A DNA stretch of 64,000 nt from positions 124,001 to 188,000 of the forward strand of contig QQUA01000023.1 in NCBI GenBank assembly GCA_008501825.1. The letters are read 5' to 3'. The notes under the pieces are model-generated. The model was not told where the DNA came from and did not search any database. It saw only the letters and a program-made list of their open reading frames with translations. The DNA comes from Planctomycetota bacterium (GTDB taxonomy: Bacteria > Planctomycetota > UBA1135). Made by a program: the position numbers and the translations under genes. Position 1 is the stretch's first letter. Each line of letters starts with the position of its first letter. Positions 1-64,000 of the stretch are shown here, one piece after another.

Positions 1-1
1 C

Positions 2-2131
2 GAGTTATTGGAACAACACCGTGAACAACCTTACGTCTTTTTGCGTAAGTCGGAGGTGTTGGAGTACGCCGAACGTTGTGCTTTCTGGTCCGACCGAGAC
101 GCCTTGAACCTCAAAGACTTGGTCTCCGGACAATTAAGGACTTATCAACGGGCCAACGGCAGCATTCATCTGCGTTACAACGCTTCCAATATGGAAGACT
201 TCGCCAGCCAAAAATTGTTGAGCGGAGAATTCATTCACTTTCATCCGCTCACCTTCGACGGTCCCTATTCCTTGGAAATCAGCGGGGCCGCTTACCCCAA
301 CGTCGTCGTTTCCAGCCGGACGGCCAAAGGGTTATTTTTAAATAGCCCAACCATTATCGCCGGCTTGCGTGACGACCAAGGATTCGGCATCATTTTCGGG
401 CAAGAGAAAATATACGCCAGCGGCGTGTCGGGCTATTACACCATGCCCTCCAGCTTAATCCGTTTCGATGGTGAAAACAGCCACATGCTGGCCCAAAAAG
501 AACCCAGCCCGGCGGTGCCGCGGAAAAAGTTCAAGCTCTCGGTGCGGGTTACGGCCAAAGATCTGCACGTCTATTACAACAGCAAGAAAATTTTAAAGAC
601 CCGCAAGCCCGACGACATTCACGGCAGCATCGGCTTCGCCAATATTCCGCTGGACGATTCGCTGCGAATCGAAATCAAGGGGAAAGCTCATACCGCTTGG
701 GTACAGGGCTTGGAAGAGGAAGCGGCCCGGGAAGATCGAGCCATCTTTCTGCGCACCTACCGGCCTGAAAAGGTCCTTCCGAAGTGGTTCACGACTCAAC
801 TGGACAAGGAAAGCGCTTTGGAAAAGCGGGACGCCTTGCTCGAGATTGACGAACCGGACCTGATTTTGCCGGATGAATCCTTTCCCGGCCGGAAAGAGTA
901 TTTGCGAGAAGCCGATCGTTTGATCGAAGAAGGCAAATATCCGGATCTCCTGGAACTGGTGGATCATCCGCAAAACATTCGGGTTCCGGAAACTACGCAG
1001 CGCTATTTGAAAGCCATCGCCTACATGGCCCTTGGCCGCTTGCAGGAGGCTCACGACGAATTGGAGATGGTGTCCTTGAAGAAGCCCCAATTCCTGGATG
1101 CCTGGCGCTATCGAGCCACCTTGTTGGCCTCTCTCCGCTCCCCACGGGCGGCGATCAAGGAACTCCGGGAGTTGATCCAAACCCACCGGAAAGAGACCAA
1201 GCTCTATATGGATCTGGTGATCCAATTGCTTTTGGCCAATCAACCGGAGGAAGCTCGCCAGGTGTTGTTGGACGCCGCCGCCAAGGGATTGGAAAGCAAG
1301 AACCTGGAGACCGCCACCGCCATCCTGGTGAAAGCCGAACAAGGCCCGAACTGGGGCCATGCCTATTCCCATCGATCCCGCCATTACCAAATCGCTTCCA
1401 ACGTCAATCAAGACATCTGCGAAGACGCAGCCAAAGCCTTGGAAGACGCCTTGCGCGGATACGATCGCTATTTGTTGCCCCTTCCGCTGATGCAGGATGA
1501 AGCCTTTCGAGTCTTCATCTTCGCCGGGCAAGGCACCTACGTCGACTACGCCGCTGGAGTGTTCGGCGCCGCCGGCTCTCATCAAACCGTGGGCATGTAC
1601 AGCAGCCTGCTCAAACAGTTGCTGATTTGGAATACGCCGGACCCGCATTTGATGCGAGCCACGGTGGTCCACGAAGGGTTCCACCAATACTTCGATTTGG
1701 TTTGCCCCCAGTCTCCCACCTGGTTGAACGAGGGCATGGCGGTTTACTTTGAAACCGCTGAATATCGCAGTCGGCAATGGAAAGAAGGAACCTTGCACCA
1801 GGACATGCTGAAAGCCCTGGATTTCCTGCGCGAGAAATGGCTGCCGTTGAAGGAGTTGATGCAGATGCAACCGGCCGCTTTCTACGGCGATCAGGCCGAT
1901 TTGCACTATGCCCAAAGTTGGTCCCTGGTTTGGTTCCTCCGCCGACACCCGGACGCCGGCGAATTGCTGCAAGACTTCCTCAAGCGGCTGCACCAGGGCG
2001 AGATCCGACGGGATGCCCAAGAGGCGGTTTTTCCTGAATCGGTGATTCGGGAGTTGGAGCCGAAATGGAAAGCCTGGTTGCTCGAGGAGGTCGGACCGGC
2101 GCCGGAGAATGAAGAAAAGTCCAAGGACTGA
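2..2131 (+). CDS. TPR protein with C-terminal gluzincin peptidase domain (5' partial)
   Basis: The reading frame is open to the window edge, so the true start lies upstream; the first TTG (position 8) is used for residue numbers. Residues about 70-240 look like a beta-sandwich of the concanavalin/LamG kind. Residues about 300-450 form TPR-like helical pairs. The C-terminal part carries a zinc-metallopeptidase signature: HEGFH at 555-559 and a downstream NEGMA whose Glu575 would be the third zinc ligand, as in gluzincins of the peptidase MA type. The protein is probably exported or membrane-attached, but its N-terminus is not visible. A roughly 180-base gap separates it from the MoxR operon, so co-transcription is uncertain. 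Substrate unknown; peptidase activity is inferred from the motif only. Confidence 0.85.
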   Translation, partial: ELLEQHREQPYVFLRKSEVLEYAERCAFWSDRDALNLKDLVSGQLRTYQRANGSIHLRYNASNMEDFASQKLLSGEFIHFHPLTFDGPYSLEISGAAYPNVVVSSRTAKGLFLNSPTIIAGLRDDQGFGIIFGQEKIYASGVSGYYTMPSSLIRFDGENSHMLAQKEPSPAVPRKKFKLSVRVTAKDLHVYYNSKKILKTRKPDDIHGSIGFANIPLDDSLRIEIKGKAHTAWVQGLEEEAAREDRAIFLRTYRPEKVLPKWFTTQLDKESALEKRDALLEIDEPDLILPDESFPGRKEYLREADRLIEEGKYPDLLELVDHPQNIRVPETTQRYLKAIAYMALGRLQEAHDELEMVSLKKPQFLDAWRYRATLLASLRSPRAAIKELRELIQTHRKETKLYMDLVIQLLLANQPEEARQVLLDAAAKGLESKNLETATAILVKAEQGPNWGHAYSHRSRHYQIASNVNQDICEDAAKALEDALRGYDRYLLPLPLMQDEAFRVFIFAGQGTYVDYAAGVFGAAGSHQTVGMYSSLLKQLLIWNTPDPHLMRATVVHEGFHQYFDLVCPQSPTWLNEGMAVYFETAEYRSRQWKEGTLHQDMLKALDFLREKWLPLKELMQMQPAAFYGDQADLHYAQSWSLVWFLRRHPDAGELLQDFLKRLHQGEIRRDAQEAVFPESVIRELEPKWKAWLLEEVGPAPENEEKSKD

Positions 2132-2310
2132 GGCCACCGCCGCTTTCCTTCTCTTCCTTTCCACCTGAGCTCGACCAGGAGGCCGGAAGGAGCCGGCCGG
2201 CTGGATCGGCCGGGCGGGCTTGCAGCACCGGCCCGGAGGCGGAAAAATCCTGCCGCGGCCCCAGCCGCCGCTCCGGCCAACGACGGCCTGGATCGGCCGT
2301 ATGCCGACAA

Positions 2311-3327
2311 GTGTCCCCCCCGGTAACTGAACCCACCATGACGGTCGACGTCCATTCCATCAAAGACCGAGTTGCCGCCCAGAGCGAAACCTTGCACCGG
2401 CTCCGAGCCGAACTCGGCAAGGTCCTCGTGGGGCAAGAGCACCTCGTTTCCCGCCTTTTGGTGGCCCTCATCTCGGATGGCCACGTCCTGCTCGAAGGAG
2501 TCCCGGGCCTGGCCAAGACCTTGGCCATCAAATCGCTGGCCGCCACTTTGGAAACTCAGTTCCAGCGGATTCAGTTCACTCCCGATCTGCTGCCCGCCGA
2601 CTTGCTCGGCACCTTGATTTACAACCCGCAGGAAGCCCGCTTCGAGACTCGGCAAGGCCCGATCTTCGCCAACTTCATCTTGGCGGACGAAATCAACCGG
2701 GCTCCGGCCAAGGTGCAATCGGCGCTGCTGGAGGCCATGCAGGAACGCCAAGTCAGCTTAGGCGACACCACCTATCCGCTGCCCAATCCGTTCTTGGTCA
2801 TGGCGACCCAAAATCCGATCGAGCAGGAAGGGACCTATCCGCTGCCGGAAGCCCAGGTGGATCGTTTCATGCTGAAGGTCCGGGTGGACTATCCGCAGCC
2901 GGCCGAAGAGCGGCGGATCATGGACATGGCCTTGGAAAACGGTTTCGGGGAAGTCAAAGCGGTCACCACCACGGAACAGATTTTCCAGATGCGGGAAGTG
3001 GCGGCCATGATTTACGTGGATGAAAACGTCCGCGAGTACATCGTCAATTTGATTCAAGCCACCCGCAACCCGGCCCGGTTTCACCTGGAGGCCTTGGAAC
3101 CTTTGTTGGAATTCGGGGCCTCCCCTCGGGCCACCATCAGTCTAGGATTGGCCGCCCGCGCCTATGCCTTCTTGACCGGCCGCGGTTTCGTTACTCCGCA
3201 AGACGTCAAGGACATGGCTTTAGACGTCCTCCGCCACCGCATCATCCTCTCTTACGAAGCGGAAGCGGAACAAAAAGACGCCGACGACGTTTTGCGAACC
3301 ATATTGGACACGGTTCCGGTCCCCTAA
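2311..3327 (+). CDS. MoxR-family AAA+ ATPase
   Basis: A 338-residue AAA+ ATPase with Walker A GVPGLAKT at residues 63-70, Walker B FILADE at 122-127, and the ATQNPIEQEG/LPEAQVDRF signature typical of MoxR. MoxR ATPases are thought to act as chaperones that help assemble or activate VWA-domain partners, and such partners follow immediately (DUF58, BatA, BatB). The start given is GTG; an ATG ten codons in (2338) is equally possible because neither has a clear Shine-Dalgarno sequence. It is the first gene of the Bat operon, and the next gene starts 5 bases after its stop. Confidence 0.95.
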   Translation: MSPPVTEPTMTVDVHSIKDRVAAQSETLHRLRAELGKVLVGQEHLVSRLLVALISDGHVLLEGVPGLAKTLAIKSLAATLETQFQRIQFTPDLLPADLLGTLIYNPQEARFETRQGPIFANFILADEINRAPAKVQSALLEAMQERQVSLGDTTYPLPNPFLVMATQNPIEQEGTYPLPEAQVDRFMLKVRVDYPQPAEERRIMDMALENGFGEVKAVTTTEQIFQMREVAAMIYVDENVREYIVNLIQATRNPARFHLEALEPLLEFGASPRATISLGLAARAYAFLTGRGFVTPQDVKDMALDVLRHRIILSYEAEAEQKDADDVLRTILDTVPVP

Positions 3328-3332
3328 ACGCC

Positions 3333-4229
3333 ATGGAAAGCATTTCCGGGCTCTCGGTCAGCGAGATCCTGCGCAAGGTCCAACGCATTGAGATCCTGGC
3401 GCGGCGTCAGGTCAATGAATTGATGGCCGGGGGTTATCAGAGCGTGTTCAAAGGCCGCGGGATGGAATTCGAAGAAGTCCGGGAATACCAGCCCGGCGAC
3501 GACATCCGTTCCATCGATTGGAACGTTACGGCCCGAAGTGGCCGGCCCTTTATCAAGCGCTATGCCGAAGAACGGGAATTGACCGTCATGTTCCTGGTCG
3601 ACCTTTCCGCTTCCGGCATGTTCGGATCGCAAAGTCAGTCGAAACTGGACCTGGCCCTGGAAGTCGCCGCCTTGTTGATGTTTACCGCCCTGAAAAACAA
3701 CGACAAGGTCGGCTTGGTTTTGTTTTGCGATCAGGTCGGCCACTACATCCCGCCGCGGAAAGGAAAGAGCCACGTGCTTCGTTGCCTGCGAGAATTGGTG
3801 GCTTCCCGCCCCATCGCCCGGCAAGCGGATTTCGCCAAGGCCACGGAATTTCTCGGTCGGGTGCAAAAGCGTCGCGGAGTGGTGTTCCTGCTCAGCGACT
3901 TCCTCGGTATAGAAGATTTTCAGGGCTTGGCGGTAACCGGCCAGCGGCATGATTTGATCGCCGTTTCGCTGGACGATCCCCGAGAGCGAAGCTTGCCGGA
4001 CGTCGGCTTGTTACGCCTCCTCGACCCGGAAAGCGGCGAACTCCGGGAACTGGACACTTCTTCCGCCGCGGTCCGGCAAGCCTTCGAACAGCGGGGTCAA
4101 CAGCGTCGGGTTCAGTTGCAGGAAGGCCTGGCCCGAGCCGGTTTGGACCATCTCCCCTTGCACACCGGCGAAGCCTATCTGCAAACCCTATTGCGCTTTT
4201 TCCAAATGCGCAGGAGGCGGATGCATTGA
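3333..4229 (+). CDS. DUF58 domain protein (VWA-like)
   Basis: A 298-residue DUF58 protein. The hallmark REYQPGDDIRSIDWNVTAR lies around residues 50-68, followed by a VWA-like fold with a degenerate MIDAS (DLSASG). No membrane segment is evident, so it probably acts at the cytoplasmic face. DUF58 proteins nearly always sit beside a MoxR ATPase, as here, and are presumed clients or adaptors of it. The gene overlaps the next by the tetranucleotide TTGA, which suggests translational coupling. Confidence 0.93.
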   Translation: MESISGLSVSEILRKVQRIEILARRQVNELMAGGYQSVFKGRGMEFEEVREYQPGDDIRSIDWNVTARSGRPFIKRYAEERELTVMFLVDLSASGMFGSQSQSKLDLALEVAALLMFTALKNNDKVGLVLFCDQVGHYIPPRKGKSHVLRCLRELVASRPIARQADFAKATEFLGRVQKRRGVVFLLSDFLGIEDFQGLAVTGQRHDLIAVSLDDPRERSLPDVGLLRLLDPESGELRELDTSSAAVRQAFEQRGQQRRVQLQEGLARAGLDHLPLHTGEAYLQTLLRFFQMRRRRMH

Positions 4230-5326
4230 AGATTTTTCGGACCGCAGCGCCGGGCACCTCCCGCCGCCGATTCCTCTTGGGTACCGGCATCAGCGCCCGC
4301 ATTCGCCCATGGTCGCTGCTGCTGGCGATCGCGGCTTGCCAACCGGAAGCCAAGGAGGTGCAAGTCGGTCAGGATTCGGAAACCGGGGTGGAAAGCGTGG
4401 TCGAGCGAGGCTCGGTGCAGTTCAAAGTCCGCTTCGAGCCGGAGTCCCTTTCCCTATCGGACATCGGCCGTTTATCTCTGCAAATCGATGCGCCCGCCGA
4501 TTACGAGTGGCCGGCCTTTTCATTCGAAGGTGAGTGGGCGGATTTTGAAGTTTTGGAAGTCAGCCGGGATGTGGTCCAGTCCTTGGACGATGGGCGCTTA
4601 CGGCATCGCATCGAGGTAAAACTCGAACCGCAGCTTTCCGGCAAGTTGCAGGTCCCTCCCATTCCGCTTCCTTTCCGCCAACGGCAAAGCGACCCGGACC
4701 CTGAAGTGGGTACGGAATCCGAAGCGGAGTATCACACCGTCGAGTCCGACCCACTGGAAATCGAAGTCCGCTCTCTGCTGGCCGAAGAGATGGTCAGCTT
4801 GAATCAACTGCGGCCGGCCACCCCACCGGCGGAATTGGAGGCACCGCCGAACCTTTGGCTGCCGTGGTTGGCCGTGGCCCTGCCTTTCGTCGGCATCCTT
4901 CTTTGGTTGGCCAGACGCTGGCTTCGCAGCCGGGCCCTGGAGGCTCAACCCCCGGGCTTAAGTCCCCGGGAAACCGCCTTGCAGGCTTTGGATCATTTGG
5001 TCGCTCAAAAACTTCCGGACCAAGGGCAAACCAAAGAGTTTTACGTTCAGCTCACCTTTATTGTCCGGCGGTTCATTGAAGCCCTGACTGGAGTGCGGGC
5101 GCCGGAACAAACCACCGAAGAGTTCCTGCGAGCGATTCACCATCACCCTGCCTTTGGGCCGGCGGAACAAATGGAATTGGCCCGGTTCCTGGAAGCGGCC
5201 GATTTGGTGAAGTACGGAGCCGCGCAAGCAGACGTCCAAGCTTTGACCGACAGTCTGGACATTTCCCGGCAATTCCTCACCACCTTCGCCGTCGGTCGGC
5301 CGCAAGCGATGGAGGCCACGGCGTGA
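4226..5326 (+). CDS. DUF4381-like membrane-anchored Bat-cluster protein
   Basis: 366 residues, starting at TTG 4226; AGGAGG at 4212-4217 is well spaced for this start. The N-terminus has an RRRFLLG stretch resembling a Tat motif and then LLLAIAAC, a possible lipobox at Cys38. Residues about 60-190 are beta-rich and probably extracytoplasmic. A transmembrane segment follows (about 210-230), then a helical cytoplasmic tail (RRFIEALTG, TTEEFLRAI) like DUF4381 proteins found between DUF58 and BatA genes. It overlaps DUF58 by TTGA and BatA by GTGA. Its role in the complex is unknown; membrane scaffold is the likeliest guess. Confidence 0.8.
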   Translation: MKIFRTAAPGTSRRRFLLGTGISARIRPWSLLLAIAACQPEAKEVQVGQDSETGVESVVERGSVQFKVRFEPESLSLSDIGRLSLQIDAPADYEWPAFSFEGEWADFEVLEVSRDVVQSLDDGRLRHRIEVKLEPQLSGKLQVPPIPLPFRQRQSDPDPEVGTESEAEYHTVESDPLEIEVRSLLAEEMVSLNQLRPATPPAELEAPPNLWLPWLAVALPFVGILLWLARRWLRSRALEAQPPGLSPRETALQALDHLVAQKLPDQGQTKEFYVQLTFIVRRFIEALTGVRAPEQTTEEFLRAIHHHPAFGPAEQMELARFLEAADLVKYGAAQADVQALTDSLDISRQFLTTFAVGRPQAMEATA

Positions 5327-6408
5327 ACGCTTTCCGCCTTCACGACCCGCTGTGGTTGCTGGCTCTCCCGGCGATGGCCGGGCTTTGGTGGTGGCTGCGA
5401 AAGCGACAGAAACCGCCGGCGGCGGTTTATTCCAGCGCCCTGTTGTTGCAAGCCCTGCCGCGGAGCGCCCGGCAACGCTGGGCTTGGCTTCCGGCCTTCC
5501 TTTCCGCCGCCGGTTTGGTTTGCCTGGTCCTGGCCTTGTGCCGGCCGCAAATGGGCCTGGAAGCTTTTCGCATCCGGCGGGAGGGCGTCGCCATCCTGAT
5601 GGCGGTCGACCGAAGCAATTCCATGGCCGCCTTGGATTTCGAATGGAGGGGCCAGCCGGCCACTCGGTTAGAAGTGGCGAAGAAGGTCATGGACGAATTC
5701 GTGTCCGGAAACGAGGAAGCCCTCGAAGGACGGGCCGACGATTGGATCGGTTTGGTGGCCTTTGGCGGCTTCGCCGAGAGTTTGGCTCCCCTGACCTTGG
5801 ATCATCCAGCCTTGCTGGACATCTTGGAACAAGTGGAATTGCCCTTGGTTCACGCCCCGGTTCGAGATGAAAAAGGACGGGTGGTGAACCGAGAAGTTCA
5901 AGAACAGGAAGGGGCCACCGCCATCGGCGACGCGATCGGCATCGGGGTCGAACGATTACGACATCACCCGGCCAAAAGCAAAGTGTTGGTGCTGCTATCC
6001 GACGGCAAACAAACTGCCGGCGTCCTGCAACCGATGGAAGCCGCCGCCATCGCCAAAGAATTCGGAGTCAAGATTCACACCATCGGCATCGGCACCACCG
6101 GCATGGTGCCGGTTCTGCTGCCCGGCCCCGGCGGCCGCCAACAAATCGGCCGCGATTACTTCGAGTTGGACGAAAAAACTTTGCAGGCCGTAGCCAAGGA
6201 AACCGACGGCCGCTACTTCAACGCCAAAAACACTCAGGCCTTACGCGAAGTCTATCAAGCGATTGACGCTCTGGAAAAAACCGAGCTGGAAGGACAAATT
6301 TACAGCCAATACGCAGAAAGGGCTCATTGGTTTCTGTTCCCGGCCCTGTTGTTGTTGGCTCTGTCAGCGGCATTGCAGCAAACCATTTTCCGGGAGACCA
6401 CAGGATGA
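5323..6408 (+). CDS. batA: BatA-type VWA-domain membrane protein
   Basis: 361 residues with a GTG start inside the previous stop. Two N-terminal hydrophobic segments (about 9-25 and 45-68) and one near the C-terminus (about 335-352) flank a von Willebrand A domain. The MIDAS begins DRSNSMAA; the later SDGKQTAGV and IGIGTTG are typical of BatA. BatA and BatB are inner-membrane VWA proteins of the Bacteroides aerotolerance cluster and presumably partner the MoxR ATPase. The short WLLALPA/WWWLRKR N-terminal anchor is also family-typical. The next gene overlaps by ATGA. Confidence 0.9.
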   Translation: MNAFRLHDPLWLLALPAMAGLWWWLRKRQKPPAAVYSSALLLQALPRSARQRWAWLPAFLSAAGLVCLVLALCRPQMGLEAFRIRREGVAILMAVDRSNSMAALDFEWRGQPATRLEVAKKVMDEFVSGNEEALEGRADDWIGLVAFGGFAESLAPLTLDHPALLDILEQVELPLVHAPVRDEKGRVVNREVQEQEGATAIGDAIGIGVERLRHHPAKSKVLVLLSDGKQTAGVLQPMEAAAIAKEFGVKIHTIGIGTTGMVPVLLPGPGGRQQIGRDYFELDEKTLQAVAKETDGRYFNAKNTQALREVYQAIDALEKTELEGQIYSQYAERAHWFLFPALLLLALSAALQQTIFRETTG

Positions 6409-7466
6409 ATTGGGGACGTCCGGAATTCCTTTGGGGACTTTGGTTGCTGCCGATCTTCGCTTGGCTGGAGTGGCGACTTTGGCGCCATCGCCGCCAGCAA
6501 TTGGAAGCCTTTTACGGAAGTGATCTTCGCCCTCGATTAGCCCCCCAAGTCCCCCTTTCCAGGCGACTTTGGCCGCGAGTAGCGTGGGCCCTGGCCTTTT
6601 TGGCTTTGGTTCTCAGCGCCGCCCGGCCCCGATTCGGATTCCGCTTTACTCAAGTGGAAGCGCGGGGAGCTGAAATGGTGGTTTGTTTGGACGTATCTCG
6701 TTCCATGTTGGCGACCGACGTGGCACCCAGCCGGATGGAGCGGGCGAAATCGGACATCTTGGATTTGCTGGAAGTCATTCCCGGAGACCGGGTGGCCTTA
6801 GTGGCCTTTGCCGGACGGCCGGTCACCGCTTGCCCTTTGACCGTAGACCAAGCCTTTTTCCGCCAAGCCCTCCAGGAAGTCAACGTCTACACCGCTCCTC
6901 GAGGGGGAACCTTAATTGGCGACGCCTTGCGTCATGCCTTAAATATGCTGGATGAAAAAACCGATCGCGATCAGGCCATTCTTTTGATCACCGACGGCGA
7001 AGATCACGATTCCCTGCCTTTGGAGGTGGCTCAGCAGGCTCAAGAGCGCAAAGTTCGGTTTTTCACCGTCGGTTTGGGCGACGCCGAGGAAGGTGCCCGC
7101 ATTCCCACCGAAGCCAAAAGCGGCGATCAGGTTTATCTCAAGCACAAAGGGGAAGAAATCTGGTCTCGGATGGATGAAAACCTGCTGCAAGCCCTGGCTC
7201 TGCAAACCGGCGGAGCCTTCGTCGCCGCCGGTACCCGAAGTTATGATTTAGGCGAAGTGTATAGCCAGCGCCTCAGCCAACTTCGCCGCGGAGCTTTGGA
7301 TTCGGAGCAACGGCGGCGCTACCAGGAACGCTTCCAATGGTTCGCCGGTTTCGCCTTATTGGCCTTTTTGAGCTCTCGGATTTTGGCGGCCCGGTCGAGC
7401 CGGAGGATGCAGCCGGATCGAACTTCCAGAGAATGGCAACGGCACTTCGAAGGAGGCCAAGGATGA
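6405..7466 (+). CDS. batB: BatB-type VWA-domain membrane protein
   Basis: 353 residues. ATG 6405 overlaps the BatA stop and gives the family-typical N-terminus (PEFLWGLWLLPIFAWLEW). Two N-terminal membrane helices precede a VWA domain with a complete MIDAS-like DVSRSM, followed by ITDGEDHDS and FTVGLGDAEEG. A C-terminal hydrophobic segment (FAGFALLAFLSS) ends the protein. It is a paralogue of the preceding BatA gene, as usual in this cluster. The following TPR gene starts within its stop codon. Confidence 0.92.
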   Translation: MNWGRPEFLWGLWLLPIFAWLEWRLWRHRRQQLEAFYGSDLRPRLAPQVPLSRRLWPRVAWALAFLALVLSAARPRFGFRFTQVEARGAEMVVCLDVSRSMLATDVAPSRMERAKSDILDLLEVIPGDRVALVAFAGRPVTACPLTVDQAFFRQALQEVNVYTAPRGGTLIGDALRHALNMLDEKTDRDQAILLITDGEDHDSLPLEVAQQAQERKVRFFTVGLGDAEEGARIPTEAKSGDQVYLKHKGEEIWSRMDENLLQALALQTGGAFVAAGTRSYDLGEVYSQRLSQLRRGALDSEQRRRYQERFQWFAGFALLAFLSSRILAARSSRRMQPDRTSREWQRHFEGGQG

Positions 7467-9283
7467 GAAATCTCTTTTTGCTGACCTTCCTGTTCGGCAG
7501 CTTCTCCTTGCAAGCTTGGGCGCAATCCGACCACGAAAAGGAACCGGCTCAACCTCCTGCAGAAGAAGTCGCCGAACCGGATTCGGTCGCTTCCGAATCC
7601 AACTTGGATCTGGCTCAAGATCCAATTTCTCTGGTGCGCCAGGGAGTGGAATGGTACCGGCAGGACCGCTTTCAAGACGCTCATCAAGCCTTCGAGCAAG
7701 CCGCCACCTTGCTGCCGGAGCATCCACGGATCCAATTCGGGCAAGCCACCACCGCCCTGGCTCTTGGAGAGGTGGAACAAGCTCGGAGCGGCATGCTGCA
7801 AGCCGCCGCCGCCCCGGATCCGATTCTGGCCGCCGAAGCACGTTACAACCTGGGCGTTCTTGCCGCTCAACAAGCTCGAAATGCCGTCGGCGACGATCTT
7901 GCAGCGGTGGCCAAAGAAAACCGCCAGGAAATCCTGGATGCTTTGCAGCAAGCGGCCACGGCCTTTCGCGAATGTATTGAACTCAAGGAAGATCACGGCG
8001 ATGCTCGCTACAACCTGGAACTGGTCCGTCGCTATCGCAAGGAGATCGAAGATTTTTGGCGTCAACTGGACAAACAGGAAGAACGGGATTCCAAAGATCT
8101 CCTTGAGTTTTTGAGCCAATTGCAAGAGCGGCAGGAAGAGCTCAGGAATCGGCGCTGGCCCCTGGCGGAGCAAACTCCTTCTTTACAGCGGGATCAGGCT
8201 TTGCGGGAACTTGCTTACGACCAAGATGAATTGGCTTTGGAAATGGAAGCGCTGAAAGCCAAAATCGTCGAAAGCATGCAACAGGCCACCGGTCCAGGCA
8301 GCGGCCCGGGAGGCCAAGGCCAAGGCCCGGATCCGCAACAGTTGGAACAAGCCATTCAGAGTATGCAAGCCTTGGCCGAATCGGCCAGGGAAGCCATGGA
8401 AACCGCCGCCATGGAACTGCAGGAGCGGCGTCCGGAAGACGCCAAAGCGCCTCAAGGGCAGGCTGCCGCCGAACTGGAACGCCTGTACCAAGGCATCGCC
8501 CCCTTTCACGCTTTATTGCGCCGGGGAATTGAAACGGAAACGGTGTTGCTGGCTTTGAATCCAAGTCATCCCGAGCCCCCGGAAATCGAGGCCGAGCAGC
8601 ACACCCCTGAGCGAGATCGCTGGCAGGAAAGGCAGCGAAACGTCCAGGCCTGGTGTGGTTTGCTGACCCTCCACGCCGAGCAACAACTTTCCCAGTTGGA
8701 ACCGCTGTTGCAATCCGCTCCTCCTCCGCCACCAACACCCCCTTCCGATCAGGAAGAACTGTCGGAAGAAGAACAAGCCCAAGCCCATATGCGGCAATTG
8801 GCCGAAGCCATGGAGTTGGCCTTGGAATTGGCTCCACAAGCGGAGGAAGCCGCTCGGGAAGCGGTGGAGTTTCTGGCCTCGGAACAGGATGAAGACGCCT
8901 TCAATCGGCAACAGGAAGTCCTGGATCTATTGCAACAAATCGCCGACGCCATGCCTAAAGATCCGAATTCCCAAGAACAAGGGGACCAGCAAGACTCGGA
9001 TCAGGAGCAGCCCCAAGATCAAGAGCAGGAACAGGATCAGGAACAAGACTCCGAACAAGATCAGCCGCCACCGCCACAAGAAAATCCCGAATCGGAACAA
9101 GATTCCCCCCCTGAGCAGCAACCGGAGGAGTCACCTCAGCAACAACCTCCGATGAGTCGGGAGCAAGCCCAGCAATTGTTGCAACGGGCTCGAGAGCGGG
9201 AGCAAGAGTACAAAGAGCATCAAAAAGAAAAAGCTCGGATCCAACAGTGGCTCCAGGGCCAGAAGGTCAAAAAGGATTGGTAA
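7463..9283 (+). CDS. Bat-cluster secreted TPR protein (BatC-like)
   Basis: 606 residues. The ATG overlaps the batB stop and is preceded by AGGAGG at 7451-7456; it yields a clean signal peptide (FLLTFLFGSFSLQAWA). TPR-like repeats cover about residues 50-210, then long charged helices, probably coiled coil. Roughly residues 490-575 are dominated by Gln, Glu, Asp and Pro (EQDQEQD-type repeats). The layout resembles BatC/BatE TPR proteins acting in the periplasm. The acidic Gln-rich tail probably forms a disordered tether. The next gene begins two bases after the stop. Confidence 0.85.
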   Translation: MRNLFLLTFLFGSFSLQAWAQSDHEKEPAQPPAEEVAEPDSVASESNLDLAQDPISLVRQGVEWYRQDRFQDAHQAFEQAATLLPEHPRIQFGQATTALALGEVEQARSGMLQAAAAPDPILAAEARYNLGVLAAQQARNAVGDDLAAVAKENRQEILDALQQAATAFRECIELKEDHGDARYNLELVRRYRKEIEDFWRQLDKQEERDSKDLLEFLSQLQERQEELRNRRWPLAEQTPSLQRDQALRELAYDQDELALEMEALKAKIVESMQQATGPGSGPGGQGQGPDPQQLEQAIQSMQALAESAREAMETAAMELQERRPEDAKAPQGQAAAELERLYQGIAPFHALLRRGIETETVLLALNPSHPEPPEIEAEQHTPERDRWQERQRNVQAWCGLLTLHAEQQLSQLEPLLQSAPPPPPTPPSDQEELSEEEQAQAHMRQLAEAMELALELAPQAEEAAREAVEFLASEQDEDAFNRQQEVLDLLQQIADAMPKDPNSQEQGDQQDSDQEQPQDQEQEQDQEQDSEQDQPPPPQENPESEQDSPPEQQPEESPQQQPPMSREQAQQLLQRAREREQEYKEHQKEKARIQQWLQGQKVKKDW

Positions 9284-9285
9284 CC

Positions 9286-11928
9286 ATGCTACCCCTGCTG
9301 ATCCTCGCCTTTTCCTTCGTTTGCCAGGACCTGCAAGAGCCACGAGTGCAATGCATCTTGGAGCCTCGCAACTTATACGTTGGCGAAGCCGCGGATTACA
9401 CGGTCGAAGCTCTGAACTTCGAAGTCTCCGGCCCGCCCGAACTTCACTGGCCGGGTATCCGGGTCGAATATTTGGGAGAACAGAGACTTAACTCCCGAAG
9501 TACCGTCATCATCAACGGTCAAAGGCAGGACACTTCTAAAGTCGGCATGCAATTTCGGTATCGACTGACGCCCTTGAAAGAGGGCATTTTCGATTTATCC
9601 GGGCCGGAATTCATCGATGAAGGGGAGACCAGGGTCGGCAACCGGCAACGCCTTCAAGCCATCGCACCGGAACCTCAAAACGTCCTGTTGTTGAAAGTCG
9701 AAACTTCGCACCAGGAAGTTTACCCCTTGCAAGCCTTTCAAATTTCCCTGGAAATCTTGGTCCGGGAACTGCCCGGAGAATACCGGAACCGGGATCCCTT
9801 GGCTCCATTGCGGGAAGCTCCAGTCTTGCAGGTTCCTTGGGCCGATATCCCGGAAGGGCTGAAAGCGGAAGACTTGGATCGCTGGTTGGGAAAATACCGC
9901 CGCTCTCGAGATATTGGTTTTTCCATCAACAATTTCACCGTCGGCAACAATTTTTCCTTTTTCGGCAATCGCCGGGCCATCTTCCAATTGCCGGGAGAAT
10001 GGCAGCAACTTGAAACTCCCCTGGAAGGCCGTTTCCGCTCTTATCGATTGGAGCGGAGCTTCATTCCCTTGAAACCTGGACGCTATCCATTCGGGCCGGC
10101 CAATCTCAAGGGTGTTTTCGGCACGGCCGATCAGAACGGCCAGTTGATCGGCAAGCAGTTGTACGCTCTTTCCAATACGGTCAGTGTTCACGTCCGGGAC
10201 GTACCCGAACAAGGCCGGCCGGCTGGATATTCAGGAGCCATCGGCCAATTTTCCGCCAAAGCGGAAATCCTACCCAAAAAAGCTCAAGTCGGAGACCCTC
10301 TTACTTTGAACCTGATCATCCGCGGCCAGGGAAACTTGGCCGATATTCTGCCCTTGGATTTAGAGCAAGTGTTGCCATCTCTAAAACAAGATTTCAAGTT
10401 CTACGACGCCACCTCCGAAACCCGCGCTCAACGCAAGATCATTACCTATAGTCTGCGACCGCTACGAGCCGGTATTACGGAGTTCCCGGCGATTCCTTTC
10501 GCCTACTTCGATCCAGAGAAGGGAGCTTTCGTCGAAGCTCCCACCGAGACCTTGCCCCTGTCGATTCGAAAGGCGGAAGCCTTGGCCGCCGAGGACGTGG
10601 TCGTCGCCCCTGCCGGTGACGGCGGAAAACGAGCGATCGAAGCGGCGGAAAGCGGTTACGTAGCGAACTTCAGCGATACGGAACGGTTACTGCAAAGGCG
10701 ATTGACTTGGACTTCGGTCGCCACCTATTGCGCTGCCCTGGTGACTCTTTGGGCACTGTTGGCCGGCTTTCTCGGCCGGCAACGGCGGTTGAAGCAAAAT
10801 CCCGACAAACTTCGACGCAGTAAGGCTCCCGCCAGGGCTCAACAAGGCTTCCAAGCGGTGAAACCTTCCCTGGCCGGCGGCGATCGCCAGGCCTGCGCCG
10901 ATCTGGCTTTGGTCTTCCGCACCTTGTTCGCCGATTGGGAAGGATTGGATGCAGCCAGTTTGGGCACCGGCGACGTGATTCACATGGCGCGGCAAGCCGG
11001 ATTCGATCGGGATCTCTGTCATCGGCTGGAATCGATCTTGTCCCGATGCGATGCCGCCCGCTACGGCGCCGGTGCCGAAGCGACCGCCGACCTCGGCCAA
11101 GAAGCGGAAGCCGTGTTGCAGGGCCTTCTTCAACAAGGTGCCGGCAATGGATCCAAGGCGGCCCGGGGCTGGTGGCTCCTGCTTCTCCTGCCGGTGATAG
11201 GTTCTTGCCGGCAGGCGGCGGACCCGGATTTAGCTCGCCGCTTTCAACAGATCCAGAGCGACTTTTTGAGTGCCGATGAGGCGGCGAGTTACTCCGCCGT
11301 CGCCTCCCAATTGGAAGTCTTGGCCCTGGAACATCCGGACAGCGGGCCTCTTTGGTACAACCTCGGCAACGCCTGGGCCCTGGCGGGACAAACCGGTCGA
11401 GCGGTGGCGGCTTATCGGCGGGCGCAGCGATTGCTTCCCGGCGACCCTTATGTGGAAAACAACCTGCAAACCGCCCAGGGAAGCGCCCCTTCCTTCGACG
11501 GCGACCAGCGCGGCTTACGCGAGCATTTTTTGTTTTGGAAACGCTGGTTCGGGCAGGTTGAATTGGCTTGGGCCACGGTTTTCGCCGCCACTTTTTGGTT
11601 TTTGTTCGCCGTGATCCGCCTCATGGACCGAAGGCGTAAGGCGTGGATATGGGCCACTCGCCTGAGTTTGGCTTTATGCCTGGTGGCGGCCGGGAATGGC
11701 TTGTTCTTGCTCTGGCAAGAGCAACCCGGAAACTTTGGAGTCATTGTCGAAGATGAGGTGATCGCCTATCAAGGAAACTCCGAAAGTTATGAACGGGCTT
11801 TTACGGAAAACCTGCAACAAGCAACCGAGTTTCAACTTTTGGAATCCCGTTCCGGCTGGTTGCACATCCGCCTTCCTCGCCAAGGCCCTGAAGGCTGGAT
11901 CCGACAAAACCAGGCCGAACTGTATTGA
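9286..11928 (+). CDS. BatD-BatE fusion protein with C-terminal SH3-like domain
   Basis: 880 residues; ATG 9286 gives a short signal peptide. Residues about 20-450 form the beta-rich BatD ectodomain, followed by a transmembrane helix near 480-505 and a cytoplasmic helical region. At 629-641 a second hydrophobic stretch ends in PVIGSC, resembling an internal lipoprotein signal (Cys641). A BatE-like TPR unit follows (GPLWYNLGNAWALAGQTG), then two membrane helices and about 65 residues resembling a bacterial SH3 domain. There is no internal stop, so BatD and BatE appear to be one polypeptide. It is the last gene of the Bat operon; a hairpin terminator follows. Confidence 0.85.
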   Translation: MLPLLILAFSFVCQDLQEPRVQCILEPRNLYVGEAADYTVEALNFEVSGPPELHWPGIRVEYLGEQRLNSRSTVIINGQRQDTSKVGMQFRYRLTPLKEGIFDLSGPEFIDEGETRVGNRQRLQAIAPEPQNVLLLKVETSHQEVYPLQAFQISLEILVRELPGEYRNRDPLAPLREAPVLQVPWADIPEGLKAEDLDRWLGKYRRSRDIGFSINNFTVGNNFSFFGNRRAIFQLPGEWQQLETPLEGRFRSYRLERSFIPLKPGRYPFGPANLKGVFGTADQNGQLIGKQLYALSNTVSVHVRDVPEQGRPAGYSGAIGQFSAKAEILPKKAQVGDPLTLNLIIRGQGNLADILPLDLEQVLPSLKQDFKFYDATSETRAQRKIITYSLRPLRAGITEFPAIPFAYFDPEKGAFVEAPTETLPLSIRKAEALAAEDVVVAPAGDGGKRAIEAAESGYVANFSDTERLLQRRLTWTSVATYCAALVTLWALLAGFLGRQRRLKQNPDKLRRSKAPARAQQGFQAVKPSLAGGDRQACADLALVFRTLFADWEGLDAASLGTGDVIHMARQAGFDRDLCHRLESILSRCDAARYGAGAEATADLGQEAEAVLQGLLQQGAGNGSKAARGWWLLLLLPVIGSCRQAADPDLARRFQQIQSDFLSADEAASYSAVASQLEVLALEHPDSGPLWYNLGNAWALAGQTGRAVAAYRRAQRLLPGDPYVENNLQTAQGSAPSFDGDQRGLREHFLFWKRWFGQVELAWATVFAATFWFLFAVIRLMDRRRKAWIWATRLSLALCLVAAGNGLFLLWQEQPGNFGVIVEDEVIAYQGNSESYERAFTENLQQATEFQLLESRSGWLHIRLPRQGPEGWIRQNQAELY

Positions 11929-11961
11929 CCGTCGCAAAGTTAGGCGGCGATGAAATCAAAG

Positions 11962-11987
11962 AGGCCGCCGATCTGAACCGGCGGCCT
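11962..11987. terminator. Bidirectional hairpin terminator between convergent genes
   Basis: A perfect 9-bp stem (AGGCCGCCG / CGGCGGCCT) with an 8-base loop lies between the end of the Bat operon and the end of the minus-strand HEAT gene. A/T-rich bases flank both sides, but neither has a long T tract. Confidence 0.65.
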
Positions 11988-12013
11988 TCGAAATTTGAGC
12001 TTGGACGACCAGC

Positions 12014-14746
12014 TTAGTTCCCAGTGGTGCTGGCATTGCCGTTGATTTTGGCCAAAGCCCGGCGGGCGGCTTCGACGACTTTGGGTTCAGGATCCTCCAA
12101 CAAATCCACCAGCAGAGGTAAAGCCTCCTTGGCTTGCAGCGTACCGAGGGAGTCGATGGCGGCAATGCGGACTTCGAGGTTTTCACTGTTTAGCTTCGGC
12201 AATAAAGCGGCTGCCGGCGACACGGTGGATCCGGTCAACTGCCAAGTTTCCCAACGCAGCCGTTCCTCCTCGATTTTCCTCATCCGATCCAAAGCTTTTT
12301 CCGCCGCTTGCGCCACTTCCTCGTTTTTACTCCCCAGGGCTTGCAAAAGCACCGGCACAGTTCGCGGATCCAAGGTTTGACCGAGAGCGGTAATCAAGTG
12401 TTCGGGGTAAGAAAGATTCTGAAATCGATTCCAAGCTTCAATCATGTTTGGCACGAAGTACTCGCCTCCCGATTTTTCCGCCAATGCCGTCGCCGCCAAC
12501 AAGGCGTAATCGGAAGATCTCAGAAGCGCTCGAATCGGTTCCTGGTAGTCAATCAACTCTTCCGGACTAAGATCCAACCAACTGACCCCTTCCAAGACCA
12601 GTTCCGGCCGCCCGCTTTCCATCACCAATTCCTTTGCTTGCTTGGAAAAGACGCCGTTTCTCGGCATCAGATGATCGGCCAGATCAAGCAACTCCTCGCG
12701 ACTCAAGAATTTCGGCAAGACCGACCAACTCACCGTGGGCCAGCCATAGACCTGATCCACGATCCACTTGCCGAAATCGGAGTTTTTCAGAAACGACTTT
12801 TGCAACAAGGCTGCGGAAAATGCCGAATCCATCAACGCGAGATTCCTAAAGATGGCGTCGCTATTGTGTTGAATTGCGCGCTCGGGATAACCCAGATACA
12901 GCACTTCCACCACCCAAGGAGCTATTTGCTCGATCTCCTGAGAGGATAAAGGGCCGTAATTGTGAATGTGTTGAAGCCAGGAATAAAAGAACTGCCTGGC
13001 TAATTTGGAGGTCAGGTTTGGGTTCAGCTTGCCATCCAACACATCCCAGGCTTGACCGGCCTGCAACGGCCAAGGGGTCTGCAAGTTCTGCAAAGCCCTA
13101 CTACGGATCTCCGGATCGAAGTTCGTGTCCAGAGCCAAGGCCAGCAGAATTTTCTGCCCCTCAGAAGTGCCCTGGAACCGGGTACCGCGAGCGAGCCAAG
13201 TCTCAAGGGCTCCCCCCGGTTGAACCGAGTGCCAAAGTTTCAGTTCATCGAAATTCCTGGGATCGAAACTGGAGAACAACAGGGCGGAAGCCTCTGAAGC
13301 AAAACGCTCTTGTTGAATCAGGGCTCGCACTCCCTGAGCCAATTCCGATTCCAGTTTCCGTTTTAGCTTGAGCTCTCTTAAAATTTCCCGTTTCACCGCG
13401 TCATCCTGAGAGGCCATGGCCGCCAGCATTCCCGGGATGCATTCGGTCCTTGAAGCCGCTACCGCCGCCAAGCGGCGCACGGTGGGGTGGTCGTCCTGCA
13501 GCATGGCGGTCAGCCAGGCGTAGGGAAGCAAGAGGTGTTGTTCCGGCTCCAATTCCACCTGCTCCCGTCCAATTTCGAACACCGCTTTCGGCTCTCCTTC
13601 CCGATGCTCACCGGGATAGCCGGCCCCAAGAAGCCCAATGGCTTCATCGACCACGGGCAAGTTGGTTCTGCGAACCGAGGCCTTGCCGACGATGGAAAGC
13701 AGGAAACGGATTTGATCGAAATCTCCTCCGCCTTCTAAACGCCGGGCCAACAAGAAGGAATCGCCCCACCGCAAGGCCAAATACCGAGCTCGGTCGGCCA
13801 AGCGAGGATTAGCCGATAAAGAAGCCAAATCCGGCAATTTAGATTCGCGCAGGACGGGGCTGGAATAGGAGTTCATCGCCGCCAGGATGGAAACCGCCAA
13901 CGGATCTTCCTGTTTCTGGAATCGCCGACCGAGAACTTGAATCAAACCAGGTAGTTCCTTTTGATTCAAAAGCCGGATGCCGAATTCCGCTCCCGCTTGA
14001 GCTCGCTCAATCGAATCGGCTTCCGACAAATGCAGACTGATTCGCTCCAAACCGCTCCAAAGAGAATCTCCATTGGGTTTGGGAGACAGTAAATCCACCA
14101 AGATCGGGTTCAAACTACTGCCGGGCCAAGTTCTGGATAAGGCCAAGAATTCATCGGCGAAATCTATGCCCCCGAGAGCCAAGCCCAAACGAAGCGCACC
14201 CATGAATCGAATCACTTCCGGGCTGGGATTCTGAAATTCCCCCTTTTCAATCGAGGACAAGACTTTCCAATAATCGGAATCCATGACCTCGGAAAGATAG
14301 GGCAGCACCTGGCGACCATAAGGAACCAAACTCTCCCTCCTCCGTTTGGCAAGAGCTTGGCGAACCACCTCCAGGAAATCGGGATCCAGGGATCTCTGCG
14401 GTGCCTTCAGGGATTCGGCCAACTGCAAGATCGGAGCCACTTCCTTTTCCACTCCAGCCCGCTGCATCAGAGGCTGCAACAAAAGCATGGCTTTTTGGGC
14501 ATCATCCGGTCGGCCGGCGGCCAGAAAAGCCCGATACGCCTGGGCAAAGGCCTTGGCCCGCAGGTTCAAATCCTCTTGGCTCTCTGAGGATTGACCCAAT
14601 TGCAGCATGGCGAAAGCTGCAGACACGTACTCGGCCTGAACTTCCATCCGGTGCAAGGCGGTGAAGTAACGATCGGAAGCCGACTCTTGAGGGTCTTCCT
14701 GAGGCCCGGCCAGCAGGCAAAGGGCAAAGCAAGCGACGAAATTCAT
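12014..14746 (-). CDS. Secreted HEAT-repeat protein
   Basis: 910 residues with an N-terminal hydrophobic signal (MNFVACFALCLLAG). The body is alpha-helical throughout. The clearest HEAT/PBS-lyase-like repeats are near the C-terminus (IAAIDSLGTLQAKEALPLLVDLL and the repeat following it). No catalytic motif was recognised. Such proteins usually act as large protein-binding scaffolds. Its gene is monocistronic as far as visible: a shared terminator lies downstream and about 100 bases upstream separate it from the two-component pair. Confidence 0.8.
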   Translation of the reverse strand: MNFVACFALCLLAGPQEDPQESASDRYFTALHRMEVQAEYVSAAFAMLQLGQSSESQEDLNLRAKAFAQAYRAFLAAGRPDDAQKAMLLLQPLMQRAGVEKEVAPILQLAESLKAPQRSLDPDFLEVVRQALAKRRRESLVPYGRQVLPYLSEVMDSDYWKVLSSIEKGEFQNPSPEVIRFMGALRLGLALGGIDFADEFLALSRTWPGSSLNPILVDLLSPKPNGDSLWSGLERISLHLSEADSIERAQAGAEFGIRLLNQKELPGLIQVLGRRFQKQEDPLAVSILAAMNSYSSPVLRESKLPDLASLSANPRLADRARYLALRWGDSFLLARRLEGGGDFDQIRFLLSIVGKASVRRTNLPVVDEAIGLLGAGYPGEHREGEPKAVFEIGREQVELEPEQHLLLPYAWLTAMLQDDHPTVRRLAAVAASRTECIPGMLAAMASQDDAVKREILRELKLKRKLESELAQGVRALIQQERFASEASALLFSSFDPRNFDELKLWHSVQPGGALETWLARGTRFQGTSEGQKILLALALDTNFDPEIRSRALQNLQTPWPLQAGQAWDVLDGKLNPNLTSKLARQFFYSWLQHIHNYGPLSSQEIEQIAPWVVEVLYLGYPERAIQHNSDAIFRNLALMDSAFSAALLQKSFLKNSDFGKWIVDQVYGWPTVSWSVLPKFLSREELLDLADHLMPRNGVFSKQAKELVMESGRPELVLEGVSWLDLSPEELIDYQEPIRALLRSSDYALLAATALAEKSGGEYFVPNMIEAWNRFQNLSYPEHLITALGQTLDPRTVPVLLQALGSKNEEVAQAAEKALDRMRKIEEERLRWETWQLTGSTVSPAAALLPKLNSENLEVRIAAIDSLGTLQAKEALPLLVDLLEDPEPKVVEAARRALAKINGNASTTGN

Positions 14747-14796
14747 GACAAGTCCTCCTGTCCCTGTTGCGGACTCCCTTTTGTCGCACCGGGGCG

Positions 14797-14824
14797 GTCA
14801 AACCCGGGTTTCACTTTTGTCAAA
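14797..14824 (-). promoter_or_regulatory. Candidate response-regulator site upstream of the HEAT gene
   Basis: Reading the minus strand, two direct TTTGAC repeats start 22 bases apart (about two helical turns), with the perfect palindrome AAACCCGGGTTT (14800-14811) overlapping them. They lie 50-80 bases upstream of the HEAT gene start and just downstream of an OmpR-family regulator gene. OmpR-family regulators bind direct repeats about 11 or 22 bases apart. Binding is inference. Confidence 0.3.
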
Positions 14825-14844
14825 TTTTTGTGACACAAGGGCTA

Positions 14845-15525
14845 TCAGCGGTCGAAGCGATATCCCATGCCGCGAACGGTGTGCAGATGGCGCGGGGCTT
14901 CCGGCCGGGTTTCAATTTTTTGCCGGAGGCGAAAGACGTGAGTGTCCACGGTGCGGGTGCCGCTGGGATGGCGATGTCCCCAAACCTCTCGAAGCAGGGT
15001 CTCCCGGCTCAAAATCTCTCCGGAATGATCCAGGAAAAAGCGCAACAGTTCCAATTCCAAACGATTCAAACCGAAGCGCTTTCCATCACGAACCAGGGAA
15101 TAGGCGGCGAAGTCGACTTCGATCGCGCCGAATTGGAGAGAGCCGGCAACGCCGGCATGGTTTCCACTGCGGCGCAAGATGGCTTGAAGTCGCAAAACGA
15201 TTTCACGAAGAGGGGCCGGCTTGACCACGTAGTCGTCAGCGCCGTATTCCAAACCCAGAATGCGGTCGGAATCTTCCCCTCTGGCAGAAAGGATGAGAAC
15301 CGGCAAGTCGCAACGGTCGCTTCGCAAACGCCGCAGAACCTCGAAACCATCCAGCTTGGGCAGCATTAAATCCAACACCATGGCTTGGAATTTACCGCTT
15401 TGGGCGGCTTCCAAGCCGGCTTCACCGTCGGCTCTTTCTTCGACTTCAAATCCCTCGCTGCGCAGGCCGTCGGCCAATCCCATGCGCAAGGAGGGTTCAT
15501 CTTCTACCAGAAGGATGTTATTCAT
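14845..15525 (-). CDS. OmpR/PhoB-family response regulator
   Basis: 226 residues; ATG 15525 is chosen because it gives the canonical receiver N-terminus NNILLVEDEP. The receiver domain has acidic pocket residues (EDE), phospho-acceptor Asp52 (VLDLMLPKLDG), Ser80 and Lys102 (YVVKPA). The C-terminal winged helix is OmpR-type (GEILSRETLLREVWG, RTVDTHVFRLRQKIE, VRGMGYRF). The sensor kinase gene lies directly upstream and overlaps it by 8 bases, so the two form one operon and a cognate pair. The stimulus is unknown. Confidence 0.95.
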   Translation of the reverse strand: MNNILLVEDEPSLRMGLADGLRSEGFEVEERADGEAGLEAAQSGKFQAMVLDLMLPKLDGFEVLRRLRSDRCDLPVLILSARGEDSDRILGLEYGADDYVVKPAPLREIVLRLQAILRRSGNHAGVAGSLQFGAIEVDFAAYSLVRDGKRFGLNRLELELLRFFLDHSGEILSRETLLREVWGHRHPSGTRTVDTHVFRLRQKIETRPEAPRHLHTVRGMGYRFDR

Positions 15526-17434
15526 GTTCCTCCGAAAGGTCGAAAGCATAGGCCTGAGGGAATTCCAGGCGACAGCATAAGCCGCCGCCGGGGCGATCCT
15601 GCAACTCCAGGCTTCCGCCGTGGGCAAGCATGGTTTCGTGCACCAAGGCCAAGCCCAATCCGGCCCCGCCTTGAGGAGCCGGCCCTTGTCGAAAGGCCTC
15701 CACCACCTTGGCTCGCCAGGCGGCGGGAATTCCCGGCCCCCGGTCTTCCACCATCAGGAGCAATCGCTGGGCTTCCCGTTTGGCCTTTAAAGCCATCCAG
15801 CCGCCTTCGGCTGCGTACTTGCGTCCATTCTCCAACAAATTGGCCACGGCTCTTTCGATGGCGCTTTCATCCAAAGTCGGATGATCCAAATCGGCGGCGA
15901 GATCGACTTCCAATTGAATTCCGGCGTCTTCAAGGCGCCAATTTTCCTGTTCCGCTAAATCCTGTAATAGCGTTTGCAGATCACAGGGCTGAGGCCGATG
16001 GCGACGTACGCCACGTTCCAAACGAGAGAAATCCAAAACGTCGGCCACCAGGCGTTCCAAACGAGCGGCATCGCGGCGCAGCGCCTGAAAATACTCTTGC
16101 CTCCGGGCAGCTCCTTCGACCCGGTCCTCGGCCAAATTGGTGGCCAAAAGACTGATGGAAGCCGCGGGGGTTCGCAATTCATGGCTGACCCCGGCGATGA
16201 AATCGCGGCGTAGGCGATCCAATTCCGCCCGGCGTCGCAAACTTCGGTGACCGAACCAGGCGAACAACAGCAAAGCCGTCACCATGGCAAAGGTCGAGCT
16301 CCAAAGCCAGGCTCGCCGCCGTTCCGCCGGCTTTTGAAACACTTCCGGGCGCTGCAAAGTCAAACGCCAACGATTGCCGGTTTCGGGAATGCCGGCGGGG
16401 GCGGCCAAGACGATTCCTTCGACGTCGGCGGAAGGCGACGTCAAAGCAAAGGCACCATGGATGGGCAGCAATTCCGACCAGGCGGTGCGAAGAGCGGATT
16501 CAACTTCGTCTCGGAGATAAATCCGCACCGTCTGAAGATCGGGGGAAATAAACAGGACTTGGTTCTCCCCTATCCCCTTGGAAGTTCCTGGAGCCAAGGG
16601 AAGCCATGGATCCACCGCCGCCAACAACTCCTGCTGTTCTTCCAAGGCTTGCCATCGCTGCCACTGAAGATCCCCTTCCTCAAGCTTTAGAACTTCCAAG
16701 AGGCGCCGGCCTTCGAATTGAAAACGGGCTTCCGTCATGGGAAAACTCAAACTTTGCAAGCGATTCCACAAATCCTTGCGCAGGGAATGCAAAGCGGCTT
16801 CATTTTCCTCCGCCTGATAAAGCCCTTCCAACTTTCGGTATAGCAACCAGTGGAGAGAAGATCCGGCGTGAAGGGCCAAAGGGTCGCTCTGTTCGAGGAG
16901 TCGATTCAAAACCCGGCGCGATTCGGCATAGCGCCCATCGACGGCCAGCCAATCGGCTTTGGCCAGGGACAAGCGCGCTTGCAAGCTGGCTTCTCCAGGA
17001 TGAAGCAAGGTTTCCGCGTATTTAGCGGTTTGCAATGCTTGGGCAAGTTCTCCATCCAAGAATTGCAAGCGAGCCTGTTGCCAAGCCAAAGAAGCTGGAC
17101 TCGGTCCGCCGGGTAGTTCCCCCACGGCCTGATCTTGTAATTCCCGGCCGGATGGAAGCCGCAATGACGCCGGCAACTCGCCTTGGGGATCGAGAGGAAA
17201 GGAACGAGCGCCAACTTCCGCCGGCAAGCCGGCGGCGAGATCCCGAGCCAAGTCTCGGGCTCGTCCTTCCAGCAAGGGCAGCAACTTTCGGGCTTCGGCA
17301 AAGGCTTGACCGTCTCCGGCGAGCCCCAAGTTGGGCGAAGCCAGCCAAGCAGCGACCAGCAGCAACCCCGCCACCAGGACCAGGCTCAGCAGCCAGAGTC
17401 GGGCAAAGGCGAAAGTCGGCGGTGCGGTGGACAT
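15518..17434 (-). CDS. Membrane sensor histidine kinase
   Basis: 638 residues. Transmembrane helix 1 is near residues 12-32. A long periplasmic segment (about 35-365), Leu/Gln-rich and probably helical, shows no recognised sensor fold, and transmembrane helix 2 follows (about 368-390). The kinase core is complete: His418 in VSHELRTP, N-box NLLENGRKYA, G1 EDRGPGIP and G2 GGAGLGLALVHE. There is no obvious HAMP domain, because the H-box follows the second membrane helix closely. It is translationally coupled to the response regulator downstream and divergent from the cupin gene, 22 bases away. Confidence 0.93.
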   Translation of the reverse strand: MSTAPPTFAFARLWLLSLVLVAGLLLVAAWLASPNLGLAGDGQAFAEARKLLPLLEGRARDLARDLAAGLPAEVGARSFPLDPQGELPASLRLPSGRELQDQAVGELPGGPSPASLAWQQARLQFLDGELAQALQTAKYAETLLHPGEASLQARLSLAKADWLAVDGRYAESRRVLNRLLEQSDPLALHAGSSLHWLLYRKLEGLYQAEENEAALHSLRKDLWNRLQSLSFPMTEARFQFEGRRLLEVLKLEEGDLQWQRWQALEEQQELLAAVDPWLPLAPGTSKGIGENQVLFISPDLQTVRIYLRDEVESALRTAWSELLPIHGAFALTSPSADVEGIVLAAPAGIPETGNRWRLTLQRPEVFQKPAERRRAWLWSSTFAMVTALLLFAWFGHRSLRRRAELDRLRRDFIAGVSHELRTPAASISLLATNLAEDRVEGAARRQEYFQALRRDAARLERLVADVLDFSRLERGVRRHRPQPCDLQTLLQDLAEQENWRLEDAGIQLEVDLAADLDHPTLDESAIERAVANLLENGRKYAAEGGWMALKAKREAQRLLLMVEDRGPGIPAAWRAKVVEAFRQGPAPQGGAGLGLALVHETMLAHGGSLELQDRPGGGLCCRLEFPQAYAFDLSEEHE

Positions 17435-17456
17435 CGGCGGCCTTTATCCTGCCAGG

Positions 17457-17972
17457 ATGAAGCCTGAGGATCGAATCGTCCACGAAACCGACCTGGATTG
17501 GATGGAAATCCAACCTGGCGGAGACTTTCACATGCGCATGAAAAGGTTGGGCCCTGCCGCCGGCAGCCAGCACCTCGGCTGCACCATGTACGAACTGCCG
17601 CCTGGCGGCAAAGCTTGGCCTTTTCATTACCACCACGGCATTGAAGAAGCCATCTTCGTTTTGGAAGGAAGCGGCACCCTGAGGCTAGGAGATCGCCGCC
17701 AAACCGTCACCCCCGGAACCTTCGTCGCCTTGCCGGTGGGAGAAGATTCCGCCCATCAAATGCTCAACGAAGGCCAGGAAGTTCTGCGTTATCTATGCCT
17801 CTCCACGATGCAGGACCCGGACCTGACCATTTACCCCGACTCCAACAAAGTTGGTTTATTCGCCGGTCGCGCTCCCGGAGGGGACGGTGATCGCCCGGCT
17901 ATGTTGACTTTCCTGGATCTAAGCGCAGAGAAGGGATATTGGCAGGGCGAAGTCCCCTCGGAGGATGCCTAG
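17457..17972 (+). CDS. Cupin-domain protein
   Basis: 171 residues starting at ATG 17457, with AGG just upstream. It has a double-stranded beta-helix with a metal-binding cupin motif 1 (PFHYHHGIEEAIFVLEGSG: HxH and downstream Glu) and a motif 2 with His in EDSAHQMLN. Single-domain cupins of this length often bind Fe, Mn or Ni and may be isomerases, dioxygenases or simple sugar/ligand binders. The sequence does not tell which. It is transcribed away from the sensor kinase gene with only 22 bases between the start codons. Confidence 0.85.
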   Translation: MKPEDRIVHETDLDWMEIQPGGDFHMRMKRLGPAAGSQHLGCTMYELPPGGKAWPFHYHHGIEEAIFVLEGSGTLRLGDRRQTVTPGTFVALPVGEDSAHQMLNEGQEVLRYLCLSTMQDPDLTIYPDSNKVGLFAGRAPGGDGDRPAMLTFLDLSAEKGYWQGEVPSEDA

Positions 17973-18011
17973 TTGTCCAGGGAAGGCCGGCCACCCTTCC
18001 AAGTGGAAAGC

Positions 18012-18048
18012 AAAAAAAACCGCCTCCCCGGGTGCAACGGGAAGGCGG
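18012..18048 (-). terminator. Intrinsic terminator of the S41-protease unit
   Basis: On the minus strand an 11-bp stem with one mismatch (18020-18030 with 18038-18048, CCGCCT/AGGCGG outer part) and a 7-base loop is followed by eight T residues (the A8 tract 18012-18019 on the plus strand). It lies 24 bases after the stop of the 18072 gene. Confidence 0.85.
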
Positions 18049-18071
18049 CGAAAGCCTAGGTTTCAGTGGCT

Positions 18072-20327
18072 TTATTCTTCCCAATCCCACGAGTACACCG
18101 TTCGCACTCGCTCGGCATGGGGCAAAGCCACCAGCAGTCGGGTTTCATTCCGGTGCCAAGGATTTTTGGTGTAAAGCACCCACTGGCAATCCTCCGGCAA
18201 ATCCTCTTGCAGGCCTACCGGCAAGGCCTCCTTTTTGCTCAAGGTATAGCTAATCTTGATTCGGTCGCCGGTGCCGCTGCGTACCCGTTTCGGCTTGGGA
18301 TCGGCAGGATCGACCAATTTGTCCTGGTCTTGCAAAATGCCGCGATCCACCAGCTTCACTAGGTTGTCCGGATAAGCGCCGGAACCGACCGAACTCTTAT
18401 AGGTTTCCAAGGCCAGCGCCACCGCCTTCATGTTTTCCCGGGAAGTTTTCTGCTTCTTGGATTTGACCTCCTCGCTCAAACCTTCGGAAGCCCCGATCAA
18501 AGCCACCGTAGTCATGCCGCCGGTAAACAGCCCAAGGAAAGGATTGGCCAAGGCGGAGCGGCCTTCGTAGTAATAGCCCTGAGCTTTCTCTTGGGCGTAA
18601 AAGAAGCCGGTTCCCAGGTAAAGCCCGATTCGCTCGCTGTCCGGCAACATGCCGACGTCAAACTTCTCAGCAAAGTCACCCTGCTGCCCCATGACTTGGA
18701 AAGCCACTCCCACCATGCCGTAAAGGAATTCGAAGGTGGAACCGAGGTTGGACCACACCACCATCAAACTGTCTTCGGCCACCCGAGCGGCGTCCTTTTG
18801 AAACTCGCTCATTTCGGCCAGACTTCCACCTTCCGGGATCCCCCGGAGCTGGTTCTTCATCGCCTGAGGAGAAAGAGTCAGGAACAAGTACTCGCCTGAG
18901 CGAGACAAGGTCGGCATGAAGGGCAAACCGCTGTTGGGCAAGGCAAATTCATACTGAAGATGGCCATCCCACTCGTTGCGGTTGACTCGGACTCCTTCGA
19001 TCTCTTGCAGGGCGACCTCCTCCAGCAAGGCGTCCACCGTTTCCGCGTCGCGGAGATCGAGAACCACGGTCATTTCCGGAATCGCCATGAGGCTGGCTTT
19101 CGGCCAGGCAATGGCAAGACTGAAGTGGTTGCCCATGGCCGGGACCAATTCCTCTTCAATGGAAAGGCCGGCCTTTTCCTCGATCAAGCTCAGGATTTCG
19201 CCGATGCTGAACGAACCCATGGCCTCCAAGAATTCCGGATCCAGGTCCATCTCTTCCATCAAGGCTTTTTGCCGCGCTTCTTCCTTTTGAGCCCGTTCCA
19301 GGGCGTCGGCGAAATCTACGTAGGAAGTCGCCACCAAATCCACGCCTTCTCCAAGGAAAGCGGCGTGCCGTTCCAGAGCACCATCCAAAGGTCCGCTTTT
19401 GCCAAACGGAGCGTGATTTCCGCTGGTACCCATGAACATGCGATCGACCAGCTCCTGCCCGTCCCGGTCCAGGGTATAACCCAAGCAGCGAATCTCGCTG
19501 TACACGGGGTTCTCGCTGAAGATCCGGCTCATGGCCTCCCCTTCTTGTTCCCCCATGGCACCGGCGAAAATGTCCTGGAACACTTCACCGTACAAATCCA
19601 TCAGTTTGGGAAAGTTCAAGTACGCCAGGACTGCACCCTCGGTGTAGTTCAACCCTGTCAGGACCTGTTGATAATCCGCGTGGTCGGCCAAAGAAGACGA
19701 CCGGCTTTCGGCCAGAAAAGCTTCAGCTACGCCGTCCCCGATGGTGAACAACAGCCGCTCGCCATCATGGATGAAGTGGAGACTCATGTCGTCTTCTTCA
19801 CCGCGGAAAGCCGGCCGGCCGGCAATCTCCACCTTTTCCGCTTCTCCATTTTCGAGAGCCTTGTCCCGCATTAACTGAAACAGGCTTTCCGCTTTGCCGG
19901 GCAGTTCGCAGGTGGCCACCATTTCGATTTTGGGCTGGTCCATGCCCTTCTCCGAATCCGGCTCCAGCTTCAGCAAGCTGAAGCTCATGCTGCCCGGGAA
20001 TTCCTGCACCAAGCTGCGCAGGATTTCGGCATCGTCTTCCCCTTCCAGCAGATAATCCAAATCTTCCTGAGCCTGGTCCCAAATGGGTTTCAGGAAAGCC
20101 TGCACTTGGCTGTCCTGGAGCAAGGCTTGCAAATGGGTGCCCACCATGTGATCGGACACGCCTTGCAAGGAAGGGATTTCGAGGTGAAACACGGTGCCCG
20201 CCGGCAGGTGGGCAGCCAAAGGGGCGGCGCTTTCTTGCACCACTTCCACCGCCGGCGCTTCGGTCTCCTGGAATTCGGGAGCGAAGGGTGTAAACAGCAG
20301 TGGGCAGAGCAGCAGAGAGGACAGCAT
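18072..20327 (-). CDS. Large secreted protein with C-terminal pseudopilin-like region, function unknown
   Basis: 751 residues; ATG 20327 gives a signal peptide (LSSLLLCPLLFTPFAP) and has GGAG upstream. Residues about 30-600 resemble uncharacterised DUF3352-type periplasmic proteins (GTVFHLEIP near the start, acidic helices). Around 620-640 lies a glycine-rich hydrophobic stretch. The last 100 residues (SRENMKAVALALETYKSSVG, AYPDNLVKLVDRG) look like the globular part of a type II secretion major pseudopilin. It follows the HEAT-PDZ-S41 protease gene by 53 bases and is closed by a strong terminator, so the two probably work together. Confidence 0.75.
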   Translation of the reverse strand: MLSSLLLCPLLFTPFAPEFQETEAPAVEVVQESAAPLAAHLPAGTVFHLEIPSLQGVSDHMVGTHLQALLQDSQVQAFLKPIWDQAQEDLDYLLEGEDDAEILRSLVQEFPGSMSFSLLKLEPDSEKGMDQPKIEMVATCELPGKAESLFQLMRDKALENGEAEKVEIAGRPAFRGEEDDMSLHFIHDGERLLFTIGDGVAEAFLAESRSSSLADHADYQQVLTGLNYTEGAVLAYLNFPKLMDLYGEVFQDIFAGAMGEQEGEAMSRIFSENPVYSEIRCLGYTLDRDGQELVDRMFMGTSGNHAPFGKSGPLDGALERHAAFLGEGVDLVATSYVDFADALERAQKEEARQKALMEEMDLDPEFLEAMGSFSIGEILSLIEEKAGLSIEEELVPAMGNHFSLAIAWPKASLMAIPEMTVVLDLRDAETVDALLEEVALQEIEGVRVNRNEWDGHLQYEFALPNSGLPFMPTLSRSGEYLFLTLSPQAMKNQLRGIPEGGSLAEMSEFQKDAARVAEDSLMVVWSNLGSTFEFLYGMVGVAFQVMGQQGDFAEKFDVGMLPDSERIGLYLGTGFFYAQEKAQGYYYEGRSALANPFLGLFTGGMTTVALIGASEGLSEEVKSKKQKTSRENMKAVALALETYKSSVGSGAYPDNLVKLVDRGILQDQDKLVDPADPKPKRVRSGTGDRIKISYTLSKKEALPVGLQEDLPEDCQWVLYTKNPWHRNETRLLVALPHAERVRTVYSWDWEE

Positions 20328-20380
20328 GGAGGTTCTCCGAGAGAAAGTTAAGTTCAACGCTTCGGGCAAAGGGTTTGGAC

Positions 20381-23300
20381 CTATTCGGCCAAGTCTTCGA
20401 ATTCCGGGATTTCTGCCAGATCCAATTCCAGGGTCTCGGCGAGAGCGGCCACGGCGGCGCGAAGATCCTCGTCTTCTTGTACGTCAACCGCCAGTTGGAA
20501 ATCATGTTTTTCCGACAGGCGCTGGCGCAAGGCTTCGCGTACTCCAGCCCGGACCAAATTGGTGGACAATTCCAAGCGCAGGTCCGCCTTCAACTTTTCG
20601 AAACCCGGGTAGGCCTCTTCGTCCCAGGCATCGAAAGTGGCCAATTCTTTGGCCAACTCCAAATCTTTTTCAAGCAATTGGTCCACCAAAGCCAAGGTGC
20701 GGGAATCCTTCCGCACTCTTTGCACCAATTCGAAACGCTCCCCTAACAAGCTGGGCAAGGAAACTTGGACTTCAGGTTCGACACCGCTTCCCTGAATGCT
20801 CCGGCCGGTGGGCAGAAAGTATTCCAAAATGGTGATGGAAAGGGACAAGGTTCCTTGGTTTTCTCCCAACACCGACTTTCTCGGGAAGCCTGCAATTCCG
20901 GCTTGGGATTGGCCGATGCCCTTACCCCAGGACGTCCGTCCAACGGTGATCGAACGCTCCAAATCCTGCAAAGCCCCACTGGTCATTTCGGAGGCGCTGG
21001 CGGAACATTCATTGATCAACACCGCCATCGGGTAGCTGCGATCGCTGGCCGAATCGGTGGATTCGGAAACCTCCTCCTCGTATTCTTTTTCGTCCTTTTC
21101 CCAAGGGGAAGGATTGACCCAAGTGGTAGTAATGGTTTCTCCTTCCGGAACGAATTTATCGACAATGCCAATGGCATCCAGGACGGTTCCGCCGGGGTTG
21201 CCGCGCAAGTCCAGGATCAAACCCTGAATGTCCTGATTCTCCAATTCCTTGATCGCCCATTCCAACTTCTGCGCGCATCCCAATTCGAATTGTTGCAAGC
21301 GGACGTAACCAATGCCGCCGGGAAGCAGGGCGGAAGTCACCAGCTTGTCCGGATCCGGCGCTTCCGGTTCCAGATGGAAAAGAACCGGACGGGTCCAACC
21401 GTCTCGCAAGATGCTCAAATCCACCGGTTTGGACAGGGCTCGGGCCAGTTGGCGCTTTTCCATGCCGGTGGCCAATTCCCCGTTGACCGAAACCACCCGG
21501 TCTCCGCGGCGCAACCCGGCCTGATCCGCCGGAGACAAGGCGAAGACAAACTCAATCTGTACCAATTTGTCTTCTTTCTCGAACATGCAACCGACCGATT
21601 TGCCCTTTCCGAACAGGGACGGGAGAGCGTCCTTATCCAAATTGCCGGCCGCATCTTCCAAAACGCTCATGCGGGTAAACCGATCGCCAAGGGAATCGAC
21701 CATCTGTCCCGCGGCTTCATAAACCAAAAGGATGTAGTCTTGAGCGCTGATCGCCAGCGGCAAAGCGCCGACTTGATGGGCCAGGTCTCTTGGCTTTTGA
21801 AATTGGCCGTGGCGCAACAAATGGCGCAGGATTTCCTGGTCCTTCTTTTCCATTTGTAAGACCAGCCAGTCCGGATCCTCCGGATCCTTTTTCCGAGCCA
21901 ACACCTCCAGCATGCCTTGGCGAGCGGCTTCCGTCATGGCTTCCGGCTCGGTTCCGTTTTTCTCCTTCAATTTGCCATAAGGCCGGAATTGGCGCCGCAA
22001 GGTCTCGGCTAAATCGCCCATGATCCGCGCCCCTTCCGGAGCCAGAGGGGCGGCTAGGTCCTTGTTTTCCGCCTCGTCGGCATCTTTGGAATCGGACTCT
22101 TCCGTGCCGGAGGCTTGGTAGTCGGCCAACCAATCCAGCCAATTGGCCCGCAGCCGTTTCCGCTGGTCGCGAGAGCTGACCGAGGAAATGGGCGTACTCA
22201 CTTCTCCGGTCAAAGCATCCAGGCTGGCCAAAACGGCGGTGAACAATTCGGGTTCGTCTTCGTCCAGAGATGCGACCAAGGAACCCAAAGCTTCCATATC
22301 GCCGAGACGTCCGAGCTGATCGGCGGCCCGAACCCGGACCGACAGATCGCCATCGGACAAAGCGGTCGTCAACCAAGCCGTGGATCGTTCCCCTCCGAGA
22401 GAAGCCATCGCTCCAACGGCCGCTCGACGAACTCGGGGAGTTTCGTGCCGCAGTTTGCGGGCGATGCGATCCAAGTCTTCTTCATCGCCGAGCTTGCCCA
22501 AGGCAAGCAAGGCTTCCGCGACGACGGAAACCGAAGATGCCCGGAGTAAGTCGTGCAGTTCGGATCTGGCCTCCGTATCCCGGCGCCGGCCGATCACTTT
22601 GGCGGCGAAAGCCTTCACCGCCGAGTGGCGATGGTCCAACAGGGTCCGAACCACCGGGGCCGCCACCCGGTCTCCCATCGCCAGGAGAGCGGTTTGTACG
22701 GCGGGATCTCGCTCCAAGAAAGGGCTGACCTTTTCGACCAGCTCGCCGAAGCGATCATCGGGAGCCGACCGGCTGGCGTAATCCACGGCCAACCGGCGAA
22801 CGTCGGCCACCGGATCGCCGGCCAACTGCAACGCCGGTTGCAATCCCTGGCTGCCGCCCAAGGCCAACAAGCGGTCGGTGGCTACCGTGCGCCAAGCCGG
22901 GGCCAGGTCTTTGGTGGTGGCCAGCGCCGTCAGTTCCGGAATCAGGGCTTCCCCCAGGCCGGCCAAAGCCATTCCGGCGTGATCGTCCCAATTGCGTCCC
23001 GCCGCCAGCTCCCGCACCGCCTCCAAAGCTTGCAAACGGCGGAACAGCCGGCCGAGTTCGCCCTTGTGGCCTTTCAACTCCCGCTGAGCATAGGCCAAGG
23101 CCCCCGCTCCCAGATCCATCAGCTTCTGGGCGCTGTGTTGGGGATCGGGAATCTTGGCTTCTCGATAGGATCGGATTTCGGTTTCCACCTGATGGGCGGT
23201 TTCCGGGCTGACACCGGTCAAAGCCCCGAACACTCGGCGCACCGCCAGGTCGGTGGCGACGTCCAAATCCCGCCACAGCAGCTTTCGCAGAGGAGCGACC

Positions 23301-23539
23301 GCCTTGTCCCCGGCATCCATCAAATGACGGCATGCCGACTCCCGGGCAACCCGGTCTCCACTTTGCAGTTCCTCCAGCCATTGCTGGATTTGCTCGCGGG
23401 AGGGCCCCTTGGATTCTTGAGCCGCTTTAGAGGCGAGCTCTATCACTTCTCGGTGTTGGGCCGGCGGAAGACCGGCGGCCGAGCAAAGGGTGGCAGAAGC
23501 CAGCAAACAGCCGGCGGAAAACAGGAGTTGTAGCCTCAT
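20381..23539 (-). CDS. HEAT-PDZ-S41 peptidase (C-terminal processing protease family)
   Basis: 1052 residues with a signal peptide (LLFSAGCLLASATLCSA). Residues about 45-450 are HEAT-like repeats. A PDZ domain lies near 635-715 (GLRRGDRVVSVNGELATGM), and the rest is an S41 peptidase: DLRGNPGGTVLDA, the nucleophile Ser in NECSASASEMTSGALQD (near 845) and the catalytic Lys in SWGKGIGQ (near 870). CtpA-type proteases are usually 400-500 residues, so the HEAT extension doubles the size and probably selects substrates in the periplasm. It is the first gene of a two-gene minus-strand unit. Confidence 0.9.
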   Translation of the reverse strand: MRLQLLFSAGCLLASATLCSAAGLPPAQHREVIELASKAAQESKGPSREQIQQWLEELQSGDRVARESACRHLMDAGDKAVAPLRKLLWRDLDVATDLAVRRVFGALTGVSPETAHQVETEIRSYREAKIPDPQHSAQKLMDLGAGALAYAQRELKGHKGELGRLFRRLQALEAVRELAAGRNWDDHAGMALAGLGEALIPELTALATTKDLAPAWRTVATDRLLALGGSQGLQPALQLAGDPVADVRRLAVDYASRSAPDDRFGELVEKVSPFLERDPAVQTALLAMGDRVAAPVVRTLLDHRHSAVKAFAAKVIGRRRDTEARSELHDLLRASSVSVVAEALLALGKLGDEEDLDRIARKLRHETPRVRRAAVGAMASLGGERSTAWLTTALSDGDLSVRVRAADQLGRLGDMEALGSLVASLDEDEPELFTAVLASLDALTGEVSTPISSVSSRDQRKRLRANWLDWLADYQASGTEESDSKDADEAENKDLAAPLAPEGARIMGDLAETLRRQFRPYGKLKEKNGTEPEAMTEAARQGMLEVLARKKDPEDPDWLVLQMEKKDQEILRHLLRHGQFQKPRDLAHQVGALPLAISAQDYILLVYEAAGQMVDSLGDRFTRMSVLEDAAGNLDKDALPSLFGKGKSVGCMFEKEDKLVQIEFVFALSPADQAGLRRGDRVVSVNGELATGMEKRQLARALSKPVDLSILRDGWTRPVLFHLEPEAPDPDKLVTSALLPGGIGYVRLQQFELGCAQKLEWAIKELENQDIQGLILDLRGNPGGTVLDAIGIVDKFVPEGETITTTWVNPSPWEKDEKEYEEEVSESTDSASDRSYPMAVLINECSASASEMTSGALQDLERSITVGRTSWGKGIGQSQAGIAGFPRKSVLGENQGTLSLSITILEYFLPTGRSIQGSGVEPEVQVSLPSLLGERFELVQRVRKDSRTLALVDQLLEKDLELAKELATFDAWDEEAYPGFEKLKADLRLELSTNLVRAGVREALRQRLSEKHDFQLAVDVQEDEDLRAAVAALAETLELDLAEIPEFEDLAE

Positions 23540-23733
23540 TTCAATGGGTACCGGTGACGGCGGCAGCGTCCTGGCTTCGCCAAATCGGGCGGAGGGCGAA
23601 GCCTGGAGCGGACCATTCTAGGCCACGACCCAGAGGACGCGGCTTCACCAACAGGCTTACGATGGGAAGCGGTCTTCGATTCGAACTTTCTTCCAGCCTG
23701 GGCAAGGTCCTGATCCGGTCTGGGCCACTGGGC

Positions 23734-23752
23734 TAAGCCCAATTTCGCTCCT
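23734..23752 (-). repeat. Conserved 18-19 base intergenic motif, copy 1
   Basis: TAAGCCCAATTTCGCTCCT matches TAAGCCTATTTCGCTCCT at 40122-40139 except for one indel and one substitution. Both copies lie upstream of minus-strand genes encoding exported proteins (S41 protease here, pseudopilin there), at about 195 and 120 bases. It could be part of a promoter. Confidence 0.4.
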
Positions 23753-23813
23753 CAGTTGCGGCAGCTTCCCAGGTTTTCGCCTAAAAATTCGACCCGGTCG
23801 ACGTTGGAAAAAC

Positions 23814-24419
23814 ATGCGGGGAACTTCCAAACGGTTTTGGCTGAGACGAGTGGGGTGGATTTGGATCCTCGGGCTTTGGCTGGCTTGCAGCCATTCGCAA
23901 CCACCCTGTCCGCCAGCGGAAGCCACGGCTCCTGCGATCCGGCCGCCATTATCCGCCCAGGGCCAACAAGACCTGGATCTCCTTCTTTCCACCCCCCGTT
24001 TCACCGATGACGCCATAGGGGTCGGCGGAGAAACGCCGGAAGAAGTCCTGGCTTGGCGGCGGCTCATTCGGACACCCCAGGCGGAATCCGCCTTTCTCTA
24101 TTTGTTGGAGCGAGGCGAGGCTCCCGGCCAATTATTCGCCTTGTGTGCGCTTTACTCCTTGGCGCCGGCCACCTTTCAACGCAAACTTCCTGAATTTCGC
24201 CGGCGAAAGGACGAAGTGGAGTTTCAAAGAGGTTGCGTGATCAGCCGGCAGGCCATTGGAGAAATCGTGGATTGCGGCCACCCGAATGCAGTCCGCTTGC
24301 AATCTCCGCAACAAACGATCCGCGCTTGGATGGAAGCTCATCCGGAATTGAAAAGCGTGCAATATGACATTGCCGGAGGTGCTTTCCCGGCCGTGTTCGC
24401 AGAAACGGACGGTTGGTAA
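23814..24419 (+). CDS. Hypothetical lipoprotein
   Basis: 201 residues with a strongly basic N-terminus, a Trp-rich hydrophobic core and a lipobox ending LWLAC at Cys25. The mature part has a Pro-rich linker, then a compact domain with several cysteines (FALCALYSL, RGCVISRQ, VDCGHPN). I do not recognise the family. It is divergent from the S41 protease gene and convergent with the beta-hydroxylase gene. Expression as a single gene is likely. Confidence 0.7.
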   Translation: MRGTSKRFWLRRVGWIWILGLWLACSHSQPPCPPAEATAPAIRPPLSAQGQQDLDLLLSTPRFTDDAIGVGGETPEEVLAWRRLIRTPQAESAFLYLLERGEAPGQLFALCALYSLAPATFQRKLPEFRRRKDEVEFQRGCVISRQAIGEIVDCGHPNAVRLQSPQQTIRAWMEAHPELKSVQYDIAGGAFPAVFAETDGW

Positions 24420-24439
24420 GCCATTTCCCTAGCCGGCTT

Positions 24440-24470
24440 CAAAAAAAATGACCCCCGCCGGCCGGCGGAG
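24440..24470 (-). terminator. Terminator of the beta-hydroxylase-like gene
   Basis: On the minus strand a GC-rich self-complementary stem (CCGCCGGCCGGCGG core) is followed, five bases on, by eight T residues (A tract 24441-24448 on the plus strand). A second hairpin (CTTCCTCGG / CCGAGGAAG, 24479-24507) lies between it and the gene. Confidence 0.65.
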
Positions 24471-24520
24471 GTCTCGGGCTTCCTCGGCGCCAAAGGCCCC
24501 GAGGAAGAACCAGCATCCGA

Positions 24521-25165
24521 TCAGGACTTGATCAATCGGGGATCTTCGGTTTCGACGAATTTTTCCGCTTCGGAAATGGCGTAGTCGTAGGACTGCTTGT
24601 AATCCTTCGGCGGGAAAATTCTCTGCCGGATATGGCCAAGAGCGGAAGTGCGGAATTTCCACGGACGTAGGAAGTCGAGCATCAGGACCACCCGCTCTTC
24701 GTCACTCCAATTCCAGGCTTCATGGTTGTGCATGTCATCGAAAACCATGACCTTGCCTTCTTCCCATCGCTTGGAAGTTTTGCCGACCCGGAAACCGATG
24801 TCGCCACCCTCCGGAACCTTCAAAGCCAAATGAGAGCGGAGCACGATGGTGGTGAAACCGACGTGGGCCTTGATCGCCGATTGCGGCCGCAGCCAAGAAT
24901 AGGTGGCCATGGTCAAGCCGGGAATTTTGTCGACCAGAGCGGCGGTCTTCGGGCACAGCTCGCAATTCTTGTCGAACCGCCGGCCGGGAGTACGAAACAG
25001 GAAGAGGTTCCACTGATTGTCGAACATGTGGTCGCGAGGCCACTGTCCAAAGGCATCTTTCGGCAAGTTATCCAACTCTTGCCGGATGTCTTGCCAGTTC
25101 TCTTCCAACATCCGGGTCCAGGGGAAGTCCCGATTGTCGAAGAACTCGGGGTTTTCGCTGGGCAT
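24521..25165 (-). CDS. Aspartyl/asparaginyl beta-hydroxylase family dioxygenase
   Basis: 214 residues. The AspH/LpxO-like double-stranded beta-helix is recognisable from WLRPQSAIKAHVGF (first iron His, in the place of the usual PHxG), VFDDMHNHEAWNWSDEERVVLMLDF (second iron His, and the Arg that binds 2-oxoglutarate) and the C-terminal RPW. Family members are Fe(II)/2-oxoglutarate dioxygenases acting on peptide Asp/Asn or, in LpxO, on lipid A acyl chains. In an LPS-bearing cell either is possible. No transmembrane segment is seen. Monocistronic. Confidence 0.85.
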   Translation of the reverse strand: MPSENPEFFDNRDFPWTRMLEENWQDIRQELDNLPKDAFGQWPRDHMFDNQWNLFLFRTPGRRFDKNCELCPKTAALVDKIPGLTMATYSWLRPQSAIKAHVGFTTIVLRSHLALKVPEGGDIGFRVGKTSKRWEEGKVMVFDDMHNHEAWNWSDEERVVLMLDFLRPWKFRTSALGHIRQRIFPPKDYKQSYDYAISEAEKFVETEDPRLIKS

Positions 25166-25298
25166 GGGTTTTTGAAGGTGTAAGGGGAAAACGGAAGGGG
25201 CATCAGAACGCCCGGGATTCTCTATTAGACCCCATAGGAAAGGGATAAACTTGCATTTTTTGCAGGAATTATGAGCATTTTATTTCCCACAAGTCCAA

Positions 25299-26393
25299 TC
25301 ACCGGGTTGGTCGCCTGTAAATCTCCGGATGGGCCATGGCAAAGGCAGCCAAGGCCTCTGCATAAGTCTCGGGCCTAGGGAGATTTGGGCCGCCGTCCTG
25401 GAGGAAGCTCATGCAACGGTCGGAGGAATAACGAGCAGGATGATTGAAATAGACGAAGGCCTCCCGGGGTATGCCGGTCAGCCTAGGAACTCCAGGCAAG
25501 CGGATCATGGCTTCGGCCAAAGTTTTGGGCAGGGTCCAGCGTGGAGCGGAACGGTTCAGGGCTTGTAAGAAAGCCTCCATCCACTGCCGGCCGGTCCAGG
25601 GTTGGGGATCGGCCAATTGCAACACTTCGCCCCGGGTCCGAGGATCGGCAGCCAGGAAATCCATGGCCGCAACCAGCCAATCCACCGGCACGACGTTGAA
25701 GCCGACCTGACTCGGCCCGAAGTGGGGCATGGGAAACCAAGCCGGCAAGCGCTTCAAAAATTGCAGCAGGAAGTAAGGACCATCGCCTTTCACGGTTTCC
25801 CCGCTTTTGGAATCTCCCACCACGATGGCCGGTCGATGAATGGTGGTGGGCAAGTCCTGCCACCGGGCTTGCACCCTTTTTTCCGCTTCGAACTTGGTTG
25901 ACTCATAGTGATTTTTAAATCCCTGGCCTTGATCCAATTCCGATTCCAAAATGAGCCCAGTTCGGTCTCCGGCAACATAGCAAGTGGAAATATATTGAAT
26001 GGAATCCAAGCTTTGCAAGCTGGAGCAAAAATCCAAAACTCTTTCGGTGCCTTCTACGTTGACGGCAAAGGCCAAGTCCGCCGGAACGTGCAAATCATAA
26101 ATGGCGGCCAGATGCCACACTTGAACGACATGGGCACGCAAGGATGCCAAGTCCGCCTCCTGAAGGCCGAAATTGGGCAAGGTTAGGTCCCCTGCCCAAA
26201 GCGTGTAGCGGTTTTGCAGCTCCGGCGCCTCTTGGGCTAGGGCGGATAAACCGGCTTCCGCCGACTTCAGGAATCGCGCCTCCACCAGGAAGTGGTAATG
26301 CCGTTCGTTCCCGAAACGCTGCCAAAGTTTGGTGAATAAACGGCCGGCCAGAAATCCCGGATATCCGGTCAGGAAAATTCCTTGCGCCTTCAT
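25299..26393 (-). CDS. Extended SDR, NAD(P)-dependent (fatty-acyl reductase-like)
   Basis: 364 residues. The N-terminal Rossmann motif is TGYPGFLAGRL, and the catalytic pair of the extended SDR type is in HYESTKFEAE (Tyr and Lys). Features such as HLAAIYDLHVP, NVEGTERVLDFC, YISTCYVAGDRTG and IHRPAIVVGDSKSG place it in the NAD_binding_4/male-sterility-like group, which includes fatty acyl-CoA reductases and epimerase-like enzymes. The substrate cannot be fixed from sequence. It is divergent from the tandem beta-lactamase gene across about 117 bases. Confidence 0.85.
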   Translation of the reverse strand: MKAQGIFLTGYPGFLAGRLFTKLWQRFGNERHYHFLVEARFLKSAEAGLSALAQEAPELQNRYTLWAGDLTLPNFGLQEADLASLRAHVVQVWHLAAIYDLHVPADLAFAVNVEGTERVLDFCSSLQSLDSIQYISTCYVAGDRTGLILESELDQGQGFKNHYESTKFEAEKRVQARWQDLPTTIHRPAIVVGDSKSGETVKGDGPYFLLQFLKRLPAWFPMPHFGPSQVGFNVVPVDWLVAAMDFLAADPRTRGEVLQLADPQPWTGRQWMEAFLQALNRSAPRWTLPKTLAEAMIRLPGVPRLTGIPREAFVYFNHPARYSSDRCMSFLQDGGPNLPRPETYAEALAAFAMAHPEIYRRPTR

Positions 26394-26510
26394 GAATCCA
26401 GATTAGCAACGCGAGGACCGGCCCAAAGATCTTCGTGTTGTGCAGATTCATGAAAATGCAAGGCTTGCTGGTACGTAGTCTTGGGGCTGGGTCCCAACCG
26501 ACCGACTGCC

Positions 26511-29500
26511 ATGAAAATCGCTCCTTGCTTGTTTTGGTTCTTGGCTTTCCTTCCCTCCGGCCTGCTCGCACAGGAGAACGCCTTCCCACCTTCGCCTCCA
26601 GGGGACCAAGGAATTCGTGACGAAGCCCTGCTGGAGCTCGGCGCCTGGATCCAAGAGCAGGTAGATCAGCGGCATATTGTCGGGGCCGAATTCCTGGTCA
26701 TCAAGAACCGGCGCACGGTCTTTCATCAAGGCTACGGTTGGCGAAATCGAGAGGCCGGCCTAGCCATGGAGCCGGGTTCGGTTTTCAACGTCCGCTCCAT
26801 GACCAAGCCCCTTACCGGAACGTTGATGCACCAGCTATTCCGGGAAAAAGGCTTGTCCTTGAGTCTTCCGGTGGCCGAGTTTCTTCCCAGCTTCGCTGAA
26901 GGAGAAAGCGCCAAAATCACCGTCGAACAACTGGCCCAGCACCGCAGCGGTTTGCCGCTGACCATGTTGACCACTCTACAAGAGGTAGACAATCTGCAAG
27001 AGATCGCCGAAAAAGCTGGCAAGAGCGGCCCGACGTTGGAACCAGGAAGTGAATTTCAATATAGCGATACTGGTTCGGATACTTTGGGCGCCGTACTCGA
27101 AGTGGTGGCCGAAAAGAGTCTGGATCGCCTGTTCCAAGAAAGAATCCTCGATCCGCTGGGGATGCAATCATCCAGCCCGCTATTGACAGAAGATCAATTG
27201 GACCAATGGCCGCTTTGTAGTTTATACGGAGGTTTATCTGCCAATTGGGAACCGTTTTGGCAACCTTCCGATGGAAAGCCTTTTTATCCCTTCACCATGG
27301 GTTCGCAAAGTTTGTATTGCACTTTGGAGAACTATGCCCGTTTTTTAGCCGCCTGGATCGATGAGGGAGTTTGGAAGGACCAGCGATGGATCGCCAAAGA
27401 AGCGGTGGCTCAAGCGACTCAGCCCTTTTCCACGGCTGCGAAGCTGCCCACTTCCATTCCTGATTTGGAAGTCAAATACGGCCACATGTGGCTGCTTTAT
27501 CAAGACCAAGAGGGTGAAACCGTCATTCTCAGCCACAGCGGCTCCGACGGAACCTGGGCTTGGGCCTGGCCCCAACAAGACCTCATTGTTTGCTTCTTCA
27601 CTCAATCCAGAGGTCAAGGCACCGGCATAGATTTGGAAGCCAAAATCGACCGATTGCTGGCCAGGCCGGACAGCTATGGCGAAGAAATCGCCTTGGCCAA
27701 AGAATTGCGCCCATGTTTGGGAACCTACTTGGCCAACTTTGGTCGGTTTCGGAATACCGAGTTCCACGTGGTCGAGCAAAACGGCCAGTTGGCGGTGCAA
27801 CTGCCGCAGCAAATCACCAGCCTGTTGCAGCCCACGGAAGAAGAAGGGCTATTCGCTTTGAAAATTGATTCTCGAGTGAAAATCGGATTTTTGAAAACCG
27901 AAAGTGGCCTGGTCGAAGCCATGCAATTGCATCAGGGCGATCAAAGCTTCACCCTACCCCGTGGCAAAGCTGCCGCAGAAAGAAAAATCACCGAGCAAGA
28001 AGTGGCCGACTTTTTGGGTTTCTATCATGACCCGGAAGCCGGGCAAGACGTGGAGATGGTGCTCTTTAAGGATCAATTGGCAGTCAAAGTACCGAATATG
28101 CCGGCTCCCTTGGCTTTTCATCCTCCAGATGAAGAGAATCGGTGGGCCCTGAAGGTAAATGCCTCTGTATCCATCCGCTTTCAAAGGGATCAGGCCGGCC
28201 GAGTCACCGGCTATCGGGTTTTCAGCCCGGACGGCAAGGAATATTGGCGCCCTCGAGTAGTGCAAAAAGAAGAGGCCGAAACCTCGACGGAAACCGAAAC
28301 GATCGAAGAACCTCCAAGTTTCCAAGATCCAGAGCTCCAAGCTCGTCTCACCGCCCTATCGGAGCAATTGGAAAAACAACGACAAGAATATCGAATCCCA
28401 GGAATGGCTTTGGCCATTGTCTACCAGGGAAGACCCATTTGGGTTCAAGGCTTCGGAGTCTCCGATGTGGAAGCTCAAACTCCGGTGACTCCAAGGACGG
28501 TGTTCGCCATCGGATCGGTTGGAAAGTCCTTTACCAGCCTGCTGATGACTTCACTGGCCCAAGAGGGGCAATTGGATTTAGATGCACCGGTTACCCAGTT
28601 CATCCCTTACTTCGATTTGAACATCCAATCAGAAGATCCCAAAGCCGAAGTCACCCTCCGGGATTTGCTCTGCCACCGAACTGGCTTTACCCGCATGGGA
28701 GTGTTGTGGAAGAATTTGCAGATCCCGCACGAGAAGATCTTGAAAACGGCGGCAGGGGCGACACCGTATGCACCCTTTCGAAAGAGATTTCTTTACAACA
28801 ACGTCATGTACCTAGCCGCTGGAGTGGCAGCGGAAGCGGCCACCGGGAAATCCTGGGCCCATCATATCGAGACTCGTTTCTTGAAACCTTTGCAGATGAA
28901 AGACAGCAGCGTCTTACAACCGAAAACCGAAGCCAGAAGAGAGGGAAGATTTCACGACGGCTACCATTGGAACGAGTTCAAGCAATCTTACCGCAGCTTG
29001 CCGCTCGTGGACTTAAGCTCCATCGCTCCGGCCGGCGGGATTTATTCCACCGCAGCCGACATGGCTCACTACATTCAAGCTTTGCTGGACGACGGCCGCT
29101 TCGGCAACCGGAAGGTTTTTGAAAAAGAGGCTCTGGAAGCCTGTTGGTCTCCTCACACCCCGGTCGGCGGCGGAGTTTCCTACGGCTTGGGCTGGATGCT
29201 AGGAGAGTGGCAAGGTCAACCGGAGTGGCAACATGGCGGCAACATCGACGGCTTCGCCGCTCAGGTGGCTCTTTTACCGGAACAAGATCTTGGCCTGGTG
29301 TTGTTGGCCAACATGACTTCGACGCCCTTGACCAAAGAAGTCCTGCCCTTGGTCTGGAACGCCGTTCTCGGCTCAAAGGAAAGTTCGTCCGACGTCAATT
29401 ACCAACCCTATTTGGGCTCCTACAAGGCGAACTTCGGCCAGTTTCAGGACGCCACTTTCACGGTCAAGGCCCACAACGGCAAGCTAGCCTTGGACGTTCC

Positions 29501-30638
29501 CGGGCAGCAGTTGTTCCAGCTCCAGGATCCGGATGAACAAGGATTTTGGAATTTCGCCGCTACAGACCAGATCCGAGTGGTTTTCGAGCGGGATGCCCAG
29601 GACCAGGTGGTCATGCTGAAGCTGCATCAAAGCGGCTATATTTTCGAATTGCCGCGGGAAGGGTTCTCACCGCCTCCGCCATCGGGCTACCCCGCCCTTC
29701 AGGATCTATTGGGCCAATACCGGTGCCAGGAACTTGACCAAAACGTCGAGCTTCTGCAACGCGATGGAGCTTTGATCTTCCTTCGATCCGGAGGCAATCC
29801 GGCAATCTTGTTGCCGCCGAATCCCCAAGGTCATTGGGTCCTCAAAATTCGCCGGGACCGCTTCCTGACCTTTGCATCGAGCTTGCAGGGAGAAATCGAC
29901 GCTTTCATTTACCACCAGCCCGGCGCCGAATACCGGTATGAAAAGATCGCCGGGAGCACCCCCAAGCCGTTGCCGGATTTGGAACTTTTGCTGTCCAAAC
30001 GAGCCGACCAACTTTCAACTCAAGCTCTGGCCAATCTCGGAATCGTAGCTTTGACCGGGCGTTTGGACATGCCGCACTCCGGCATTCGCGGCACCATGAG
30101 TTTTCTTTTTCAAGGAAAGGAGCGTTTGGAGGTTTACCGCGACTTCGGTGATTTCGGTTGGAGCCGAGGAGTCATGGACGGCAATTTCGGCTTTCATGAA
30201 GGTACCGCTTCTTCCTATGAAGAGTTGACCGGTCGCAGCTTGAAACAAATGCAAGAAAGCCATCCCATGATCTGGCTGGGCGATCTCCGCGAAGCTTTTG
30301 CTGAGATCGAAATCCTTCGAAGGGAACAAGTTCAGGGAAGAACCACAGTCCTGTTGAAAGCGGGCAATCCCGGCCTGCCGCCTCACCGCTTGTGGCTGGA
30401 TGAAGAGACCGGTGACATTCTCAGAGAAAGCTACCCAAGAGTCAGCGACGAAGGCATGCCGGATTTCCCGATGGATTTCTACTACAGCGATTACCAGACT
30501 CGCCAAGGGTTACGCCTTCCCACCACCATCCGCTTCAGTCAAACCGCCACCGGCACCGTCACCATGACCGTAGAAAAAGTGGAGATTGGAGTGGATCCGG
30601 ATACCGTTTCCTGGCAGCCTCGCCTTAAAAACCGCTGA
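26511..30638 (+). CDS. Tandem serine beta-lactamase-fold protein, 1375 residues
   Basis: ATG 26511 gives a signal peptide (IAPCLFWFLAFLPSGLLA). Domain 1 has SMTK (96-99), YSD (184-186) in place of YxN, and HSG (342-344). Domain 2 has SVGK (669-672), YNN (762-764) and HGG (908-910), the complete class C/PBP-type triad. Each domain is followed by two beta repeats resembling DUF3471 (YLANFGRFRNTEF, FLGFYHDPEAG, YLGSYKANFGQF, LLGQYRCQELD). The last 200 residues look like a LolA-type half-barrel. Such proteins are usually esterases or D-amino-acid peptidases rather than antibiotic lactamases. A hairpin follows the stop. Confidence 0.88.
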   Translation: MKIAPCLFWFLAFLPSGLLAQENAFPPSPPGDQGIRDEALLELGAWIQEQVDQRHIVGAEFLVIKNRRTVFHQGYGWRNREAGLAMEPGSVFNVRSMTKPLTGTLMHQLFREKGLSLSLPVAEFLPSFAEGESAKITVEQLAQHRSGLPLTMLTTLQEVDNLQEIAEKAGKSGPTLEPGSEFQYSDTGSDTLGAVLEVVAEKSLDRLFQERILDPLGMQSSSPLLTEDQLDQWPLCSLYGGLSANWEPFWQPSDGKPFYPFTMGSQSLYCTLENYARFLAAWIDEGVWKDQRWIAKEAVAQATQPFSTAAKLPTSIPDLEVKYGHMWLLYQDQEGETVILSHSGSDGTWAWAWPQQDLIVCFFTQSRGQGTGIDLEAKIDRLLARPDSYGEEIALAKELRPCLGTYLANFGRFRNTEFHVVEQNGQLAVQLPQQITSLLQPTEEEGLFALKIDSRVKIGFLKTESGLVEAMQLHQGDQSFTLPRGKAAAERKITEQEVADFLGFYHDPEAGQDVEMVLFKDQLAVKVPNMPAPLAFHPPDEENRWALKVNASVSIRFQRDQAGRVTGYRVFSPDGKEYWRPRVVQKEEAETSTETETIEEPPSFQDPELQARLTALSEQLEKQRQEYRIPGMALAIVYQGRPIWVQGFGVSDVEAQTPVTPRTVFAIGSVGKSFTSLLMTSLAQEGQLDLDAPVTQFIPYFDLNIQSEDPKAEVTLRDLLCHRTGFTRMGVLWKNLQIPHEKILKTAAGATPYAPFRKRFLYNNVMYLAAGVAAEAATGKSWAHHIETRFLKPLQMKDSSVLQPKTEARREGRFHDGYHWNEFKQSYRSLPLVDLSSIAPAGGIYSTAADMAHYIQALLDDGRFGNRKVFEKEALEACWSPHTPVGGGVSYGLGWMLGEWQGQPEWQHGGNIDGFAAQVALLPEQDLGLVLLANMTSTPLTKEVLPLVWNAVLGSKESSSDVNYQPYLGSYKANFGQFQDATFTVKAHNGKLALDVPGQQLFQLQDPDEQGFWNFAATDQIRVVFERDAQDQVVMLKLHQSGYIFELPREGFSPPPPSGYPALQDLLGQYRCQELDQNVELLQRDGALIFLRSGGNPAILLPPNPQGHWVLKIRRDRFLTFASSLQGEIDAFIYHQPGAEYRYEKIAGSTPKPLPDLELLLSKRADQLSTQALANLGIVALTGRLDMPHSGIRGTMSFLFQGKERLEVYRDFGDFGWSRGVMDGNFGFHEGTASSYEELTGRSLKQMQESHPMIWLGDLREAFAEIEILRREQVQGRTTVLLKAGNPGLPPHRLWLDEETGDILRESYPRVSDEGMPDFPMDFYYSDYQTRQGLRLPTTIRFSQTATGTVTMTVEKVEIGVDPDTVSWQPRLKNR

Positions 30639-30655
30639 TCACTCTCCTTTGTGGT

Positions 30656-30682
30656 GAAGCCCCATTTCCACCATGGGGCTTC
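30656..30682 (+). terminator. Hairpin after the tandem beta-lactamase gene
   Basis: A perfect 10-bp stem (GAAGCCCCAT / ATGGGGCTTC) with a 7-base loop starts 18 bases after the stop codon. There is no immediate T tract, so termination may be weak or assisted. Confidence 0.5.
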
Positions 30683-30779
30683 GCCTCCCCGAAAAAATTT
30701 TGGCAGGCTTTGGCAGCTTTTTCGTTCTGTATGGCAAAGGCTTTTCAGCCTACTTCCACTTTAAACCAAGGAGGATTCC

Positions 30780-31280
30780 ATGAAACTAAGCTTGACAGCC
30801 GTGGCTGTTCCGGCGGCCATTCTTTTGGCTTTTTCGCTTCTGGTGACCATCAACCCGAAGCTGAAAGCGCAGCAACCGTCGATTCAACCCGGCGGAACTT
30901 CCGGACCGGCATTCCCGGGTCACAACCAACTCTCTCTCCTGCAGTTGTTGGAATCCGGCTCCCATACACTCACCAATACGCCCAACACCATGGAAGACGT
31001 GCTGGTCATCCAACCGGGAGCGGATTTCATCTTGACCCATCTTTGGGCCAGAGACACCGACGCCGTCTTCAGCGGGGCACAAAAACTGGATTTCGCCGTC
31101 TTGAGAAGTGGCGGCACCAGTGACGGTTTGTGCCGTCTGGCCGGGGACCCGAGCAAATCCTTGGCTCGGAGCCAATGGAAGAGTCCAGGTTACCGCTTGC
31201 GCCCAGGCGACACGTTACGAGTTCAACGGAGCACCACCGGCGATCAAACCATCGGCTACAGCGGTTACTTCGTTCCCTAA
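30780..31280 (+). CDS. Small secreted protein, function unknown
   Basis: 166 residues. A near-perfect Shine-Dalgarno sequence (AAGGAGG at 30769-30775) sets the start, which is unusual in this window. There is a hydrophobic N-terminal segment (LTAVAVPAAILLAFSLLVTI) with a possible cleavage near AQQ. The mature part is about 140 residues, probably beta-rich (VLVIQPGADFILTHLWARD, YRLRPGDTLRVQRS), with a single Cys. I do not recognise a family. The strong ribosome site suggests high expression. It is preceded by a hairpin, so it probably has its own promoter. Confidence 0.75.
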   Translation: MKLSLTAVAVPAAILLAFSLLVTINPKLKAQQPSIQPGGTSGPAFPGHNQLSLLQLLESGSHTLTNTPNTMEDVLVIQPGADFILTHLWARDTDAVFSGAQKLDFAVLRSGGTSDGLCRLAGDPSKSLARSQWKSPGYRLRPGDTLRVQRSTTGDQTIGYSGYFVP

Positions 31281-31345
31281 ACCGGTCTCTTGCTTTGAGG
31301 GCGGTTTGCCAAGGCTCGCAAAAAAGCCCCGATGGACTCGGAAGA

Positions 31346-32395
31346 CTAAAGGCCGGCCAACACCAAGTCACCGAGTTCATCGGTCTTGTGCACGCCGACT
31401 TCAAGCGACTTCAATTGCGGCGATTGCAGCAATTGAGTCACCGCTCCTTCCACCGCGACGGAGGCTTGTTTCTCTCCCAAATAATCCAGCATCAAGGCGA
31501 CGGCATTGATGGTCGCGAGCGGATTGGCAATGTTCTTGCCGGCGGCTTGGGGAAAGGAACCGTGCACCGATTCGAACAGACTGACCTTGCCGGGATGCAA
31601 ATTGGCGCTGGCGGCGATCCCCATTCCACCCTGCAACATGGCTCCTAAATCAGTAATGATGTCGCCGAACAAATTGGTGGTCACCGCGGTATCGATGCTT
31701 TCAGGGCTTTCAATCATGCGCATGCACGCGGCATCGACGTAGAGGTGAGCGGTTTCCACCTCCGGATATTCTTTCGCCACCATGGCGAACACTCGGGTAT
31801 AGAGATCCTGAGCCCGCACCGCATTGGCCTTGTCAATCAAGGTCAAGTGTCGGCGAGGGCGGCTCTTGGCCATCTCAAAGGCATAACGAATCACCCGCTC
31901 CGTACCCTTTCGAGTGTAAAGCATGGCTTGGGAGGCCACTTCTTCCGGGCCCCCCTGATCCTCGAATACGGGCTTTTGAACATAGGCATCCTCGGTGTTC
32001 TCTCGAACCACCATCATGTCGATTTGCGCCGGTCCCTTGCCTTTTAAAGGACAAAAGCGTTCATCCAGCAACTTGATCGGCCGCAAATTGACGAACAGAT
32101 CCAAGTCCCATCGCAAGCGGCCGATAATGCCACGTTCCATCTGACCCACCGGTGCTCGGGGATCTCCGATCGCCCCCAACAACACGGCGTCCATTTGTTG
32201 CACTTGTTGGAAAGCGGGATCGGGAAAAATTTCTCCGCTGGCCAACCAGTGTTCGGTGCTGAAAGGAAAACGCTCCAGATCCAGACCGAATTCAAATCGT
32301 TCGGCCACCCGTTCCAGAACCCGAAGGCCTTGATCGACCACCTCGGGCCCGATTCCGTCTCCAGGAATCACGGCTATGCGGTAAGTCTGTTTCAT
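31346..32395 (-). CDS. Isocitrate/isopropylmalate dehydrogenase family protein (LeuB-like)
   Basis: 349 residues; ATG 32395 gives the canonical MKQTYRIAVIPGDGIGPE start. The family signatures are the substrate helix ERGIIGRLRWDLDLFVNLRPIK, VRENTEDAY, and the metal/NAD region TNLFGDIITDLGA with ESVHGSFPQAAGKNIANP. The substrate helix is closer to 3-isopropylmalate or tartrate dehydrogenases than to NADP-isocitrate dehydrogenase, but the exact 2-hydroxy acid (isopropylmalate, homoisocitrate, isocitrate) cannot be settled. It starts 4 bases after the aconitase-family gene, so the two are coupled and probably catalyse consecutive steps. Confidence 0.88.
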   Translation of the reverse strand: MKQTYRIAVIPGDGIGPEVVDQGLRVLERVAERFEFGLDLERFPFSTEHWLASGEIFPDPAFQQVQQMDAVLLGAIGDPRAPVGQMERGIIGRLRWDLDLFVNLRPIKLLDERFCPLKGKGPAQIDMMVVRENTEDAYVQKPVFEDQGGPEEVASQAMLYTRKGTERVIRYAFEMAKSRPRRHLTLIDKANAVRAQDLYTRVFAMVAKEYPEVETAHLYVDAACMRMIESPESIDTAVTTNLFGDIITDLGAMLQGGMGIAASANLHPGKVSLFESVHGSFPQAAGKNIANPLATINAVALMLDYLGEKQASVAVEGAVTQLLQSPQLKSLEVGVHKTDELGDLVLAGL

Positions 32396-32399
32396 GGTT

Positions 32400-34412
32400 T
32401 TAGACCGACGCCTTTTGTTTCGATTCAGCAAACATCCCCGGCTGGTAAGCCACGATGTGACCGGCAAAGGCGGACGCCGCCACGGTCAGCGGAGAAGCCA
32501 GATAAAGGCGACCGGGCCCGGATCGTCCTTGGAAATTGCGATTGATGGCGCTGACGGTGACTTGTTCCGCCCGGTCACTGACTCCCGGACCGCATCCGAT
32601 GCAGGCGCCGCAACCAGGATTGATGATTTCCACTCCAGCCTTTTCAAACAACTCCAACCAACCCCTTTCCCGGGCGAAATTCTGCACTCGGGTGGAGCCG
32701 AATTGAATGAAGAACTGAACCCCGTCGGCCACCTTCCTGCCATGGCGGACCGCCTCCTCCACCACCTGGGCGTAGAAGGCGAAGTCATCTTCTTTGCCGG
32801 CGGTACAGGAGCCGCCGTAGGCAATGTCGATCGGAACCTCGCCGAGATCGGCGATGGCCGCTCCGTTGGTCGGGTCGCTGGGAATGCCGCGATCCGGATC
32901 CCCGGGGTGAGCCACCATCGGCGGGATCGAAGCCAAATCGATGGTGTGCACTCCACCGTCGTAATCGGCATCGACATCCGGCGCAATGAAAGCTCGACGC
33001 CAGGTTTCGGGATCGACCTCAGGACGCCGTTGTTGCAACCAAGCCAAGGTTTTTTGATCCGCCTCGCAGATACCGGTTCGGGCGGTGCACTCGGTAGCCA
33101 TATTGCACAAGGTGGCGCGCTCGTCCATGGACAAGCTGGCCAATCCAGGCCCGCCGAATTCCATGGAACGGTTCAAGGTCATTTCCTTGGTGGCATAGCG
33201 TTCCAGGATGTACAGAATGACGTCCTTGGCGGTGGCTCCGGGTTGTAATTCCCCGACCAGTTCAAAGCGAATGCTTTCCGGTACTTTGACAAAAGTAAAA
33301 CCGGAAGAAATGAGGGCAGCGTATTCGGTGGCGCCAACGCCATAAGTCAGGGCGTTGCTGCCACCGCCCATGCAGGTGTGGCTGTCGGTAGCTTGAATCA
33401 GGTCTCCAGGATCGATGAAGACTTCCCGGGCCACCTGATGACAAATGCCCGGAGAAACGCCGTCTTGAGCCGAATAATCCCGTACTCCGGTGTGCTTTTG
33501 AAAATCCTTCTGCAAGTCCCGCAAGGTTTGAATCTTGTCGGCGAAAGGAGCCATTTTCGGCACCCCGTCGGCGTACAGCAGATGATCTTCAAATACCGCC
33601 AGCTTTTCCGGATTCTTCACCCGGTAATCAGCTCCAAACTCATTTTTCAAAAACTCGTGAACTTGAGCGGTGGTGAATTCGTGGCTGTAGCCGCCATCCA
33701 CCTGAGCCAGGACCGCATCGCCGGGCTTGACGTAGGAGCTTTGCCCGGTTGAGCCAACCAATTTGCCGGCAATGATCTTTTCGGCCATGGTCATCGGCCG
33801 TTTTTCAGTGGCGTTGGCCGGCACTTCCAATTCACCGGCGGCCAATTTCTTGGAAAAGGGGAACAGGCCGCCGGATTCCAGAATCAACCGAGTTACGGGA
33901 TCGAAGCGCTGGGTAAATTCGGCTAGCGGGATCCCCTCGCCGGCCTGCAATCGCCGCAACACGGCATGATCCCCCATCAACTGGCCGAGGTTGATGTTGT
34001 TGCGCTCGTGGATCGGAGCAAAGGAAGCGGCGATCACCAGGCGAATCCCGCACCAGCGCTCCGCCTGGGGAGCGGTCTCTCGGGACGAGCCGGTTCCTTT
34101 GCGGAAACCGCTGACGATGCATTCGAAATTGCCGTCCAGCAGGGCTCTTTCTTCGAATACCCGCTGGCCTTCCTGCATCAATCCAGCGTAGGCATTCAAG
34201 GCAATGTCTTCCGGCCGGTGATTGAAACAAACCCAGGCCGGGGTCATCACGTCGGTATTGATGTCGTCCAGAAGATCCTCCACCTGGAGATCTTCCATGC
34301 GCAAGTTCAAGCCTTCATAAAGTTGCTTGCGAATCAGATTCAAATCCTTGGTCAGGAAAAGAACCCGCTTACCCGGGGTCAACCGGACTTCCTGGGGAGG
34401 CCATTGCTTCAT
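32400..34412 (-). CDS. Aconitase-family hydro-lyase with N-terminal swivel domain (LeuD-LeuC order fusion)
   Basis: 670 residues. The N-terminal 180 residues form the swivel/small-subunit domain (GTGSSRETAPQAERW, IHERNNINLG). The rest is the catalytic large-subunit part: ATDSHTCMGGGSNALTYGVG, LSMDERATLCNMATE, and [4Fe-4S] cysteines in GGSCTAG and NPGCGACIGCGPG. The order small-then-large matches AcnB rather than AcnA, but the HEAT-like N-terminal domain of AcnB is missing, and the DSHTC signature resembles LeuC/homoaconitase. It would dehydrate and rehydrate a 2- or 3-hydroxy tricarboxylic-type acid for the LeuB-like enzyme encoded next. The upstream thiolase gene ends 27 bases before it. Confidence 0.87.
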   Translation of the reverse strand: MKQWPPQEVRLTPGKRVLFLTKDLNLIRKQLYEGLNLRMEDLQVEDLLDDINTDVMTPAWVCFNHRPEDIALNAYAGLMQEGQRVFEERALLDGNFECIVSGFRKGTGSSRETAPQAERWCGIRLVIAASFAPIHERNNINLGQLMGDHAVLRRLQAGEGIPLAEFTQRFDPVTRLILESGGLFPFSKKLAAGELEVPANATEKRPMTMAEKIIAGKLVGSTGQSSYVKPGDAVLAQVDGGYSHEFTTAQVHEFLKNEFGADYRVKNPEKLAVFEDHLLYADGVPKMAPFADKIQTLRDLQKDFQKHTGVRDYSAQDGVSPGICHQVAREVFIDPGDLIQATDSHTCMGGGSNALTYGVGATEYAALISSGFTFVKVPESIRFELVGELQPGATAKDVILYILERYATKEMTLNRSMEFGGPGLASLSMDERATLCNMATECTARTGICEADQKTLAWLQQRRPEVDPETWRRAFIAPDVDADYDGGVHTIDLASIPPMVAHPGDPDRGIPSDPTNGAAIADLGEVPIDIAYGGSCTAGKEDDFAFYAQVVEEAVRHGRKVADGVQFFIQFGSTRVQNFARERGWLELFEKAGVEIINPGCGACIGCGPGVSDRAEQVTVSAINRNFQGRSGPGRLYLASPLTVAASAFAGHIVAYQPGMFAESKQKASV

Positions 34413-34439
34413 GACTGTGTCCGCTTGGAGCCGGAGGTG

Positions 34440-35642
34440 TTAAGCCGGCTTTTCGATGACCATGGCGATTCCCTGACCACCGCCGATGCAGGCGGAAGCG
34501 ACTCCAATCCCTCCGCCATTGCGCTTAAGCTGGTGATAAAGCGTCAACACCAAGCGAGTGCCGGTGGCTCCCAAGGGATGGCCGATGGCCACGGCTCCTC
34601 CGTTGACGTTGCACTTCTTTTGATCTAAACCCAAAGCTTTCTCCACCGCCAGGTATTGGGCCGAGAAGGCTTCGTTGATTTCGAAGAAATCGATTTGATC
34701 CAACTTCAAACCGGCGCGCTGCAACGCTTCCTGGATCGAAGGCACCGGCCCGATCCCCATCCGTGAGGGATCTACCCCGGCGTAGCCCCAGGAACGAATG
34801 TAGGCCTCGATGTTCCAGCCTTCGGCCTTGGCCCGTTTCTCGGTCGTCACCACCAGGGCGGCGCCACCGTCGACGATTCCGGAAGCATTGCCGGCGGTAA
34901 CCGTGCCGTCCTTTCCGAAAGCGGCGCGCAGGCGTCCCAAAGCTTCCAAACTGGTGTCCGGCTTGATGTGGTCGTCGGTATCGACCACGACTTCCTTGCG
35001 ACCGCGCTTCACCGCCACCGGCACGATTTCTTCTTGAAATAAACCATTTTGCACGGCCGCGGTGCCCAACTCGTGGCTGCGGAAAGCAAATTCGTCCTGT
35101 TCGGTTCTGGAGATGTTGTAGTCCTTCGCCAGGTTCTCCGCAGTTTGAGCCATGAAGAACCCGCAATAAGGATCCATCAAGGACTCGAACAGATAGTCTT
35201 CGATCTTGGGGGCCGCGCCGAGGCGAAATCCTTCCCTGGCGCCTCGAATCAGGTGAGGGGCCTGGGACATGTTCTCCATGCCGCCGGCGACGGTGACTTC
35301 GGTTTCGCCGACCAGCAGCGAGTGACAGGCGGAAACGATGGATTGGATTCCCGAGCCGCAAAGGCGGTTGAGGGTCAGGGCCGGGATTTGATCGGCCAGG
35401 CCAGCTTTCAAACTGGCGTGGCGGGCGCCGTAAATGGCGCCGACCTCGGTTTGCAGCGCATTGCCCATAAACACGTGATCCACCTGATCCTTGCCAACTC
35501 CGGCCCGTTCCAAGGCCGCTTCGATGGCATAGGCCCCTAACTGGTTGGCGCCGACGTCCTTGAACAAACCGAAGCCGGGGGTGCCGACGTACTCCGCCAT
35601 GGCGGTCCGGGCGCCGCCAACGATGACCAGGTCCTGATGCAT
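34440..35642 (-). CDS. Acetyl-CoA acetyltransferase (thiolase)
   Basis: 400 residues; ATG 35642 has AGGAG eight bases upstream. The complete thiolase active site is present: Cys95 (NRLCGSGIQS), His355 (GGAVAIGHPLGATGTR) and Cys385 (ASACIGGGQG). Length and motifs fit the degradative or biosynthetic acetoacetyl-CoA thiolase family; chain-length preference is not readable. It is the first gene of the thiolase, aconitase-family, LeuB-like operon and is divergent from the SGNH hydrolase gene. A second thiolase is encoded at 42966. Confidence 0.93.
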   Translation of the reverse strand: MHQDLVIVGGARTAMAEYVGTPGFGLFKDVGANQLGAYAIEAALERAGVGKDQVDHVFMGNALQTEVGAIYGARHASLKAGLADQIPALTLNRLCGSGIQSIVSACHSLLVGETEVTVAGGMENMSQAPHLIRGAREGFRLGAAPKIEDYLFESLMDPYCGFFMAQTAENLAKDYNISRTEQDEFAFRSHELGTAAVQNGLFQEEIVPVAVKRGRKEVVVDTDDHIKPDTSLEALGRLRAAFGKDGTVTAGNASGIVDGGAALVVTTEKRAKAEGWNIEAYIRSWGYAGVDPSRMGIGPVPSIQEALQRAGLKLDQIDFFEINEAFSAQYLAVEKALGLDQKKCNVNGGAVAIGHPLGATGTRLVLTLYHQLKRNGGGIGVASACIGGGQGIAMVIEKPA

Positions 35643-35774
35643 GGGTCTCCTAACCGAAGGCATGAAGCTCGAGCCACCGATTTTGGGACTCGAAGCGTTT
35701 TCACAAGGCCATCAGTCTAGCTTCGCGCCTCCCGCCTCGGTGGAAAGCTTGGGGCTTTGTCCTATGCTGGAACG

Positions 35775-36632
35775 ATGTTTTCGTTGCGAAAAATCCTCTT
35801 GCTCGGGCTTTTGCTCCTCCTGGCCCGCCCGGTCGCCGCCCAGGTCGACCTGAGTCAAATGGTGACCTTCGGTGACAGCTTGACCAACAACGAATGGGGG
35901 CGCCCGCTGGACCTATACGGAGCGGATCCCTTCGAGGCCGCCTTCCTGAAAGCGGCTCAGGCCGGAGACAACCTCAGCAACTACGCCGTCCCCGGCAGCC
36001 AAAGCGTGCACCTGCATTTGCAAGTGGATCTGTACGAGTTCTTCCTCGCTCTGGGAAGCCAAAGGGCCGCCACTCTTTACGGACTAGAAATCGGCGGCAA
36101 TGATTTTTTAGCCAACGTCAGCCTTTTGGGTGCTCATCCCCCGGGCAGCCATGCCGATGCCGACGCCGTAGTCGGGCGTTTGCTGACCAACCTCAGAGTG
36201 GTTCTCCGAGATTTGCAACAACTTGCGCCACAGGCCCATTTCGTGCTTTGGACCGTCCCCGACATTACTTTGACTCCAGCCTTGATTCATTCTTTGAGCA
36301 GCACCGAAATTGACAACATTCGAAGCCACCTTGACCGGGCCAATCGAAGCATTCTCAATTTGGCTCAAGATCCGGGCATCGCGGTCGTGCCGCTTTTCCG
36401 GGCCATGCAACAAGCCATTCCCAATCCTCCGGTTTTATTCGGCCATGCTCTGCAAGGACCGCCGGTTTATGGAGAATATGACGCCCTGTTCGCCGATTCC
36501 ATTCACCCAACCGCAGTCGGAAATGCCCTGATCGCCAATGGAATTTTGAATACCATGAATCGTAAGTGGCTGATGGGTTTTCCTTACTACAGTCGGGGGG
36601 AATTGGCCGACTTCGCCCGTATCCCCCACTGA
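35775..36632 (+). CDS. Secreted SGNH/GDSL hydrolase
   Basis: 285 residues with a signal peptide (KILLLGLLLLLARPVAA). The catalytic set of the SGNH family is visible: Ser35 in FGDSLTNN (block I), Gly108 and Asn109 in GGNDF (block III), and Asp241/His244 in DSIHPTAVG (block V). These enzymes are esterases or lipases; the natural substrate is unknown. The stop codon (TGA 36630-36632) lies inside the left inverted repeat of the adjacent insertion sequence. The protein still looks complete because block V is followed by about 40 residues. Confidence 0.9.
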   Translation: MFSLRKILLLGLLLLLARPVAAQVDLSQMVTFGDSLTNNEWGRPLDLYGADPFEAAFLKAAQAGDNLSNYAVPGSQSVHLHLQVDLYEFFLALGSQRAATLYGLEIGGNDFLANVSLLGAHPPGSHADADAVVGRLLTNLRVVLRDLQQLAPQAHFVLWTVPDITLTPALIHSLSSTEIDNIRSHLDRANRSILNLAQDPGIAVVPLFRAMQQAIPNPPVLFGHALQGPPVYGEYDALFADSIHPTAVGNALIANGILNTMNRKWLMGFPYYSRGELADFARIPH

Positions 36633-36656
36633 AACTGGCACAAACTATTGGAGGTA
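36629..36656 (+). repeat. IS left inverted repeat
   Basis: 28 bp beginning CTGAAACTGGCACAAACTAT. It is complementary to 37744-37771 with one mismatch (position 20). The TGA at its tip is the stop codon of the SGNH hydrolase gene. Confidence 0.9.
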
Positions 36657-37664
36657 GGAGGAAGAAAAGATCCTCCACCGAAACAGCTCCCTGGCGGTCC
36701 AACGCTGAGAAGTCACCCCCAGCAACATCCCCGGAGTCGGGGGCTCGCCCTCGGCGGTGATCGGCCGCACGTAGTTGCGCCACAAAAGCCACAGCCACAT
36801 GTGCAGCCGCAGCCAACTCCGCTTCTTGGAGTGGCCCCAGTTGCGGCGCACCAGCCGGGAGAGGTTGTCCCGCATCTGGGCCAGGGTGTGGTTGATCGGA
36901 AACAGCGGGTTGCCCCGGTCCCGCTTGCGCTTGGAGCACTCCTGCAGGTGCTGGAAACCTGCCGCTCCAAACACCGATTTCAAGACGCTGGGATAGATCT
37001 TCTTGCGATCGCTTTGCAGCACCGCCGGCTGCCTTGGAGGCAAGACCTCCTTCAAAGTCTGCAAGCAAGCTTCCACTCCTTGCCGCGACTGCGAGCGTCT
37101 CTTGCCGAATAGTTTTTCCCGTTCCTCCTTCTTCTTTCTCAACCGCGGAGGGAGCGATCCCCGGCAGGGCAAGGTGCCGGCGGTCAGGTGAACGACGAAA
37201 TACTTGGCACGGTGGATCAGCACCGGAACGGTCACCGGCTGCAGTCTGCGGTCGGTTTCGAAGGTTTCCAACTCATCCAGTTGAAACACTCCCGGCAGTC
37301 CGCCTCGAGCGGCCACCTCCTGTAATCGCAAGCGATGGAAGCGGCGAGCGTGTTCGCCCATGCGCAACAAGCGATCGGCCAAGGTGCGGCGATCCACTCC
37401 CAGCATGCGAGCGCTTTGTCGCAGGGTGACCTTGCTCACCACCAGCGGCCAGAAGTCGAGATGGAGCCGGCCGTACTTCAGGCGATAGTGAAACTTGAAG
37501 CTTTGCGACGAGAAGGAACGGCGGCAGCCGTGGCACCAAAAGCGCTGGATTCTGCGTTGCTGTCGGCCACTGTAGAAGCCTCGTTTTTGAAAGCGGAAAG
37601 GGACGGAATCGGTGCGGCTGGGACAGGCGTCCCAGGGGCAGTGCGGGGGTTGAAAACGCGGCAT
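36645..37664 (-). CDS. Zinc-ribbon DDE-type transposase of the insertion sequence
   Basis: 339 residues. The N-terminus holds a Cys-rich zinc-ribbon-like unit (CPWDAC about residues 9-14, then FWCHGCRRSF) and a helix-turn-helix region (TLRQSARMLGVDRRTLADRLLRMG), as in IS1/IS1595-like elements. Candidate catalytic acids are the first Asp in FQLDELETFE and the second in VLQSDRKKIYPSV. The expected third Glu is not obvious: the matching helix reads INHTLAQMRDNLSRLVRR. It ends inside the left inverted repeat. The family is close to zinc-ribbon transposases of Planctomycetota and relatives; exact IS family not assigned. Confidence 0.85.
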   Translation of the reverse strand: MPRFQPPHCPWDACPSRTDSVPFRFQKRGFYSGRQQRRIQRFWCHGCRRSFSSQSFKFHYRLKYGRLHLDFWPLVVSKVTLRQSARMLGVDRRTLADRLLRMGEHARRFHRLRLQEVAARGGLPGVFQLDELETFETDRRLQPVTVPVLIHRAKYFVVHLTAGTLPCRGSLPPRLRKKKEEREKLFGKRRSQSRQGVEACLQTLKEVLPPRQPAVLQSDRKKIYPSVLKSVFGAAGFQHLQECSKRKRDRGNPLFPINHTLAQMRDNLSRLVRRNWGHSKKRSWLRLHMWLWLLWRNYVRPITAEGEPPTPGMLLGVTSQRWTARELFRWRIFSSSYLQ

Positions 37665-37743
37665 CGCCGGTGCCTCCGAAAGAAAAGGTTTCGGCTAGGC
37701 AGACGGCTAAAGGCGGCTTTGGTTACGCCGGAGGTCTAAGAAT

Positions 37744-37771
37744 TACCTCCATTAGTTTGTGCCAGTTTCAG
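37744..37771 (-). repeat. IS right inverted repeat
   Basis: 28 bp, reverse complement of the left repeat with one mismatch. The complementary-strand TGA at its tip (37768-37770) is the stop codon of the neighbouring ACT-domain gene. Confidence 0.9.
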
Positions 37772-38211
37772 GAGGGGGCCTGACGACAAACCTGAATCCA
37801 CTCCCGCAACACCTGAACCGCCTGATCCACTTGCCTTTCCGGAACCATAATGTGATCAGTCCGAAATCCACCTTGTGGAACGATCGGCACGCCGGCAGCG
37901 GCTAATCGGCCGGCCGCCGGTGCCAGAAAACCAACCAGATCCGGATCCAACTCCGCTTCCAGCGTGATGACGGCATAGGGTCCATCTTCCGCCAGGACTT
38001 TACTTTGCAAGGCGGCATGACGCCAAAGCTTTTGCGGGAGGACACAACACAGCTCCCGCCGTTCCAAAATCAGTTGTGCGAAACAGCCGTCGGCTTCGGC
38101 CAACAAAGCCAAAGCCGGCCGCAAGCAAGCAGGCGGCAAACTCACTAGGACGTAAGCTTCGGGCCAAACCGCAAGTTCAGTTTCCGACCAAAAGGCGCGT
38201 ACCGATTTCAT
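37768..38211 (-). CDS. ACT-domain amino-acid-binding protein (CASTOR-type)
   Basis: 147 residues; ATG 38211 overlaps the stop of the upstream monooxygenase gene (ATGA) and is preferred over longer upstream options. The sequence contains two ACT-like units. The second (GPYAVITLEAELDPDLVGFLAP, LAAAGVPIVPQGGFRTDHIMV, VLREWI) is typical of CASTOR-like small-molecule sensing ACT domains. It may bind an amino acid and act as a stand-alone sensor. The last codon lies against the right end of the insertion sequence, which provides the stop. Confidence 0.8.
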   Translation of the reverse strand: MKSVRAFWSETELAVWPEAYVLVSLPPACLRPALALLAEADGCFAQLILERRELCCVLPQKLWRHAALQSKVLAEDGPYAVITLEAELDPDLVGFLAPAAGRLAAAGVPIVPQGGFRTDHIMVPERQVDQAVQVLREWIQVCRQAPS

Positions 38212-38579
38212 TTCGGCTTGGATCCTTGCTGGTGGTGTGGATCGACGGCGCCATGAGTGGGAGGCCCAAGGAATCGCTGCTCCTGGATCACGGCGATCCG
38301 TAACTGGTATTCCGAATACCATGCCTGGCTATTGCGCTGGACCGCTAAGTGCTGCGGATGCTTTCCCCAAGCCTCTAGGCTTTCCTTCGAGCGCCAATAG
38401 GAAACGGTGGTCCCGAGCCCATCCTCGCCACGCACTGAATCCATGCCGAGGAAGCCGGGTTGCTCCCGAGCCAAGGCCGCCATGCGGGCAGCAACTTCCC
38501 CGTAACCCTTGGCTTCCGCATCAGGCTGCAAGCGGGAAGTAAAAATGACGGCGTATTGAGCCCCCGGCGGCGGTTGCAT
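38208..38579 (-). CDS. Antibiotic-biosynthesis-monooxygenase (ABM) fold protein
   Basis: 123 residues of the dimeric alpha/beta-barrel ABM type: YAVIFTSRLQ, AREQPGFLGMDSVRGEDGLGTTVSYWRSKESLEAWGKHPQH and a C-terminal WYSEYQLRIAVIQEQR. Such proteins bind haem or act as small cofactor-free monooxygenases, or have housekeeping roles; the name overstates what is known. It is coupled by a 4-base overlap to the ACT-domain gene downstream. Confidence 0.85.
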   Translation of the reverse strand: MQPPPGAQYAVIFTSRLQPDAEAKGYGEVAARMAALAREQPGFLGMDSVRGEDGLGTTVSYWRSKESLEAWGKHPQHLAVQRNSQAWYSEYQLRIAVIQEQRFLGPPTHGAVDPHHQQGSKPK

Positions 38580-38632
38580 CGCGAATGGTCTGCTTCGAAC
38601 CCGAAAGGAAACTGGTCGTGGACAGGAAGGAT

Positions 38633-39244
38633 CTATTCCGCCAGCGGAATTTCGATTTCCGCCCGGGCTTCCCGGACTTTGCGGAGCACTTCGCCATTCG
38701 GGCTTAGTTCCACCTTGTAACGGGCACCGTCCCGGTCCAATTTGACGTGGTACAGGTTCTCGTACTCCCCACTTTCCTGGAGTATGCCAAGGATTTCCAC
38801 GCTGACCGGATTTCCGCCTTGAATGGCGAGATTGGCTCCTTCGAGAACCTCCGGCGGAGCTTCATCCCAGCCGAGCTCCCGTTCAAATTCGAGCAGGTTC
38901 CCCGCATCGTCGATGACCAGCTCATGGTCCCGATCCAGATAGCGAAGTTTGACTTCCCAAACCCGATCGCGACCTTGGTATTCCAACTCAGCCCCGGTCA
39001 CCTGGGCTTCAGGCATCTCGGCTTGGGCGGCGGCCAGCACGGTTTCGGGCAGTTGGGAAACCGGAACCTCCGCCTCCATCTCAATGATGGAACCGTCCCG
39101 CTGGAGCTCGATTTCGATCACGCCATCGGGAGCGGCGCGGTCATAAAGCTCCACCAAAGTCCCGGGAACCCGGCTTTGGCAGCCGGTGAAGATCAACCCG
39201 GCCAAAACGGAACAAGGGATCGACCAAACGAGGCTTGCGCGCAT
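38633..39244 (-). CDS. PepSY-like lipoprotein
   Basis: 203 residues. A signal peptide with lipobox LIFTGC (Cys22) is followed by two similar beta-alpha units of the PepSY/PepSY-like kind (VLAAAQAEMPEAQVTGAELE..VWEVKLRYLDRDHELVIDDAG and the repeat EVLEGANLAI..YHVKLDRDGARYKVELSPNG). AGGAG lies nine bases upstream of the ATG. PepSY-like proteins bind peptides or inhibit proteases in the envelope; a protective or sensing role is a guess. Its promoter region faces the pseudopilin terminator. Confidence 0.78.
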   Translation of the reverse strand: MRASLVWSIPCSVLAGLIFTGCQSRVPGTLVELYDRAAPDGVIEIELQRDGSIIEMEAEVPVSQLPETVLAAAQAEMPEAQVTGAELEYQGRDRVWEVKLRYLDRDHELVIDDAGNLLEFERELGWDEAPPEVLEGANLAIQGGNPVSVEILGILQESGEYENLYHVKLDRDGARYKVELSPNGEVLRKVREARAEIEIPLAE

Positions 39245-39360
39245 CGGAATCTCCTGAATCGATTTTCGGCCGTCCGAAGGAGACCGCCGAACTCGCTCCC
39301 AGGATAGTCATGCGGCAGCCAAACCGGGGGCAAGGCCCGCCGGAATCCGGTCTCGACATG

Positions 39361-39396
39361 AATAAAAATGGGGAGCTTCCCCTCCTGAAGCTCCCC
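39361..39396 (-). terminator. Terminator of the pseudopilin gene
   Basis: A perfect 10-bp stem (GGGGAGCTTC 39370-39379 / GAAGCTCCCC 39387-39396) is followed on the minus strand by ATTTTTATT. It is 65 bases past the stop of the GspG-like gene. Confidence 0.8.
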
Positions 39397-39461
39397 GGGC
39401 GTGTTCCCGTTTGCCGGGCGATCTTGGGTTTTTCAACCGTTCGACCGGTCCTTGCTTGTCC

Positions 39462-40001
39462 CTACCACTTCGGACCTTCGCCGACGAAGTAAGTCAACCA
39501 ATCGCGATTGTTGTGCCGCAACAGACCGGTATTGGCATCGCCATCGTCCAGATCTTGATCGATTCTTTCCAAGATCTTTCGAGTCAAGGCGCCGCCGCGC
39601 ATCGAGATCAGCACTTCATTGCCTAACTGCCCGTCAAAGTTAAACGGGCTGTAGCTCCAATATTCATAGTCGTATGAACCTCCCCAAGGATGTCCGTTGG
39701 TGGGCCAACGTTCCAGATAAGGTCCATCCCAAAGTTTGCTGATGTCGCTGCGAACCCGGCTCTTGCTGGTCAAGCCCGGGTCGACGTTGCGAGAAACGTC
39801 AGGCGGATAATAATTTGTGTCGAAGAAGACTTTGGTTAGCGAGTTCTTGAAAGACTTCAGTTCGGTCTCAGCCCGAGCCACCTTGGACTTGTCAATGGAA
39901 GTCCCGAATCTTGGAATCAAGGTGGCGGCCAATACCGAAAGAATGACCACGACAACCAAAACTTCCAAAAGAGAGAATCCTTGTTTTCCTCGAAGGTTCA
40001 T
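39462..40001 (-). CDS. Type II secretion GspG-like major pseudopilin
   Basis: 179 residues. A textbook prepilin signal: short basic leader MNLRGKQG, cleavage before Phe9, Glu13 at +5 and a hydrophobic helix LLEVLVVVVILSVLAATLIP. The globular part (AETELKSFKNSLTKVFFDTNYYPP, LWDGPYLERWP) matches the GspG family. No other secretion genes are in view, so it is a solitary pseudopilin. It may feed a type II system elsewhere or have been duplicated for a special role. Confidence 0.9.
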   Translation of the reverse strand: MNLRGKQGFSLLEVLVVVVILSVLAATLIPRFGTSIDKSKVARAETELKSFKNSLTKVFFDTNYYPPDVSRNVDPGLTSKSRVRSDISKLWDGPYLERWPTNGHPWGGSYDYEYWSYSPFNFDGQLGNEVLISMRGGALTRKILERIDQDLDDGDANTGLLRHNNRDWLTYFVGEGPKW

Positions 40002-40121
40002 GACCCATTACTAGTTCGGCGCCAGATGCGAAAGGAAGACTGGCCGCGAATTGGAATCCGTCACCATGTCCTGGAAACGGGTTGGCAAGCAGCCATGGAT
40101 CGGCAGAATCCCAACCTGACT

Positions 40122-40139
40122 TAAGCCTATTTCGCTCCT
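40122..40139 (-). repeat. Conserved 18-19 base intergenic motif, copy 2
   Basis: TAAGCCTATTTCGCTCCT, nearly identical to 23734-23752. It lies between the pseudopilin gene start and the terminator of the acyl-CoA/PPIase operon, so it could belong to the pseudopilin promoter. Confidence 0.4.
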
Positions 40140-40158
40140 TTCCGACCGAACAAAAGGA

Positions 40159-40188
40159 AGGCCCGCCGCCCATCAGGGCACCGGGCCT
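40159..40188 (-). terminator. Terminator of the thiolase/PPIase/enoyl-CoA hydratase operon
   Basis: Outer stem AGGCCCG / CGGGCCT with a nested GCCC / GGGC stem, followed on the minus strand by TCCTTTTG. It lies 22 bases after the enoyl-CoA hydratase stop. Confidence 0.65.
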
Positions 40189-40210
40189 GTCGGCGCTACC
40201 TAAGCAGGAC

Positions 40211-41053
40211 TTAGCGGCCTTGGAAGTCGGCTTTGCGCTTCTCCATGAAGGCCTTGGTTCCTTCACGCATATCCCGAGTGGTGAACACCATGCCAAAGGC
40301 ATCGGCCTCGGAGGCTTCGCCTTCCGATTGGCTACCTTCCTGGCCCCGACGGATGCATTCCAATGCCAATTGCATGGCCACCGGGCCGCGGGAAGCCAGG
40401 GTCTTGGCCAAGGCCACAGTGGCTTCGGTCAATTTTTCCGGTTCCACCAAGCGATTGACCACGCCAACCCGATGAGCTTCTTCCGCGGAAAAATGATCGC
40501 CGGTCAAGATCCATTCCCGGGCCAATCCAGGCCCGGCCAGACGACTCAGGCGCTGGGTTCCGCCAAAGCCTGGCAGTAATCCCAATCCCACTTCGGGCAG
40601 GCCGAGGCGGGCCTTGGTGGAAGCCACTCGAAGATGGCAGGCAAGAGCCAGTTCCAATCCGCCGCCGAGAGCGAAGCCTTGAATCATGGCGATCACCGGT
40701 TTCGGGCAATCTTCCACCATGTTCAAAGTTGCCTGGCCAAGACGGCTGAAATCGCGGGCTTCCAAAGCTTCGAACTCGGCCATTTCCGCAATGTCGGCGC
40801 CGGCAACGAAGGCTTTCTCGCCCCCACCGCTGAGGACGATGACTTTGATTTCGGGATCGGCGGCCAAAGCTTCCATGGCCAAGGCCAATTCATCCAGCAC
40901 TTCGCTATTCAAAGCGTTCAACACCTTGGGGCGTTGAATCATCAGATTGGCGATTCCCGGAGCCATCTCGTGCAGTTCGAGGTGTTCGAACTCCACCAGA
41001 TCCTCTTCCGAGATTTCCAATTCCGCTTCGGTTTGCAGTTCGTCCACGATCAA
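40211..41053 (-). CDS. Enoyl-CoA hydratase/isomerase family protein
   Basis: 280 residues; the start is TTG 41053, which overlaps the previous stop as TTGA (a GTG two codons later is an alternative). The crotonase fold is clear: GAKAF-like GGGEKAFVAGADIAEM, the oxyanion-hole helix IQGFALGGGLELALAC, and GLPEVGLGLLPGFGGTQRL with the catalytic Glu position filled. Residues 1-30 are an acidic extension. It is the last gene of an operon with a thiolase and two peptidyl-prolyl isomerases; the thiolase points to a fatty-acid or short-chain acyl-CoA pathway. Confidence 0.92.
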   Translation of the reverse strand: MIVDELQTEAELEISEEDLVEFEHLELHEMAPGIANLMIQRPKVLNALNSEVLDELALAMEALAADPEIKVIVLSGGGEKAFVAGADIAEMAEFEALEARDFSRLGQATLNMVEDCPKPVIAMIQGFALGGGLELALACHLRVASTKARLGLPEVGLGLLPGFGGTQRLSRLAGPGLAREWILTGDHFSAEEAHRVGVVNRLVEPEKLTEATVALAKTLASRGPVAMQLALECIRRGQEGSQSEGEASEADAFGMVFTTRDMREGTKAFMEKRKADFQGR

Positions 41054-41586
41054 GCCTCCGCCAAACTAACGGTCATTCGAGTAATGCCGACATCGCTTTT
41101 CGGCCGGTCCTGGCCGTCGGTCGGAGTGGTGGCCGCGGCGTCCAAAATGTCGAGGCCGTCCACAACTTCACCGAAAGCGGCGTATTGGCCGTCCAGGAAG
41201 TCAGCATCCCGGTGGCAAATGAAGAATTGGCAGGACGCCGAATCCGGGTGCTGCGCCCTGGCCATGCTCAAAACACCGCGCTTGTGGCTAAAGCGGGGAT
41301 CGGTGCTGAATTCACCGGGGATGTTGCCTTTCGGGCCCCCGCCGGTGCCATTGCCCAGAGGACATCCACCCTGAATCATGAAGCCCTCAATGATGCGGTG
41401 GAATCCTTTGCCGTCGTAGAAACCTTCGGCGGCGTAGGCCAGAAAGTTGCGCACGGTTTGCGGCGCCGCTTGCGGCCAAAACTTTAAGGAAATGCTGCCC
41501 ACCGGCTTTCCACCGATGCTGATTTCCAGGTTTGCGCGAGCCTGTTCCAGCTCGGCTTCTTTCAGGTTTGCGATGTCAAGGCTCAT
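41050..41586 (-). CDS. Cyclophilin-type peptidyl-prolyl cis-trans isomerase
   Basis: 178 residues, no signal peptide, so cytoplasmic. The cyclophilin core is complete: FLAYAAEGFYDGKGFHRIIEGFMIQGG (catalytic Arg in FHRI), GVLSMARAQHPDSASCQFFICHRDADFLDGQYAAFGEVVDG. It is a close relative of the cyclophilin half of the lipoprotein encoded just upstream, suggesting a local duplication with one copy kept cytoplasmic. The upstream gene's stop is 10 bases away. Confidence 0.92.
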   Translation of the reverse strand: MSLDIANLKEAELEQARANLEISIGGKPVGSISLKFWPQAAPQTVRNFLAYAAEGFYDGKGFHRIIEGFMIQGGCPLGNGTGGGPKGNIPGEFSTDPRFSHKRGVLSMARAQHPDSASCQFFICHRDADFLDGQYAAFGEVVDGLDILDAAATTPTDGQDRPKSDVGITRMTVSLAEA

Positions 41587-41596
41587 GGGTTTCCGC

Positions 41597-42961
41597 CTAT
41601 TTCAGGCGTTTGATGATGTGCCAACCGAAACGGGAAAGGCGCAAGTCGTAAGCAGCCATGCCGACTTCACCAACTTTGAGGTTGAAACTCACGTCTCCGA
41701 AGGCCTGCACCATTTGATCCCTAGGAAGGACCATATTGGGCAGCAATTGAGCCATTAGTTCGGAACGCTTCTGCTCCACCTCTTTGCCGGCCTCTTCGGC
41801 GCTCAACTCCTTGGCATTGACCCGGCGGCGAAGATCCTCTTGAAAGGCCCGCCACTCTTTTTCCAAACGGAATTCCAGTCGTTCGAAAGCCCGATCCCGG
41901 ACTCCCCGGTTCAACATCCGATAAGTCCCGGGCTGGGGATCCCCCGGCTTCACCGGATCGTCGGAAAACTCCCGCACCAAAGCGGTGAAGTCTTCTCCCT
42001 TCTGGGCTCGCTCCAATACGGTTTTGGCCAAGGCCTCGGCCTCGGTTTTGTTGCGAGTGACGCCTTGCGGCCCGGCGCCCTGAAAGGAAATCAAAACGTG
42101 TTGCACTTCTACCTTTTCCGGCTGGCCTTTTAAATCCAAAACCACCGGCGGACGTTCAATCTTTTCTTCGGAAGGCGGCGGATCGCCCTTCTTCACTTCC
42201 GCCCGCAGGATTTTGACCTCCACCATGGGCCGGGACATCTGGCCGTTGATGGAGCGACCGACCTTGACGTCGGCCATGGCCTCCAAAGCGGACACGCCTC
42301 CGACCAAGCGGCCGAAAGCGGCGTACTGGCCGTCCAAATTCCAAACCTGAGGAGTGGAATCACAACAAATGAAGAACTGGCAGGAAGCCGAATCGGGGTT
42401 GCCCCCTTCACGGGCCATGCTCAACACGCCATATTCGTGGCGGTATTTCGGATCCTTGTGGAACTCGCCTTTGATTTCGCCATAGGGTCCATCTCCGCCT
42501 CCGGTGCCGGTGGGATCGCCACCCTGCACCATGAAGTCCCGCATAATGCGGTGGAACACCTTGCCGTCATAGAAACCTTCGGCGGCGTAACGGAGGAAGT
42601 TTCGCACCGTGATCGGCGCCACTTCCGGCCAGAAATCCAGCACCATGATGCCGGCACTCTTGCCGTCCACCGAAACTTCCAGTTCGACGAAGTAATTGGC
42701 GAGGGCTTGGTCGGAAATCGGTCCGCCCGGGGTGAAGTCGAACTCCGCCTCGCGCTTTTTCAGCGGCGCCTGAGCCGGAGCCGCAGGCGCTTGAGGCTGT
42801 TGCGGAAGCGGAATTTCTCCCGCCTCGGCAGCCTGGCCCTCGACGTCGGTGGCAGCAGGAGATTCGCCGGAAGCGGCAGGCTGGGAGACCGAGGCAGCTT
42901 CCTTGCAGGAAGCCAGCCAAGGCAACAGCAACAACAAAGGAATCAGGAACCAGCGATGCAT
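41597..42961 (-). CDS. Lipoprotein with fused cyclophilin and parvulin PPIase domains
   Basis: 454 residues; ATG 42961 gives a lipoprotein signal ending LASC (Cys19), followed by a Pro/Ala/Gln linker. Residues about 80-235 are a cyclophilin domain (GFYDGKVFHRIMRDFMVQGG, SMAREGGNPDSASCQFFICC). Residues about 280-454 are a parvulin/PpiC domain (VQHVLISFQGAGPQG, ALVREFSDDPVKPGDPQPGTYR, FGWHIIKRLK) interrupted by a roughly 60-residue charged insert. Two unrelated PPIase folds in one envelope protein is uncommon. It would assist folding of outer-membrane or secreted proteins. The thiolase gene ends 4 bases upstream. Confidence 0.9.
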   Translation of the reverse strand: MHRWFLIPLLLLLPWLASCKEAASVSQPAASGESPAATDVEGQAAEAGEIPLPQQPQAPAAPAQAPLKKREAEFDFTPGGPISDQALANYFVELEVSVDGKSAGIMVLDFWPEVAPITVRNFLRYAAEGFYDGKVFHRIMRDFMVQGGDPTGTGGGDGPYGEIKGEFHKDPKYRHEYGVLSMAREGGNPDSASCQFFICCDSTPQVWNLDGQYAAFGRLVGGVSALEAMADVKVGRSINGQMSRPMVEVKILRAEVKKGDPPPSEEKIERPPVVLDLKGQPEKVEVQHVLISFQGAGPQGVTRNKTEAEALAKTVLERAQKGEDFTALVREFSDDPVKPGDPQPGTYRMLNRGVRDRAFERLEFRLEKEWRAFQEDLRRRVNAKELSAEEAGKEVEQKRSELMAQLLPNMVLPRDQMVQAFGDVSFNLKVGEVGMAAYDLRLSRFGWHIIKRLK

Positions 42962-42965
42962 GGTG

Positions 42966-44156
42966 TCAGGGTCGCTCGAACAGGGCGGACATGCCGAGTC
43001 CGCCGGAGACGCAGAGAGTGGCCAGGCCGCGGCGGCTGCCGCGACGGCGCATCTCATGCAGCAGGGTGACGACGATCCTGGCGCCGGTACACCCGATGGG
43101 ATGGCCCAAAGCGATGGCGCCGCCGTTGACGTTCAGGCGGGCCGGATCAAAGGGCGTTTCTTGGAGTACGGCCAGAGCCTGGGCAGCGAAAGCCTCATTT
43201 AGCTCCACCAAGTCCAAATCTTCCAGGGAAAGGCGGCAGCGCTCCAACAGTTGGCGGGTGGCCGGAACCGGTCCCAGGCCCATTCGCTTGGGATCACAAC
43301 CGACCACTTGGCTGTCGGTCAATAAGGCCATGATTTCCAGACCGCGAGCCTCCGCCTCTTGGGGTCGCATCAACACCAGGGCAGCGGCGCCGTCGGTAAT
43401 GCCGCTGGAATTCCCCGCCGTCACACTGCCTTGCTCCCGGTCAAAGACCGGGGCCAGCTTGGCCAAGCTCTCGAGGCTGGTTTGGGGCCGCAAATGTTCG
43501 TCGGCGGCAATGATTTGCTCGCCTTTGCGGGTGGCCACGGTCACGGCAGCGATTTCGTCTTCGAATCGGCCGGCTTCCACCGCCGCGGCGGCTTTGTGCT
43601 GACTCTCCAAGGCGAACTGATCCTGCTGCTCCCGACTGATGTTGCGCTCCTTAGCCAGCAATTCGGCGGTTTCGCCCATGATCATGTCGGACAGCCGGCA
43701 AAGAAAGCCGTCGGCATACATCGCGTCTTTCAGGGGGGCGTCGCCGAGTCGATAGCCGGTCCGCATCCGGTCCAACAGGAAAGGCACCTGGCTCATGGAC
43801 TCCATGCCGCCGGCCACCACGATGCTGGATCGGCCCAGGCGGATTTCGTCGGCCGCCATTTGCACGCACTTGAGGCCGGAGGCACAAGCCTGATTCAGGG
43901 TCAAACCCGGGGTGGTTTCAGGCAGGCCGGCGCGGTGGACCACCTGCCGGGCCGGGTTAGGTCCGGCTCCGGCCTGGCGAGCATGGCCGAAGATCAGGCT
44001 GTCGACCTCCTCGGGAGGGATCTGGGCTCGCTTAAGCGCCTCTTCCACCACAACTTGGCCCATGGCCGGAGCGGACAAACTGGAAAGACCGCCAAGAAAA
44101 CGGCCGATGGGAGTTCGAACCGCACTGACGACGGCGACCGGAAACCGTGAGTTCAT
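42966..44156 (-). CDS. Acetyl-CoA acyltransferase (thiolase)
   Basis: 396 residues with the complete thiolase triad: Cys91 (LNQACASGLKC), His352 (ALGHPIGCTGAR) and Cys382 (ATLCVSGGLGM). It is the first gene of an operon that continues with two peptidyl-prolyl isomerases and an enoyl-CoA hydratase. Together with the hydratase it suggests acyl-CoA turnover, but the hydroxyacyl-CoA and acyl-CoA dehydrogenase genes are not in view. It is divergent from the fabH gene. Confidence 0.93.
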   Translation of the reverse strand: MNSRFPVAVVSAVRTPIGRFLGGLSSLSAPAMGQVVVEEALKRAQIPPEEVDSLIFGHARQAGAGPNPARQVVHRAGLPETTPGLTLNQACASGLKCVQMAADEIRLGRSSIVVAGGMESMSQVPFLLDRMRTGYRLGDAPLKDAMYADGFLCRLSDMIMGETAELLAKERNISREQQDQFALESQHKAAAAVEAGRFEDEIAAVTVATRKGEQIIAADEHLRPQTSLESLAKLAPVFDREQGSVTAGNSSGITDGAAALVLMRPQEAEARGLEIMALLTDSQVVGCDPKRMGLGPVPATRQLLERCRLSLEDLDLVELNEAFAAQALAVLQETPFDPARLNVNGGAIALGHPIGCTGARIVVTLLHEMRRRGSRRGLATLCVSGGLGMSALFERP

Positions 44157-44424
44157 GAGTCGTGGCTCTTTTTCGGCCTTGGGGCGGGCCGGAGAAACAG
44201 CACAGCCTAGGAGGCGGCCCGGAAAGGGTCAATCGGAAGCAGGGCCGAAAGGAGGCATTTTCGCCGAAGGGCTATCCCAATTGTCCGAGATTGCCGAAGA
44301 TGTATCAGATCCCTAAGTCCCCTTTGCCCCTGGGTAGGGTTCCGCTGGTCTCCTTGTACTTCCACGGCATGGCCTCCGAGAGCCATCCGACTCCCGTTCT
44401 CATCGCTGATTCGGCGGCTCCCCC

Positions 44425-45405
44425 ATGGCCCCCACATACCTCACAGGCTTCGGGTGTTTCCACCCGGAGGAAATCATCACCAACGCGACGCTCATGCAGC
44501 GCGTGGACACTTCTGAGGAATGGATCCTCAGTCGCACCGGGATTCGAGAACGGAGGCGGGCGCCAGCGGATATGAACACCAGCGGCTTGGCCGCCAAAGC
44601 CACGGCGGCGGCACTGGAAGATGGTGGCTGGAGCGGGCAACAGGTGGAATTACTCATTTGCGCCACCTCCACTCCCGACATGCTGATCCCGGGAACGGCC
44701 TCTTTCATATGCCAGCAGCTCAAGATCGATCCGGTCGCCTTTGACATCAACGCCGCCTGTTCCGGATTCGTTTACGGCATGGTGGTGGCCGATGCCATGA
44801 TCAAAAGCCAAAAGCTGGACAAGGTGGTCATGGTCACTGCGGAAAAATACACCCGGGTGACCAATTACGACGATCGGGCATCCTGCATCTTCTTTGGTGA
44901 CAGCGCCGGCGCCGTTTTGATGTCGCCGACTCGGCCGGCATGGGGAATGGAGTTGTTGGATTTCGACATGCGCAACTACAACGAAGGCGCCCACATGGTC
45001 ACCACTGAAATCGGCGGCTATTTCCGCCAGGACGGGGCGGCAGTGAAGAATTACGCCCTGCGGGCCTTCCATGAAAGTGCCACCTTCATGTTGGAGAAGC
45101 ACGGTTTGGAACCGGACGACTTACGCGCCTTCGTCGGTCACCAAGCCAACTTACGGGTATTGCAAACCGTTGCTGACACTTTGAACGTGCATGAAAAACA
45201 ACATTGGCACAACGTAGAACTGTTCGGCAATCAAGGCGCGGCCGGCGCCGCCAGCACCTTAACGAGCCGGGTCGTAGCCCAGCGCCAAGACTTTCAAGAC
45301 GGTGATTTGTTCCTTTGCACGGTATTCGGTTCCGGCTTTACCTGCGGCAGCGCCCTGATGCGCTGGGTAGGCGAAGCCCCTGTTCCAGCGGAAAACCCGG
45401 CCTAA
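44425..45405 (+). CDS. 3-oxoacyl-[ACP] synthase III (FabH family)
   Basis: 326 residues. The ketoacyl synthase III triad is in place: Cys112 (NAACSGF), His239 (VGHQANLRVL) and Asn269 (LFGNQGAAGAAS). TGIRERR and YSDGTG-region equivalents fit FabH. FabH condenses acetyl-CoA (or a branched or longer acyl-CoA) with malonyl-ACP to start fatty-acid synthesis. The usual fab genes (fabD, fabG, acpP) are not adjacent, so this may be a paralogue for a special acyl chain. A quinone-oxidoreductase-like gene starts 5 bases after its stop. Confidence 0.9.
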   Translation: MAPTYLTGFGCFHPEEIITNATLMQRVDTSEEWILSRTGIRERRRAPADMNTSGLAAKATAAALEDGGWSGQQVELLICATSTPDMLIPGTASFICQQLKIDPVAFDINAACSGFVYGMVVADAMIKSQKLDKVVMVTAEKYTRVTNYDDRASCIFFGDSAGAVLMSPTRPAWGMELLDFDMRNYNEGAHMVTTEIGGYFRQDGAAVKNYALRAFHESATFMLEKHGLEPDDLRAFVGHQANLRVLQTVADTLNVHEKQHWHNVELFGNQGAAGAASTLTSRVVAQRQDFQDGDLFLCTVFGSGFTCGSALMRWVGEAPVPAENPA

Positions 45406-45410
45406 AGTCC

Positions 45411-46403
45411 GTGCGAAAAATCCGCCTGGAAGAATTCGGAGGCCCGGAAGTTCTGCGGATCCAGGAATTCGAGGACCCGGAGGTTCCCGAAGACGGTTAT
45501 TTAGTGGCGGTCAAAGCCATTGGCTTGAATTTCGCCGAAACGGTGGAACGGCGGGGACGTTACAAGCGAAATCAAGCTTTGCCTTACGAAATGGGCAAGG
45601 AAGCCGCTGGAGTGGTGCTGGCCCGAGGTTCCAAAGCCACCGAGTTTCAACTCGGCGATCCGGTCATCGTGGTGAAATTCGACAACGGCTGTTATGCCGA
45701 TCGAGTCGCCGCTCGCGGTTATCAAGCTCTCAAGCCACCGAAAGATTTCGGTTTCGACGAAATGGCCGCTTTTGCCAACACCTACGGAACCGCGTGGTAC
45801 GCCATGCATGAAATCGCCCGGGTCCGGCGGGGAGAATCGGTCCTGGTTCAGGCCGCCGCTGGCGGTGTCGGTTCTGCCGCGGTGCAGTTGGCCAAAAGTT
45901 TTGATTGCCAACCGGTCATCGGAACGGCGGGAAGCCCGGCAAAATGCGATTTTGTCCTCAGTTTGGGCGCCGACGCCTGCGTGAATTACGCCAGGGAAGA
46001 CTTTCGTCAGACCATAGAAGCCCTGTGTGACGGCGGCCAAATCGACTACTGCCTGGAATCGGTCGGCGGCGAAGTTTACGAGCACAGCCTGGAAGTTCTG
46101 GCCCCGATGGGTCGCCTGGTCATCATCGGCTTTTCCTCCATCCGGGAAAATTACGCCGATGCCATTCCGCGGATTCATCCATTAAGTCTCTTCCACCGAT
46201 CGATTTCGGTGGCGGGCCTGAACGTCGACAACTTGAAGTATCAAAAACGCCGCCACATCTGGCAGGAATTGCTGGATCACGTGGAACAAAAGGGATTGCG
46301 GCCCCGAATCGGTCAGCGATTCTCTTTTGAACAGGCGCCCCAGGCTCATGCAGCCTTGGAAGGTCGGCGCACCACCGGAAAGGTGGTATTAATCGTCGAT
46401 TGA
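45411..46403 (+). CDS. Zinc-independent MDR oxidoreductase (quinone oxidoreductase type)
   Basis: 330 residues starting at GTG 45411. The groES-like N-terminal domain lacks the zinc ligands. The Rossmann part is typical of quinone/enoyl reductases (VLVQAAAGGVGSAAVQLAKSF, GTAGSPAKCDFVLSLGADACVNYARED, CLESVGGEVYEHSLEVLAPMGRLVIIGFSS, RTTGKVVLIVD). NADPH is the likely cofactor. It sits 5 bases after fabH, so co-transcription is expected; reduction of an enoyl or quinone-like product is possible but unproven. Confidence 0.9.
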   Translation: MRKIRLEEFGGPEVLRIQEFEDPEVPEDGYLVAVKAIGLNFAETVERRGRYKRNQALPYEMGKEAAGVVLARGSKATEFQLGDPVIVVKFDNGCYADRVAARGYQALKPPKDFGFDEMAAFANTYGTAWYAMHEIARVRRGESVLVQAAAGGVGSAAVQLAKSFDCQPVIGTAGSPAKCDFVLSLGADACVNYAREDFRQTIEALCDGGQIDYCLESVGGEVYEHSLEVLAPMGRLVIIGFSSIRENYADAIPRIHPLSLFHRSISVAGLNVDNLKYQKRRHIWQELLDHVEQKGLRPRIGQRFSFEQAPQAHAALEGRRTTGKVVLIVD

Positions 46404-46453
46404 ATCGCGCTTTTTCGAACTTGCCAATCCTTCGACGGCGTTCTTAAACGGTT

Positions 46454-47653
46454 CTAATCCAAGAAATCGCAGTCGCCCTGGGTGTAATACCACCGCTCTC
46501 CATCCAGGCTGGCTCGGATCATTTCGAAGTCTCTTTCCCGGTGCCAGACCGGCAACGGCATCGGCGTGGCAATGACCCGGTCCGGCCGTTCCCGAGTGGA
46601 AGGCTTGAAACCAGCAATCTGGCCGACGGCTTCAGCGCCAGCAGTTCCGGCTTTGGCGCCGAAATGCATGAACTCGCAGCGAGCGGCCACGGCATGAAAC
46701 ACCATCGCCTCCAACAGAGCTCGGGACAGCTCGGGATCGCTGCCGTCCCACAAATCCATGACCGTGGCCAGGCGGGTGGCATAAGGTTCCCATTGTCGCC
46801 ACACCAAGTAGCCGACCGGCTGCTGATTTTGCCAAGCCACCAAAAAGTGATGACGGTACAAAGGGCAGTCCTGATATCGCCAGCGCAAAGTGGCCGCGTC
46901 CCGGCAAAATACTAAGTCGTAGCGATCGCGGTATTCGGTCCAAAGTCGATCGAAATCCGCCCCGATGGTTTCCACCGGCCGGATTTGAAATTTTCCAAAA
47001 TCCGCCGGCTTCCGCGAACGAGCCATCCAATCGGTGGCCCGGGATAGCATGCCGCCGACGGTTCCGAATCGGGTACGCAAGGCCGGCCCGAGAGAAAGCC
47101 GCTTCTCCCAAATTTCCAATTGAAAGATGACTTGGTACCAGAACCAGCGCTGGCCGATTTTGATGGCGGCATCGGTGGATTGGCCGCCATAGGCAAACCT
47201 CACCCCTTCTTCCGCCGCCATTAAAGCGGTTCCGTTGGTAATGGATCGATAAAGTCGCCCACCTGATCGAGCTTTCGGATCCGTTGCGCTTTCACAAACC
47301 AACAAGGCTTGTTGGTCTTCGCCAAGCAAACGCAATTTTTTCCGCAACCCGATGTTGGCGGATAAAGCGGCTCCGCTGCTTTGATCCAGAGCGAACATGC
47401 CGATGGGCGGACCGGCAGGATTGTCCCAAAACTTCCATTGATATTGTTCGAGGCTTCGATTTACCTGGAACACCTTGCGAAACAAACTGTTCACCGCTTC
47501 GGCATGACTTTCCTCCAAGCGTTCATATCCAATTCCGGCCGGCGGTTCAGGCCAGGGAACGGAAGGCACGCGCTCCAACAAGTCCGGCGGTAATCCAAGA
47601 CTTGAGCCCTGCCCGGCACCGGGAGTTTGGGGATTTTGAGTTTCCGAAGACAT
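46454..47653 (-). CDS. GNAT-like acyltransferase family protein (double domain)
   Basis: 399 residues. The N-terminal half (about 40-190) has features of the GNAT fold (SHAEAVNSLFRKVF, LSANIGLRKKLRLLGEDQQALLVCESATDPKARSGG). The C-terminal half (about 235-390) repeats them (FCRDAATLRWRYQDCPLYRHHFLVAWQNQQPVGYLVWRQW). It resembles GNAT proteins near polysaccharide or peptidoglycan genes, but no such genes are near. The substrate is unknown. Transcribed alone on the minus strand. Confidence 0.7.
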   Translation of the reverse strand: MSSETQNPQTPGAGQGSSLGLPPDLLERVPSVPWPEPPAGIGYERLEESHAEAVNSLFRKVFQVNRSLEQYQWKFWDNPAGPPIGMFALDQSSGAALSANIGLRKKLRLLGEDQQALLVCESATDPKARSGGRLYRSITNGTALMAAEEGVRFAYGGQSTDAAIKIGQRWFWYQVIFQLEIWEKRLSLGPALRTRFGTVGGMLSRATDWMARSRKPADFGKFQIRPVETIGADFDRLWTEYRDRYDLVFCRDAATLRWRYQDCPLYRHHFLVAWQNQQPVGYLVWRQWEPYATRLATVMDLWDGSDPELSRALLEAMVFHAVAARCEFMHFGAKAGTAGAEAVGQIAGFKPSTRERPDRVIATPMPLPVWHRERDFEMIRASLDGERWYYTQGDCDFLD

Positions 47654-47814
47654 GATGCCGCGATCGCCGAACCTCGAGGGGAAAGACTCGGGGAAGACAG
47701 CCGTGAAACGGCGCGGGGTAGCAAGAGGTTGAGGATCGCCGGGGCAACAACCCGGAAGGGGGGCATTTCCATCTTACGGCACGTTTCGGTAAGGAAATGA
47801 AGAAAAAGGCCGCC

Positions 47815-49572
47815 TCACTGGGTCAATTTCTTCGGCATGATTCCCTCGGCCACCCAGCGGATGGAATTTCCGACCGTTTCTTGCAAGCGGCGCTCTTGAA
47901 CCGGCGAGGCCAACAAACGGATCAAGGCCAAAACCGGCAACTTGGCCATTGCATGAGAAGAAAGGGCCCGGAATTCCTCGAAGGCCACCACCGTGGTTTT
48001 GATGAGATGAGCTTGCACGATGGGCCGAACGGCGGAATCCGACAACACCCGATCTTGTAAGCGGATTTCCAGCTCTGGGACTAGTTCCGGCTGGTTGAGC
48101 AAATAGCTGGCTACGGCCACGGCACGAGGGGCGTCCTGTTCCGATAGCGCCGCTTCCAGGGCAGCCCAATTCCCCGATTGCGAAGTCGGCGCCAGCCGCC
48201 GTTCTCGCGGCAAGTCCATCCCACGGCCGGAGTGGATAAAGGCCAAGGTTTGAAACAAAAACGCCAGGGAGGACGGGCCGGGGCAACGCCGACAGGCTTG
48301 CCGCACGGCGGCGGCAAAGGTCAAACGGTGAGTCACCCACAACCAATTTTCCGCCACTTTTGGATTTTGATCCAGAGAAACGTCGAACCGAAGCAAACGT
48401 TCAGAAGCGGCAAGGGATAACACCTCGGCGATGGCATGCACCGGAACGCCTTGCTCCAAGAATTGCCACAATTGATCGACCGCTGGTTTGGCTTTGCCGT
48501 CCAAGACCGATTCGAACCAATCCCGAGAAGGCTCTCCAACCGACTTCTGCCTGGCCCACAAGTCCGGCAACTCTTCCCACCGGGCTTGGAGAGACTGAAA
48601 ATATGGCTTCATATAGGGCAGCAAATCCTCTCGGGTTCCCAGCAGATGACTGACCAAAAGAGAGCCATAGATTTCGGCCATCTGTTGGCCTTCGGCTTGA
48701 TCTCCTAGGGCGTCAAACAATTCTCCGGCCTTCACCATGTAAATCAGGGAATGGCCGAAGCCGGTAAAGTGCCGGGCAAGAAGTTGAAATAACCAAGCTT
48801 CCATTTCCTGGCGCGAACGCCCGTCTTCAAAACCGCCAAACCAACGGCCTTCCGCTTCCTCCAAACGTTCTCTTTCGACGGCGTCACACAGGGCTTGCCA
48901 ATCGCCACCGCGGATGGCGGAAGGTCGAGGTCGCGGGGGCATGCGCCGGTTGCTTTCGGCGCACAAGTCCATGACTGGAGCCATCGCAGCCATCGCCTGA
49001 ACGCCGGAATACCGGGGCAAATAACGAAGAGCGTCGGCGGCCAAGGCCAGCGTATGGGTAGTTCCATATTCGGCAAAGCGGGCATCGACCAAGGCAATTT
49101 CCAGCAATAGTTTTTGCGGAGAGAGGCCGGCTTGCAGCAGGCGGACGCCGTCTCGACAAAATCGCCCGACGTCGTGGCGGAACAAGGCTTCTTGCAAGCT
49201 CTTCAAAAGCGGAGGGATGGCTTGTTCAGGATCGGGATCGCTCAAGTCGACCTCCCAAACCCCTTGGTGCGATCGAACCGGATAACTGCGAACCCCTTCC
49301 CCTCCTAAAAGGCAGCGCCCGTCTCGCAAATCGAACTTCCAGTTGTGCCAGGTACAGGTCAGGCGGCAGTCCTGGACCTCCCCCTGCTGCAAGGGATAAC
49401 CCTCGTGGGGACAGCGGTTGTCGATGGCAAAGCACTCCCCTGCCGCGGTATGGACCAGGAGCAATTGCCGGCCGTCGATCTTCCAAACTTGACGACTTCC
49501 GGGGGGCAGTTCGGTCAAAGGGAGAGCGGCGGTCCATTGCCGGGCTGAAGTTGTTTGAGAGGGCTGGGTCAT
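47815..49572 (-). CDS. Rieske [2Fe-2S] protein with large C-terminal helical domain
   Basis: 585 residues. Residues 10-115 are a complete Rieske/ferredoxin domain of the nitrite-reductase-NirD or ring-hydroxylase type: Cys54-x-His56 (RCPHEG) and Cys73-x2-His76 (LTCTWHNWKF). The remaining 450 residues are all-alpha, with conserved-looking HTLALAADALRYLPRYSG and GFGHSLIYMVKAGELF, and show no cofactor motif I recognise. Proteins with this architecture occur in several phyla as uncharacterised Rieske proteins. Its start is divergent from a SufR-like Fe-S regulator gene, with operator-like palindromes in between, so regulation by that protein is very likely. No signal peptide, so cytoplasmic. Confidence 0.88.
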   Translation of the reverse strand: MTQPSQTTSARQWTAALPLTELPPGSRQVWKIDGRQLLLVHTAAGECFAIDNRCPHEGYPLQQGEVQDCRLTCTWHNWKFDLRDGRCLLGGEGVRSYPVRSHQGVWEVDLSDPDPEQAIPPLLKSLQEALFRHDVGRFCRDGVRLLQAGLSPQKLLLEIALVDARFAEYGTTHTLALAADALRYLPRYSGVQAMAAMAPVMDLCAESNRRMPPRPRPSAIRGGDWQALCDAVERERLEEAEGRWFGGFEDGRSRQEMEAWLFQLLARHFTGFGHSLIYMVKAGELFDALGDQAEGQQMAEIYGSLLVSHLLGTREDLLPYMKPYFQSLQARWEELPDLWARQKSVGEPSRDWFESVLDGKAKPAVDQLWQFLEQGVPVHAIAEVLSLAASERLLRFDVSLDQNPKVAENWLWVTHRLTFAAAVRQACRRCPGPSSLAFLFQTLAFIHSGRGMDLPRERRLAPTSQSGNWAALEAALSEQDAPRAVAVASYLLNQPELVPELEIRLQDRVLSDSAVRPIVQAHLIKTTVVAFEEFRALSSHAMAKLPVLALIRLLASPVQERRLQETVGNSIRWVAEGIMPKKLTQ

Positions 49573-49587
49573 GCTGGTTTATTTTGC

Positions 49588-49599
49588 AAGTAATTACTT
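49588..49599. promoter_or_regulatory. Palindromic operator 1 between Rieske and regulator genes
   Basis: AAGTAATTACTT is a perfect 12-bp palindrome (preceded by C to give CAAGTAATTACTT). It lies over the expected transcription start of the Rieske gene. It matches operator 2 at 49624-49637, 37 bases away centre to centre. Confidence 0.7.
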
Positions 49600-49603
49600 T
49601 TTT

Positions 49604-49626
49604 AACCCTCCGGCTGAATTTGTCAA
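49604..49626 (-). promoter_or_regulatory. Promoter of the Rieske gene
   Basis: On the minus strand a perfect -35 TTGACA (49621-49626) is followed after about 16 bases by TAAAAA as -10, about 30 bases from the ATG. Operator 2 overlaps the -35 and operator 1 lies just downstream of the -10, the layout of a repressor-controlled promoter. Confidence 0.55.
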
Positions 49627-49637
49627 GTAATCACTTG
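49624..49637. promoter_or_regulatory. Palindromic operator 2 between Rieske and regulator genes
   Basis: CAAGTAATCACTTG has 5-bp arms CAAGT/ACTTG and shares the CAAGTAATNACTT core with operator 1. It overlaps the -35 of the Rieske promoter and is 34 bases from the start codon of the regulator gene. Confidence 0.7.
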
Positions 49638-49670
49638 CTTAATTTGAAACCACTTCCTAAGCTAGCATTT

Positions 49671-50318
49671 ATGGAACGGAACTTGGAGCAGGAGGGCCCC
49701 AGTCCCGACCGCATCCTCTACCTCCTGAAAACTCGCGGCGAACTCAGCACCGGGCAATTGGCGCGGAGGCTGGGCATGACCGCGATGGGTTGCCGGCTCC
49801 ACCTCAAGCGTTTGCAAGAACAGGGCCTGGTGGCTTGCCGAGCGGAAAAGGGCCAAGTGGGCCGGCCGGCTCAAAGGTGGAATCTGCTGCCGGCCGCCGC
49901 CCAGCGCTTTCCCGAGAGCTATGGTGAACTGGCGGTAGAAATCTTGCAGGACGTGCAATTGGCTTTAGGTTCGAAAGCCGTGGAACAGCTTCTGCAGCAG
50001 AGGTTGCAAAGACAGTTACGCCAATATGGCGAGCGGCTTCAGGACAAGAACAGCACCGCCGAAAAAGTCAGGGCTTTGGCGGCCATGCGCAATGAGGAAG
50101 GTTATATGGCCAGGGCCGAACAAGTGGAAGGTCATTGGCAGTTGATCGAAGATCACTGCCCGATTTGCGTCGCCGCCGAAAGCTGCCAAGGCCTATGCCA
50201 AACCGAGGAGCAGCTCTTCCAACAATTGCTCGGGCCGGAGGCCAAAGTAAAACGAGTGGAACATCTTCTTCAAGGTGCTCGCCGCTGCCGCTATCAAGTG
50301 GAGATCCTTTCGGTCTAA
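49671..50318 (+). CDS. SufR-like iron-sulfur HTH transcriptional regulator
   Basis: 215 residues; ATG 49671 is chosen because the frame upstream runs through the operators. The N-terminal winged HTH (ILYLLKTRGELSTGQLARRLGMTAMGCRLHLKRLQEQGLV) is DeoR/ArsR-like. The C-terminal half has cysteines at 163, 166, 172, 176 and 206. Cys163 and Cys176 are 13 apart and Cys206 is 30 further on, close to the cluster ligands of SufR-type regulators. It probably binds a [2Fe-2S] or [4Fe-4S] cluster and represses or activates itself and the divergent Rieske gene through the CAAGTAATNACTT palindromes. Confidence 0.85.
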   Translation: MERNLEQEGPSPDRILYLLKTRGELSTGQLARRLGMTAMGCRLHLKRLQEQGLVACRAEKGQVGRPAQRWNLLPAAAQRFPESYGELAVEILQDVQLALGSKAVEQLLQQRLQRQLRQYGERLQDKNSTAEKVRALAAMRNEEGYMARAEQVEGHWQLIEDHCPICVAAESCQGLCQTEEQLFQQLLGPEAKVKRVEHLLQGARRCRYQVEILSV

Positions 50319-50638
50319 GCATGACCAAGGACAAACCGGTACAAAATTTGCTTTCCTTTGATCCGGTCGTGAGGACGAAATGACTCGGTTCGACGCAATA
50401 GATCGTTCGATTGAAATTCATCGAATCCAAACAAGGGAATGAAAAAGAACATGTCCTTTGCCCTATCCCATCCTTCTTGATATCTCCTGAGTCCAATCTA
50501 TCTTCGGGAAATCCAATCATGAGCGGGCGAGGAGAAATTCACTCTAAAGCAGAAGAAGTACGGGGGTATTTGCCAGGAAAGCAATTCACTCATTCTTATG
50601 CTCTCATTCTTACAGTGGCCCTTTAGAAGGAACCCGTC
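50319..50638. other. 320-base non-coding gap
   Basis: Noticeably more A/T-rich than the flanking genes. It holds a short imperfect repeat (CTCATTCTTA twice, 50588-50612) close to the next gene, which could belong to its promoter, but no consensus -35/-10 pair is convincing. No RNA gene or hairpin was seen. The few short open frames have no ribosome site. Confidence 0.5.
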
Positions 50639-52324
50639 ATGAAGAGAAGCATCCCTTCCCGATCCTTTTTTGGAACCATTCACCTTGGCGTATGGTGTTG
50701 CTGCTGGTTATGGGTCGGTGCCTCCTCCGGCTTCAGTCAAGATTGCGGCAGCCCAGGGTACGTCAAGGAGTTTCAGCGCTTTGACGGCCAGGATTATCAA
50801 CGCCTTGGCCATAGCGTTTCCGGAGCCGGCGACGTAGATGGGGACGGCGTCGACGACTTCATCCTCGGAGCTCCGTATTCCTCCCCAAACGGGATCTCAG
50901 CTGCTGGCTCGGTCTTCGTTTATTCCGGAGCAACGGGAATCCTTCTGTTTCAATTTGATGGACAAAACCAGAACGATCGTTTCGGCGATTCCGTGGCCGG
51001 GCCTGGAGATACGGATGGAGACGGTTTAGCCGACATCCTGGTCGGCGCCTACGGTTTTTTGGGCTCCAGGTTACAAATGGCATTCCTTTATTCCGGTGCC
51101 GATGGCAGTCTGCTCCATCAATTTTCCGGCCCGAATTCCATGGCCTGGTTTGTCGCCGGGGCAGGCGACGCCGATGGCGACGGACTGGGCGACCTATTGA
51201 TCGGCGCTCCTAGTGCGGCTGGCGGTGCAGGTTCGGTTTACCTTTATTCCGGTGCCAGCGGCTCCTTGATTCATCAAATCGACGGTTCCGTTCTTGGAGG
51301 GGAATTTGGAGCCAGCGGTTCAAGCGCCGGAGACGTCGATCAAGATGGGCACGACGATTTTTTGGTCGGAGCCCCCGGCCATCACCCAGGTTTCGCTTTT
51401 GTATATTCCGGCGCCTCCGGCAATTTGTTGTTCCAAATCGACGGGCCAGACCACTACTATGACAATTTCGGCGATCAAGTTGCCGCGGCTCAGGACGTCA
51501 ACCAAGACGGCTACCCGGACTTTTTCATCGGGTCTTATATCACTTCCCATCCAAACGGAGCCTTCGAAGCGGGTGCCGCCTATGTCCATTCAGGATTTGA
51601 CGGAAGTCTCCTCTTTCAATTCGACGGCGCGCACCAAGGCGCGGCTTTCGGTTATTCGCTGGCTGGACCTGGAGACATGACCGGAGACGGTTTCCCCGAC
51701 CTGGTGGTCGGCTCGCCCTGGACCTCAAGGGGTTCGGCTTTCATTTATTGCGGGGCCACCGGGGAATTGCTGAAAGTTTTGGAAGGACCGAGTTCCGGGA
51801 GTGATTTCGGCACAAGTTGTGCCGCCATCGGAGACGTCGACGGCAACGGCACGCCCGATTTCGTGGTCGGAGCGCCCTTAGCCGACCTATCCGGCCAGGG
51901 CTTTGATGGCTCGGCCTACGCCTATTCCTTTCACCGTCATCTCCAACTGGACCAGGATTCCATTTCCGCCGGGATGGGAGGGCAAATTAGCTTCGGGTTG
52001 GACTTCCCCGAAACCGAAGCCGGCGTCTCCTATCGCCTGTTGGGCTCCCTAAGCGGAACCGGCCCATGGAATGTTCAGGGAGGTTGCATTCCGCTCACCT
52101 TTGACTGGTTCAGCTTGGACATGCTGATCTCTCCCCCCGCCATATTTTACGACACCATGGGCACCCTGGATCTACAAGGAAACGCCGTGGCGGGACTGGT
52201 AGCCCCGGCCGGCTCCTTGGCCGCCTATGAAGGTCAACGCGCCTGGTTTTCCGCCATCGCCTTCCACCCTCTTACGGGCCTCCACTACGCCTCCCAAGCG
52301 AAGACCGTGGACGTCCTTCCCTGA
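50639..52324 (+). CDS. Secreted FG-GAP repeat (integrin alpha-like) protein
   Basis: 561 residues with a signal peptide (about residues 14-33). About seven FG-GAP repeats follow, each with a DxDGDG-type calcium loop (GAGDVDGDGVDDFILGAPYSS, GPGDTDGDGLADILVGA, GAGDADGDGLGDLLIGAPS, and so on), forming a beta-propeller as in integrin alpha. The last 120 residues are a Gly-rich beta domain (YRLLGSLSGTGPW, AIFYDTMGTLDLQGNAVAGLVAP) common in proteins of Planctomycetota-type genomes. Probably cell-surface or extracellular adhesion. It stands alone between the regulator and hutI. Confidence 0.9.
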   Translation: MKRSIPSRSFFGTIHLGVWCCCWLWVGASSGFSQDCGSPGYVKEFQRFDGQDYQRLGHSVSGAGDVDGDGVDDFILGAPYSSPNGISAAGSVFVYSGATGILLFQFDGQNQNDRFGDSVAGPGDTDGDGLADILVGAYGFLGSRLQMAFLYSGADGSLLHQFSGPNSMAWFVAGAGDADGDGLGDLLIGAPSAAGGAGSVYLYSGASGSLIHQIDGSVLGGEFGASGSSAGDVDQDGHDDFLVGAPGHHPGFAFVYSGASGNLLFQIDGPDHYYDNFGDQVAAAQDVNQDGYPDFFIGSYITSHPNGAFEAGAAYVHSGFDGSLLFQFDGAHQGAAFGYSLAGPGDMTGDGFPDLVVGSPWTSRGSAFIYCGATGELLKVLEGPSSGSDFGTSCAAIGDVDGNGTPDFVVGAPLADLSGQGFDGSAYAYSFHRHLQLDQDSISAGMGGQISFGLDFPETEAGVSYRLLGSLSGTGPWNVQGGCIPLTFDWFSLDMLISPPAIFYDTMGTLDLQGNAVAGLVAPAGSLAAYEGQRAWFSAIAFHPLTGLHYASQAKTVDVLP

Positions 52325-52368
52325 CACCGAGTTCTCGGCTTCGTCGACAAACCACTCACGGTTGGGAA

Positions 52369-53631
52369 TCAAACCAAAGTAGCTTTCCCGCCGACGAAAA
52401 CTTGCGCCACCGGATTCTCGCCGAAGGCGTAGCCCAAATGGTGGTAATCCGGCAAATCCAAAACCAGGAAATCGGCATCCCATCCAGGGGCTAATCGGCC
52501 TTTTCGGGTTCCCAATCCCAAACTGTGGGCGGCATAGACTGTGGCTCCGGCCAAAGCCTCCAGGGCGCTGAAACGCAAGCGCACTCGGGCAAAATGCAGG
52601 GCTTCCGGAATGGAAAGACAAAAACAAGTGCCCGGATTGAAATCGGTGGCGACGAAGTAAGGCACGTCGGCTTCCAAAAGGGCACGGGCCGGAGCATCGA
52701 CGTTTTGCCTCAAGAAATGCGGTACCGCCGGCAATAATCCGGCGAAGGTTTTCCCGCTCTCGGCCATGGCTTGAATGCCGGCTGGATCTAAGGCTTCTAA
52801 ATGGTCGGCACAGTCCGCCCCCAAGGAAACCGCCATCGCCGCCCCTCCTAAATTTTCGAATTGCTCGGCATGAACCCGCAGTCGAAAGCCCAATTCTTTC
52901 GCCCGCTCCAGGTAGCGACGACTTCTTTTCAAATCAAAGGCATGGCCCTCGATGTACACGTCGGCCGCAGTGGCCAAACCGGCCTCCGCCACCGCCGGCA
53001 AACTTTCCTGGCAAAGGAGATCGACGTAGGCGTCCGGGCGATCCCGGTATTCCTCCGGCACCATATGTCCGCCCAAGAAGGTCGAGCGAACTTGCATTCC
53101 AGTCTCCTTGGCCGCCGCCTCAATCGCTCGCAAAGACTTCAACTCAGATTCGGTACTCAAGCCATAACCGGATTTGGCCTCACAGGTGGTGGTGCCGTGG
53201 GCCAGCATGCGGCGGAAATGCCCGGCCACCGTAGCCCCCAAAGTCGGTTCGGAAACGGCCCGGACCGCCCGCACGCTAGACAGAATGCCGCCGCCTTTTT
53301 CGGCAATTTCAACGTAGCCCATCCCCTGGGCCCGCCAATCGAACTCCTCGGCCCGCCCCACCGCAAAGGCCGGATGGGTGTGGGCGTCGACGAAGCCCGG
53401 CACCACCACCCCACCTTGCAGGCGTAGCACCTCCTTGGCGGAGAAACCGGCCTCCAGCTCGGCATCCATGCCCAAAGCCAGAATTTTGCCGTCCTGAACC
53501 GCCAATCCGCCCCCTTCCACCACACGGCAATCCTGCAGCCGGGAAGCGGCGGGAGGCATCGGCTCGCCAGAATCCAAAGTCAACACTTGCCGGGCGCCTA
53601 AGACGAGCAGATCGCAGGAGGTGGGGTTCAT
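52369..53631 (-). CDS. hutI: Imidazolonepropionase
   Basis: 420 residues of the amidohydrolase superfamily. HutI features: metal ligands His84 and His86 in PGFVDAHTHPAF, CEAKSGYGLSTESELKSLRAIEAA, RVHAEQFENLGGAAMAVSLGADCADHLE, ATDFNPGTCFCLSIPEAL (catalytic Asp) and the C-terminal LGYAFGENPVAQVFVGG. It hydrolyses imidazolone propionate to N-formimino-L-glutamate in histidine breakdown. No other hut gene is in this window, so the pathway is dispersed. It is divergent from the CorC-type gene. Confidence 0.93.
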   Translation of the reverse strand: MNPTSCDLLVLGARQVLTLDSGEPMPPAASRLQDCRVVEGGGLAVQDGKILALGMDAELEAGFSAKEVLRLQGGVVVPGFVDAHTHPAFAVGRAEEFDWRAQGMGYVEIAEKGGGILSSVRAVRAVSEPTLGATVAGHFRRMLAHGTTTCEAKSGYGLSTESELKSLRAIEAAAKETGMQVRSTFLGGHMVPEEYRDRPDAYVDLLCQESLPAVAEAGLATAADVYIEGHAFDLKRSRRYLERAKELGFRLRVHAEQFENLGGAAMAVSLGADCADHLEALDPAGIQAMAESGKTFAGLLPAVPHFLRQNVDAPARALLEADVPYFVATDFNPGTCFCLSIPEALHFARVRLRFSALEALAGATVYAAHSLGLGTRKGRLAPGWDADFLVLDLPDYHHLGYAFGENPVAQVFVGGKATLV

Positions 53632-53685
53632 GACAACGGGTGGTCGGCCGAAAAGGGGAGGAAGCCGAGGGCAGCGGCCGTCCTA

Positions 53686-53691
53686 TATAAT
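53686..53691 (+). promoter_or_regulatory. Candidate -10 box of the CorC-type gene
   Basis: A perfect TATAAT lies 32 bases upstream of the start codon in the divergent hutI/CorC region. No consensus -35 is seen 16-18 bases further upstream. Confidence 0.35.
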
Positions 53692-53723
53692 TCCCGCAGG
53701 CCCTCACGGCCGAAACACCTACC

Positions 53724-55085
53724 TTGAACGATCCACGAACCATCTTGTCCATGGCCGCTTCGGCCACCAGTTCTCTCGCCGGCACCGACCCACCAGCGGC
53801 GGTCGAACTTCCTTCGAACTGGTCCAGCCAACTATGGCTTCCTGCCCTGCTGATTTTGCTCGGCTCGTTGATGGGCGGCTTGCGCACCTTGGTGGCTTCG
53901 CCGCTGCGCCACGCCATCTTGGACGCCCTGAGTGAGCGCCGGCGAGCCCAGGTCGAGCCCAATTTGCAAAGCCCCTTGCCGCTGGGCATTACCGCCGGCA
54001 TGTTGCGGGCCCTGTGCGTGTTCGGCGCCGCCGGAAGCCTTTGGCCGCTTCTGACCGGGATTGAAAATCCCTGGCTGCAAGCCCTGGTGTGGGTAGCGGT
54101 CGGCCTGGTCGCCGCCTTGTTCCTAGAGGGCGTTCCCAGCATGGTCGCCCGAGGACGCCTGCTCGGTCCGGTTCTGGCCAGCCTGCCGGTCGTCAAGTTG
54201 CTGGCTTGGCCCCTGCGCCCGTTCAGCTATTTGTTGCAAACGGTGCTGCACCGAGTCGGCAGCGATCCGGCCAGCGCCGCCTCCCGGGCCTTGCTGCGGG
54301 AACTCTCCGTTTTGGCCCGAGACAGCGAGCATTCCGGCCGTTTGGGCGACAACGAGCGCCGCATGATCGGACGGGTTTTCGACCTTCCCCAAACCGATGC
54401 CTCCGAGGTGATGACGCCGCGAACGGCGATCACCGCCGTAGCGGATCAAGCCACCCTTTCCGAAGTGCTGCAACTGGCCAAGCAGGAAGGCCATTCCCGA
54501 ATCCCGGTCTATCGGGAAGATTTGGATCACGTCGTCGGCGTGTTTTATCTAAAGGACGTCCTGGCCGGATTGGAACAGGGCGAACCGTGGCTTTCCGTCA
54601 AAGTCGGCGACCACATGCGCGAGCCTTATTTCGTTCCGGAAACCATGGGTTGTCTCGCTTTGATGAATCAAATGCGGCAACGAAGGGTTCACCTGGCGGT
54701 GGTGGTCGACGAATACGGCGGCACCTCGGGCGTGATCACCATCGAAGATTTGGTGGAAGAAATCGTCGGCGAGATCGAAGACGAACACGATCCGGAAGGA
54801 GAAAGCCCCAGCCTCCGGGAAGTCGGTCCCGGGGAAATCCTGGTGGACGGTCGATATCCGATCGATGAATTGAACGAAAGCTTCAGCGCCAGCCTGCCGG
54901 AGGACGAGTTCTACGACACCGTCGCCGGTTTGTTGTGCGACCGCTTCGGCTACATCCCCAGCCCGGGCGAAAGCCTGCGGGTCAACGGCCTGTTGCTGGA
55001 AGTGATCGAAGCCGACGACCGCAAAGTCGCCCAAGTTCGCATCCAGCGGCAGGGACCGGCGACTCCGGAAGCGGACGCAGCGTGA
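53724..55085 (+). CDS. CorC/HlyC-type CNNM-CBS membrane protein
   Basis: 453 residues from TTG 53724; ATG 53751 is an equally good start, and neither has a Shine-Dalgarno sequence. Three or four N-terminal hydrophobic segments (about 35-55, 90-110, 115-140, 150-175) form a CNNM/DUF21-like region. A CBS pair follows (VMTPRTAITAVADQATLSEVL, HSRIPVYREDLDHVVGVFYLKDVL, HLAVVVDEYGGTSGVITIEDLVEEIVGEI), and then a CorC_HlyC domain. Such proteins are implicated in Mg2+ or Co2+ export or membrane integrity. The recO gene overlaps its stop (GTGA). Confidence 0.9.
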   Translation: MNDPRTILSMAASATSSLAGTDPPAAVELPSNWSSQLWLPALLILLGSLMGGLRTLVASPLRHAILDALSERRRAQVEPNLQSPLPLGITAGMLRALCVFGAAGSLWPLLTGIENPWLQALVWVAVGLVAALFLEGVPSMVARGRLLGPVLASLPVVKLLAWPLRPFSYLLQTVLHRVGSDPASAASRALLRELSVLARDSEHSGRLGDNERRMIGRVFDLPQTDASEVMTPRTAITAVADQATLSEVLQLAKQEGHSRIPVYREDLDHVVGVFYLKDVLAGLEQGEPWLSVKVGDHMREPYFVPETMGCLALMNQMRQRRVHLAVVVDEYGGTSGVITIEDLVEEIVGEIEDEHDPEGESPSLREVGPGEILVDGRYPIDELNESFSASLPEDEFYDTVAGLLCDRFGYIPSPGESLRVNGLLLEVIEADDRKVAQVRIQRQGPATPEADAA

Positions 55086-55828
55086 TTCGCCGTCAAGCCC
55101 GTGCCTTCGTCCTGCGACGTTGGCCCTATTCGGAAAGCTCCATGGCCTTGCACGCTTTGACCGCCGAGGAAGGCGTCATGCCGATCTTGGCCAAAGGGGT
55201 CCACCGCCCGACCAGCGGAGCTCTTGGGGTTTTGGACACCTGGGCTTTGGTAGACATGGTCTATGGAGGCCCGGAAGACGCCTCCATGCTGACTCTGTTC
55301 CAATGCCGGCTGTTGAACCGCTTTTCCGCCCTGTCGACTCACCCGGATCGCCTGATCGCCGCCGGCTTGGTGGCGGAAATTGCCGAACTGGCGGCTCCGG
55401 CCGGTCCCCCGGCCAAGGACGCCTTCCACTACCTCTTCCGCTGTTTCCAAAGCCTGAGCCGTACCGAACGACCGCTGCTTTGGCTGCACCGGGCCCTTTG
55501 GGACGGCCTGGTGCTGCTCGGACTCCACCCGGTGTTGGACCCTGACGAGGAAGAGAGCGCAAGCGGTTACCGCTGGTTCAGTCCGGCCCACGGCGGCTTG
55601 CTCGCCGCCGGCTCCCCGCGGCCTCCAGAAGCGGCCCGGCGTCTCTCCGGACCGACTCTGGCCTACCTTCGGGCCCTGGCCGGCGACCGGGAGTTGCCGC
55701 CGATCCCGGCGGCTCGAGCCCAGGAAATCCTTACAATCTTGGGTGAGTTCCTGGCCTATCACTTGGAAAGACCGCCTCGGGCCTGGATGCTTTTGCTTCG
55801 CCGAAAGCGCCGGCGGCAACCCGCTTGA
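55082..55828 (+). CDS. recO: DNA repair protein RecO
   Basis: 248 residues, starting at GTG 55082 inside the previous stop. The N-terminal OB fold is recognisable (RQARAFVLRRWPYSESSMALHALTAEEGVMPILAKGVHRP), and the helical C-terminal part follows (LFQCRLLNRFSALSTHPDRLIAAGLVAEIAELA, HYLFRCF). There are no zinc-finger cysteines. RecO anneals single strands and loads RecA in RecF-pathway recombination. The frame also overlaps the next gene region, whose TTG start lies 4 bases after the RecO stop. Confidence 0.82.
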   Translation: MIRRQARAFVLRRWPYSESSMALHALTAEEGVMPILAKGVHRPTSGALGVLDTWALVDMVYGGPEDASMLTLFQCRLLNRFSALSTHPDRLIAAGLVAEIAELAAPAGPPAKDAFHYLFRCFQSLSRTERPLLWLHRALWDGLVLLGLHPVLDPDEEESASGYRWFSPAHGGLLAAGSPRPPEAARRLSGPTLAYLRALAGDRELPPIPAARAQEILTILGEFLAYHLERPPRAWMLLLRRKRRRQPA

Positions 55829-55832
55829 AACC

Positions 55833-56750
55833 TTGAAGCCTCTCCGCAGCTGCTTCCCTGTCCTGGCCCTGATCCTGGCCACGGCTTGCTCCAGCCCGCC
55901 TCCCGAGCCCTACTCCAGTGCCGATTTGGCCCCGGTCCGTGCGGCCCGAGACGCCGGCGACTGGGAAGAAGCCTGGGATTTGATCGAGGACCTGGAACGG
56001 GAATACTTCGACCGCATGTCCCAAGGCGAATTCAGCCGCCTGGCCGGCGACATCGCCTACGAAATCGAAAATTGGGACCGGAGCATTCGCCACTACGGTG
56101 AATTCCTGCTGTTCCAGGGCCCCACCGAAGATTCCCGCCTGGTCGAGCAACGGCTGCTGGAAATGGGTCTGGACCTCTTGGAAGGCCGGCGCCGGGCCTT
56201 CGGCATCTTTCCCGACCGGGGCCGCGGGGCCACCATTTTGTTGAACATGGCGGCCTGGGCTCCGGCCAGTCCCTACGCTTCCGAAGCTTTGGCCAGCGTC
56301 GGCGAATATCACTACAGCCAGGAATATTTCGATGAGGCCTTGGAAGACTATCAGTTGATTCTGCGCTTTCACCCCAATTCGGAATGGGCCGATTTAGCCA
56401 CCTTCCGGATTGGCATGTGCGGCTTTCAGCAACTCGACGGACCGGAAGTGGACGGTCGTCTGATCGACGGCTCGCGCAGCCAACTGAAACAGTACCTGCG
56501 CACCTTTCCTTCCGGCCTCTATCGCCAAGAAGCCGAGGAGGTGGTGGCGGAATTGGACGAAATGTCCGCATCACATCATCTGTTGATCGGCGAATACTAT
56601 CTGGAAATCGGCAATCTCCGTGGAGCTCGCCAGAGCTTTGAGGAGGCCGCCGGCCGGACCGGAACCGATGCTTCCACGGTGGCATTGGCCCACCTGGAAA
56701 GTTTGCCTCCTGACCCGCCTTTGGAAGCCTTTCAGCCCGTAGAAGAGTAG
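55833..56750 (+). CDS. bamD: BamD-like outer-membrane assembly lipoprotein
   Basis: 305 residues from TTG 55833, which yields a lipoprotein signal (CFPVLALILATAC, Cys19). TPR repeats: ARDAGDWEEAWDLIEDLE, DIAYEIENWDRSIRHYGEFL, YHYSQEYFDEALEDYQLILRFHPNSEWADLATFRIGMC. These match the YfiO/BamD pattern of acting with BamA in inserting outer-membrane barrels. Followed 8 bases later by an LptE-like gene, an apt outer-membrane neighbour. The TTG start is inferred; no in-frame ATG gives a signal peptide. Confidence 0.8.
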   Translation: MKPLRSCFPVLALILATACSSPPPEPYSSADLAPVRAARDAGDWEEAWDLIEDLEREYFDRMSQGEFSRLAGDIAYEIENWDRSIRHYGEFLLFQGPTEDSRLVEQRLLEMGLDLLEGRRRAFGIFPDRGRGATILLNMAAWAPASPYASEALASVGEYHYSQEYFDEALEDYQLILRFHPNSEWADLATFRIGMCGFQQLDGPEVDGRLIDGSRSQLKQYLRTFPSGLYRQEAEEVVAELDEMSASHHLLIGEYYLEIGNLRGARQSFEEAAGRTGTDASTVALAHLESLPPDPPLEAFQPVEE

Positions 56751-56758
56751 AACAGATA

Positions 56759-57331
56759 GTGACCGAATCGGCCCTTCGACCGCGCTTGGTGCGGTTTCGG
56801 CGTCCTGCAAAAGGACGCCTGGCTACCGGTACCTGCTGGCTCTGCCTCGGATTCGCCGTCCTGACCGCGACTTCAGGCTGTGGCTATCGAATCCTGGATC
56901 CTGCCGCCGGCGGAGGCCGCCGAATGGCGGTTCCCACCAGCAAAAACCAAAGCCGCTGGCGCGGCCTGGAGGGTGATTTCACCCGATTTCTCCGAGCGGA
57001 CATGCAACGGCAGTTGGATATCCGCTTGGACCACCGGAATACCGACCTAAAACTCCTTACCGAGATTCGCGACATAGGTCGAAGCGCTCCGGTGCGGGAT
57101 CGGCAAACCGGCGGTGCCTCCTTGGGCACTTCCCGCTTGGAGGTCCTTTGGACTCTGCAAGCTGTCGACGGCTCGAACCTGGCCGAAGGCCGCATCGAGC
57201 GCAGCTTGGAATTCCTACCCGCAGACGGCGAAAGCGCTTACGACGCTCTAGCGGAAATCCTCGATTCCGCAGCCGAGCAGGTCGTAATGGAAGTGGGGAT
57301 GCAACTGGCTTCCCTGACCGATAAAACTTGA
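56759..57331 (+). CDS. lptE: LptE-like LPS-assembly lipoprotein
   Basis: 190 residues from GTG 56759. A hydrophobic stretch with SGCGYRI puts the lipid-modified Cys at 41, and CGYR is the family signature of LptE/RlpB. The mature part is small and mixed alpha/beta (FTRFLRADMQRQLDIRLDHRNTDLKLLTEIRDIGR, LEVLWTLQAVDGSNLAEGRIERSLEF). LptE plugs the LptD barrel in LPS export. FtsH starts one base after its stop, so it is co-transcribed with it. Confidence 0.72.
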   Translation: MTESALRPRLVRFRRPAKGRLATGTCWLCLGFAVLTATSGCGYRILDPAAGGGRRMAVPTSKNQSRWRGLEGDFTRFLRADMQRQLDIRLDHRNTDLKLLTEIRDIGRSAPVRDRQTGGASLGTSRLEVLWTLQAVDGSNLAEGRIERSLEFLPADGESAYDALAEILDSAAEQVVMEVGMQLASLTDKT

Positions 57332-57332
57332 G

Positions 57333-59621
57333 ATGAGCGAGCATCAACCGCAGGCCAACAAGCCCGGAGAACGACCTGAGGGACGGAAGTCCCTGGGACC
57401 GGCTCTGATCCTGGGTACCTTGCTGCTACTCCTGCTGATCGCCTGGGGCACCAACTCCCCGTCGGTGGACATCAGCGAGGACGAATTTTGGTATCGGCTT
57501 TACGCCGATCAGATTGAGAAGCTGGAAATTACTTCCGGAAGCCGGATCACCGGAGTGTTCCGCGAGGGCCAAGAAAGCCCTTCGGGAGAACGGAAGTTCC
57601 AGGTCAGCATGCCGTCCACGGTGGAACAGCATGGCCAAATTCGCAAGATTCACGCCAAGCGCCTGAACCGCAGCTTCACTCTTTCCGAATTCCAGCGGGA
57701 AGTGGAACGAGAAGCCGACCCGGTAGTTCCCATTCGCGGATATCCGGTTCGACTCCGTGAACCGGTGGACCCAAGCCGTCCCGAAGAAGGTTCTCGGGAA
57801 GTACAGCGCTTCTTTATCGATTACGCCACCGGCGACGGCCAGTTTTACGGGGAGATCCTCGGCAGCAGCGCCAAGACCCTTGACCTGGTGGCGATTCAAG
57901 GCTTGGTCACCGATCACGGCGGCAATCTCGAAGAGCCTTTGCACTTCGATACCGTGGAATCGGTTCGAACCAAGGAGACCAACGGCTATCTGGTGGCCTT
58001 CCTGAGCACCTTCGGTCCCATCTTGCTGCTGCTGGTCTTGTTTTGGTTCCTGTTCATGCGCCAAATGCGAGGCCAAGGCCAAAGTCTGTTGTCCTTCGGC
58101 CGCTCTCGGGCGGTGCTTTACAACAAAGAAAACAAGACCGGAGTGAGTTTCGCCGACGTCGCCGGCATCGAAGAAGCCAAGGACGAAGTCAGCGAAATCA
58201 TCGAGTTTCTGAAGAACCCGGCCAAGTTCCAAAAACTCGGCGGCCGGATTCCCCGAGGCGTATTGTTGGTGGGTCAACCCGGTACCGGCAAAACTTTGCT
58301 GGCCAAGGCCATCGCCGGTGAAGCTGGGGTGCCGTTTTTAAGCATCAGCGGTTCCGACTTCGTGGAGATGTTCGTCGGCGTCGGCGCCAGCCGGGTGCGG
58401 GATTTGTTCAAGCAAGCCAAAGACTCGGCCCCTTGCATCGTGTTTTTGGATGAAATCGACGCCGTCGGCCGCAAGCGCGGTTCCGGCATGGGCGGCGGCC
58501 ACGACGAAAGGGAACAAACCCTGAACGCCATCCTGGTGGAAATGGACGGCTTTGCCACCGACGAAGGCATCATCGTCATCGCCGCCACCAACCGCCCGGA
58601 TGTTTTGGATCCGGCTTTGCTGCGACCCGGCCGATTCGATCGGGAAATCGTCATCGACTTGCCGGACGTCAAGGGCCGAGCCCAAATCCTCGGTGTCCAC
58701 ACCAAGACGGTCAAATTGCATCCTGGAGTGGATTTGGAGTCCCTGGCCCGAGGCACTCCCGGTTTCTCCGGCGCGGAATTGGCCGCCCTGGTGAACGAAG
58801 CGGCGATTCAAGCCGCCATGCGGGACCACGAGACCGTGCAGCAGGAAGACTTCGAAGAGGCTCGAGACAAGGTCCGCTTCGGCCGTCAAAAACGTTCTCG
58901 GGTCATGGACGTCGAAGACAAGCGCATTACCGCTTTCCACGAAGCCGGCCACGCGGTGGTCAACGCTTTGTGCGAACACACCGAGCCGGTGCACAAGGTC
59001 ACCATCATTCCTCGCGGCATGGCTTTGGGAGCCACCATGATGCTGCCGGAAAAAGACCAATTGCACATCACCCGGAAAAACATCCTCGATCAGTTGGCGG
59101 TGCTTTACGGCGGACGCGTGGCGGAAGAACTGTTTTGCGACGACATTACTGCCGGCGCCAGCAACGACATCATGCAAGCCACTCGCCTGGTTCGCATGAT
59201 GGTCACGGAATGGGGCATGAGCGAAAACATCGGCCCGATCAATTTCGCCGACCGAACCGGCTCCGATTTCCTTGGCACCGAGTTGTCCATGGGCAAGGAG
59301 TTTTCCGACCAAACCGTACGCCGCATCGATGAAGAAGTTTCCCGGGTGTTGAATGAATCTCGGGATCGGGCTCAAACCATCATCGAATCCAACCGGGAGG
59401 CGGTTGAACGGGTGGCTGAAGCCTTGCTGCGCTTCGAAACCATTCACGGCGACGAAGTCAAAAGCTTGGTCGACGGCAACTTGCAAGTCGAAGACTTGCG
59501 CCCTTCCAAACCCTTACCGCCGCCGCCGCCGGCGGAAATTCCTCCTCAACCCGCCCCTCGGCCGGAGGAGAAATTCGGGACTTTAGGCTTACCCGGCGAA
59601 GAAGGTCTTTCTCCGGCTTAG
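57333..59621 (+). CDS. ftsH: ATP-dependent zinc metalloprotease FtsH
   Basis: 762 residues. Two transmembrane segments (about 29-45 and 230-250) bracket a periplasmic domain. The AAA+ module has Walker A GQPGTGKT (314-321), [10 protein letters not shown], the SRH, and the M41 protease site HEAGH (536-540). It degrades membrane and short-lived cytoplasmic proteins, in E. coli including LpxC and so the LPS level, which fits the adjacent LptE gene. The C-terminal tail is Pro-rich and longer than usual. A strong terminator follows. Confidence 0.97.
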
Positions 59622-59672
59622 TCTTCTTGCACCGGCGCCGGCCGGTCTTTCAAAGCCGTTTTTGCCCGTGCC

Positions 59673-59714
59673 CAAGGGGCCGGTTCCTACCGAGGACCGG
59701 CCCCTTGATCTTTT
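59673..59714 (+). terminator. Strong intrinsic terminator after ftsH
   Basis: A 12-bp perfect stem (CAAGGGGCCGGT / ACCGGCCCCTTG) with a further 3 bp beyond a one-base bulge is followed by ATCTTTT. It separates the ftsH unit from the folP operon, so folP needs its own promoter. Confidence 0.85.
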
Positions 59715-59772
59715 GCATTCAAATTTGCTCTCAAAGTTAGGGAAATAGCCACTGTGCTCGTAAACTTCATCC

Positions 59773-60948
59773 ATGGTCGATCCGTGGGAAGTTCCCCACT
59801 ACGAACGTGAACATCACGCCTGTCCGATCGGGGCCGGATGGTGGCGCGGTCCAGCGCCACGGACGGGAGTGTGCGAGCGAGCCTTAGCGGAAACAGGAAT
59901 CATCGGTGGCGCCGAATTGGCCGACGGTTCCTTTCGTTATCGCTTTCTTCCTGGCGCCGAATCCCCGCCTCTGAGAAACGCCGCCGGCGACCCCGATGAA
60001 CCTCACACCCGGGCTTCCTGGATCGCCTGCCGCCTTTTTGCCGCCCGCCGGGCTTTTCTCAGCCCTTTTCACGAACCGACCTTCATGGCGGTTCTCAATC
60101 TGACCGAAGATTCTTTTAGCGACGGCGGCACCTTGAACTCGCCGCAAGCGGTTTACGAAGCCGCTTTGCAAAGACAGGCGGAAGGGGCCACCCTGCTGGA
60201 CCTAGGAGCCGAAAGCACCCGCCCCGGCGCTCGGGGGGTGGCGGCCCAAAGACAATTGCAAAAACTATTGCCGGCCATGGAAGTTCTTGCCGAAACCGGA
60301 TTCGAAGTTTCCATCGATACCCGATCGGCGGAAGTGGCGGAAACTTGCCTGAACCGTGGCGCCGGCATGATCAACGACGTCAGCGCGCTGGAAGATTTCG
60401 CCATGGGTCCTTTGGTAGCAGAACGAGGCTGTCGACTGGTCTTGATGCACACCCGAGGCAAACCTGCGGACATGCAAACTCGAGCTGATTACCGATTGCT
60501 GCTCGGAGAAGTCATGGACGAATTGGCGCAGCGAGTGCTTCGAGCTTTCGAAACCGGAGTGCAAGCGGAACAATTGATTTTGGATCCTGGAATTGGCTTC
60601 GCCAAAACCGCCGAGCAAAGCTTGGAGTTGGTCGGCAGATTGGATGCGTTCCGAGCCTTGGGCTTTCCGCTGTTGGTCGGTCCTTCCCGAAAGTCGTTCA
60701 TGGAAGCGGTCCTGGACGGCAAACCTCCGGCGGCAAGAGACGGCGGCACCGCCGGTGCCGCGGCCTTGTGCGCCGCACAAGGAGCCAGCTATCTGCGTCT
60801 GCATCGGGGTGGAGATTATTGGGATGCGGTCAAAGTAGCTTGGGCGGCCGCTGCAGCAGCGCATGCCGCCAAAGTCCAACAAGGGGCTGACCGAGAACCG
60901 ACTTCCGGTTCCTCTCACGCTCCGGCCCACGAGGACAGCACCCTATGA
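59773..60948 (+). CDS. folP: Dihydropteroate synthase with N-terminal extension
   Basis: 391 residues. The pterin-binding TIM barrel begins near residue 105 with MAVLNLTEDSFSDGG (family consensus TPDSFSDGG, so Pro is Glu here), then GAESTRPGA, DTRSAEVAE, MINDVSA, LVLMHTRGK, ILDPGIGFAKT, VGPSRKSF and a final LRLH where the substrate-binding Arg and His are kept but the following Asp-Val is changed. About 100 residues precede the barrel, resembling no domain I know. It condenses para-aminobenzoate with pterin pyrophosphate and is the sulfonamide target. cdaA overlaps its end by ATGA. Confidence 0.9.
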   Translation: MVDPWEVPHYEREHHACPIGAGWWRGPAPRTGVCERALAETGIIGGAELADGSFRYRFLPGAESPPLRNAAGDPDEPHTRASWIACRLFAARRAFLSPFHEPTFMAVLNLTEDSFSDGGTLNSPQAVYEAALQRQAEGATLLDLGAESTRPGARGVAAQRQLQKLLPAMEVLAETGFEVSIDTRSAEVAETCLNRGAGMINDVSALEDFAMGPLVAERGCRLVLMHTRGKPADMQTRADYRLLLGEVMDELAQRVLRAFETGVQAEQLILDPGIGFAKTAEQSLELVGRLDAFRALGFPLLVGPSRKSFMEAVLDGKPPAARDGGTAGAAALCAAQGASYLRLHRGGDYWDAVKVAWAAAAAAHAAKVQQGADREPTSGSSHAPAHEDSTL

Positions 60949-61865
60949 AATTCCTCCGCTGGTTGCAGGAAATGGGTTTCCCGCTGAGCGGCGGCCTACC
61001 CACCCTGCGCTTTTTCATCGAAGTCGCCCTGCTGGCCATTTTCCTGTACGCGGTCTTGCGGTTTTTGCGAAGTACCCGGGGCTCCAACGTCCTGCGCGGC
61101 TTGACCTACTTTTTGGTGGCGGCTTTTTTGGGCATTACCGTGCTCGGCAAGTTTCCCGAAGTCCCGGTGATCGAAGAAATCCTCCGCCACGTCACTCCGG
61201 CTTTGGTGATTGTTTTGGCGGTGTTGTTTCAACCGGAATTACGTCAGGGTATTTCTCGCTTCGGAACCGGTTTTTTGGACTTGTTGCGGATCGGCCGTTC
61301 CGGCGGCGAAGAAGAAACTTTGAGCAAATTGGCTTCCGCCGCCCAAAGAATGGCCAAGGAAAGAATCGGAGCCCTGATCGCTATCGAACGTTATGTTTCC
61401 TTGGCGCCGTATTACGAAAACGCGGTCTCCATCGACGCTCCGGTCTCTTCCATTCTGCTGGAAACCATTTTCTATCCAGGCAGCCCGCTCCACGACGGAG
61501 CGGTCATTGTGCGGGAAGACCAGGTGTTGGCCGCTGCTTGCCTATTTCCATTGACCGAGAACCCGGAAGTGCAGCGGCGCATGGGAACCCGTCACCGGGC
61601 CGCCTTGGGCCTTACGGAAGAAACCGACGCCGTGACCTTGGTCGTCAGCGAAGAAACCGGTCAGATCTCCCTTTGTGCCGGAGGCAAGCTGTATCGCAAG
61701 GTGCCGTTCGACTTACTCGAAGATCGACTCATGGAGTTGCTCAAGAGCAAAGCGCCGGCTCCAAGCAGCCGCAGCCGGGAAAGCATGGCTTCGGAAATTA
61801 CCGAATCCGCGGTCATTGATGCTTCCACCGCCACCCCGTCCACCGAAAAGGCGGCGACCTCATGA
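60945..61865 (+). CDS. cdaA: Membrane diadenylate cyclase CdaA
   Basis: 306 residues, starting in the folP stop. Three transmembrane helices (about 24-40, 52-70, 76-95) precede the DAC domain. The catalytic motifs are Asp184-Gly-Ala (LHDGAVIV) and Arg216-His-Arg (GTRHRAALGLTEETDAV), both intact, so it should make cyclic di-AMP from two ATP. The C-terminal tail is Ser/Ala-rich. The next gene encodes a YbbR/CdaR regulator and then GlmM, the order of Firmicute c-di-AMP operons. Confidence 0.95.
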   Translation: MKFLRWLQEMGFPLSGGLPTLRFFIEVALLAIFLYAVLRFLRSTRGSNVLRGLTYFLVAAFLGITVLGKFPEVPVIEEILRHVTPALVIVLAVLFQPELRQGISRFGTGFLDLLRIGRSGGEEETLSKLASAAQRMAKERIGALIAIERYVSLAPYYENAVSIDAPVSSILLETIFYPGSPLHDGAVIVREDQVLAAACLFPLTENPEVQRRMGTRHRAALGLTEETDAVTLVVSEETGQISLCAGGKLYRKVPFDLLEDRLMELLKSKAPAPSSRSRESMASEITESAVIDASTATPSTEKAATS

Positions 61866-63055
61866 TTCGGTTCCGGCGCCTCTTCTTCCACGACATGGGC
61901 CGCAAAGCCCTGGCCTTGGTATTGGCCGGCGTGGTTTGGCATCAAGTCAATCAAGGCATCACCGAGGAGCAGGTCTTTGAACTTACCGTGGAAAGCGCGG
62001 CTTTGGACGCGCCTCACGAAGGCGGCAAATTAAGCATTCGCCTGCCCTCTCACTGGCTGCTGGCCGATTCGGGACCGGGACAACTGAGTTTCCGCTTCAA
62101 AGGCCCGCGAGTGCAACTGGAACGGTTTCTGGCCACCAATCCTTCCGCCACCTTCACGCCTTTCCTGCCGCAACCGGGCGAAGGCCAGGACGAATTGTTG
62201 TTGCTCCACAATTTGACCCCTTTGGATTTGGAGTGGAACCCGAGTCAACAAGCCCGGGTTTTCCTGGAAGCGGCCGAAGAAGCCAATCGAAATTGGTTGC
62301 AGGACGGCTTGCGTTTGGAATTGAAGAGCGAAACCGAAATCCCGCTCCGGTCCTGGATGGTTCAAGTCGAGGGCCCAGGCCCACCGGAATCCCACCGGGC
62401 GGTGGTCGAAGAAATGAGTTTCGGCGTCGACCAGGTGCGGATTACAGGTCCGATCAGCGCGGTCCGGGAATTGGAAGATCTGTTGATGGCGGTGCAGCAA
62501 GGGGGCAGCGGCGCCATGACCTTGACCCCGAGTTTGCTGGAAGCCCTAGCCATCCCGGAAAACCGCCGAACCACCCTTTCCCTGGCCCTTGGCCTGAATC
62601 CGGAATGGGGCCGGCGAGGGTTGACCATGACTCCGGCTACGGTTTCCGTCACCCTTCCCCTTCGCAATCGCAGCCCTCAATCCTTTACCTGGTTACCAGA
62701 CGGCAGCAAGCTGTTGGTCATTGGAGCCGCGGAAAGCGTTTGGGAGTTGAATAGCCCCTGGAATCCGCCTTCCATCACCACCACCTTGGAAGATCTCCCC
62801 GGGTTGAGCATTACCCGATTCGACCAACAGTGGGGATTGGACAACATCGTTTTCTTCGTCGATCTGACCAGCGTTCGCAACGACACCCAAGAAGAACACC
62901 CCAAGGTGACGGTGCAATGGATGCTGTCCGACGAAAACCTAGGGGACGAAGAAAAAGCTCTCCGTTACCGGGCCTTGAAGTTGATTCCTTCCGCCGGTAA
63001 CGAAGAAGAATTTCGCACCATCACCCTCAGAAGAAAGCCCCAGCAAAACCCTTGA
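61862..63055 (+). CDS. cdaR: YbbR-domain protein CdaR
   Basis: 397 residues overlapping cdaA by ATGA. One N-terminal membrane helix (about 10-26: KALALVLAGVVWHQVNQGI) anchors three or four YbbR-like beta repeats on the outside. CdaR is known to bind and modulate CdaA in Firmicutes. It would play the same part here on the periplasmic side. The glmM start overlaps its stop as TTGA. Confidence 0.88.
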   Translation: MIRFRRLFFHDMGRKALALVLAGVVWHQVNQGITEEQVFELTVESAALDAPHEGGKLSIRLPSHWLLADSGPGQLSFRFKGPRVQLERFLATNPSATFTPFLPQPGEGQDELLLLHNLTPLDLEWNPSQQARVFLEAAEEANRNWLQDGLRLELKSETEIPLRSWMVQVEGPGPPESHRAVVEEMSFGVDQVRITGPISAVRELEDLLMAVQQGGSGAMTLTPSLLEALAIPENRRTTLSLALGLNPEWGRRGLTMTPATVSVTLPLRNRSPQSFTWLPDGSKLLVIGAAESVWELNSPWNPPSITTTLEDLPGLSITRFDQQWGLDNIVFFVDLTSVRNDTQEEHPKVTVQWMLSDENLGDEEKALRYRALKLIPSAGNEEEFRTITLRRKPQQNP

Positions 63056-64000
63056 GCCACCGCCTTTTCGGAACTGACGGGATGCGCGGCAAGGCCGGAG
63101 TCGAGCCGTTGACTCCGGAAACCTTGAGCCGTCTCGGCCGGGTCCTCGCCCGCCACATCGCCGCCGGCGAATTGGGTCAGGCCGGGGACGCCCAGGGCCA
63201 TCGCGTGTTGATGGGCCACGACGGCCGGGAAAGCGGAGAGACCCTCGCCGCCGCTTTGACCAAAGGGCTCAACGCCGGAGGCGTTCACGTCGACATCCTC
63301 GGCCTCAGCCCAACCCCCTCTCTGGCTTATTTGACCGCCGTCGGGCCTTATGCCGCCGGCATCATGGTGTCCGCTTCGCACAACCCGGCGGAAGACAACG
63401 GCGTTAAATTATTCGGACCGAACGGGCGCAAGCTCAACGACGAAACCGAAGAAGCCATGGAAGAAGAGCTGAAGGCGGAATTCACGCCGCCGGAAGCCTC
63501 TCACCCGGGCGAATGCCGGCGAACCAATCGCATGTTGGGCGATTACGTGGCCTGGTTGCGCAACGACGCCTTTCCGGAACTCAACCTCAAAGGCTGGAAA
63601 GTGGCCATGGATTGCGCCAACGGCGCCTATTCCAAATTGGGGCCGCGGATTTTGAAAGCTTTCGGTGCAGAAGCTTTCCCGGTGAATGACCATCCCGACG
63701 GGCGCAACATCAATTTCGAATGTGGAGCTCTTTATCCGCAAGTGGCGGCTCAAGCGGCCCAGGACTTTGGCTGCCAATGCGGTCTCAGCGTAGACGGTGA
63801 CGGCGACCGAGGTTTGCTTGCCGACGGCCAGGGCCGGATTCTGGATGGAGATGCTTTGCTCGCCGGTTTGGGCCGAGATCTTGCCGCGGAAGACCGCCTT
63901 CCCGGTCGAACCGTGGTGGCCACCGTCATGAGTAATTTGGCGCTGGAACTTTGGCTGCAAGCCACCGACGTCCGGCTGTTGAGAGTTCCGGTCGGGGACC
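63052..64000 (+). CDS. glmM: Phosphoglucosamine mutase, 3' partial
   Basis: 316 codons are visible, the remaining third lies beyond the window. It starts with TTG in the cdaR stop, giving SHRLFGTDGMRGKAG, the family N-terminus. The phosphoserine loop MVSASHNP has catalytic Ser109, and the metal loop DGDGDR is near 245. It makes glucosamine-1-phosphate for UDP-GlcNAc and hence for peptidoglycan and LPS. In both enterobacteria (ftsH-folP-glmM) and Firmicutes (cdaA-cdaR-glmM) glmM closes the operon. Confidence 0.95.
   Translation, partial: MSHRLFGTDGMRGKAGVEPLTPETLSRLGRVLARHIAAGELGQAGDAQGHRVLMGHDGRESGETLAAALTKGLNAGGVHVDILGLSPTPSLAYLTAVGPYAAGIMVSASHNPAEDNGVKLFGPNGRKLNDETEEAMEEELKAEFTPPEASHPGECRRTNRMLGDYVAWLRNDAFPELNLKGWKVAMDCANGAYSKLGPRILKAFGAEAFPVNDHPDGRNINFECGALYPQVAAQAAQDFGCQCGLSVDGDGDRGLLADGQGRILDGDALLAGLGRDLAAEDRLPGRTVVATVMSNLALELWLQATDVRLLRVPVGD

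Follow-up and report, generated by a model that had tools for sequence, protein, structure and literature searches.

The 64,000-nucleotide stretch of DNA analysed here (the window) encodes, at 41597..42961 on the (-) strand, a protein of 454 amino acids in which two unrelated prolyl isomerase (PPIase) folds, a cyclophilin and a parvulin, are joined in a single chain behind a lipoprotein-type signal. The fusion is real and probably functional, and in the family of the window's genome the protein is probably a foldase held by a tether, both of its heads being catalytic. A cyclophilin-parvulin fusion lipoprotein had been proposed at this place in an earlier note, and the open reading frame, the Pfam matches, the lipobox (by inspection) and the homologues now confirm it. 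The same note envisaged a two-headed periplasmic foldase and considered that active-site residues might be absent from one half; upon checking, both sets turned out to be complete in this one predicted lipoprotein, which supports the two-headed proposal as far as sequence can tell.

The frame runs from 42961 to 41597 on the (-) strand without any internal stop, and its ATG lies 4 nt past the end of an upstream thiolase frame. Inspection of the N-terminus, MHRWFLIPLLLLLPWLASCK, identifies a lipoprotein-type signal (residues 1-19, 42905..42961 (-)) with the lipobox LASC at residues 16-19, so that both the lipobox and the cysteine of a type II signal peptide are present, Cys19 being the residue expected to be lipidated; of 31 fused relatives, 25 have a cysteine at the same alignment position. 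One match to signal peptidase II and two to Omp85 in the genome make it plausible that the cell is diderm and that the protein is an envelope lipoprotein. A Pro/Ala/Gln-rich tether follows (residues 20-88, 42698..42904 (-)), delineated by its sequence and by low pLDDT in a full-length AlphaFold2 model, in which residues 1-67 stay below 50, and a linker (residues 257-282, 42116..42193 (-)), with residues 267-275 also below 50 in that model, joins both domains. The full-length model was built from a six-sequence alignment and gives a mean pLDDT of 63 for the cyclophilin half, too poor to show how the heads are arranged; a fold search with it returned cyclophilins among the best 50 of 231 matches.

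The cyclophilin domain (residues 89-256, 42194..42697 (-)) was assigned by Pfam and by site alignment. PF00160 matches residues 100-256 with an E value of 9.1e-41, covering positions 8-159 of the 159 in the profile. On the reference numbering of CypA and Pin1, R138, F143, M144 and Q146 fall at the places of CypA R55, F60, M61 and Q63, and A183, Q195 and F197 at those of A101, Q111 and F113, so that the catalytic set R55/F60/M61/Q63/Q111/F113 is complete. Among the places that bear on cyclosporin A binding, W207 and L209 correspond to W121 and L122, with one extra residue before the Leu, while a Tyr (Y213) stands at the H126 place and an Arg at that of N102.

The parvulin domain comes in two parts, the N-terminal one (residues 283-353, 41903..42115 (-)) being assigned by Pfam, sites and fold, and the C-terminal one (residues 413-454, 41600..41725 (-)) by PDB matches, sites and AlphaFold2. 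PF13616 and PF00639 match at residues 277-367 with E values of 4.2e-15 and 9.8e-11, both above the curated cut-off, and in PDB sequence matches the C-terminal piece is picked up at about residue 414, after a gap. In a six-member alignment, one member of which (L008) stops short of the parvulin, Pfam recognises the cyclophilin in 6/6 and the parvulin in 3/6 (PF00639) or 2/6 (PF13616). The residues H288, D335 and M417 take the places of Pin1 H59, C113 and M130, and F421, F445 and H448 those of F134, S154 and H157; both active-site histidines, as well as an Asp at the position held by Cys or Asp, are therefore present. According to passages of PMC2678132, Asp is also found at the Pin1 C113 place in PrsA of S. 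aureus and B. subtilis, the C113D variant of Pin1 stays functional, and both active-site histidines are non-essential for Pin1 activity.

When the parvulin half was modelled alone with AlphaFold2 from five aligned sequences, a pLDDT of 92.7 and a pTM of 0.80 were obtained, and the model superimposes on a human Pin1 mutant structure (2f21) with Z 14.5 and an rmsd of 1.9 A over 106 residues, and on S. aureus PrsA (2jzv) with Z 12.8 and 2.6 A over 103 residues. The predicted structure is that of a complete Pin1/PrsA-type parvulin fold despite the interruption. Juglone, which had been put forward for assaying this half, is a thiol reagent. Because the only cysteines of the fusion protein are residues 19, 194, 199 and 200, none of them in the parvulin half, and an Asp stands at the Pin1 Cys113 place, the compound is a poor probe of it.

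Between the two parvulin parts lies an insert (residues 354-412, 41726..41902 (-)), defined by AlphaFold2, by length and by its column pattern, which in the model of the parvulin half forms a confidently predicted antiparallel helical hairpin with helices at 357-382 and 388-409. The split parvulin announced earlier is thus real: the stretch from L350 to M417 has 68 residues, in place of the uninterrupted layout that is usual in parvulins without defining them, against the 9 residues from L122 to M130 in Pin1. The description of the interruption as about 60 charged residues holds for its length but not for its composition, just 28 of the 64 residues at 351-414 being charged (44%, net +2). Spans of 58-73 residues were found in 46/46 sequences, namely the window protein, 31 relatives with the fusion and 14 parvulins that are not fused to a cyclophilin, duplicates (L001, L002, L009, L034, L051, L052 and L053) being omitted from these counts. 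A further 11 fused proteins (L081, L083-L087 and L089-L093) match a hairpin-parvulin profile from end to end with similar length; three parvulins that belong to the order but to neither f1 nor f8 (L096, L097 and L099, of genomes G035, G028 and G151 in families f7, f4 and f5) match it in two pieces separated by a short gap and lack the insert, L038 also being left out of this comparison as belonging to the same genome as L095. Being of steady length and common to fused and separate parvulins, the hairpin is a family trait and not damage. Among the fold-search matches listed, none was a parvulin labelled as bearing a similar insert.

Duplication of a parvulin segment was also considered as a source of the insert, phmmer having aligned 'NRGVRDRAFERLEFRL' and 'PRDQMVQAFGDVSF' to overlapping stretches of Pin1. 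In the AlphaFold2 model NRGVRDRAFERLEFRL runs into the hairpin, its columns being variable, and PRDQMVQAFGDVSF contains the parvulin helix; the overlapping alignments are treated as probably due to chance.

Searches for relatives covered the window's family (f1) and a sister family (f8) of the same order, as well as the order and the phylum at large. The fusion protein was matched somewhere in 60 of 61 genomes (its own and 60 relatives), many of these matches involving only the cyclophilin, and the full two-domain fusion occurs in 23 of the 26 f1 genomes, that of the window included. The f1 exceptions are G013 and G014, whose cyclophilins lack a parvulin, and G017 (75% complete), in which no match was found. 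Four named records of other origin (L004-L007) contain the fusion too, L006 among them being taken as genome G079 of family f8, place and frame length agreeing; because L005 and L007 are titled Planctomycetota, the order carrying hairpin-parvulins is probably planctomycete. Within the order, 154 genomes were searched with the hairpin-parvulin profile and 56 gave a match at a threshold of 1e-15; among the matches listed, those that span the insert belong to f1 and f8 only. The profile also matches 35 of 294 genomes drawn across the phylum, the matches outside the order being partial. A two-domain profile at 1e-25 matches 300 of 392 genomes and, among the matches listed, reaches the cyclophilin and the parvulin end together in members of f1 and f8 only, in a survey that scored at most 4 candidates per genome and that fusions of a cyclophilin with an ordinary parvulin elsewhere could escape. 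Separate hairpin-parvulins were found in f1 genomes only, the f8 sequence L082 being cut by its contig. The window's own genome contains one of them (L039, G000:C1:376812-377342), a shorter lipoprotein-like hairpin-parvulin devoid of cyclophilin and 46% identical to the fused one.

Active sites were scored in 43 fused proteins from 41 genomes, G015 (L025) and G084 (L004, L089) contributing two each, and L088, L094 and L052 being omitted as lying on the same contigs as L004, L007 and L025. The cyclophilin residues R55/F60/Q63/Q111/F113 are all retained in 38 of the 43 (23/24 in f1 and 15/19 in f8, where four proteins have lost a residue of the set), and a Trp stands at the W121 place in 29 (10/24 and 19/19, respectively). 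The parvulin set H59/D113/H157 is entire in 23/24 f1 proteins and in 5/19 of f8, the remaining 14 having lost at least one residue; only one f1 protein deviates, at both sites, and it is encoded by the second of the two fused copies in G015. Two active heads are hence probably not universal, given these 14 f8 proteins, and some lineages probably do without catalysis by the parvulin, since only 5/19 keep the full set in f8.

Estimates of dN/dS were obtained from 11 pairs of relatives, none including the window protein; where computable, the cyclophilin gave values of 0.03-0.17 over 10 pairs, the parvulin core 0.04-0.26 over 9, the hairpin 0.07-0.53 over 8 and the N-terminal tether 0.15-0.66 over 10, dS being saturated in the remainder and short stretches with high dS making the values rough. 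Pairs with an altered parvulin site gave core values of 0.16 (L005/L007), 0.11 (L005/L006), 0.26 (L083/L084) and 0.04 (L091/L095). Parvulin heads of f8 that have lost catalytic residues thus appear to be under constraint, a hint that their role may in part be other than catalysis. That such heads are "dead" is a suggestion, because the dN/dS values are rough and the histidines may be dispensable, as passages of PMC2678132 indicate for Pin1. A broader and tentative proposal, to which we give a minority chance, is that of a distinct hairpin-parvulin family in which the hairpin was built into the parvulin within one order and the resulting module is used both alone and fused to a cyclophilin on a lipoprotein, with the hairpin-parvulin body rather than the active site being under selection, for docking, oligomerising or client holding; it is prompted by the altered-site versions that still look constrained. 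If true, this family would offer a natural series from active to pseudo-enzyme foldase heads.

These observations also bear on the main rival to the two-headed foldase, in which the cyclophilin is the only enzyme and the parvulin with its hairpin chiefly holds clients or binds partners, somewhat in the manner of SurA P1, the catalytic residues of the window protein being incidental. The imbalance within f8, where 14 of 19 proteins have an altered parvulin site against 4 with an altered cyclophilin site, points in this direction, as do the low core values of the altered-site pairs and the client-binding hotspot that part of PMC11401910 describes on the PPIase domain P1 of SurA. Nevertheless, f1 keeps all three parvulin residues in 23/24 fused proteins, and, if the histidines of Pin1 are non-essential (PMC2678132, in the passages mentioned), their loss need not mean inactivity, so that this one-headed version appears rather unlikely for the window's family.

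The column pattern of the insert was analysed in 41 sequences with intact sites, altered-site proteins and ordinary parvulins being omitted. The insert columns are about twice as variable as those of the parvulin core, with a mean entropy of 2.63 versus 1.33 bits, and charged residues amount to 32% and 26%, respectively; the steadier columns of the insert are mostly hydrophobic and follow a heptad-like spacing (366, 377, 381, 395, 402), together with the turn at 383-391. Such a pattern would be expected of a two-helix hairpin that packs on itself and leaves its outer surface free. In SlyD, a chaperone domain is known to be inserted into a PPIase, and the hairpin might likewise be a chaperone domain inserted in a flap beside the parvulin active site, a reading compatible with the others. 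It would agree with the position of the hairpin between the strand of L350 and the helix of F421, with M417 just after it and thus near active-site residues in sequence. We consider it unlikely, however, since the steadier columns fit helix-helix packing, the insert is more variable and more charged than the core, and the sequence alone gives no sign of a hydrophobic patch that is both conserved and exposed.

A decaying parvulin passenger, disabled by the insertion, is very improbable: several lineages have indeed lost catalytic residues, and the second copy of G015 has lost those of both sites, but the fold is confidently modelled and complete, the active-site residues of the window protein are intact, the insert of 58-73 residues extends to the 14 parvulins outside the fusion, and dN/dS in relatives is low in core and insert alike. 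Damage or misassembly as the origin of the insert itself was ruled out by the relatives, the intact sites, the steady length, the confident model and the low dN/dS. It is extremely improbable that two genes were joined artificially by annotation or assembly, an idea in whose favour nothing was found, and chance is excluded, because the identical fusion, read here in a frame without stops, recurs in 23/26 family genomes and in L004-L007.

Regarding the history of the fusion, a tree of 106 cyclophilin domains places the 42 fused ones in one group (95/99), a single change being the fewest required (94% of 200 bootstraps); this tree leaves out L008 (contig end), the fused row of L035 (start cut) and L139 (from the genome of L036), and some of its long branches meet (L087, L091, L095). 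The unfused lipoprotein-side cyclophilin of G013 falls just outside the fused group (100/92) and may represent either the pre-fusion state or a loss, while its counterpart in G014 lies on the opposite side of the tree, at odds with a simple one-fusion picture. Tandem cyclophilin pairs of f8 and other families form a separate group; in the other families (L120-L138, among those read) the product of the upstream gene often lacks a lipoprotein tether and begins instead with an unlike region of ~150 residues. In the parvulin tree, from which L082 and one L096 fragment were omitted, the fused rows need 4 changes, ordinary parvulins sit inside the fused part, several branches are long and the bootstrap is unsettled. 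This tree thus favours neither the fused nor the separate hairpin-parvulin as the earlier form.

The surroundings of the gene are conserved in f1. A stand-alone cyclophilin of 178 amino acids with no signal peptide seen (41050..41586 (-), by Pfam and synteny) begins 10 nt past the fusion gene and adjoins it in 17/17 f1 loci examined; the thiolase gene lies directly upstream of the fusion (42966..44156 (-)) and an enoyl-CoA hydratase gene directly downstream of the stand-alone cyclophilin (40211..41053 (-)), both assigned by Pfam and conserved synteny. The order thiolase-fusion-cyclophilin-enoyl-CoA hydratase holds in all 17 fused f1 loci with enough flank (L100-L113, L117, L118, L052), a second thiolase being found further on in 14 of them and some kilobases off in the window, and these four genes are probably co-transcribed. 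At the G013 locus the same gene order is seen, the parvulin being absent; none of 7 f8 fusion loci showed f1-type neighbours. The conserved fatty-acid-type neighbours give no support to a folding role, and no functional reason is seen for the pairing with acyl-CoA enzymes.

Other features were recorded at these loci and in the window. G015 (L052 1710-5951) carries two tandem fused copies between the thiolase and the cyclophilin, and in the second copy neither active site has kept all its key residues. A type II secretion pseudopilin-like gene (N_methyl and T2SSG) lies at 39462-40001 (-), the third gene below that of the fusion. Another two-headed protein is encoded at 26481-30638 (+), a frame of 1385 amino acids with two beta-lactamase-type serine hydrolase stretches (PF00144), and the frame at 47815-49572 (-) combines a Rieske [2Fe-2S] domain with ~480 following residues that have no Pfam match at E 0.001. 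At the same threshold no Pfam match was found for the 339-residue frame at 36645-37664 (-), presumably resembling an IS1-type transposase with a zinc-finger start.

Considered as a foldase with two catalytic heads, the protein would be anchored to the envelope membrane by a lipid on Cys19, the flexible Pro/Ala-rich tether giving it reach into the periplasm. The cyclophilin and the parvulin would each isomerise X-Pro bonds, and the two heads could sample different sequence contexts of one client, candidate clients being proteins that leave the Sec translocon or those of the outer membrane and cell surface. The hairpin would spare the active site and might be an arm for docking or oligomerisation, or simply a spacer, and would be less likely to form a sticky flap that binds clients. 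Weighing against this reading, besides the altered parvulin sites of f8, are the retention of the Trp at the W121 place in just 10/24 f1 proteins and the Pfam recognition of the parvulin in no more than 3 of the six aligned members, one of which stops short of it.

In general, the protein seems to be a variation, specific to its clade, on a kind already known, and not an entirely novel one. Among the literature matches listed (titles and abstract starts, open-access, with most subscription journals outside the scope), none concerns a cyclophilin-parvulin fusion. The PrsA-type lipoproteins are likewise lipid-anchored parvulins with Asp and Phe at the Pin1 Cys113 and Ser154 places; here, on the contrary, a cyclophilin replaces the PrsA foldase domain, and a hairpin of ~59 residues is added to the parvulin. 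The curated PrsA model NF002846 scores 12.4 bits at residues 414-451 against a cut-off of 361, which does not place the protein within PrsA.

SurA has two parvulin domains and is not known to contain a cyclophilin or to be a lipoprotein. It is likewise periplasmic, multi-domain and parvulin-bearing, and its P1 domain takes part in client binding, according to part of PMC11401910. Streptococcal extracellular cyclophilins of the SlrA/PpiA type similarly act in the envelope on secreted proteins, and in Streptococcus pneumoniae a separate PrsA (parvulin) and SlrA (cyclophilin) aid one secreted client, as described in part of PMC11853100, whereas both kinds of domain are here on one chain and in a different phylum. 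The AquaCyps, too, are bacterial cyclophilins that are specific to a clade and greatly extended by insertions and other additions, but these, according to PMC4898713, make up a NIC domain on the cyclophilin and not a second PPIase.

The closest design is that of the CFBP dual-family immunophilins (cyclophilin-linker-FKBP; Barik, PMC6316441, PMC5852385), whose descriptions, in the parts considered, are likewise of bacterial proteins with two unrelated PPIase folds, the cyclophilin first and a linker between them. The second head is here a parvulin and not an FKBP (no FKBP family appears among the Pfam matches of the fusion protein up to E 1), the protein is a predicted lipoprotein, and those accounts, in the same parts, mention no helical hairpin, parvulins being set aside in PMC6316441. 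With the cyclophilin-parvulin pair, the dual-family design known from cyclophilin-FKBP chimeras thus takes in a further PPIase family and also occurs in a predicted lipoprotein. Moreover, f8 supplies natural variants in which catalytic residues of the parvulin are lost and the domain still looks constrained, which make it testable whether PPIase domains of envelope chaperones work as enzymes or as binding modules, the same question that has been raised for SurA.
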